Positions 1-56,604 of a stretch of DNA of 56,604 bases are shown here, in pieces; the first letter of the stretch is position 1, and each line of letters begins with the position of its first letter. Origin of the DNA: Ectocarpus siliculosus (Eukaryota; Sar; Phaeophyceae; Ectocarpales; Ectocarpaceae); assembly GCA_000310025.1 (NCBI GenBank), contig FN649757.1:781319-837922 (forward strand), written 5' to 3'. The position numbers were made by a program, and so were the translations under genes. Below the pieces are notes generated by a model. It worked only from the letters and a program-made list of their open reading frames with translations. It had not been told where the DNA came from and made no database searches.

Positions 1-80
1 TTTAGGGGGGTTTGGGGTTTTTTTTTTTGGGGGAATAAGGTTTTTTGGGGTGGGGCCTGTGGGGGGGGGGGGGGCATCAG
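1..80. other. Low-quality contig end, G/T homopolymer runs
   Basis: Long runs of G and T dominate the first 80 bases, including runs of ten or more T and G. This looks like degraded read quality at a contig end rather than biological sequence. The rest of the stretch up to base 498 holds no recognisable exon. It is read as part of the last visible GAPDH intron, because the donor after exon 7 lies at 498. Confidence 0.6.
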
Positions 81-453
81 GGTTGATTGTTGTGGTGGTG
101 GTTTGCATCCGGGGGAACCGCATCGTTCACATGCTCGTGCCAATGTACCCACCAAACCGGGCATGTTTCCAAGGGACACTGGAACATGCTAGCTTGTATT
201 GTACCACATCAGTCGGTATCAGTGGACGAACCAATCAAATCTCCCCACCCACCCACATCCACCATCCCGTACACCCACACAAAGAGACCGGGCACACGTT
301 CATTCGACAGGAGTTCAACAAAACCACAGCTATGTAGATAGATTGTGGCATACGCAAGAGCTAGGCGCGGAACACCCTCCCGCATTGGACCGTATTGAGG
401 CACACGGCGCCTCGCGTAACGATGGAATCAATCTGGGTGAAATCCACCGGTCA

Positions 454-7558
<7,105 letters not shown>

Positions 7559-10500
7559 ATGGCTTATTCTGGAGGATTCAAGGAGGAAGATGACGACTTG
7601 GACATAGACGGGGAGGAAGAGGGGGGAGAGATCAAGGCCGTAAACGACCACTGCATCCTCTTGATCGACGCTAGACCGAACATGTTCGAGTCCTTGAATG
7701 ACGAGGGAGATGTGAGAATGCTGACTGCTTAGTTAAATTAAAGCGTTTGGTCGTTGCGACAATCTCTTGAAGGGCTTGAACTCACCCCGTTGAGTTCCAA
7801 TATCCTGGGTGAGCGCAGTCGGGGTCTTCCTTCCTACAGTAGCATCTTATGGCGTTTCCTCAACGATAAGCCAAGTCGACTACACGCTTGCACGTTCCTC
7901 AAACAGACACCGGGTTCAGGCCTTGCGCAACCCACAACACATGACGCTGGGTGGTGTCCAGCTTTCGTTTTATTTTGTATAAGTCTTGGACCTGGCAGGG
8001 TAGAGGGGTAGACGCTGTAGCAGCGGCAGTAACGTCTTCCCTGTAGAGTTATGACCAACTCCACGATATATCGATCGACCCGGATGAGGTATTGTTAGGT
8101 TCTACAATAAGGTGGGGAAATGGGGGGGGCTGCCTCAACCATCTTCGCTAACAAGGTTTCAACAACGACTCCCCTCCTCTTTTGCCAACCAGATGGCACA
8201 ACAGCTTGGACACATTAACATTCCGTTTTCATACCGCAGGAAATCTTGCTGGTTTTCCGCACCAGACCGTCATGATTCGCGCTCCAGGAGGGTGGGCGTG
8301 TTGAAGACGTAGATCGTCACCTGTTGGGTGGTGCTGGCGTCTTGAAAGCGGTATCTGTATTCAATTCAGCAAGGCTTTTTTATTTCCTTCGATGCCAGTA
8401 GCTGTTATTCGTTCTCTGGCTGTGGTGTTGCTGCTGGACTGCTGTCGCCAATGCTAATATTGAGCTGCTGCTGCTGCTGCTGCTGCTGCTGCCTCTGCTT
8501 GTGCCTAACCCTACCGCATTTTTAACTGGCAGACACCGTTCCATGCGTCTATGAGAACCGCCGTCCAGCTGATGAAGAGCAAGGTAGTGCAAAGCGACAA
8601 GCACCTCGTGGGAGTCACTTTCTTCGGTACCAAGAAGACGTCCGACATCGAAGTGGGTTCTTTATGTTCGCACGATTGCATGATCCGTGTCTACAAAATG
8701 TCGCACTGAACACCGCAAAAGCTCGACACGCCCTGGTTTATTCTCACGTGCCCCTCTCGCACACCCATTGCTGGCTGACTGCAGCAGTGGAGAGACACTC
8801 AGGCTGGTCATGATTGTAGAGATAGGAGGTACCGTCTCACCTGATTCTCGGTTGCAGGACGTAGTAGAACCGTTTGGAAACGTGTTGGCCGTAGTTTTGA
8901 CCATTTGTTTTTGGCTGTCTTGCCTCCCTGCAGAGCTAAAACGTTTGAGCTTTTGACACCCTAATGCCATCTACCTCAGCCCGAAGTTTTTCAGTTTGCA
9001 TGCACTTGAGTGGACTGAATGTGCTATTTCGGTGGTGTACGTGGTCCTTCCATGCTTCTCATCTGTAGTCCACACCTATTCCAGTCTCTCCCCGTGCGTC
9101 TGGCATGAGTTGGAAACGGCGAGAATACTGTGGCTATCAATGAGCAACTATCCCTAACCCTAAGTTTATAATGACAACACACCCTTTGGTGTGATTCTGG
9201 ATAACTATCGTGCGCTCCTGGCAATCATGCTGAGCTTGTCGCGAGATGATGATGCCCACATAGTGTTGCGTCCGGAGAAAATTCTGTACCTGGCAAACTT
9301 ATTCATCAAGATGGGGTGTACAGGTCGTTGGCCATGCTGCAACCTCGCAGTAGTCGCTCTGTTCTGCTCATCCACCCTCACCTCGCATCCCGGCCATCGT
9401 CGCTGTTGCTGCTGCCGTTGCTGGTTATGCTGGTGATGCTTGTGCTTGTGTCCAGGAGAGCAACGAGAACGTTTTTGTCGTCCTCGACCTAGCGCCGCCG
9501 AGCGCAAAGCGGATCCGCGACCTAGATGTGCGTGGGTTGTTTGATGCAGTCTTCAGTCTTCTCTCAATCTCTTGGGGGCCCCTTTGTGTCGTCAGTGTCC
9601 GCATGCCCACGTAACATCGTTCAAGTGAGACGACAAACGCCACTCTCGCGGTACGACGCGAGCGGGGCTGTACCGAGTTGATGTGGAAGTTCAGGAAGTC
9701 TTGTTTCGTTTACAAAGAGTTGTACTTGTCTGGTGTTCAAAGACATAAACTTGGCTGAAACCTCGCCACCATTTCTCCTTGCCAACCTTCCCTGCGAATG
9801 ACGTTTGCCAGTCATCGTGACATTGCCTCTTCTTCATCGGTCCTACCGTAGCTCCAACTGCTGGACCGTACGGGAGTTATGTACCAATACCGATCATTCC
9901 TTAGTTGAACACCTCCTGTTGATTGTCATTTCGTGTCTGTGACGTCACGCAGGCTCTGGCGAAAGGAGAGGTGAGCTTCGAAAACAAGTACGGGTCGATC
10001 GGTGCAGGCGATCCGTGCCCCTTGAAAAGCGGACTGTGGTCATGCCAGACGGAGTTCAACACCATGTGAGTGTGAGGCGTTTCCACCGCGTGACGTTTCT
10101 CTGCTGCCAGCCTGTTTCGAAGTACTCTGGCAGCGATTTGTCGAAAGTATGGACTTTTGCGTCATGTGGCACAGCAGCACCGCGTGGTATGGGATTGCGG
10201 TGCGCTGTTTGGTCGACGGTGTGAAGTACGGCTATGTAGGTTTTCTCCGGTTCAAAGCTGCTGTTGTTGCACACCCAAGGATGTCTAGATCGCAACATTA
10301 CTCCGCCCTGTTGAGCCTTTATCCCCTTTCGGTGTGTGGCTTGCTTTGGCGCGTGCTTCGATCGCACGGTGTCTTGTTTGGCACGACAGCAAGCAGCCGC
10401 TAGATCACAAGCGCATCTTCCTCTTCACAAACGACGACGACCCGTTGAGGGGAGACGCAGAAGAGACCAAGAAAGTTCACATGATCGCGCAGGTGAATAG

Positions 10501-10883
10501 CCACCCTACAATCAGTCACTCAGTGGTTTTCGACACAGATTGGAGGGGATGCATGTGGTATCGATTGTGGCGGATGTCTCGTATTCTGAGGTATCAACAT
10601 AGAGCGTGTAAGAGTGCATTTTTTCTCTTATTTTGTTGTCAGAGTTTTCGTGTGAGGTCGTAATGTCACAGGGAAGTGGGCCCTTTCTCACGATGAGTTG
10701 ACAACGTTAACTCGAAGATCGATCGTGGTGATGTCGTGTTAGCTGCTGCTTCCTGTTGCGGTAGGAATGTTTTCGCCCTCCACACTAAACTCCACACTAA
10801 AGGCGTTGCGAATAGAGAGGAGAAGAGAAGATCAGAAAGACAAAGGTAGAGGAAAGGAGAAGAAAGGAGAGAGATAGATAGAT

Positions 10884-10918
<35 letters not shown>

Positions 10919-10927
10919 CAGAGAGAC

Positions 10928-11016
<89 letters not shown>

Positions 11017-14000
11017 GAAACACAGGCAGGCAGACAGATAGCGACACGTATTCTATCCTGGCCACTCCCTGGGTTTTGTTTGATCTCCTCCCTCTCCTCT
11101 CCTCTCGTCTTTTCTCAACCTGGAAACAGTGGTTCGCAATCTCACCCGACGCCTTTCTCGCCGCACCACCCGCACGGTGTGGTACAACGTGACGCTGGCC
11201 CCATCATTAGCATCGTTGGCGTCGTTCTCATCATCGATCGCTTGGTCCTTGCCTGCGTTGTTGGGCCTGCCTCTTACAGGATGCAGTGAATGCGTCTATC
11301 GAGATACAGCTGTTCCACATCAAGAGGAAAGGGGCGCCGTTCAACCCAGATACCTTCTACCGTGCGATCGTCACCGGCGATGGGGATGACTACAATGAGC
11401 AGGTGAACAATTGTTGTTGCTGTCTCCATTTACTATTTAAACCGTTCCGTGATCAATACTGTCTATAGTGTCTGTACTGGTCCAGCTGACTCGGAGGCCT
11501 TCCGTGGCCCCAAGCTAGCTACCCCACGGCCTTCCGTTATCGCGCTCTCGGGATGAAAACTTATCATTTTTTTTTTCTGTTTCTCATGTTGTTGTCGTTG
11601 CAGTCCCTTGGCGACGGGGCCGAATCGACGAATGAACTGGTGGACAAGGTTCGCCGCAAGGAGTTCAAGAAGAGAAGGGTAAGTAAGTCAAGGAATCAAG
11701 AAACGTGATGGCTGCACAAGAGCACAGGATCCCATCCAGGCATTAAAACGCTTATCGGACTGAAAAGTGTGGAAATAGGAGCAGTATTTACATGATGCAA
11801 GAGCACCGTGATAGCGATATGCTTGCGTGCAGGGCTCATCCATGACCACGTCCCTTTCGCCAATCGCATCGTGTGTGGTGCTGACCACATGTATCTGTTG
11901 TTGCACGCGTCTTCGTGTGGCTCATCAGCTGGCCCGAATGCCTTTCTACCTTCGAGAGGGGCCAGAGGGGACCGGGGTGTCCTTCGACGTGCAGGTATGG
12001 CCATTCATGGTTGCCATGATCTGTGTTCGACCTGAAGGAGCTCTAGAACGTCGAGTAGGAAACAGGGGTTGAGAGAATTTTATGTTTGCTGAACTGTCAA
12101 GAGAGACGTATGGGTTCCTATGCCGCTTACACTGCTTTAAGCATGTTGCTATGTATCACCTGGAGTTCTCGCCTGCTGCAGAGATAGCTAGCTGCATTCG
12201 TCGTTTTATCATTCTGAATATTAGCTACACCGGACACATCTGTTCCCATTTGGCACTTGTATTGTTTTCCACACACATATGTAGCGCGCCTGTTGTGCCC
12301 AACTGGACGTCGTAGCAGAGTCAGCGTCATGAAACCTCGCAACACCGGAGTATACCTCTTTCTCTCTGCGTCCCCCCCCGTCGTGCTCCCACGTACACAA
12401 GCCCCCCCCCCGGCGCTTTGGTTTGTCTTTTGGCTGTCCATCCCCATCGGCGGCGTGTCGCTGTACTGCGTGCATCGACCAACCAGGTGTTCAACATGGT
12501 CCACCCTGCGAAGAGGCCTACTCCCATCCACCTCGATGCTAGGACGAACAAGCCGGTTCAGATCATCAGCAAGGTCAACGCCCTCCCACGTTCTTAGCGC
12601 TCGCCTTGGACTGTGTACTCGATGTTGTATTGACTTTAAATACCTTGAGCCTAAGCAAAGCTTGCTGTTGGTTGAGGCGCCGGCATGGAACAGCAGTACT
12701 GCAAGAGGCGTAGAGATGGCACCCCTCTAGACGGATTTTCAAAGCTCGATTGCTCCACAACCATGTGGGCGCGGAAATAACCCGACACATCTACGGAAAA
12801 CCCTCGACGAGATGTTTCCATCACCACCATCGGACTATTGGTGTTAGCTCTAGCTCAAGCATGGTTGTGGAGAAAGTCGAGCTTTGAACATCGGTCTAGG
12901 GGATGGTGCCATCTCTCCCCCCGCCTCTTACGGAATACCACGGTACGGTATACGGTACGGTACAGACAATCGCGGTTGTGGAGAAATCGAGCTTTGAACA
13001 TCGGTCTAGGAGAGGATGGTGCCATCTCTCCCTCCACCTCTAACGGTAGTCGTGGTCCCCGTCGTTTGAACACGAAGCGACGCGACTGGCCACCACGCTC
13101 AAAGATCTTTCGAGGTGGGCATCCTGTTTCTTATTTCAGCGTTCGGTGTGATCGGTGCTTCAACTCTTTCTCAATTGCCTAAGGCGGTGAAGAGGTACTG
13201 TAAAACTGGATAGGGTTAGGCAAGGTACTAAATAGAGCGGTCAAAGGCGCGATCAGCACTCCGGATTGTGCTTTTCAAGGAGATCGTCAGTTCTACGCGT
13301 TTACATATAACGCGCAACCGTCATCTCGTTCAGCATATTTTGAGTCTCCTCTCTTAGTCATCTCGTTCAGGGCCTCCTTGCATTTAAACGCTCTTCTTGG
13401 CTTTGTCTCTTTCCATGGATGTTTTGACCCGTTCTGATTGCTGGCTGCTTCTTGCCGCTCTCGTCGGCAGAGGGCGGATGTTGTTGGCATTGGTTTCTTG
13501 GTCAGCATATCGCCCACGTCACACCAAATCAAATGGCGTGACGTCACGTTGAATCACCTTGTCCTTGAGGGCACTCCTCGTCTGTTGCGGACAAAGCCGT
13601 CCCATCGCGTCAAATTTGGTGTTGATCGATGGTGGTCGTGTACTGGTGCGGTTGCCACTGTTCGACGTCGACTGTAGAGACACCCAGGTCTCTGGTCGCA
13701 TGTGCTACGTGGTACAAAGTCGTCACGTACTACCGCCGACCCTCTTTTGTCTAATTGTTTACTTTACCTTGTTCCGTAACCTTGTTGTGTGCTCAACAGG
13801 AAAACGCAGAACGTAACGCTGGGCTGCTCACCTGAACTGCTGTTCTTTTTTGTTGTTGTCCACCTCGCTTTTGTCCATGAACTAAACAATACATACAACA
13901 GTTGATGGACGACAAGACCGGGGCGCAGTTGGACGCCCACGAGGTCCGCACCTACCTAGAATTCGCGGGCGAGAGGGCCTACATCTCGAAAGACGAGATG

Positions 14001-17000
14001 GTGAGTCGTGGTGGCGTTGATTCCGATCTTTCAAAGGGTGGTTGAATTTGGTGCGGGGTGGTTGCAGTACTGCTGTGGTGCGGGGGTGATGTTGGTGAGG
14101 GTGGACGGTGGTGTTTTCGTGTGCCTTGCTATTTTCCGCAGTTTCGCTGTGTGTGTGTGTGTTTTTGTCTTGTCCTGCGGGTGCGTTGCTGTTAATTGAT
14201 CAGCAGCACCCGTTCCCGGCGCTGTGCGGTTTGTTCTGTGTTGGTTATTTCTGCCATGTTTGGTGATGATTTTGAGATGCCTAGTGGGGTTATGTTGTCT
14301 AGCACAGTCGACCACCGCGTTGCGTTACCTGCGGTGGCTTTCGTCGGGTGTTGATTGCCCCATTTCTTTTAGCTGCCCATTTCTATTATCTCACCAACCA
14401 CTTTTGGACGAACAGCGTCTCCACCAGAACAGGAACGTTATTTTGCGCTTGCCTTGTCTGGATAGATCGCTCTTGCGCGCCGATCTTGTGTAGACTGTCA
14501 ACCTTTCTTCTTTTTTTACTACGGACATGTGAAACTTCCGTTTTTGGGTATGCTTAGTGGTTGTGTTAGTAGACGTGCTTAAAGAAGAGATACAATTTAG
14601 TAAAGATTCTTAACTTTTATCTTTCAGTAGAAAGAAGACCTCTTATTTTAGTTTATTTAAGCTTTGTTTTTGCAAGTCGTTAAAATAAAATAATTGATTG
14701 TTGAATAAGAGACGTTGCCGTTCCGCCTGCCTTGGTATATGGTATGCTAACTTGCATGGTGCGTCGTAACCCTCTGACTTCAACCTGACCTGACCTGACC
14801 TGACCTGACCTGACCTGACCGGACCTGACCCTTCGTTACCACCAGGGGACTCTGAAAGGCCTGTACCCCAAGGGACTGACTCTGCTGGGCTTCCGACCAA
14901 ACAATACCCTGCGGCCAGACTTCAACATCCGCAGCCCGTACTTCCTCTACCCAGATGAAGAGAGCACCACGGGGTATGTAAGGCCATGTGTTGAGGTTGT
15001 CGCTGTTGTAGATGTCATTGTTGACGACTGGTATTGTCATGCTGCGACGTGTTTCTCCTTGGGGATGGAAGTACTGCACTCAATCGACAGCGCGTCTCTG
15101 AACGCCTTGCTGTCATTCATGCCGAATTCAGTACTTGAGTCAGCAGCAGACACCGTTGATACGGTGATCTCTCCTTTGTGCCTGTTCGAAACATGCCCGC
15201 CACACGATGGTGGTAACCGCACGTATACTCCATACTAACGCGTACCCCGGCATGTAGTACAGTAACAGTGAGATGGAGCAAAATAGACGTGGCTCGGTGG
15301 GCTCCAAAAGAAAGCGATGTCTAGATCACCAAAATATCAGAGTACCGCTCCTGACCTACTTTTCTACACTCCCACTACATCCGAAATCGTTGTGTATTTT
15401 GGTGTTCCGCGAAGAAACAAGCCAAATTCACCGTCTATCCACAGATACGGGTCTGGGACGTCTGGGACATATTGGCGATGCGTTCATGGTGTTACGTTCA
15501 TAATTTACCGTTATGTTTCCTATCTGTGTTATTGATTTCTTCTACCGTTACGTTTGCGGTTACACGACGCAGCTCTGCGAAGGCGTTCATCGCTCTGCAC
15601 GCCGCCATGGTCGACAAGAGGGTCTACGCCTTGGCAAGGTTCACAAGAGCTGCTGGAGCAGCACCCAGGTGAAAAAAAAGAGAGGGCAACCACGACAGCA
15701 CCCACACGGGCAGATGTCCAGAGACGAGATGGCAAACGCCATGCTTCACTCAGATCGCGCGGTTGTGTTCGTCACTGTAGTCCACATCTTGGCCTGCCTC
15801 ATACTCTTGACCGCTCGGCCGAACGTTGACGTTCGCCGTTCATCACATGCGCTCCACACCACGAGCAGCGTCCAGACGGACAAGGAGACGCCTAGGTCTC
15901 GGCATTTGAACACCTGACGCGAACAGACGTTCCACCTTCACAGAACAGACGCTGTAGTTGTTGTTGTTCGGTGGGTAGCATCACCGTACACGTAGCGCCT
16001 GTCACGGCACCTATGCCATCATTTCGACAACGTGTGGCTAACGAGTGGGTACGGTGGGCTGCGTGAAGTACCGCGCCTCTGGACCGATTTTCAAAGCTTG
16101 ATTATACAACTCCACGACAAAGAGGGTGCTAAAACCACACCATACATATTTGGAAAGCTCTCGAGGAGATGTGTCCTACGCCGCCGGTTTCGGCACTCTG
16201 TCCCTGCTGTTTTCTCTGCCGAGCAATCGGGCTTTAAGAGTTGGTCCAGCGCTTGTGGTGCCTTATGCAACACATGGTAATTACTCACGTGGGATGGACG
16301 TGAAGACATGGAAAGGTTGCAAATGTGGGAGCAAAAAATCGCGCCGTGTTGTTGTTGTTGTTGTCTGCCAACCCCGTGGCCTTGTGCTGGATTCGTGGTT
16401 TGCCTATGGTACAATACAGACCCTGCAGGTGTGTTCGGCAAGATATGGTACCCGTAGTGAGCGAATGAGCCATGTGGCGGAACCAGGTATTCCACAATAT
16501 TGTTGGGGAAAACATTAACAGTCGTTGAATCTTACGACGACGGATCTTTTGACAAATCGTGTACGACGCACGTTGTCGTGCTTGTCGACTCCTACCATGA
16601 GTGGTCCGATGCACTGCTGTGGCATGAATCATGCCATGAGTCATGCGACGAGACATGCTGCGGGTAGGTCTCTTGACTCACCTGTGCCATGGTATGATGT
16701 TCGGATGCACGCATGTACTGGATCGTGGGGTAAAGGATGGTGGCTTTGCGGCCTCAGGAGGAAGTAGTCGAAGACGGCGAACAGCTGCAGCCTGGCGGGT
16801 TCAACACCGTGGTGCTCCCCTTCGCAGACGAAGTTCGGGAAGCGAAAGCACCACAGACCTCCGACGGCGATGTGAAGGCGGAAGGTGGGAAGGACAGTTC
16901 TCCCGAACGTCCAAAGGGCGTGTTTGCGGGTTGTTTGGTAGCGTTCGTTGGTTCCTTCGAGTTCGGCATGTTTCCCGGTTGCCTAGGTCCGTGGTCGGTG

Positions 17001-18089
17001 GTTGAATTCGGTGCTATTATTTGCTGCCTTGCGGCTTGTGGTGGTGGGCGTCAAACAATCTGTTGGACTAGAATGCCATTTGGGAGGTTTCATGCTTTCA
17101 TGCAAATGCGGCCACCGCCAATCTTGGTTGTCGGGAATCTCTCGCGTCTGTGTCTTTTTTTGCTTCCTGCTCAGGCGGCGATTGCTAGTGTCGCCTGCTG
17201 GGCCATCACACATATCGTATCGTATCGCTTGCTGAACTTCAGGTTTTGCCTACTGAGGCCGTGCTACTACGTGCCAAAGACGCCGCCTATCCACACATCC
17301 GGTTTGCTACACTGCGGTACTTATAGTGTACTGTGGTGATACTGTTGTGATACTGTTGTGGTGTGATCCGCTGCGTGGATGGTCGTTGCATGGGCCGCGA
17401 TGAAGCGATGCCATGAGGTATATGGTGACACGCTGTGCTGAGCTGCTGCTTGGTGACTTTTGGCTTGTTGTGCCTTGCTTTCAGTGAACGAGGGCGGAGT
17501 GTCGGCTGCAGAGGGCGTGGTGAAAGCCTTAAAACTCGAAAGCTTCGACTTCCGCAAGTTCGAGAATCCGGTTCTCCAGAGGTATGCACCCGCCGAAATG
17601 CCGCGCGATGTTCCACGTCAGTTGCCAACACTATTGTACGACAACAGCGGGCAAATCAATTCACTGCTGTGCCGTCTGAACACCAGACTCCCCTGAATAA
17701 ATGGGAAGGCGTGATATGTTTTGGCGTATTTCACCGCTATAGGAGACACGAATCGTAATTGCCGAGCCTCGAAGAACAGAAAACAAGATCTTCTTTAGGT
17801 CACGAGGAAGAGGAGACCTTTACGTCACGAGGAGGAGGAGACAGGCCTCATCATGGATTGAATGCAGCTGTGGCGAGCCATTGCATCTCGCAAGTCACTT
17901 TTCTCAAGTCACCGAAAGCCCTCGCAGCGTTGTACTTGGTTCATTTGATATGTGTTCTGCTGCCTTGCGCTTTTGGTTTTTTCAGGCATTATGCCGCGCT
18001 GCAGGCTCTTGCTCTTTCCGAGGAGGAAATCTCATGGGACCCGGAAAAGGACGACAGGACGCGGTCAGTTTACCGATTCTGTTGTTATT

Positions 18090-18147
<58 letters not shown>

Positions 18148-19953
18148 GTTGCTGATTTTGTTGCTGGCGCTTCTGCCAGTGCTGCTGGTAACGATCGTTG
18201 AAGTCAATCAGTGGTAAAAATATTAGTGGTAAAAAAATCTTCGGGTTGTTATTTCGTTCATTCCTGGCGGCGTCGACGATGGCTACACGGCCATGCCACC
18301 AATCATTGCTCCTTTCCCTTCGCTGTCCTTTGAAACAGGGCCTTCTCACGTGTTTGTACCGTTACACCTCGCGCAACCCGTTATTCTGGTTGGTGCGAAC
18401 AACCGCCAATGAACCTTCGCTGATTGTGCTTCAGGTTCGATCCACTATCATCTTGCGGCGGGACCACTAGCCTTGCCTAGCCTAGCCTAGCCGTCGTACG
18501 GTCTGCAGATTTGGTGTGATACGATCCTCTGTCGTCGGAATGCGAGCAGGCCTGACGAGAAGGGATTGGACGCCGCGGGTGGTCCTGTCTTGGAAGAGTT
18601 CAAGGTCTCGTACGGAGGGGACCAAGAAGATGACGTGCCCGCTGCTGGCGCCAAGAGGTCGGCGGGAGGATCGGTGAGGAGATTCAGTAGCTGACGCGTA
18701 ACCGGTTGGCAGCAGTATCGGCATGTTTTTTCGGGTTTCATTGTCTCTTCCTCGTGTTCTCCGACGGCTGGTAACAACTCAAAGAGTTTTTTGTTTGTTG
18801 TTGTTGTTGTTGTTGTTTTCGCAATAGAAAACATTCCGATCGCTTTACCCAGTACCTTCATCTGTCCCTACTATGTACACGTCTAACACATGACGCGGTC
18901 GATTCCCGTGGTCACATGACGAGTAAGAGTGTGTATATTGGTGCTGGTTTGGTGTACTGGCTGCTTTGGTTTCGTTTCTTTTTCCGGGTCGGGAGGGATG
19001 GTACGGTTGCCAATTCAATCGGAACCGCGGGTGTGGTATCGGGTTGTGGATAAAGGAAACGACGCAGGGATAACGGGGGTCATGTCGGCGTAGTGCCTAC
19101 AGAGGTGAACACGGTAGATTGACATGCAGCCTTGGGTTTATATAGAGATTAAGATGGTTCAGAAGGTTGGCCCGTTTGTCTAATCCTTTCGCCTACGACA
19201 GAGTTTGTCACGGGACCCATCAGCGCGTTAGGCTAGTCTATTCCTACAAGATGCACTTCACAGCAGCACTTCGCTCTACGAAATCTAAGGCGGTGGCGCT
19301 AGGAAAGGTCTTTGGTGGTACCCGTTGAGTAGCTGCAGCCCGACGTTGGGCCATAGGCCTCAGACGCGAAACCCGATGCACACAAATAACCCTTGTGACG
19401 ATTCCATCGATGTACTGCACCTCCGTTGATTCCGTGTTCTGTTGTTCTGTTGTGGGCGTTCGTTCTTTTAAGGGGGAAGGCAGTGGTGCGAAGAGGGCCA
19501 AGACGGAGGACGACGCGAGCAAGATCAACTGGCAAGAGGAGCTCGCCAAGGGACAGGTGAAGCGTTTCGATCCCCTTATTATTCACTCCCACTAACTATA
19601 CCTGCGGACGTTTGGCCTGCTCGCCTACAGCAGGAGTGATCGATGTATACGAAGGCCTCCACAGGCGCTACAAGTCTACCCACAACTACCGCCAGCGTAG
19701 CTTTGTACACCTTTTGATGAAGAACGCACATGAACCGCAGTTCCTGACATCACGATCACTCATCCGCGTCTTCTGACCCTTCTTCCTCGCTGCCCTGCCC
19801 TCGCGCATCGGCATTGAACCGCCTTCTACGTAGATCGATCGGTTCACGGTGCCCACTCTCAAGTCGTTCCTCAAGACTCGAGGGATGTCCGCGACAGGGA
19901 AGAAAGGAGATTTGGTTGCCCGCGTCCAGCAGGCTCTACAAACGACAGCATAG
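7559..19953 (+). CDS. XRCC6: Ku70, DNA end-binding subunit of the Ku heterodimer
   Basis: Ku70 pairs with Ku80 to form a ring that loads on broken DNA ends and starts non-homologous end joining. Nineteen exons: 7559-7711, 8047-8088, 8533-8652, 9456-9527, 9953-10065, 10390-10492, 11280-11402, 11604-11678, 11929-11994, 12487-12573, 13902-14000, 14846-14973, 15573-15668, 16736-16884, 17485-17581, 17986-18063, 18550-18673, 19473-19556 and 19834-19953. They sum to 1929 nt with every junction in phase, giving 642 residues (human Ku70: 609). The N-terminus is acidic, then a von Willebrand A-like domain begins at CILLIDARPNMFE (residues 32-44). Other family landmarks are DHKRIFLFTNDDDP, the core-barrel blocks KGLTLLGFRPN and PGGFNTVVLPFAD, and FENPVLQR. 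The last exon encodes the C-terminal SAP domain, FTVPTLKSFLKTRGMSATGK. A KRAK basic stretch just before it could be a nuclear signal. The exon 10 donor (GTCAAC) and exon 14 acceptor are weak. Confidence 0.95.
8464..8492. repeat. (CTG)n microsatellite in Ku70 intron 2
   Basis: About nine uninterrupted CTG triplets lie 40 bases before the exon 3 acceptor. They are followed by a telomere-like CCTAACCCTA at 8504. Confidence 0.9.
10862..11023. repeat. (GA)n / (GACA)n microsatellite in Ku70 intron 6
   Basis: An almost pure purine tract of about 160 bases begins with GATA units, then mixed GACAGA units, a long GA run and finally GACA units. It lies between Ku70 exons 6 and 7. Its reverse complement yields only a (Leu-Ser)n open frame. 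Confidence 0.9.
12705..13046. repeat. Cluster of three copies of a ~65-bp repeat in Ku70 intron 10
   Basis: Two direct copies (about 12861-12933 and 12972-13046) share TCGAGCTTTGAACATCGG, TCTAG and GGTGCCATCTCTCC blocks. An inverted copy lies at about 12705-12768 (GAGATGGCACC, then TCAAAGCTCGATTG). A fourth, diverged copy sits in intron 13 near 16076-16116. A short (TACGG)n run near 12950 separates the two direct copies. Confined to noncoding DNA, this looks like a small non-autonomous element. Confidence 0.65.
14783..14830. repeat. (CTGAC)n pentanucleotide repeat before Ku70 exon 12
   Basis: About nine near-perfect copies of ACCTG run up to 15 bases before the exon 12 acceptor at 14845. Each unit contains CTGAC, which fits the branch-point consensus CTRAY. 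Confidence 0.85.
18088..18147. repeat. (TTG)n microsatellite in Ku70 intron 16
   Basis: Roughly twenty TTG triplets, interrupted once near the start, begin 25 bases after the exon 16 donor at 18064. The tract is T-rich on the sense strand and is noncoding. Confidence 0.9.
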
Positions 19954-22900
19954 GGTGCGGCTGTACACGGCATGCGCTGCTCTACGTTAGAGGCAAGCGT
20001 TCTCTGCGGCCCAGGTTGCTTGACTCGGCGGTTGCGCTGTGAAATGTGACATGTGCATGGCGGATGCTCGGTGTTCCTCGTTCTCGGTGGCCGGCGGGAT
20101 GTGTGCTAATTACTTAGCCAGAGAGCCGGCACTTAACCCCTGACCGTGGGGGGTATGGGGGGTAGCATGTACAATAGAGAGGAAGCACGTCATCTTGATG
20201 ATGTGAACGACGTATCGCAAAGGCAATTCACGGTCCACGATTGATAGTGAGAACCCTTCCGAAAAGATTTTTGGATACTCTCTCTTGCAGTCCTTTTCCT
20301 GGGCTAGGCTTGTACCAGTTTAGAGGATGCATTCAGAAGCTGGAGACCCCAATTTGCCCAAATTCGACGCTGGTAGGTTAAAAGCTGTGTGGACCCTACC
20401 TTGCACATTACACCATTGGGACGCATTTCTTTCTACAGCAGTGTATTTATTGAAAGAAATTTGAGCGACATCTTGGCCATGTGCGTTGAGTCGATTCGTA
20501 GCAATCGAGACCTCGCCATCTCCACCGCCAGCAGCCTGAACGAAGCTTTAATGAAAATCACTCTACTTTCGTTTCGTATTGCTTGGTGTCAAAGCCATTG
20601 TGTCGTATTGCCCACGACGGGCTATTGCACGAGACACACGAGAAGGCTGCAGCTCCAACCGGTGTTGGCCGTCCATCTCACATGGCACCTCTCTGGCCGG
20701 GACAGAGATAGACCGACGAGGAGGATCTGTGACCGAGCTGGGCTCACGCTTCCTGCCTCAATGGTCAACCCATTAAGCTTCATCAGTACACCTCTGGCCC
20801 TTTTTTTATTCGAGAACCGTTCTTCGAGCTTTCTCGGCCACAAGCGTCCCCCCCCCAAAAGGCTCAAATACAACACAACAGACCCAAAGAGATAGTTATT
20901 TCTTGTTTTGTTTCATGGCACTACACACCGTTGTTCTGCCCTCTTTCCAGTTTATTCGGTACTGTACATGTCAGAGCCAAAGAACCTGTTTGTTCTCTCT
21001 TGCGCTCACGAGCTCTACTATCCTACACAAGGCACAGACAACAAACAGTCCATTTAGAAGATAGAGAGTATGCATTGCTCCCACCAAAAGCGAGCGATCC
21101 TAGACTGCTTTGTAGCAACACGCAAGGGGTGTCAAGGCAAGGAAAACACCCAAACAAGCAGCAATATAGGGAGTAAAACCGATCGCCTCACTCGAAACAT
21201 AAACTAAAAATAAATCACAAACATACATAATTGATATTGATACATGCATGATTGGAAAATTACAATCGGCTAAGAACGAACCAGGCCTGAGGATGTTACT
21301 CTCGACCCATATGGGAGTGCTCCTCGCAGATCAGGCCAACCCCAAACTATACACTGGAGGTGTGAGTAGGACTCTTCAACCAAGTCAAGGATCGAATCTA
21401 CTCGCTCGCCCAATTCACGCAGTAGAGTACGCCTGCACTGCTCTGTTTCCATGCGCCCCTAACGTGAGGGGGGGCTACATCTCTCGGGCTTATCGCTGCT
21501 CATGCCAACACCCCCCCCCTCAACCCAGCTTGTGAGGGCGTTTTGAGGGGCACAAGTACCGAAGGGAACACACGATAAAAACATTTTTCCCCCCAAGAGG
21601 GAACTTGAGTCCATCGCTCCAACACCGAAGCCGGAAAAAAAAAAAATCATGAATCACGTTGTTACACCCGTGGGTGTGCCCCCAAACAAACACGGAAGCC
21701 CCCGAATCAGCTACCGTTTCGCCCCCCCTGCAAAGAAACTCAGGGGGTGCTGCCGTTACGTTTACAGACGACCAGGCCAAACCAACTTGACGCCATGAAG
21801 GTGGGAGGAGTGGGCTACACGAATAAATAGACGAACGCGCATCATGCAAAACAGCAGCGTGCCCCGGCCATCGCGTATGTTTTCACTCCCGTTCGTTTTT
21901 TTCGTCGACCTAAGAGAGATAGCTCCTCCTAATCACAGCAACATGTACCCTGACAAAGAGAGCTCATCGTTTCAACCTATACATGGGAACAAAACACTAT
22001 TGTACATCACGCTTCTTGTGTAGACTTCCTTCTGTCACACAAGGAGGGTCCACACGCGACTTGAACATGCACCCCTACATACACCCACGCGCACCACACA
22101 GCAACTACTACTGCACCCAACCCACACGAACCTAGAGTCAGGAACTCCATGCATAAAGATAAATGCGAAAGCTAGCCTGAATGAAGCCAACAGGTGCTTA
22201 GATACAGAAAGACCTTTTGACTCTGATAGTCGATGTCGGCTTACCTCCATGGAGGAACTGCAGTTTGGAACGAGCCTAGCGACAGATCTTATGATAGGTC
22301 GCCAGGGGGCGCGCCTTCTGTGGTCTAACATAAACAACATAAAGTATAAAGGATGTGGCAGAGCGGCATCCCCTCTCACACAAGAAATAAGCCAGAGAGA
22401 GCTTTGTATTCCAGTAGTTTTCCCCCGTTCCTCTTCAACATTCCTTAAGGTTCAAACACGCAACGAAACAATCCGACCTCTTTCGCCTCGATAACCATAT
22501 TGCTACTCCTTGCTTTCTCCACCCTGATGACAGAAGAAAGCCTAGCCAAGGAGGGAGGGTGATGGTGACACCGAACTCGGTCGTCTTTGCACTGCATGCA
22601 CCACTACACGACTCATTTCCCACCCATCTAACACTTGGTACTTTAGTGCAAATACATGATCAACCCCCCACCGATTTTAATACGTGCAATAATTCGTGCC
22701 CTCATGTGCTCTGCTTAAAAAGATCACCAATCTCGATCATTTTCTACACCCTTCCGAAGATTTTTAATGTTTGCCTACGCCACACCACCATCGCCGTTGT
22801 TCATATTTTATTCACACCGATCGACATAAAAACATACGGTACCGCAGAAGCTACGAAAAAAAGAAAAAAGAAGTGCACGCAGGTTCGAATGGAGAATAAT

Positions 22901-23691
22901 TGACATTTTATAACCGTGCAATACTCGACCGCACGCAAAAACCTGAAAAAAACGCTACTTGTACCATGCTAAAGCGGTCGGGTCCTTTCCTTGTATTCGC
23001 AGTCTGAGACGGACGACGACACTTATTTCCGCACAACCAACGAATCTATGCCGTCCAATACCATGCGTTTTGCAAAGGCTCCTCCTCCGGACTGGTTGGG
23101 GGTAGACCACTGCGTTGTACAATATCACCGTCTACTATCCAGCACGACGTGTGGCAGGCGCATGCAGCAGGTAACATCGCACTGCAGCAAGGTGATATCA
23201 GTACAACGAGCAATGCATGCATGCGGAGTGTCGATCAGACGTCATATGCAACTAGCCAGTCTCTTCGGCGAGCACGAGATGACCAACGCATCCGACACCC
23301 CGCAGAGTACGGAACGGAACGAAACATTTTCGTCTAAAAATGCAGTGATTCGTCCCTCGCTAGGTTACTAAAGACTTCGAATATCGATTCCCACGTCAAA
23401 CAATTTCCCTTTCCCTCCTGGTCTTGTGCGTCACCGCCATTCAACCCTGAGAAACGACATGAAATATGTCATCAGGTATGTGAAAAGTGACACTTTCGGT
23501 CTTCTCACGCCGCAACCGATGGTTTGCGAAACCCACCCAACCACCGACGGCAACGGCACCTTCCTTGCAGAAAGGCATCTCTTCACTCCGTGGCATGACT
23601 TCTGAGGGTCTGAGGGTCGTCCGGAAGCCGCAAACTCATGCAGCAGTACGTTCTTCAAAGGCGGACTCCCCCCGCCCGGGGCAGCACACCC
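19954..23691. other. Intergenic region downstream of Ku70
   Basis: After the Ku70 stop, 3.7 kb contain no exon chain I can support. The middle (about 21000-23000) is more A/T-rich than its surroundings, with several C and A homopolymer runs. Two open frames were considered: one at 20389-20895 starting with GTG, and one from 22991 preceded by an acceptor-like TTCGCAG. Neither shows a recognisable domain. The Ku70 3' UTR must lie in the first part, but no clear polyadenylation signal was identified. Confidence 0.4.
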
Positions 23692-24087
23692 TCACGCCAG
23701 CAGTCTCGCTCGAGCCGCCCAGCGGGTTACATGGCCGTGCCCGTTCTCTCGAGCGAACGTCATGGCGTCCTTGTCCCAGCAGCAGCCGTTAGCCCGGGCC
23801 CAGCTAAGCACGTCCAGGTGCCCTCCCTCTGCCGCCATTGAGCACGTGTTCGAGTTCCAAGCACAACCCGCTCCTCTAAGCCACTGGAGAGCGCGAAGTT
23901 GCCCTCCCCTGATAAATAGCATCAAGTTTTCAAGTGAAATCAGCTCAATGGAGACTATTATAAACGATTGTGCAATCCGGAGAGATTTATGGCTTCTGCG
24001 TCTCCATTCCTCAACAAATACTGTACCGTTTTTTTGCGGGCCAGACTTAACTACGAAGTTTCGACAGGTACTATGTATCGGATACAA
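23692..24087 (-). CDS. Short ankyrin-repeat ORF, possibly truncated
   Basis: The frame runs open from about 24087 to a stop at 23692, but it has no ATG at its 5' end. The first in-frame ATG is at 23922 and gives 76 residues. The product contains ankyrin-type units: GGQLRALQWLRGAGCAWN, then AAEGGHLDVLSWARANGC, then a third unit starting ARENGHGHV that breaks off into WAARARLLA and stop. Ankyrin proteins of this style (GHLDVLxWARANGC) are abundant in brown algae and usually have many more repeats. A good TATA box lies at 24175-24168. Another ATG at 24138 opens only a ten-codon frame. It may be a young fragment, a decayed copy, or the 3' exon of a spliced gene whose first exon I cannot define. 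Confidence 0.45.
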   Translation of the reverse strand: MYPIHSTCRNFVVKSGPQKNGTVFVEEWRRRSHKSLRIAQSFIIVSIELISLENLMLFIRGGQLRALQWLRGAGCAWNSNTCSMAAEGGHLDVLSWARANGCCWDKDAMTFARENGHGHVTRWAARARLLA

Positions 24088-24167
24088 AGACTCACAAAAA
24101 CTAACTCAAGCCTCTAGTAGTGGTGGCTGCGCAGCCATGCACCTACTGCTGGACACGTGTAGTCTGC

Positions 24168-24175
24168 CTTTTATA
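24168..24175 (-). promoter_or_regulatory. TATA box upstream of the ankyrin ORF
   Basis: On the minus strand the sequence reads TATAAAAG in a GC-rich setting (GGGG before, GCAGAC after). A start site 25-30 bases downstream would fall near 24145, just before the ATG at 24138 and some 60 bases before the open ankyrin frame. It is the clearest core-promoter match in the window. Confidence 0.5.
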
Positions 24176-25201
24176 CCCCGCGCGCACGGGAAAAGTGTGT
24201 CAGAAGGGTACAGCAGTCTATGTACACACGCGTGACGAACACCAACAAGCTCACCGTTCATCCGGAGACATGAATCTTGGCTGCTATTAGGGTCCTTGAA
24301 CGCACACACGTATAATGTTGGCTGCCTGCTGTTGCTCAAGCTCAAGCGTTCTCCGAAAACACGCAGCTGCCTATCCGCCCGAGAGAACGAACAGTGGTTG
24401 CACTCGCTGTGGTTGAGCTTGCAGAAAAACTAGGAGGGAGGGGGAGGATGGGAGGAGAGCGTGATGGAGAGCGAGAGAAAGACAGAGGAGGATGGATGCT
24501 GGAAATTATGAAATTGATGCGGCGGAATAACATCAGGGCTGCCCGATGATGCTGGCTCGCTGGCTCTCATCTCTTCATTTATTGCCCGTTGGCACATGCC
24601 CCCCCCACTCTACTCGCGCGATAGGGCGACATGTCAGATAGATCTTAGATCGAGGGTAGAAAGCGCATGGGTAGCCGTGAGCAGCACAAATAGAGCCAAG
24701 GAGAACTACTGCTGTACTATACCTGTTATTATGTTGCACACTTGCACACCCACTCGAATCATCCATCGGGGAAAAGAAATAATGCACCGCACTTTGCACA
24801 CTTGCACCGCATATCACCAGAAAAGAAACAAATATGGGCCTCGCGGGATATGTCGCCACGCAACGCTGCTCGGGGAAAAGACGGTTAGTGTCCGCTAACA
24901 CTGCTTCTGTGAGTTCGTCGCGAATCTACTACGCACCGAGTAGCCGTATATTGAAGAAAACACACCACAAAAAAAAAATTTGGGTGTGGTATGCAATGAC
25001 CCCCCTGTGCAGCAGTAAGTTGGAGGAAGCATTCCTATCTGAGGCCCCCCCCAAAGAGCCCAAAAGGCAGGGCCTGTGGCACCGAGAGCTGTCGACAAAG
25101 CCAAGGGGAAAGTAGAGAGAGAGAGAGAAAGAGAAAGAGGGAGAGCAAAGGCATATCTCGCCCTCCCCGCTCAACTCTGGTTCGGTGCAAGAATTACAGC
25201 C
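24176..25201. promoter_or_regulatory. Upstream region between the ankyrin ORF and the SR gene
   Basis: This 1 kb stretch lies between divergent starts and should hold the SR gene promoter and 5' leader. It contains a purine-rich tract near 24430-24495, the second copy of the shared element (24519-24606), and a GA-rich tract at about 25110-25145 just before the SR start codon. No additional coding exon was found. Confidence 0.45.
24519..24606 (+). repeat. Element shared with 6109-6217 (copy 2)
   Basis: It carries GCGGCGGAAT, ACAT, GGCTCGCTGGCTCTC and TGCCCCCCCC in the same order as copy 1. The 15-base GGCTCGCTGGCTCTC block is identical in both copies. Confidence 0.5.
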
Positions 25202-28200
25202 ATGCCTCGGTACTCTCGATCGCGGAGCCGATCGCCGGCACGCCGTTCCCGCCGGTATTCCAAATCCCCGGAGGCGCCTCCATCCGACTGCGGTGAGAGC
25301 GACAGAGAGAGAGAGACAGACAGAGAGGACGTACAGCAGGTGTATGCATATAACATTCCAGTGCGTCTTGTACCAGCAAGACATATGTAGCGTAGCGGTG
25401 ACTAGTGTCCTGAAGGGTCGAGGCTGTTTGTGATCGGGCCAACCAATGCACCCGTGACACTTCGTGACCGATACCCCACCAGACCACCACATCACTGCTG
25501 TTTTTCTGCTTTTGTGCCAGCCTCTTTTCCGAACAGCAGCGTTCGGTGTGGCCAGAGAGATCCGGTGCTTGTTTTATTTATGCCTATGATGCATCATAGG
25601 CGTCTCGTCCACTCGTGTGACGTGGACAGAGGCAGGTCGTCTATGCTTGACACGGGTTATCACGCCAGTATGGAAAATAATCTCGAGTCGCATGCTGCGG
25701 GAACAGCGCCTACGTTGTTTCGTTCGCCTTGTCAACTCAAAACCGGACACAACCGTCATGACACTCGTCACTCGTGTACCCCTAACCCCACTTCCACACG
25801 CCAACGAATAATAACCAGTAGAGGGAGGGAGAGGAATATCGCGACACGGCGGTATGCGCGTTTGGCAGGCGGGTAGCTGGTGTCCGTGGTGTCATCCCTG
25901 TTTTGCAGCCTACAGTTAGTTGAGCAGCACCAAAACGGCTGCTTTAACGTATGCATATGCATATAGTACTTACCAAGTACCAAGCACCGAGAACTTATCG
26001 GTTGCTTGGTCCATGTGTGCAGCAGGCTCGAGACTTCTGCTGCTCTATCGATCTCTATGCATGTGCTCGTTCGTTTCCGCAGCCTCACTTACGTTGAAGT
26101 CGTTGCCGCTAGTGCTTCCACCTGTTTCATCGCGATGCACATTATTTTTCCTTTTTGTAACACTTTACTCTGCCGTAACCTCGCCACCCTCCCTCCGATC
26201 ACCTTTCCCCGCCGCGTGTTTTTTCCTTGGAACTACTGACTGCACCAACAGCCAACATTTTCTGCGGCAACATGAACCCCACCTCCAACAAGCACGACCT
26301 GGAGCACATCTTCAAACGCTACGGGAAGATCGTCGACATCTGGGTAGGTTATTTTGGTGTATTTTGCCAATATAGGGTAAGCCTACAAGGCTAACCAAAA
26401 CATCTTAAAAGTATTGTACCCGAAGAAAACACCGGGGAAGTGCTGCTGCAATTTTTACGGCAGTGTTATACCATCGTAGACCCTTCCGTTGAGCGGGAGG
26501 GAGGGCCTAAACAGCACCTTAACGCTAACTCGTCTGTTCCGATTCCTTGGTCAGATGCAATGATGTGCATCGAGACGGCCCTAGGATTTGAAGCGGTGAT
26601 AAGGCTGCCGTTTTGGGTGGTTCGTTCGGGATGTCCTTACACGTCCTCAAGAGCTTGAATTCACAGGCTGGATTACCAATGGCATTGGGACTCCGCAAGC
26701 CGTTGACTTGGTGACGTCTCTGGCACAGCAGCGATAGATAGCGTTTGGGACAGCCTTTGGGACAGCCTTTGGGATAGACGAGGTACTGCTGTAGGTAACT
26801 TTGCCTTGAAAACAGCTGCTGTTTGTCTCCTGCCCTTCGCCATCGTGCACCGTGTATTCTTTACTACAGCGTCTCACCGCTGTACGATCATTTTAGGGTT
26901 AGCACGTCTCGACCTCCTTGCACTCCTAGTTCTTCTCAAGAGGGTGAAGGGACGAGCACAATTGGGTTCGTCCGTCCGTTCGTTCACGCTGGGGGGAGGG
27001 AGGGACAAGGAGCAGTCCTGTCCACTTGGCTTGACCACGAACTCGAGTAGTACCACCCGTCGTCGATCGTCCCCAGCGGCCCGGGACCGCACCGCGCCGT
27101 TCCCTCGATCGTGGCCACTGTCCGTCCGTTCCCTTGGACCTCCGAGCTGTTCTGTACGACGGGTTGATCTTCGAAACACCATCGGCCTCGGGATCGTTCT
27201 CGAGTCCGTTCTCAGGATCGTTCTTGGGATCGTGCTCGGGATCTTTCTCGGGACCGTTCTCCGGGACGTTCTTGGGATCGTTATCGGGATTGTTCTCGGG
27301 ATCGTTATTTATTGCGAATCAATGCGGTCGACCCGAGCTGTCCTTCCAGCTTCAGCGGGTTCGTTCTTCGAAGTACAGAAGCTATGCGTCGTCGTGGTTG
27401 TTCTACAGCCCGTCCGCAGGATTTGTTCAGTTAATTATCCGTGGATCGTTCTACAGCACGTTCTTCTTCGGATCGTTCTACAACCCGTTCTTGGGACGCG
27501 TTCTTCTACTACTACCGTACGACCGATCCTTGCGTTCTCCGAGCTGTTCGGCGGGTCGCACTCCGAAGTACCGTGAGATAAACGGGGGTTCAAATGGTGA
27601 AAGTATTCTAGATATTCGCTCCCCATCCCCCACTTCCCACCCACTAACCTACCCTCTAAATTGAAATAATGGTAATTTTTTTATTTTGGTGGGCCCTTTG
27701 CTATGCTTATACTACCAAGTACATCGACGCATTGTTGTACATTCTACAGGCCGCAAGAAAAAAAGTAGACAGAGGTCCTGTGTCCAAAGTTGGCAGGAGT
27801 CCCGCACCCATCGCTGCTCAACACGCACGGTACTAACGGCGGGAAGGAGAGAAACATTCATCTTGTCTCTCAAGAGCGACCAATCGATTGGCCTCATGAT
27901 ACTAATTGCCTGCCGTTGACCTGTAACTGCTGTCGTTTGGTTTCGTGTACTGCTGCCTCCCAGGTGGCCAGGAAACCCCCCGGTTTCGGCTTCGTGTACA
28001 TGGACGACCCGCTTGACGCCAGGTGAACGAACTTGTACAATCCTCCAAGCGCTGGGGTTTGTGTGCAATGTGTATCGAGACAGCGAGAAAACGGCACTCA
28101 CGCTCTGGTTGTCTGGTTGCTGACGGACAAAGCGGTGAATCAGTTCTCCAGCTAAAGTGCTTCAACGGTTGGTGTTCGCACCTGCCTAGTTGTGCAGAAA

Positions 28201-31200
28201 CACGCTGTAAAAGAACGCTCAACACGGGGGTGCAATCTCTCCGACTCTCACGGCACCTTTTCTTGACAATTTGTGATTCATGTTCCCAGGAGGATGGGCG
28301 GTTCTTTGGTTTGTTGTAAGGAGCACCTTCCGGCAAGCCTTCGGAATCCATTACTCATGACAACAGGGCTCATGTGTTGAAGAACGCAGGCGTAAACATG
28401 TGGCCTTCGCGGTCGACATCATGTCCTCGCGGTTTGCACATTTTTCACGCTGACGCCCTTGCTTCCGCACCTCCCCCCCCCCCCCCTCCCCCCTGCACCC
28501 AGGGATGCCGTCAAGGGGCTGCACGGCACCACTCTTCACGGCAGCGTGCTCCGCATCGAGATATCGGCCAACAACAAGAACAAGCTTGGACCCCGCGGGG
28601 GTTACAGGGAGAGGAAGGAGCTCGCCTATGATGGAAGGGCCTCTACGAGGTGCGTGTAGGGGTAGGGATGCACACGGTGCTGGTGCTGGTGCTGGTGCTG
28701 GTGCGGTGTTGTGTGACCAGGAAACGGGGTTCTGGTTGTAGATTGCGAGGGCGAGACGTTCTGCCGCGGGTGGGTGCTGCGGTACAATGCGGTACGATGG
28801 GGTGGCTGCGGTACAACCCGGTGCGGTATCATCCGATGTGGTGCCTGCAGTGGTCGATGTTGGGGGTACAGCAGTAGAGGCATCTTGGCGGTGTCATTCG
28901 TTTGTAATGTTGTTGGTGCCACGCCGTGGTACATCGTAACAGCAGCGTGCTGCATGTCGCGTGAGACAAGGTCGTGATGTATCGTCCATATTCGCCCTTC
29001 CAAAACGCCTGCCTTTTTCCTTCTACGACTGAGCTGACTCCAGCTGCTCCCCCTTTCGCTTGTGTGCTCGCGATGTTCTGTCCTGAACTCCACGAATGCA
29101 ACCATGGACCCATGTCGGGTGACCCGGAACATGATTGTTTCGACAGGGACAGGGACAGGCACCGCTCTCGCTCTCGCTCCCGCTCCTTGAGCCGAGACCG
29201 TGACAGGGGGCGCCGCGACAGGGACCGCGACTACGGCTACGGCGGGAGGGGGGGTAGGGACAGAGACCGCGACTACGACAGGGATGACAGGGACAGGGGA
29301 CGCGATCGGGACAGGGATGGCAGGGGCAGGGACTACGCCCGCGATAGGTACAGTAAGAGGGCGTCCCGGGGTAGGACGGTATTGCGGGGGTTGGGCGCCT
29401 TTTCTGTGCGGATTGTGACGTGTGTGATGTGGGTGGGCCGTGCTGTATGACACCAGGCACTTGGTGTTTCATCTCCTCACGCGTCTTTCTTTCTATTTGT
29501 TGAATTTGCGGAATCAAATACGTGTGGTCGACTCGTCCTCTTCTTTCGCACCATCTCGATTATCGATTTCGCCACGGACAGTTTTCGTACAGTATTCAGC
29601 TAGCTCTTGCTGTGTCTTGGACCTGTCCCGTTGTCGCTTGACTTATCATATACCTCTCAATTCTGTCGTAGACCACGTGAGGCGGTTGCCCCACTCTGTG
29701 GTGGCAGCATAAATGCTGCACTACGTATCCACCTACTGTAACGTCAATCCTGTGTTGGTGTTTTGTGGCGACTTGTCAGCGGGCTGCGTGGTGGTCCTGA
29801 CCGTTACTCTCAGAAGAAGGGTCCCCGTCGGACGGACTACCGTGTCAACCTCTCCGGCCTACCCTCCGGCACCTCTTGGCAGGACATCAAGAGGTAGGTG
29901 GGGGGTGCTTGGCTTCTCGAGGAGGGAGGTCTTGCCTACATACCGGCGACGTATTCTCGTGTGTATGTGTGTGTGTGTGTGTTTTTTTTTTTTTGCGTAG
30001 ACTAGACGCCCCTCGCGACGGGTCTCGCTCGATTGGTTAGTTTTTGGTCTATCGGGAGTAGCGTCGAACACCTCAGCTTGTTTGCCGGCTTGCATTTTTT
30101 TGTCTGTCATGATCTTCGATGGTGTTTCTATGGCGTGATACTGCCGTGCAGTCAGTACAATATGGATGTCGGCACTGTCAAATGTGTTGCTCCTTTGAGG
30201 TGCACTCAACTCCCGCCCCTTGATTGATTTGAGATTGATTGGTGGTGTATCCGTTGTTGGGGATAGTGGTGGATGAGCTTTCTTGGCAACATCCTTCGCT
30301 TCAGGCACGGCAGTACTGTGTTTGTCGCCGGACGTAGGGCCGGTGCTAGGCATTAGATTTAGCAGCAGCAGCCAAGGCTAACTCTCTACACCATGCCGCG
30401 GTGTGACGCTCAGCACACTGCCGTCCATGACTGCTGTCATCAACTAGAGACTAGAGGCCAGCATGTTCCTGTTTGCTGCTTGCTGCTTGCTTGCTGTACA
30501 GCGGTAGGGTACACCTTGCCTTGTGTTGCGCATCGGCGAGAAGTTTGTATACACGAGAGTCTTGTGCAGCCATTGCATCTATCCAGTACTTCATACCCGC
30601 CCCCCGCCCATCCAACTCGCCTCTAATCGTTGTGCAGCCTGTTCCGCAAGTACGCGGAGCCGGGCTATGTTCAGATCTACACCAAGGGCGAGGGGCTGGT
30701 AGAGTTTAACTCGCTGGACGAGATGGAGCACGTCATCAGGAAGCTGGACAACACCAAGTTCGACGGGGAATACATCCGTCTCATCGTGAGTTGTCTTGTC
30801 TTGTTTGTTTTGTATGTTTCGGACGGACCAAGACCAGGTTTGTCATTTCACCGACGAGTTCATCGCTCAAATCGTGCGTGTACGGTTATCGATCGAAAGT
30901 TATCAATCGACGGTCTCGGTGCTTGCTGTTTGACCCGCATCTGATAAGATTGTAGTTGCCGTGGTGGGTGGTTGGTTTATGTGTTGTTATCGGCTTCGAG
31001 GGTACCTATTCAAGAGATGTCTTGGAGTATCGTGTTTTAATGAGGCTGCTCGGTGACGGTCATTGTACCGATGCAACGTCCAAAGCATCGTCTCTCGTGC
31101 GTGCTGCGGGGTCACCGTCACCTTGACTGTCGTACTACCGATGCCACTGCTGTCACCGCCATGGCCACCGTGGTCGACACATGGAAACAGGAGGACCCCA

Positions 31201-34200
31201 AGTGTAAGGCCAGGCGTGACGAAAACCCCAGCCCTCCCCGGAAGAGTCGCCGCTCTCCCTCTCCTTCCCGGTCCCGATCGAGGTCCCGATCCAAGTCCAG
31301 GTACTCGTCGGAGGCTACGATAGGGTAGGATGGGATGGGATGGGATAGGATCATGCTGACGTCTTGTAGGTCCACGTACGGAATATTGGACCATGCCCTA
31401 GTCTAGCTATAGGTCCACGTACGGAATACTAGCATTGGAGCATGCTCTTTGTAGTAGTCTACTGTAGTCTATCGTTGGTCGGATTGCACAAGAGCAGCAC
31501 TGCTGTGATGTGATGTGATACTTACGTTTAATGGAAAACGTAGCTGTTGTTGTGTTGTGTGTCCTTTAGTGCTATCTAACCTGGCGCCGGTCTACAGCAG
31601 TGCACCTTTTTAGGTACAGTGGCGGCTACGGTTTAAGAGAGGGTCGTGACAAGCCAGTGTTTATCTCTTAAATCCGGTTTTCTCTTAAACCGTACTGTGA
31701 AATGTATGTATTTCTCATGGTCGTGGCAAGCCAGTTTGACTCTCTTAAATCGGTACTTTCTCTTGAATGGTCTCTTACACCGTAGCCGCCACTGCTGTAT
31801 GGTATATCTATGGTGTGATATGTTTGACGAATGATACACATCACCTATTATAGGGTTGGTCGGTCACGCATCTGGTACATTGATACGCGTAGAACCCGTC
31901 GTTTGCAGCAGCGTGTTGGTGCCCTGTTGTGTACTGTACAGCTGTACAGTACTGATGACTTGCCCCGTCTGCCCTTAGGCCTGGCCGAAGACAGCAGTGG
32001 CGATGAATTCATTTTGCCCCAAGTTACGGCGATACCTGCACATGCTTATCTTGTTATCTTGGAGCAGCGGTGTTAGTGTCACCATCGGTAGGGTAAGGGT
32101 TAGGGTTGGGGTTATGTTGCTGTTGTTCTTGCTCATGCCTTATCCCCCGATCGATTTGCCGTGGTTTGTGGAACAAGTTGTCGTGCTTTCCACAATCGCT
32201 TCACATCCTCACGACCCCCCATCGATTGTACCGTATGTACCATGATGCTTTGTTTTTTTGGCGTGCGTTGTGCGTTGTGCGTTGCGTCAGACCCGTGAAG
32301 CGCAAGAGGCAGCGCAGCGCTAGCCGTTCTCGCTCTCGCTCTCGCTACTCCCGATCAAGGTCAAGGTCGAGGTCGCGCTCCAGGCCCAAGCGGAGGTGTG
32401 TGTCGCGTGTGATCTTAGGTCTGTGTGTCTCTTGTGTTATCTTGTGTGTGTCTCGTATGTTATCTTGAGTGCGTCTAGTTACGTTGTTAATAATTTTTGT
32501 TGTTCTCCTTCTTGGTTGGTTTCGACCATGCTGACGGGTTGCAGAACATGTGGCGACAACAACAACACTAATATTGCTGTTCCCTTACTATTTGTCTTGC
32601 CCGAAGTAAGAGAAAGCTGTACAAAGTGCCGTTGGCTCCTCTAGGCCCTGCGGCTTTTTTTTCTTCACTCTTTCCTATGATTCCACAGTCGTACCATGAA
32701 AAGACCTGTTTTATCTTGTTTGTGCCGATGTACTGTGTACTGCTGTGAGCACGAAGCCACCTTCTAGGGGTGCTTTTTTCAAGCAAAGAAGACTGCCTCA
32801 CATCATTTGGTGTAACAGCCACTGGGCCTGGGTGGGATGTACTACGCGGGAAACTGCTTTGGAGATCTAAATTAACGTACGACCGTCGTCACCATAGATT
32901 ATAATGATGGCCACTTTGTTGACAACCGCCTTACTGTGAACGACCTGCACGTGCCGACCAACAGCCGCAAGCGCTCCGCTCGCAGCCGCAGCCGCAGCCG
33001 CAGCGCCAGTCGCAGTCGCAGTCGCAGTGGAAGTGATGCCGGGCGCCGCAACGGAAAGGGGAAGGGGAAGGATAGCTCCCCAGCAGGTGCAGTAAGCTCG
33101 GGTAAATTAGAGTGATCGCATGTTCGCCGTAGGCTTGTGCTCGGTAGGCGGTTGTCTTGTACTTGTTTTATTGTTGTCGATTTGGGTTATTCTAGTGAAC
33201 ACAGAGTGGAAGAAGAGTTGACGTATCTTAATCGCATACTCCAGTACCTATCGAGCACCAGCCTGGTGTTTGGGAAAATTGAGCACGCTTAGCCTTGTGA
33301 ACTGAGGAGGTTTGTTGCATCTATTTTTCATGCCCAACGGCACCCCGAACCTCAAGCCGTGCTGTGCCGTGATTGGACGACGCTGAAAAACGCAAACGAA
33401 CGTGCGGCAGAACGGTGCTGCTGCAGTAGATGTATACCCGCTGTCTGTCAGGGTGTAGATTTCGCTGTGAGGAAGGCACGAAGCGATGCATGCGACCGAG
33501 CACACACGTTTTGGGCCTGCGCGCCAGGCTGCTGTGCGAGGGTGTTGCCCTGGCAAGGGTCGAGTCGATTGTTATGAAGCATGTCGGTGGTGCTACCGTT
33601 GCCGTGTAGTGTAATCTTCCTGCACGGTCCTCTTCGCTTGACGGTGCCTTTGTCGTCGAGATCCGGTGGTAGGCTGCTCATGTAAGAACGTGCGAGCTGG
33701 AAGGAAGGGTTTGGGGCACAGTACAGCAGTATGCTGGGAGAGCCCAGTGGTGAAGTGAAGGTTGGTGCTTGTGTCTTTTGTCTGTTCTAACCGGAAACTC
33801 TGCCGTTGTTTTTCCCTGTTGCGGTGTCTTTGACAGACGATCATGACAAGGAGAGCGAGGGCGAGGGCGAGGAGGACAACGCCTCTGCGGCGGAGGTGAG
33901 ATGACTCTCAAGTCTTGCTTCATGATCCTGCTGTGCGCGGCATCATCAGCTGCACCTGTTGTGCTGCCACCCTGATTTTCAGACGTACTGTAAGCTCGAG
34001 ACAACTGTACTTCGGGATAGTGAGCTCGAAACACGACGAAGTATTAAAACATGAAAAAGTCGCCGTCACCGGACCCATCAAGATGGAGCATGTAGGACGT
34101 GTTGGCTGCTTCTCTCGCTCGAGAGTTGAGGTTGAGTGTTTGTGGTTGAGTCACGAGACCTCTTTGGAGCGGATAAGCATTATATATTATAGCATGACGT

Positions 34201-34430
34201 CACACCCCTTGTTGTTGCGTGTCCTACCGGCGTTCTGGCAGAACGGAGCAAACGGTGCCACGAGCAACGGCAGCCACAGCCAGGAGGAAGAGGGGGACGG
34301 GGGGGAGGAAGGAGGAGACGAAGATGAGCCCGAAGGAGAGGAGGATGAGAACGAGGTCGAGTCTGATGCAGGGGATGACCAAGAAGAAGAGAACGGTGCA
34401 CAAGAGAACGGACACGTTTCATCGGACTGA
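25202..34430 (+). CDS. SR splicing factor, SRSF1-like, with acidic C-terminal tail
   Basis: A nuclear SR protein that binds exonic RNA and recruits spliceosome components. Twelve exons: 25202-25292, 26252-26343, 27964-28022, 28503-28649, 29147-29347, 29780-29893, 30638-30785, 31191-31300, 32291-32395 or 32397, 32898-33086, 33837-33895 and 34242-34430, giving about 501 residues. Residues 1-30 are an RS stretch (YSRSRSRSPARRSRRYSK). RRM1 (about 32-103) has RNP2 NIFCGNM and RNP1 GFGFVYM. An RD/RS/G-rich linker follows (about 130-200). RRM2 (about 217-284) carries SWQDIK, the signature of the SRSF1 pseudo-RRM (usually SWQDLK). A long RS domain and a 62-residue Glu/Asp-rich last exon complete it. 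The exon 9 to 10 junction is in phase only if the donor is moved 2 bases to 32398 or a small exon is missing. Splice sites elsewhere are ordinary GT-AG. Confidence 0.92.
27186..27308. repeat. 12-bp minisatellite in SR intron 2
   Basis: About ten diverged copies of GGGATCGTTCTC run head to tail. Related GTTCTNC-rich sequence continues to about 27500. The open frames across it are repeat artefacts (GIVLGIVLG or SGSFSG patterns). Confidence 0.8.
31368..31439. repeat. Direct repeat of ~22 bp in SR intron 8
   Basis: AGGTCCACGTACGGAATAYT occurs at 31368 and again at 31411, a 43-base period. Both are followed by similar GGANCATGC sequence. Confidence 0.75.
31615..31799. mobile_element. MITE with terminal inverted repeats and TA flanks, SR intron 8
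   Basis: The left end reads CAGTGGCGGCTACGGTTTAA and the right end is its inverse with a 3-base CAG insertion and one mismatch (TACGGTGTAA). Both ends are flanked by TA, as in Tc1/mariner insertions. Internally, a block beginning GGTCGTGRCAAGCCAGT is duplicated (about 31642 and 31719), and an inner inverted copy of the end lies near 31681-31697. At about 180 bp with no coding capacity, it is a non-autonomous element. Confidence 0.75.
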
Positions 34431-36615
34431 TTTGATTGACTTCGCGATGACTTCGAGTAGAAAAGTCTTGGTTCGAGATGTGGTTGTGTTGTGTGTTGGT
34501 GTAAGGCCCTATTGATATCTCGAACTTGGAAGGAAGGGTATTGCAGGTGTAAAGGTGTTGCTGTAGTCAGTAGTCGGTTGCGCTTCGCATTGGTCAGCTT
34601 GACCAGCCAGACCTGCTGCTAGCCCTCATCACTCCTGCTTGGCACGCTGTCATATCACATGAAAGTATCAGTTTCAGCGTGTTTTTTTTGTTTTGTCGCG
34701 CATGGGGGGGACACTATTGCAATGGAGGGGAGAGAAGGCACAACAGAATTCGCCGTTCGCTGTGACAGGCTGTGGTCGAGAGAGCATGGTTGAGTTACGG
34801 ATATTCCGGATCGCATGTCCCCAGGGTATTTAGCGTTGAAAGGGGGGTCGATTCCAGAACATGATGCATGTTGAATTCGTGTTGTTTGTTCGAAGGACGA
34901 GCGGAGAACCGCATACAGTAGTTCGTGTGACCGCCATTGTTCAGCATATGGCATGTGGACGGAACAGGGGGGAATTTCTGTGTGCACGAGCATAGCACAA
35001 GCTTTTGAGTCGCAATTCGTCATTTTTCCCACATCTGAACATCCCTTTATCCCGTGTAACTTGAGGGCAGCTAAATAGCTGGACGCTGGCTACGGAGAAG
35101 GCCGTGTCTTGAAAAACACGCGCTGCCGCGTCCAGAAATTTCTTGCAGTGCCTTGCATCGCTGCACCCCTGACGATTCACTCTCACACTCCATGTTTCGA
35201 CGCCGGATTATTCGCGCTGTCTCTTTGAGTTGTTGCGCAAGCTTGCCCCCCCGCTCTTGTGTGTACTGTTGTTGATGCGGACATACTCAGGTTCCTCAGG
35301 TTCCGAAATTACTTACTCCAGAGTGTTATCCCTGAAAGAACCAAAAGAACATTCGCATTGTTCTGGGAAGAACAGAACAAAAGAGCAAATCAAGAACGGG
35401 TGATGCCTCTTGTACGAGGGATACGAGTGCTCGCTCGTCCCTGTATTGTAACTCATTCCGAAATCACCCACCAGCAGCAGCATGCATGCGTATCATACAA
35501 GCAGCATCAACGGGGCTGCACAGCCGACGCGTGTGCCTCTCACATCTCTCCACTTCTCTGTGCCGCTGAACAGCAAAAGAAAAGCGAGAGAGTGCGAGAG
35601 AGGTCATGAGAGGTCATTAAGGTGGCCAACAGGCACCGAAGGAGCCAGATCGGGTAGACACAAGAACCGTTTGCTTGGACTCTGGTGACAAGAGTATAAG
35701 ACATGAAGCTAATTGATATTCGCGCTCTGCAGCCTTTGTACTCAGCATGAGAGCCGCAGCAGCCCCGTGCTTCTTACTCCCCCTCGTCAATCTACTGCTG
35801 CACACAAAGCACGTAGCTGGGCCTTCGATCCTCGACTTGGCCAATAGGGATGACGAGGTCAGTCGCCTCGCAAGCATCGAAAACGAACCCATGTCCCCAA
35901 CAAGACAAGCATGCATACGAACGGAGACAAGAGACCAGATATCAATAGATATACACAAGTGCCCCTTGAGGTGTGAAAGGACAGTCGCCATCGTACTCTC
36001 AACTTAGAAAACAGCAACGCGCATAGGTTGCCAAATCCCGCAACGGGTGGCAAGCGAGAGACGTCTATACAAAGAATCCTAAGGGGTTGCCGATGTCCGA
36101 TCGTCCCATGTAAAGCATCAAGGTGATCGTCGGCATCGCAAGCTTTGCAGCCCTATTAAAGTCAAACACATACTGGATCCCATGCCTTGACAAACACATG
36201 AGTTCCCGGAGCTACATTAGAGAGCCAAGATAGGGCTGACCAAGGTGGTTACAGGGGACATCACACATCATCACACATCACAGCGAAGAAAAACATTTCG
36301 TCCCATACCTACAACAATGCCTCCTGCTGCTGTGGTATAGGAATTCCTCTTAATCTGAGCAGGCAGCACGATCCCCTTGCTCACCTTTAACTGCTGCAAC
36401 GATCCCCAACGATCGGTGCCAACGATCTTCCCGACCGAAGATAGTAAGTTCTAACGATCCCCAACGACCCCCGCCCCTCGCCTACCCTACATGTGCGTGC
36501 CCACAGAGACATACCAGTTACGCCAGCCTCTTGTCGTAGTACCGTATCTCTGCCCAAACCAAAAAAGGAACATATCAACCAGACACATACAGACACGGAT
36601 GATGGCAATCAAAGA
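34431..36615. other. Intergenic region between SR gene and BUD20-like gene (convergent)
   Basis: The two flanking genes converge, so this 2.2 kb should hold both 3' UTRs. One small open frame (35747-36007, plus) begins with a hydrophobic MRAAAAPCFLLPLVN stretch that could mimic a signal peptide, but nothing else supports it. A short imperfect repeat of AACGATCCCCAACGA lies at about 36396-36470. No RNA gene was recognised. Confidence 0.4.
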
Positions 36616-38781
36616 TCAAAGATCTGGGTCATCCTCATCCTCTCCCCCGCCCGTGACATCCATGCCCGACGCTCCTGTTGTTGTTGCCACGCCCGCTCCC
36701 GCCTTCCCTGTAGCCTCTGCTCCCCCTGCCCGCGAGTCCGGTGGTGGTGCTGTTGATGCGGCGGCGGGTGAGCTTGTTACTGGATGTGCTGGCGGGTACG
36801 TTTCCTTCGTCATACCGGCTCCGCGCTCTGCCTCCGCCTGTGTGTACTGCTCCTGAGCTACGTCTTTCATCCTAAGGGATATGGATGGGGCGGAGAAGAG
36901 GTGGTGGTAGTGGTGGGGGGGTCGGTTTGTTGCTTGGATGACCTGTCGTTTCACCGTGGACAGCCCGCAACTGCTGAGGAGAAAACTCTCTTCATACTCC
37001 GAGAAGAGGCAGTTTCACAACACAGTTCTTAATAGGGACAGGGATGCCCACATGGGCAATAAAATACGGACGGACAATACGCAACAATTTCTTCCAACTC
37101 AGAACAGCTACCGATTGGTTTCGTGGACATGGGGGGAGGCTGTCTGGTAGAAAACATTAAGCTGCTGCATTGGGACACTGGCGAAGCAATTCGTTGCCTG
37201 AACAGAAAGCCACCTACCGGCAGACGTCCGCAAGTTTCTAGTTTCTACCAATAAGTCCGCAACCATTGTGCACTTGCCACAGCCAAACTCAGCGCCAGAG
37301 GCTGGTCAACAGCAATATGCGGGCGGTGACACGGCAAGAGGAGATGGGCGTCGAAAGCCAGATACACGGTACAATAAATCATTGAGTGAACATAAAGGCA
37401 AGATCTTCAGCACTCTCGCGCCGAAAACACCGGTCAATGAACGGTCGGTCCATGGGATAGAAGGGAGGAGTATTTGATGCAGCCTCACAGCACAGTCAAC
37501 GTCATATTGATAGGACTATTTGAATCGCGTGCACTCGTCTTGTCTATGGGGTAAAAGTAGCAATCGCTGGAAGGTGTTGCAAGCTCAGACCAACGAGTCT
37601 CAAGAAATGCCCCTCACAGCTCTCCCTTGCCCTGACCTTTTTCCTCTTCCACACATCGACACGATGGAATTGTGAATACCTCCATCCGTTACAAACGTCG
37701 CTGTTAGGTGGCAACGGAGTGTCTTGGCTTTTCTCTCGTTATCTCTAACCCCAACCCTCGCCTCACGGCTCACCTCCGCTTGTGCAGCTTGGACCTGATG
37801 TGCGTGGACTTCGTTTGTAGGTCGGTGAAGTGGCGCGCGCAGGGTGTGCAGTAGAATTGTCCCTGCCCCGGGAGATCATCGTCGATCTCGAAGACCATCT
37901 CCTCTCCCTTCTCCTCTTCCACCATGAGCTCGTCTTGGATCTGGTCCACGTCTTTTCGCCTGCGGTCGGTCGTAGTCAGGCCGTTGGGTCATGGTTGGGG
38001 ATGTGCATGCATCAACAAATGATGGATTTATTCGTCCGTTGCCACGATGCCACCATGAAGCTGAACTACCGAGGGGTGTCGTGTGGGACAACACACATCG
38101 CCATTGAAAATGTCGCATCCATCTGCACCATCAGAAGGAGGGTACACATGTAGACACAGCAATGACTGCATCAAACGCTGCTGCGACCCTATCCGATCCC
38201 ACAAAACTAGCACAGCAGCCTACATGAGGCAGTCGGCAGCAGAAAATGCCGCATGCCTAGGGGCAGGTGGGTGCTGCTGGTACGAGAGGCAAAAACTCGG
38301 TACAACTACAAACGTAGGTACACCGTCCGCGGACATGCCGTCAAAAAAGTTTGTTCTTCAACCCCTTAAAACGACGCTTGACCAACTTACTGTAGGGGAG
38401 TGTGGTAGCCGTGTGAGTTGCGGGGTACATCGTGGGTCCCACCCCTGGTTGACACAGGAACCACTTTTCCCTCCAAACACAACCTCATAAAGACTACGTC
38501 AATCCATTATGACGGGTGCATGACAAACCTACAAATAAGCCCAGTACCCAGCCGGTTTTCCTCCACTCACTGCTGTAAAGACTCCAACACATCCCGTTCG
38601 ACTACTGTGGGTATATCTCGAACGGGTATTGTAGTCTTTCTGTTTGTGTATATTGTATTTTCCTAGTAAGTGACACCAATTCTAAGTACCTGTTCTTGGT
38701 GGCGTGTCCTTTCTTGTACTCCTTGTTCTTCGTCTTGTGGCCCCCCTTTCCTCCCTTGGACTTCCTCTGTCCGAGACCCAT
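36616..38781 (-). CDS. BUD20: BUD20/ZNF593-type C2H2 zinc-finger protein (60S ribosome biogenesis)
   Basis: Members of this family bind pre-60S ribosomal particles and shuttle with them during nuclear export (yeast Bud20). Three exons: 38781-38690, 37959-37774 and 36871-36616, all GT-AG and in phase, giving 177 residues (human ZNF593 134, yeast Bud20 166). The first exon is a Lys/Gly-rich basic N-terminus starting MGLGQRKSKGGKGG. The second carries RRKDVDQIQDEL, then LPGQGQFYCTPCARHF and the finger Cys68-X2-Cys71-X12-His84-X5-His90 followed by KRR. The third has the family's YTQAEAERGAGM block, then a Pro/Ala/Thr-rich tail ending in an acidic EDEDDPDL. The Ala/Pro tail is longer than usual for the family. 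The start ATG heads a divergent arrangement with OXA1. Confidence 0.9.
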
Positions 38782-40120
38782 CGTACCAACGTGTCAACTC
38801 CTCCTTTCCTTTCCTTGCGCGAGTTCTCCAAGTGATGTTTCGCTGCTCTCCAGGCCGCCGTCTCTCGAGTATCGTACCCCTACAACAATGCTACGAATCT
38901 GAAGTGCAGAGGTTACAAATAGACACACAGATACGTGATGCGTGAGTAAGGTTTCAGGCGTAACGCATGGATGAAACCAACCCCACGACGGGGAAGGGCG
39001 AAATACTTGAAGGGCGGCAAAGCCATGTAGCGTGGCTATTAGGACAAGCAGCACTTGTACGCATACATGCAGTGAGCAAGGAGTCGGTCGCCCTTGTCCT
39101 TGAAACACTGAATTCAGCAATCTTGTACCTTGACGACATCAAGGTGCTTCACAGCACCAACAAGAGAACCGCGCATTGTGAAGGTCGCATTGTTCAGGGA
39201 TAACCCGAGGGTGCATAGCAAAAACAACGGGCACGAACTACCAAGCATCAAGACAGAAACTCACGCCATTGCCTACTCCGGAGTACTTCGAAGTATGTCC
39301 AATTTTGCATGCGGAAAATATTTCGTGAAACTTACAACACTACAGAGGGAACGTGATGCGTGGCTCTAAAGCTGATATCGTACAGCAGTACGTGGCAAGA
39401 CGTGCTGCTGTGTGCGTGGTGAGTGGTGCAAAGTGCCGAGAGCCCAAAATCAGGGCAAAATAGAGGCGGCCCAACCATTTACTGCCGTAGTTGGAGGTCG
39501 CTCTGGAGCAGACGAGACAGAGACACCGTAGCAGACGGAGGATGTACCTGTCACGAGATTCTACAGGATCAACATCAAGCGAGCGCGTAGAGGGCGCTAC
39601 TCGATAGTTGGCCCTCTCGGGCATCGAACCTTTGGCTTGCCACTTCTCAAAGCAAACAGCGAATACACCACAAATATCAGCACCTTACACACAGCAGTAC
39701 GCATGCTCGCGGACCCACAGCCGGACTCCCTTACCTCTGATGCACCCAAAAACTCGCACTGAAAATGAGCGCACACCAGGACACACAGAGCTCAGAGTGC
39801 CAGGTGGTAGAGGGGATCGATGAGAGGTCAAAGCGGTGAGCGAGCGAGAAACTGAGAGCGGGGTAGCTGGGGTGCCCTCTGCGAGAGAGTTTGCGCCACG
39901 GGACTGTGAAAAAAACTCCAGACCATTTCTCGTACAACTCCCGCGGCGGCTCGATCGGGTTGTAGGCGGCTGATCGGATGTCTCGGCTCTGCCCACAGAC
40001 ACAGTAGAGCGGGGCACACGCACAGAGAGACCTAGAAGCTTCCACACTGGCGTCCGACTTGGCCTGCTGTAGGGAGGCAAGAAGCGTGTGTGAGAGAGAG
40101 AGGAGTCTATCGCAGAAGGG
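38782..40120. promoter_or_regulatory. Divergent upstream region between BUD20-like gene and OXA1
   Basis: This 1.3 kb separates the two start codons and should supply both promoters. It holds two copies of ACAGCAGTA (39382 and 39691) and a small GC-rich hairpin near 39610. No TATA box or further exon is evident. A 192-codon minus frame (39685-40263) overlaps the OXA1 first exon and is judged a shadow. Confidence 0.45.
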
Positions 40121-43100
40121 ATGATGCTCTCATGTGTGCGTGCAACAAGAGGTCTAACTCTGCCAAGACATCCCCGGCCCGTCCGGCGCCCGCTGCCTAG
40201 TTCCTGCGCCTGCGTGGTAAGGTTATTCTCCGCCGACGGCGGAAGGAGTGGCGCGGACAGCAACGCCGATCATGCGAGCAGTGGCAGCGGTTACAGCGGT
40301 AGCGTGGATGGCTCACCCTTTCCCTCGGAGACAGCAACACCAGTAGGTTCAACAGAGGCCGCAGGTTTCGACCCGACTTCCTTGATACCACCGCCGCCAA
40401 CCCCACCAGCAGCGGAGGCGATTGCTGCTGGAAGTGGCGCAGAGCCGTTGAGCACGGCCGCGGCCCAGTTCTTGTCCGACTTTCCTTCTAGCGTGACCCC
40501 GTTGGTGACCGATGCGGGCGTGTATTTGTTGAAAGGGGTGCTTACCGCCGGCATGCACGTGATGGGCGGGGTGCAGTCCGGCGTCCAGGCCGTGCACCAC
40601 ACTACTGGGCTACCCTGGTGGGCCACGATTGCCGTGGCAACGATCGGCGTGAAGATTTCGCTGCTGCCCGTGGTGGTGTACCAGGCGGGGCATATGGACC
40701 GCATGAGAGCGGCTTGGCCAGAGATACAGATCTTGAGGGGCTACCTCGCCACTTCCCTTGAAGAGGTGTGTGCGTTGGCCTTGCTATGTACCAGTAGCTC
40801 TTGTGGCAAGGACCGGGTTGCACAAGCTATCGATCTCGTCTAGATGGGCATAATACAGGTGGCAGAGCTTTGCTGGACGTGGACCTTCGTTCATTCTTGT
40901 CCCGCTCATCGGCGAATGACTACAACCGTATAGTGCAACCCCAACGCCGCCCAATCGATCACGTCAGAGTACTGTATGTATAGTGTTCGACGCGAGAGCT
41001 CTGCTGCATGGGTGGCGGTCGAAAGGCAAACGGGCTGTCAGTGGTACTGGCTCTTTTCGCGATGCTGTGAGGGTTTGCCTGAGATCTTCATTCGTCACGG
41101 CCTTGTTGCTCCTTGTTTCTACAGCTTTCCGACTTGGTCGAACATGTCCTCGTGCGCAAACAAGTGTGGCCGGCAAGAGCGCCTCAAATCAACAAGCGTT
41201 CTTTTTCCAGCACGACACCGTACGCAAGACGCATTTCCGTAGTATTACACGCTCGTCCTAGCTCTCTTCGTTTTGAAACCTGGAGCTTCTCCTCATCATG
41301 TCTCACGTCGTGTGCATGCATATGCAGCAGTAGCACGAGCATCGACAGCTTGTGCATACCGACGTGTCTGTCTGCCAAGCTTACACAGCACTATCAATAG
41401 CCGCATCACATGGGATCCAAATGCTGCTGTAAACTGTGCGACTGCTGTGTCTCGTGTCTCGACCGATTTCCCTCGTCCAACCGCCACGCCTCTACCACCG
41501 CTGGCACTGTCAGATACCCCAAGAGCGCGTGCTAGAACGATGGCGAAAGTACAAGGTCTTCTTTTCGGGCGCTCGCGGGGTATTAGGGCTGCACGGGTGA
41601 GAACAAGTGCGGAGTATCTACAAACCACGAGGGCTTGTTTTCGTGTGCGGGAAGTAGAAATAGAAGGGGATGGGGGTTTAGCTCGGAGCGCAAAACCCAC
41701 TTCTCTTGACCCGATTCCGGGTTTTTGCCGGGTTGATGGTGGACCAGCTGCCGGCCAACTGCAAGGCGGACATTTTACACAGATTCGCTTCCCTACGTAA
41801 ACATGAAGTTTTCTCTACTGGAAGGGGGTTGGTGTTGATGAAATCACTCCCGCTGAGTTCCGTCTATAATAGGGCAGGTGGTCCTTGTTTCGCTCGTTTC
41901 GCTCGAAGCCGCCTTACATTCTATGCAGAATGTATGTTGTTTCATATTGTTGCAGCGCTTGATCGGAGGATCGTTGGTGTACACGCATAGCCGACGATAC
42001 GCGCAGACACAGCCACAGGCGGTTTGCACGCTCTTTCTTTCTCTGGCGACGGCGATGTAGATGCAGATGAGTAGATGCACTTGGGACACATGCTCTGCCG
42101 CGGAGTACCTGTCTTGTGCACAAGACAGTGAAGACGAACTGCGCACGAGCACTCGAGTATCCACACGAATAGCCCTACGTTCGCTCTTGGCTCCCATGTG
42201 TCGCGAATACACTGCAGTAGGTGTAGTAGTTCGTGCCAACCACGGAAGACCCAGCTGTCAAAACGTGAACCGCCGCCTTCGAACGCGACGTTCCACATAT
42301 AACTCGATAGCGCGAAATAAAGACCCAGTGTTTTTTGTTAGTCGCGGTGATACGTAGAGATGGACCAAAGCCTCCCGCTCACTCCTTTTTGCTACGGTGT
42401 GATCCCTCTGGTTTACTTGGCCAAAGGACCCACTTACGGGGGATGTTCGCGACACCGCTGGTCAACTTGCCGGTGTTCATTACGTTCGTCTGGTCGATCC
42501 GGGGGATGCTGCGAGATGGAACAGTGCCTGGCTTGGATACAGGCGAGGCCGATACTGTACATTCGTGTTTTTGACACGGTTTCGTTCATTCTGTCCACGC
42601 CAACCCCCGTGGCGGCGGGTAGACAGCACCTTGTGGCCGGCGCTCGCTACACAGCAATAGGGCAAGTATTGCCGGAATGTAGCATAGTCTATCCATCGGG
42701 TTGTGGGAAGTACTGTCGGGTGTATTGCCGTGCTTGGAGAACGCGGCGTTGCATGCGACAAAGAAGCGATGCAGCGTCGTGCAGCAGGTAGCGCCTCCCA
42801 CGAAGCTGCGTTTGATTTTTGATAACCAGCGACTGGTTGTTCCTGCAGCCTGACACGTCTTGGACATTCGGGAGAATGAAACTGGAACGCACCGCCCTTT
42901 CGTGGTCCTCACTTTGTCATTTTTCGCTCTTCAAAACTGCATTTGCTATTCGGTTTTGTGCTCTTCGTATCTCTGATGTGTGGGTTCAAAACGACCCCCT
43001 CTCCCTGCCCCTTTTTGACTCTTCTCAGGAGGAATTCTCTGGTTTGTGGACCTAACGGTGCCGGATTCAAGCCTCATGCTACCAATCATTGGAACGCTGT

Positions 43101-44448
43101 GCACGTACACAAGCTTGGAGATAGTCAAGATGAAGGGCGCCACGGGATGGATGAAGGTATCTATCTATACCTTGTAGGTGCATAGATTTTGAGTCGTCAG
43201 CGCTTTGGGGTGGACTTTAAAGCTACAGTTGGATGCCGTATGGCAGGATTCACTGTTTGGCGTTGTCGGTTGAATATTCCAAACCATGTTTTAGAGAAAT
43301 CAGGAGTCACTAGGGACGTTTTGAAAGGGTAAAGACTAAAGTATCAAGAATCAGATGACCGCGGTTGGCTCTGTTGGTTACGCTTGGCTGTGTCGCTTGG
43401 CGGTGTCTGGGTAATGCTCGTCGCTGGGACCGCATGTGGCATCATCTGCATAACGCGTTGCTCTGATGTGGTGTGTCACGCTGCTGTTGTCGTCGTTGTG
43501 ATGTGCAACCGCGGCCAGTTTTTCCAAGACGGGATGCAGACGTTCATCATCTTGATGCTCCCCTGGGTCAGCACTTTCCCTCAGGTATGTGTGACCCGCT
43601 ACGGTGCAATCATGGCGCGAGCTTGTTTGCCCTCCATCTGAAACGTTGTCACGCATGGCGGCGTTGGTGCGGTGGGTTGGTGTAAGGGACCGGGTGTGTT
43701 ACTGTCATCTTGCGTTAATTTTCTGACATGTGGCGAAGGTCTTCTTCTTTCTTTGCAGAGCACGAAATGCAACTGAAATGGGAGCTGCATCCGCGAAAAC
43801 CTCTCTGACGACAAATCGGCATTGAATCTTGTATTGCCGTCGTCGGTCCTGTTAGGATCGGTATGTGCCAGACCGATTCACCCGCCCGATAGCAAGGCGC
43901 CGGTCCTATTCACAACACAGATCAAATTGAATATTGTTATTATGCCTAGAGAGTTCACCCTATATCGGCTATATAGCCCGCTCTATTGACGGCTCATTTT
44001 TGCCTGTATCAAGCTTTTTCGACGTGCGTGCAAAGTGCGCGATGTCTTTGGTGTTACGTTCCCACATCTAGATTCCGTCGACAGCAATGATCTCCACGTT
44101 CGCTCGAAACAAGATGACCCTACCTTGCCCGACACGTCAAATAAACGCGTGGATGACGTCATTGGTTGGTGCATCTCGTTGCCACAGCTTCAGCAAAAGT
44201 GGCTGTAATTCTCTCACCCCGCCTCTCTCTCCACCCGTCGCCATGATCAGGGCGTGTTCATGTACTGGATACCTTCTGCAGTATTCCAGATGGGTCAGAC
44301 GTACACCATGAAGAACAACAAGGTGCGCGAACTCCTCGGGTTGAAGCCGCTGGGTCTCCCACCCAGGGAAGCCGCCGGCGCCACGCCATCGCTAGCACCA
44401 GCACCAGCACCAGCACCAATACCAGCGCCGAAAGCCATCGGGGGCTAG
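40121..44448 (+). CDS. OXA1: Mitochondrial OXA1/YidC-family membrane insertase, central exon(s) unresolved
   Basis: OXA1 inserts mitochondrially made and some imported proteins into the inner membrane. Supported exons: 40121-40765, 42427-42542, 43029-43156, 43519-43584 and 44251-44448. Residues 1-38 are Arg/Ser-rich without acids and end VVRLFSA, typical of a mitochondrial presequence. The first family membrane segment is PWWATIAVATIGVKISLLPV (about 165-184), followed by MDRMRAAWPEIQIL. The next exon gives GMFATPLVNLPVFITFVWSI, then GGILWFVDLTVPDSSLMLPI, LMLPWVSTFPQ and GVFMYWIPSAVFQMGQ, all matching family blocks in order. About 25-30 residues of the matrix loop must come from 40766-42426. 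A piece at 41125 (LSDLVEHVLVRKQ) and one near 41734 (ADILHRFASLRKHE) are candidates, but neither joins in phase cleanly. The intron after 42542 appears to start with GC. The C-terminus is (AP)n and ends in a short tandem repeat. Confidence 0.88.
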
Positions 44449-44502
44449 CACCGAAAGTCGTCGGGGGCTACAGGTATAGCACGGAAAGACATCTGGGGCT
44501 GA
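44422..44502. repeat. Three-copy ~25-bp tandem repeat over the OXA1 stop codon
   Basis: Units of about 25 bases containing GAAAGNCNTCGGGGGCT lie at 44422-44448, 44449-44471 and 44476-44502. The OXA1 stop TAG is formed inside the first unit. The second and third units are more diverged and lie in the 3' UTR. Confidence 0.7.
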
Positions 44503-47500
44503 TCGGCCCAAGGCCGGCCGGAGTGTCCGACCACCGGGATGTAGCCGTGAAGTAGGACGTCAGGAGCAGAGGTCGGGGTTTTCTGACTGGGGCAGCAAGT
44601 GGACCAAGAATAGCAGTAGTTCTGTCGACCGCCCCTTTTGTCAAGGAGCAAGTCCAGATGTCGATGCGAAGAAAGGGCCACTACCGCTGGAACGAGTTTT
44701 TTGCAATGCCTGAGAGCTCACACGCCATGCGTGTTGAGACGTTGTGACTGGGTTGGACGACGCGCATTGCACACCTTCGCCGCTGGCAAACTACTGTCCT
44801 TGCCCTTGTTCCTCTCTGTCTCTGTTGTTGTCTTGTGATGCGTGCGTCTGCCTCATGCTCTGAAGTTGGCTACCTGTAGCCCGCTACCTGACGATTCACC
44901 TCTCTCTTCCGATCTGACTTATTACATGCTTTTTTGTTCCGATCTTCCTTCCATATTGCACCATTCCCTCCGCTATGTGTATTGGCAGTCTCAATCTGTT
45001 GCGTGTCTTTGTTTTTTTTTTTTCTCATGGCATGTACCTTGGTGTACCATTTTGATAAACAATCGGGTTTTTGGTGGTGAAGACAGACAAAACCGAAGAA
45101 AGTTAGTCTGTTTGAACTGCTACGTACAAGTAGTACAAATAATGTATTTAACTTCTTTTAGTCTCTATGGGTGGTGTCCCCCCTCAAAGCTTGTCTCGTC
45201 GCCGTTAGCATCGCCCTCACCATCCGGTGAAACCGAGACAAGAGAAGAGAGAGGCACTCTGGGGCCATAACCCACGGCAGACTGATGATGTGGACGGACG
45301 GGTGTTTATTGTAGCGTCTCCTCAGACAGAATCAACGAACCTTCTTTCCCCCTGCTTCTTTGGGTGTGAATGTACCACAGGCTGCACAGCGGACTGTTTT
45401 TCTGGCGAGGTTCTTTCCCGGAAGGGTCGCAGAGGAGACATCTTGGTACATATATATATATATATGCATATGTTAGACATGTTTCGGTTCTAAATTTACC
45501 ACACTTTGTTGGATACAGCGCAGTATCGTTGCCACACGTACTTGCCCTCGCTGGACACACGGTACCGATCACACGATCACACGCGCGCACAGACAGACAC
45601 ACATTCCCGTCCATCCATCCTTCCACGCTCATGGTCCTACATACTTTACTCTTCATATATATGGGCTTGGTTGCTTGAAACAATGTACATTATTATTATT
45701 CCATGCCTAGTCTACACGTACATCACTCATCTCGACAAAGCTCATTACTGTTACATTTCTCCGAAAGGCACCATGAGAGGGAGATGAGAGGGCAGTAGCA
45801 ATTTGCGGCCCGGCCCGCGAGGTTGTAAGCTTTTAAGCGGGGCGGGGTGTGGCGGGCGGGCGGGCGGGCGGATTTTTTTTCTCGACGTTTTTTGAGAACA
45901 GGCGGAGAAAGTCACAAATAAATAATGCCGCGTTTTCACCGTTTCAGAAAGACGCCGTCAGATTTCAGAACCACAAGGGTACCATTCCAGACATCAGAAA
46001 AATTAATAAGACATCAAGAAAAATCAACGAATCGTTGCTTTTTGAGAAAATCGACCGGAAACTGGCGACTGGCGACCTGCTAGTCTGCTGGTGCTGCTCT
46101 GCTGACTTTGCGTTGTGTGGCGAAAAAATACGCGACACCTCTGGCCGATGTGGACTGCAAGCCTACGCTCCTAGGAAAGAGAGAACGTAGCGGCGGGATC
46201 CTGTGAGACAGGTTACACGCGCGGCGCCCCCGGTGGTGTTGTTCTCGACATTGGTCGTCAGGTTGGTGATGTGAATGCGTTGTGTCTGCTATCATGATGT
46301 GAGAGATGGGTTCCGGCCATCGCGCTGAAGTTGAGGTATAGGGTCTTGTCTGCTCTCATCTCAGGTGCTGCGGTGATGCACCGAGAGAGAGACAGGAGGA
46401 AGAGAGAGAGAGGGGAGTGAGGAGTGGAGGCATGCCTCGACTAGAGACCCTTGTGAGGTGTCAACAGCGGCAGTCGTACTGGCTTAGACAGGGCGAGGGT
46501 GGTGTGAGCTCGGCAACAAGGCGGCACGTCTACCGAACAAGCAGTTGTGTAGTTGGTTGGCCGCTCGGCGAATCTATCTGTGATCGTCTACATAAGTCAG
46601 ATTTCCTTCTCGAACCGGAGACTGCTGCGTTTGCGCGTGCATGCATGCGTGTTGTTCATGTGGCGCCTTGTTGATTGTTGCTGTCCTCATAAGGCATGGC
46701 TACGATGCTGCCGCTAGTCATTGGTGACTTGTTTCACCCGGGTGATTGTGCAATATGAGCTCTTTCGTTTCGGACAATTTCCACTCTTGTTCTCTCCGTG
46801 TCCGGCCGGATATGTAACCGGCCGCAGCACAGCAGCATAGCCATGCGGCAGGTATGGCTGGTGTGGTGTCGTCATGCCTTGTTATTTTATTCGTCATACG
46901 CGTATTCGTAGCACACGTGTTCAATAGCTGATGGCTTCTCTCCGAGACGTGCACGTTTCCCTCGCGTGTGATATCATCGCGGCGTGCACGGGCGGCGACG
47001 CATGGCACAGGAAATTGATTCTCCACCCTCACCACAGACGACAGCGGTAAATAGACACAACGTCACACTGGCCCCAGATCCCTTCCTTCCAACTGAAAGG
47101 ACCCATTCGGTGCAACTACAACACAGCAGTAGTATGCAGACGACGGAGGGCTTGAACCTCCATAATCTCGTTCAGGAGCAGGAGATGGTGTACTCTCCGG
47201 TGCTCGCAACCCGAGCTGTCTGTTCTTTACATTCGTTCCACATGTGCAAAGGAAAGGCGCTTCCTATGCTACTAGTCTATCCCTGCCGTGAGGCATGTCC
47301 CACACGCTCCTTCGAAGACCAAGTATGAAGACGATGTTGCTGGTTCTCCTGTTTTGGGCGAAGTGGACGTTGAAATGGTTGTCGGTTTGTTTTTTGCATC
47401 GCTCTCACCACAGTTGTCGAGCTCAATCACACACCCCTACGAACCACGTTCAAAGCTACACCTGTGAATCGTGACTTCTGCTGCTCTACGTTTTTGTACT

Positions 47501-47526
47501 CGCGGCATATACTTTCACACAGCAGG
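44449..47526. other. Intergenic region between OXA1 and the YGD-repeat gene
   Basis: Both flanking genes run to the right, so this 3.1 kb holds the OXA1 3' UTR and the next promoter. It contains a short (TA)n run at about 45450-45465, a (GGGC)n run near 45855-45870, a GA-rich stretch near 46385, and one ACAGCAGTA motif (47123). Several frames of 80-140 codons exist, but none shows a domain or a convincing exon border. Confidence 0.4.
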
Positions 47527-50500
47527 ATGGACGTCGGGACAGAGAGGCCTCAACTGGCTGTGCGGCCATTCGGCGAAGGCCCAGTTGAAGGCAGCAGTAG
47601 TGCTGAGCAAGAATATGGTAATAGTAACACCAGCAGCAACGGCGGCTTGAGCGGAGAGGTGCAGCCGGCCGTTATATCGGAGGGCGAAGATAGCAGAAAC
47701 AGGTGAGTTGTAGTAATGCCCGGTGTCGTATCTATGTACATGGGTGGCGTCGAATTATGGTGTGGCTTGTGACTGCCCATAAGGGAGAATAGAGGGCTCC
47801 GGTGTCGCATCGAAGGTGCCGAGATCAAACACGGAACGACTGACAGAAGAACGAATGAAATGAACGTGGCTGGCTGAGGCACGAATCAGAGTGCTAGTGT
47901 TGAGTGTTGTACAAACACTGCTGCTGTGCGTGTTCTTATTACGGTTGAGGCCGCTTCGTAGCACCGAGCACCGACCGACCTTGCCTGGCGAAAGTTTGTA
48001 GACACAGCAATAGGATCCGCCGCTGCTGTCTGCGCGCGCTGTCATCTGTCAACTGCCAATTCTGCGTGTATCAAGGGCAAAAGATGAAATGCCTTTGCTT
48101 TTGTAAAGAAGCTGTTGTTTAACTGCAAGCGTAAGATCCTAGGACAACCATTCAAAGATACATAAAATCCGTTAACCAGCTCTCTCAGCGGTGAATCTTG
48201 CAGAGGGCGCAATTTCTGTCCTGTCTTCCGGCCAGCGCGTTGGCACTGCTGCATCGATGCTGCTGCCATTTTAAAAATATGTTTATATTTTTGCAGCGAT
48301 TGACGTGGTGTGTCCACCCGCAACCCCCCAATCACCATCTCGGGCGGTTCATAATTGTGTCTCCTTGTTTGTGTGGACTCTATGCACGAGGGCCCAAACC
48401 TCTTGATTTTGAGAAGGAGCAACACCACTCAACGCTCATCTCGGTGCTGTCATCCGCCCCCCCATTTTTCTCACCTCACGCTAGCGATTATCATGCCAGA
48501 ACAAGCGAAGACCGATACTTCACTCCCTGTTTATCTTCTACCCTGTGTGCCTATTCGACTAAAAATCACACCTTTCGCTATTTCTATATACGTGTTTTTC
48601 ATGCACCAGCCCGGGGCTCACCTGACCGTAAACAGGGAGATTGCTCGTTTGTTCCACCGTCCTCTCCGAGGGTAACCCCAAAGCACGGATTGAATACTTT
48701 ATCGCATATGTTTGCTTAATCAATTTTGCTATGTACGTAGACTACTGGTACTTTCCCTCACGTGGAGGCGGTGGCCGTACCCTCTCTGTTTGTTGTGTGT
48801 AGTTACGACTTTGTGCTTATTTTCGTCACCTGCTTTGTACAATTGCGATTTGTTTCACTCTGGAGAAATTCGAACACACAACCTAGAGCCAGGAGATGTG
48901 TACGAGGATACTATCCCAACGGCAACACTCAGCCGCGGTTATTGTTTAACCGAGCTTCGTGTGTGGTACACAATTAACTTTATAATCGAGTTGCTGAAGG
49001 GGCGGCCGTTCTCTCTCGCTATGAACAAATGAACGTATTGTGGCGAGCACAGCGGCAGAGTAGAGCAGCGGGAGACCAAAATAAAGCTCCCGCTTGGTCT
49101 TCCCTTCCTTCTGCATTACTTAATGACTTTGGCTGGTGCGTCCTACGATACCGAAAGGTGCAGTCTGACCGGCAGGCGGAATAGATGGGAGACGAAATCA
49201 CGTATTTGTATCGTATATTTTTCTTTGTCGGCCCCTTCGTTTTCTGACGACCTTCGCATGACAACAATTTGGTCCGGTTCCTGCCCTGTCTCGGACGGGA
49301 TACTTTGTCGGCGAAAAATGAGAGTATTTTCCACCAAAGGATTGTCTTACCGTAAGTGACGCAAGATAGCACACTCACAGAAGAGGGCATAGCACACCCC
49401 CAACACATCTCTCCAGAAAAGCACACCCCGTGGTGTTTTTTTTTTTTACTCAGAGAAAAACGCCAATTTATCACACCGGTGACGTAAGATAGCACACCCC
49501 CTAAAGTTACGCCGCATTTCCAGTCACGGAGCCTGATTATGGTGGCTGGTGGCAGGTTGCACGAATGTGCACAGCCCGACGTGCAAACACGAACAGGGCA
49601 CACAAGCTGGTATGCACACAAACTAGGACAATACAGAGGTTGAGGACGTAGACAACCCTCCTGACACAACCCTGCTGGAAGTGACATCTGTCGCTCACAC
49701 GGTGCCATCAACATCTGTCTGCGCCGGCGCCTCCACGGGCGACCACATCATTTTTCTCGAAGCACCCCGCCGGCAAGCCAAACGATGAGCCTCCATCAGC
49801 ACCTCCCACCACCGCAAGTGCTGCCAAAGCCCGCTCAACAGCGAGCGTCCGCCGAGGCCCGCACAACATCGTCGGTTGAGGACCGGACAACATCGTCGGT
49901 TGAGGACCGGACAACAGAGTCTGCTGAGTGTTGTGACACCCCGCTTCATTTATCACACCCCTTCAAGGAACGGTGGAGCAGGTAGATATATTATCACGCC
50001 CGCTTGGCGTATCACATCCCCCGGTTGCGGGCTCCGTCGGCGTGCACTTTATCACACCGGTAACACAAGACAGCACACCCATTCCAGGAAAGCACACCCG
50101 GTGATGGAGTTTTTTAAACTCCAAAATATTGTCACCAGGATGTGCTGTCTTGTGTCACACACGGTATTCGACCTCAGGAGTTTGACCCATCTCCCTGCAC
50201 CCGCTGAGAGCAGCGCTCCCTTCGGGTTCATCAGCACTCCTGAACGGTTGGAAATGACCAACTCAAAATCCACGACTTTTCCTCCACGAGATCCCCGACG
50301 GTGTCCCTCCGGGGCTCTCCCTCTTCCCTCCTATCGCCGATGCGGGTGGTTCTGCGGCCGCTGGGTCAACGGGCTCGGGGAGGGCGGGTCGTCGTGGACA
50401 TGGACACCCGCGTCGAGCGCACTTATCATAGGTGCTGATGAGGGCGTCCGTGTAGTCCCCCGAAACGGGGTCGATTTCAGTTCCTGGACGGCCGGCGGTT

Positions 50501-52391
50501 GACGAGGGCGTCCAGGTCCACGACGACCCGCCCTCCCCGAGCTGGTTGACCCGGCGGCCGCAGAACCACCCTTTTGTGTGGGGTGGTTGGTTTTGTTTAT
50601 GATTTAGTTTTGGCAGGGCATATCGATCTTTCCCACGCTTGAGCACAGAGGTCACAGTTGGCGCAATTTTCCACAAGTACCCACCAAAGACACGCTTCCA
50701 TCAACAACCCCGTATCCCGGCCCCCCACACGTCAGGGATACCGTGTCCAAGAAGGGGTTCCAGCGTTGGCTGAGGCCTCCTTCTCCGATACCCGGCTTGA
50801 AGAAGAAGTTCCGCAGCAAGCGCTCGAGAGGAAGTAGCCTGGACGGTGAAGTTCTGCATGCCTTGTCCGGGGTGGACCGGGAAGGAGACTTCGTGCTCAC
50901 TCCCGTGGGATCCGACGGTAACAACTATGCCGGTGATTTGGATACGAGCGCTGGCACCGACGCCTTGGACGATGCTGGTAGTGACAACAGTGGTGCAAGC
51001 GTTGAGGAAGGGGGTGTTAGTGCAGAAGCGGTAGCAGCGAACCTTAGAGGGGGGGGGAGGGGGGAAGGAGAAGACCATAGCACCGGGCAGCCGAAACGAG
51101 CGACCAAGCTCGCGAGGGGTCTGTCGAACGTGGCCCGGCGGCTCACGAAGCGGTCGGTGGGGTCATCGGAGGCGATGAGCTTAGGGAGGGATAACAGCTA
51201 CTTGCGTGCGCACGATGCTGATTTCGACGGCGATGGGCCCAGATCGTTCACCGGGGGTTGGAGCAATAGCCCAACGTCGCCGGAGCATGGCGAGAGGTGC
51301 GTAACGCTTTTCACTCATACCTTAAAAATTGGTTGCATGGTGTGCTGCAATGCTCCGTTGCTTTCATCTCCCCAGACAGTCATTTGTGGATTTGTTTCGA
51401 TGTCTGAAGGCCAGGGACTCCTTCCAAACGCCTGTCCGAATAGGGAGTGAGTGGCCTTGGTACGTGCCGTAATCTAATCAACTCTCGTGTGTCAGCGTGA
51501 GGATTTTCTCTTGTACGCATGAGCACCCCATGAGGCTACGCTAAGGGAGGATCATGCCGATGATCCCTGTCGATCAGCGTCAAAGGATCCCATAATTTAT
51601 TTGGGTGAATAGCGTGCTAGTTGTTGATGCGTAGCTTTGATGAGGTCAGCAGTGCCGACGTGCCTAGTATAGTCTACGTCCACAAGAGGCCAGAACCAGG
51701 TTCATGCTGCTGTCTTTTATCCTTATTTTTTTTTGGGGGGTGCGCACGATTCATCCTTCCACTCGGGCATTCTATGTAAGAGCGGTAGGACACGATCATG
51801 CAAGTTGCTTGTAGCGTCACTTTGGATCCGTGCGAATACCCTCGACAATGGTGTTCTCAACGCCGTCCGTTTATCTTTCGAATTTCCATCGCCTAGGCAC
51901 AGGAAATTGCCCCAAGACTGGCATTTACCTCTCACAAGCACGAGCCCCGTGACGCCCCCGATGGCGTCGCCGCCGCCGCAAGCTGACCAAGGCAGGCCTC
52001 CTCGCAGCAGCACCAGCAGCCGGCGGCCTTCTCCGACAACGAGCGGAGAAATGTTGATGCCGGGGCTTCCTCCGCCCCGAATGCCACGAATCACTCGAGG
52101 CCTCACGGACCCGGGGAGTCCGTGCGATCACCGGAGGTTCGAGGGGACTGTAACGGGCGTGGGCAGTGAATCGCGCAGGAAGGAAGATCTACTGGAAAAG
52201 GGGGGAGAAGGCGTGTGCAGGGCAGAGGCACGGGAACAGGAGGGGAAGCCGGAGGTGGCCAGAGGCCGGCGTGGGCTGTTGGAAGGGAGCAAGAGCAAGA
52301 GCCTGTCTCCGAAGGGGGGGTGGGAGGGCGTCGGGGAGAGACATCGAAGCCGCTCGGCCTCCCCAAAGCGTGTGGTAAGCGAGAGGAGACA

Positions 52392-52434
<43 letters not shown>

Positions 52435-55400
52435 GAGGAGAAAACATGACTCGTCGTTCATATCATGCAGTAGTTTCGTTTCAACACTACCGTCTCTTCA
52501 TAATCGTTTTGGGGTTCGTTGCTTTACTGTCGTCCTCGTCTTTCCGCGCGTCGTTGATCTGAATCGCCATGGCCGTTGCAAGCGCAGTCCGCACAAAGAG
52601 TGACCTGTATTTGGGGAGGGGTGGAGAGGTCGCGATGATTTTCACGATGACATCACCGCTCGCCGTGCGGGCCAACTTGCTGTGTAGAGGCATCGACAGC
52701 AGTTCATGCTCTACCGATTCTTACCAGTATACACGAATCTTCTTGAACACTGAATACTGTTGGAAGGGAAGTATTTGTCTTGTCCTGCGTATGAACCCCA
52801 AGCTGCGTCCAAAATCATAGCTCCTCGCGAGAAATGGTAGCTGGGACTGAGGAGGCGCGGATGTGGCGTGGTTAAAACCGCGTTGCCCCTTTTCAACAAG
52901 CACTGCCAAGCGTCTCTGTGCGTTGAACAACAGGTGTCGGGTGCATGCCTTCCCACTGCTATTGTGTGCTATTGATCAATCCATTCCAGAATCCCTTCAA
53001 CCGCAAGCCCGTGTCACCCTCGGGGAACGGCCAAGACCAAGAGCAAACCCAAGGCCGAGGCCAAGATGGCCAGGAGGGCCACACCGATCAAAAAATTAGC
53101 AGCTTCAACCCAGCATCACCAGTCACTACTAGCGCAACCCCGCCTTCCGACGAGGCGACAGCGGCACAAGCGACGAGCAAAGCGAAATTGAACGCCGAAA
53201 AGATTCTCCACTGACAGGTCCAAGTGTGACGAAGTCATCAAAGGCCATGTCAAGCGGGGCGACTCAGGACATGCACCAAGCGTTGTTGAGGATGTCCCAG
53301 CTGCTCCCGCGAAGGGTCCGCCCTGTGTGCCGGCGGCCCTGCCCCCGGAGCTGAAGTATGGTGATAGGCTGAGGCTCAAAGCCAGGTAGGTAGATACAAC
53401 TTTTGGATCGTCGGTGTGCCTCGCCTGTTGATTTGGTACGGTACGCTCATGAATGCTTGTAATCACCGCTTCGAACGCTTTCGTAGGCGGTGCTTGCCGA
53501 GCACTACACCACCCACTTCAGGAGCTGGTTCCTCGAGTTGCTGATTATCGGTTCCTCTGTTCCCCGGTCGTTGCTATTTTCATGTCCCACCGCCCATTCA
53601 AGACCACCGTTTCTTAGCCCCCATCGCCTTCTACGGTGCTCAATGTTGATGCAGGCCTCTTTCGCCTTCCAGAGGTCACCACAGGCCCTCCGGAGGGAGT
53701 GACATCTCAGTCGGTGCGTTGGGAGAAGGTGGTGCTAGTGGCCCAGCTGAAGGCGTGGTGGGAGGAGGCGGGGGCTTTGTCGGTTCGCTGGAGAAGGTGC
53801 AGAAGGTATCGACGAAGCTGTTCAGGAGGAGCGAGGTGGCGGTGATCAGCCAGTCCGAAGGGAAAAACGCCGCGGGATTCACCAGCTGCCACTTCAAGGT
53901 GTGCAGTCGTAGCAACGCGCGCCCCGCTGTACGTTGTCGTAGACGGCAGTAGTGTTGGTGATATGTTGCCGTTTTTTGTTCCGTGCCGATGGGAGACTCG
54001 CGGTGCTTGTGCAGTCTCCTTCAAACAAGTCTGGATGGTGGATATTTGGTGTAGGTAGTAATTGAATTGCTACTAGGTTGTCGATGCGGTGATGGTGTTC
54101 TGGAGGTGTGGGCAGCGGTGATTTCATTGCTTTCGATTTTCACAGATGTGCCCGTCGTTACCGTTGACCAGACTACTGGAGTTCTCGCTCCCCCTCTCCG
54201 GTAGGTGCTTTTGGTGAAACAACGGTCTCCTGGGTTACCGATGTGCTAAGGTCTTGGTTCAACGACCCTTTATCAATGTACATGTAGTTGTGTTTCCACG
54301 GGAGTCACCAATCCCTGGGCCAGTTGGACACCTGTTGGGTGTTTCTGTTCTGTTGCTTCATGCATTTCCCCCTTGTTTTCACGTCTTGCGTCACAGGCCG
54401 TTGACCCCGAGAACAAGAAAAAGGACGGGGACGTAGTGCGCTACGGGGATGTGATCTTCCTGGTCGACGACAGGAATTACGTGTGGAGCGACAACGTGAG
54501 AAATGTACGCCCTCGTGTTGTACAATGTATGCTACACTGCCTACTGTTGGGGTCCACCACTGGCGGTGTGCCTACTGCTGTTGCACGGGCACGTACGCTG
54601 TGATATGACTCTCATGCACGGGAGCTATTGAGTTCCGCGGCCTAGTGTGAACTGGGTAATTTGTTGATCTCACTACGGAAGAATCTGCTGTTCAACAAGT
54701 GCCGTCCTGCAGTGTCAGTATTTCGTTAGGCTTGGGCTACTGTAGTTCGTTGTGACCGTGACCCCCTGCTTGTTTGTTCCCCCCCGGCGTGCCCGAACAA
54801 TGCCTGCTTGCATCGTTGCCGGATCTGCGTCTTATGCAGGGGCATTTGTTGCCTGGGTCGTTGAGAATGAAATCCAGGGGATCGAAGCGGCAAATCGCGG
54901 TGAGCTTCAAGCCCTTCTTGGCGCCGCTGAAACTTGATGCCAACAACGAATTGCCTGCAGTGGTGTTCAGCACGCACGGATTACAGATCACGACGGTCGA
55001 GTACAGCAGCAAGGACCAGAACACCAAGAAGCGACGCACTTCTTCGAGGTGGGAGAGAGACTTTGAGGTTTCGCCGTGTTGTCTATTGACGGAAGTCTGG
55101 GTTGGACAGCAGTTTGTGAAATGTCAACTCTTTGCCTTGCTGCGACGTCTGTGGGGGCGATGACGGGAGGCTTGCTTGAATACAATATCGACTTGTCCAA
55201 TATCTGAAGACCCGGCCCTCCTTGCCCTTGCCTCTTGCTGAGCAACTCTCCTCCCTTCCCCTGCGCCGCTCCTTCTGCTACTTGACTTGGTGTTTGTCGC
55301 TAATACAACAATAGGAAGAACTTCCATGCACTGACCGCTTTCTCGAAGAAAAACAGCGGCAATCCTAGCGTCAACGGGGCGTTTCTCTGCGCAGACGGAC

Positions 55401-56318
55401 GAGGAGAGGGTGTTGTGTTTGAAGTGCATCTACCCAACGAGAGTCCCATCGGGGACCCTTCTCCAGTAGTGACCAAGGTGAACGGTGCATTGTGGCATTT
55501 TTTTTTGGGTGGGTTTCAACTCTGCTCTGTTTTCGGACTGGATCGGAGTGGGCAAGAATGATGAAGCTCTTTGGTTGTTCATGTGGCGTACACTGTACTC
55601 GTGAAATGTATGCGTGGTCTGTTCTGTTTTTTCCTCTGACGCATAGATGTTGTAGCGGAGCGAGGTGTGCTGTGAGTCAGGAGTCACCTGAGGCAGATGT
55701 AGTAATATTTTGGATAGTTTTTTTGGTTATCTACCCCGCTCTAACGCAGTACCGCCTCTCTCACGTTGCCAGGTTACGGTCCACGTGGATGAAAAGCCTC
55801 GGCTGCACGACAAGATGTCATTTCTCCCCCCGCTCTCCACCAAGGTGCAAGAGGCCCACTGGCCGTCCGAGGCCCCGACGGCCCCTCTCTCTTGCGTGAC
55901 GGCGGACGGTAGCGGTACCGGACAGGGTTCGAGCGCCTCCGGAATCAGACTAGAGGACAAAATCTCGCAAGGGAGCGAGAAGCCCCGGCCAAAGTCAATG
56001 GTATCCAAAGTTTTGCCCGTCGGGCGCAAGCTGAAAACAGCCCACAAGCGGCGGAGCAGCCTGAGCCAGAAGAGGCCAAAGAGCTCCAGCGTTGGGCACA
56101 GCCTTGGTGCGACGTCTGGACGGGGCTTCATGATGCCGGAAAGCATCCCCAGCCCTGCATGCTCTCCGACCAACTCGGAGCTTTCTCGAAGTAATCTGGA
56201 TGGAGACGACGAAGAGCTTCTTCTGTCTGAGGAAGGGGGTGCCTTTTCGGACGGAGACATGGTGGAGGGGCTTAGGTGGGGGGACTCCGTGAGGTTCAAG
56301 ATGCCCGACGAGGGGCAG
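47527..56318 (+). CDS. Large low-complexity protein with spaced [YW]GD motifs, function unknown, 3' end missing
   Basis: I do not recognise this protein. Exons joined in phase: 47527-47702, 50736-51296 and 51903-52374; then a problem region 52990-53385; then 53655-53898, 54397-54495, 54840-55048, 55315-55477 and 55773-56318. Exons 1-3 encode Ser/Gly/Pro/Arg-rich sequence with basic patches (LKKKFRSKRSRGS, RRLTKRSVGS). From 53351 onward three similar short blocks recur: ELKYGDRLRLKAR, VVRYGDVIFLVDD and GLRWGDSVRFKM. Each is the start of what may be a beta-rich module. After the second come NYVWSDNGHLLPGSLRMK, QIAVSFKPFL, FHALTAFSKKNSG and GEGVVFEVHLPNE. The last exon has basic Ser-rich linkers and an acidic DGDDEELLLSEE stretch. 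The donor at 56318 and the third block at its end suggest that further repeats lie beyond the window; reading through instead gives a stop at 56358-56360. The exon at 52990 hits a stop at 53212 while the next block is in the +1 frame. Confidence 0.6.
49351..50164. repeat. TATCACACCGGT-type repeats and hairpin element in intron 1 of the YGD gene
   Basis: Related stretches recur at 49351-49377, 49469-49500 and 50048-50080 (TATCACACCGGT, then AAGAYAGCACACCC). The last begins a hairpin. CCGGTAACACAAGACAGCAC at 50057 is mirrored by TGTGCTGTCTTGTGT and CACACACGG at 50141-50164. A perfect inner inverted repeat GGAGTTT/AAACTCC lies at its centre. This looks like a small palindromic element plus solo ends of the same family. 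Confidence 0.65.
49863..49915. repeat. 24-bp tandem repeat, two full copies
   Basis: ACAACATCGTCGGTTGAGGA plus CCGG is repeated exactly at 49863-49886 and 49887-49910, with a partial third copy (ACAAC). It lies inside the same intron as the palindromic element. Confidence 0.85.
50344..50571. mobile_element. Foldback element: ~66-bp inverted repeats around 96 bp
   Basis: The left arm (50344-50409) starts GGGTGGTTCTGCGGCCGC. The right arm (50506-50571) is its near-perfect reverse complement, with only a handful of mismatches. Both arms are very GC-rich compared with their surroundings and would form a strong stem. It lies in intron 1 of the YGD gene, 165 bases before exon 2. No coding capacity beyond arm translations was seen. 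Confidence 0.75.
52388..52432. repeat. (GA)n microsatellite after exon 3 of the YGD gene
   Basis: About 18 GA dinucleotides start shortly after the exon 3 donor at 52375. The upstream coding frame would continue through it as (Arg-Glu)n to a stop at 52447, so intron retention would give an RE-rich tail. Confidence 0.85.
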
Positions 56319-56360
56319 GTGGGTTCCCCGAAGAACATGGCTAGGCCGCACGATTGGTGA

Positions 56361-56604
56361 CCACTTTCGACCTGTTGAGCACGAGGTTTGCTGTAGTTGT
56401 GCTGTTTCGAAGTTGCCGAGCTGCTGTGGAAAGATGCATAATCTGAAAACCGCGACCCCTGTTGGTTCCCTCGCTGAAATTCGAAGTGGAACCATGAACA
56501 TATTGGTTACCCTGGCGGATATCATTTTTGACCATTGGAACAAACGCCCCTGTCCATCATTGAGTTGCCCCCGCGGTAGTCCAAGTCGGAAAAAGTAGAG
56601 ATCC
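56361..56604. other. Window end, presumed intron of the YGD gene
   Basis: After the donor candidate at 56319 no further exon of this gene can be recognised before the window ends. Short frames on both strands show no similarity to the preceding protein. Confidence 0.4.

Follow-up and report, generated by a model that had tools for sequence, protein, structure and literature searches.

Does the predicted protein in which short [YW]GD blocks recur, close to the end of the 56,604-nucleotide stretch of DNA analyzed here (the window), come from a real gene, and if so, what kind of protein does it encode and in what condition are its copies? The window spans C32:781319-837922, in a genome assembly that comprises 189 Mb and 492 contigs, and a scaffold gap of 1307 N opens at 56605, directly past the window end at 56604. 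The EsV-1-7 motif is a mark of brown algae, and its 150 matches in this genome (150 scored out of 880 candidates, all above the cut-off), against none in 14 control genomes, fit a brown-algal origin.

The gene carrying the blocks, hereafter the block gene, has nine exons in the window, at 47527-56318 on the forward strand, separated by GT-AG introns, and is followed by a gene for a CRAL-TRIO protein. The features are as follows.

47527..47702, + strand: exon 1, with the ATG start; donor GTGAGT, phase suiting exon 2
50736..51296, + strand: exon 2, basic/acidic low-complexity; AG/GT and phases agree
51897..52374, + strand: exon 3, Ser/Arg/Pro-rich; AG/GT and phases agree, copies in C142 and C182
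52990..53385, + strand: exon 4, with block 1 at its end; AG/GT, a single open exon in C142 and C182
53211..53211, + strand: extra base that shifts the frame of the window copy; missing in both covering copies (C142 and C182)
53348-53385, + strand: block 1, ELKYGDRLRLKAR, at the end of exon 4; an intron splits its last codon
53655..53898, + strand: exon 5, a Gly-rich linker followed by a strand-like end; AG/GT and phases agree, in 7/7 other loci
54397..54495, + strand: exon 6, carrying block 2; AG/GT and phases agree, in 7/7 other loci
54433-54471, + strand: block 2, VVRYGDVIFLVDD, in exon 6
54840..55048, + strand: exon 7; AG/GT and phases agree, in 7/7 other loci
55315..55477, + strand: exon 8; AG/GT and phases agree, in 7/7 other loci, shortened in C142
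55773..56318, + strand: exon 9, a low-complexity linker and block 3; AG/GT and phases agree, in 7/7 other loci
56268-56303, + strand: block 3, GLRWGDSVRFKM, in exon 9
inside the 1307-N gap after 56604, + strand: exon 10, 52 codons including the stop; placed from other loci
C32 past the gap, window-equivalent ~61.4-64 kb: CRAL-TRIO gene, beside the block gene, downstream

In the window copy AG precedes exons 2-9 and GT follows exons 1-9, and the exon phases agree along the chain once one base of exon 4 is dropped; with that base omitted, the initial annotation was right to propose one modular gene with phase-compatible exons. The extent it gave, 53218..56318, holds for the exons lying within it, but the gene begins well before it, near 47527, and ends with an exon past the window, in the gap. 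Likewise, the exon start placed at 53218 has to be abandoned because the extra base at 53211 splits the open frame of a longer exon, 52990-53385, and the Ser/Arg/Pro-rich N-terminus exists but is located at 47527-53347, mostly outside the extent originally proposed. Each of the seven other loci contains exon 10, which keeps its stop in the six of them that were translated, and the exon 10 of the window must therefore fall within the gap. The full ten-exon model, for which exon 10 was borrowed from C50 and one exon 4 base was omitted, comprises 3027 coding bases, i.e., 1008 aa and the stop. We also weighed a small additional exon at ~54146-54201, in the interval between exons 5 and 6, but discarded it because its phases, checked by eye, do not fit. 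Intron 1 holds an inverted repeat (window 50344-50420 / 50495-50571) with 77-nt arms that are 90% complementary, which looks like a small mobile element.

The recurrence of the blocks, which was the starting observation, exceeds shuffle expectation. In the 954-aa protein obtained by splicing the window exons and omitting the codons round the extra base, [YW]GD occurs three times, whereas shuffled versions contain it 0.098 times on average and one of 5000 shuffles reaches three. The stricter pattern [LV][KR][YW]GD.[ILV].[LF], which was drawn up post hoc from the blocks already seen, also occurs three times, and none of 5000 shuffles contained three.

The proposed reading frame bears the marks of a coding sequence. 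The pN/pS ratio summed over pairs of seven copies is 0.47 in this frame, while the two alternative frames give 0.80 and 1.44, a sum that excludes C432 and exon 4, counts only codons with a single change, draws on pairs that are not independent, and is affected by lesions in the copies, which raise pN. In the seven copies, 10 stop codons are found in frame, six of them terminal, versus 173 and 144 out of frame. Considered by exon, the ratio is 0.14-0.51 in exons 2-4 (five pairs, with a sixth pair lacking any change), 0.14-0.61 in exon 9, where 19 of 21 pairs lie below 0.6, and 0.06-0.75 in exon 10, where 11 of 15 pairs do. In exons 5-8 it ranges from 0.23 to 1.71 and is above 1 in four of 21 pairs, as is expected of decayed copies. 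These values support past coding constraint along with present decay in some copies.

The expectation that several copies exist was borne out in the genome of the window itself, where the YGD region gave at least 13 DNA matches, 94-100% identical, at no fewer than eight loci: the window, C142, C182, C196, C266, C432, and two in C50 (at 36 kb and 276 kb). Colinear similarity begins at window position 47334 in C182, at 51461 in C142, and at 53215 or 53552 in the other five loci (both in C50, C196, C266, and C432), in which exons 1-3 are missing together with some or all of exon 4. The left flank of these five is common to them and differs from that of the window, although only 1.4 kb of it is known in C432; no convincing coding sequence was recognized in it over 6 kb at C50 (36 kb) and 3 kb at C266. 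Exons 1 and 2 are unmatched in C142 as well. The only other locus with exon 2 is C182, where the exon is 98% identical without gaps. Exon 1 recurs at C32:929108-932315 and also in C182, where it carries two indels, of 4 bases and of 1 base. The C32 stretch duplicates window 47328-50488 at 94% identity and reaches the scaffold end, and the remainder of this second gene copy is absent from the C32 scaffold. Tandem units of ~2 kb bearing exons 5-7 occur in C50 (276 kb) and C432, and the later units add part of exon 4. A 121-base satellite array of ~32 copies (L028:4118-7960) lies upstream of the shortened C196 copy.

The copies arose by recent segmental duplication. In the same genome, protein searches with three queries (exons 6-9, with part of exon 9; the end of exon 9 with exon 10; and exons 1-3, with part of exon 3) recovered the near-identical loci and the second 5′ copy on C32 but turned up no divergent paralogue. 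Matches in C4 were weak (E 1.9, 4.4, and 8.0), and the first C4 stretch, when translated, looked unrelated by eye; a search of viral contigs with exon 7 gave 19 pattern matches, none of which was confirmed. The suggestion of a diversified repeat family consequently gives way to a set of recent duplicates, five of eight lacking the 5′ part and five of eight damaged. Apart from the extra base of the window, stops or frameshifts affect C142, C182, C266, C50 (276 kb), and C432. In C142, exon 3 has a 19-base deletion, in-frame stops lie in exons 3 and 5, and exon 8 is cut. C182 lacks six bases at the exon 3 acceptor besides its exon 1 indels, has lost two single bases in exon 8, and has a stop in exon 9; moreover, ~11.7 kb including a 100-N gap separates its exons 7 and 8. 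C266 has a stop in exon 5 and lacks one base in exon 10, and every unit in C50 (276 kb) and C432 lacks one base of exon 7. The exons found in C196 and C50 (36 kb), two loci without exons 1-4, showed no lesion.

Is the block gene, then, merely carried along by its neighbor? The joined downstream exons match CRAL_TRIO in Pfam with 98.2 bits and an E-value of 5.2e-28, above the curated cut-off of 22.6 bits, and the CRAL-TRIO gene lies downstream of the block gene in seven of the eight loci, the C432 contig ending before the domain exons. The pN/pS ratio of the CRAL-TRIO domain exons is 0.20 over seven copies, and lesions are few (a stop in C50 at 36 kb and, in C182, a single broken stretch), so the neighbor looks better kept than the block gene with its 0.47. 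An open reading frame upstream of the CRAL-TRIO gene shows, by eye, two hydrophobic stretches and has no Pfam match at E≤0.01. Because the extra base at 53211 sets the window copy apart from both covering copies, that copy is either a pseudogene or the product of an assembly error. It is a serious possibility, falling a little short of even odds, that the window copy is indeed a pseudogene and that the block gene was for the most part carried along in duplications retained on account of the CRAL-TRIO gene, and the frameshift, the five damaged loci, the difference in pN/pS, and the five loci that begin at window 53552 with another flank in common all agree with such an idea. A lone extra base could, however, be an assembly error within a repeated region, the low ratios in most pairs of exons 9 and 10 and the lesion-free exons of C196 and C50 (36 kb) argue for constraint on the block gene itself, even if exons 1-4 are missing in both loci, and the CRAL-TRIO gene is damaged too.

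The proximity of the two genes also raises the possibility that block and CRAL-TRIO exons form a single gene spliced from within exon 10. A possible GT donor exists inside exon 10, and the two parts stay together wherever the contig extends far enough, but the stop that closes exon 10 in every translated locus, and the phase of this donor, which by eye is mismatched to the acceptor of the first downstream exon candidate, make a fusion improbable.

We prefer to regard the locus, with a probability of about 0.5, as a real ten-exon brown-algal gene for a protein of ~1008 aa with a beta-rich core and an adaptor or scaffold role, spread by segmental duplication. The consistency of the exon chain, the frame-specific constraint, the duplication, and the lesions are the observations that carry the gene itself. 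The identity of the protein has to be sought in its domains, and the initial annotation, which recognized no named family, agrees with our scans: Pfam gave nothing above cut-off for the block gene, in a scan of exons 2-10 with all but ~40 aa of exon 4, and an NCBIfam search with the domain and with the C-terminal piece likewise yielded nothing stronger than E 0.054 and 0.17. Below the Pfam cut-offs, the domain resembled DUF7931 (E 0.037-0.17) and NQRA_N (0.12). The region of block 3, residues 12-40 of a 79-aa piece, is similar to DUF7464 (PF24263) with an E-value of 0.0018, but the similarity covers only positions 3-30 of 61, and its 18.2 bits stay below the cut-off of 27. A low-confidence, alignment-free model of exon 7 by itself (mean pLDDT 58.9, pTM 0.26) contained three strands and one short helix, which says no more than that this exon may be beta-rich.

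It had been proposed that the blocks recall the strand starts of beta-trefoil or MIR-like domains, which begin, in the case of MIR, with [YW]G-x-x-[IVL]-x-L. This proposal finds weak support in the best PDB match of the domain, an InsP3 receptor at the YGD strand. In a single-sequence search, InsP3 receptor type 3 was the best of five matches with an E-value of 0.13, followed by four trehalose-phosphate synthases (1.8-1.9). A profile built from four copies gave four matches at E≤10, every one of them to InsP3 receptor type 3 (0.032, 0.72, 0.76, and 0.77), with the alignment covering the YGD strand and the preceding residues. Between 3 and 8 of 1000 shuffles, varying with the matrix and the stretch, attained the local score of the domain against InsP3 receptor type 1, and hhalign gave an E-value of 0.0096 for one pair. 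Other results speak against the proposal. A reversed query, typed by hand and used in the single-sequence search only, had an unrelated match at E 0.12; the hhalign probability is just 4%; the match is confined to one strand of ~24-40 residues; block 3 shows no excess against receptor type 1 (z −0.1); and the DUF7931 and NQRA_N lines are equally strong. The block gene stays below the family-model cut-offs of both Ins145_P3_rec (PF08709) and MIR (PF02815), neither of which appears for the domain at E≤10, where the Pfam filters discard most weak matches, and in genome searches with the two models the window was not among the matches.

These models do respond, below their cut-offs, elsewhere in the genome, but not at the gene in the window, which does not qualify as a member of either family. 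An exon at C14:945923-948300 is similar to the N-terminus of the InsP3 receptor (PF08709, E 7.8e-4, 19.1 bits against a cut-off of 23), and a second receptor-like motif, GGDVVRLCHLRSTGFLTC, was noticed by eye ~2 kb on, though Pfam does not report it at E≤0.01. An Ectocarpus homologue is mentioned in a published article (PMC4844392). A MIR-like exon at C23:2342730-2342825 (PF02815, E 4e-5, 24 bits against 25.6) presumably belongs to an SDF2- or mannosyltransferase-like protein. A relation between the block domain and the C14 exon was considered and rejected, as their score was reached by 157 to 322 of 1000 shuffles, and hhalign gave a probability of 1.2% and an E-value of 0.042 at a place away from the YGD strand.

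Compared with the N-terminal beta-trefoil of InsP3/ryanodine receptors (PF08709), block 2 resembles a YG-containing strand of the receptor, but the block protein matches over one stretch only and shows no channel region: no helical or channel regions of the receptor were detected in Pfam scans of exons 4-10, after which the frame stops. Compared with the MIR domain (PF02815), the likeness resides in the strand start of the blocks, while the difference is the missing match to the model. A beta-trefoil fold of the central domain is a fair lead from such comparisons, but we consider it rather unlikely that the domain is a divergent InsP3/ryanodine-receptor (MIR-type) beta-trefoil without a channel, which would bind inositol phosphate or a receptor-like partner.

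If the block gene is, as we prefer, a gene in its own right, its product would begin with a long low-complexity N-terminus, Ser/Arg/Pro-rich with RS-like and basic patches, and continue with a central domain that is probably beta-rich and opened by two YGD blocks. A basic/acidic low-complexity linker would follow, whose acidic stretch precedes block 3, and the WGD block would open a short C-terminal module. The blocks probably represent the first beta-strand of repeated beta-units in the style of a beta-trefoil. Neither a transmembrane segment nor a signal peptide was seen by eye in the block protein. Its composition suggests that it is most likely a soluble adaptor or scaffold, whose folded parts would bind a partner while its charged tails would be regulated. 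The gene would have spread by segmental duplication, visibly together with its CRAL-TRIO neighbor in seven of eight loci, and this co-duplication is the only basis on which we infer a link between the two proteins. In comparisons with its own genome and viral contigs, the protein is most likely lineage-restricted and of the adaptor type, its beta-rich domain flanked by disordered tails. A literature search on general terms, too unspecific to call the gene unpublished, returned no title about it. A bolder combination, in which a soluble brown-algal protein with a highly diverged, channel-free InsP3-receptor-like beta-trefoil partners the co-duplicated CRAL-TRIO protein in phosphoinositide signaling, is at present a long shot.

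The block gene is unnamed, recently duplicated, partly decaying, and ordinary in kind. It adds one gene to those of brown algae and provides a clear case of a gene pair that was recently duplicated and then began to decay. Caged InsP3 is reported to raise cytosolic calcium in Fucus serratus (PMC4844392). If the beta-trefoil reading is true, the block protein would be a channel-free relative of the calcium-release receptor domain in a lineage for which such an InsP3-evoked calcium rise has been reported.
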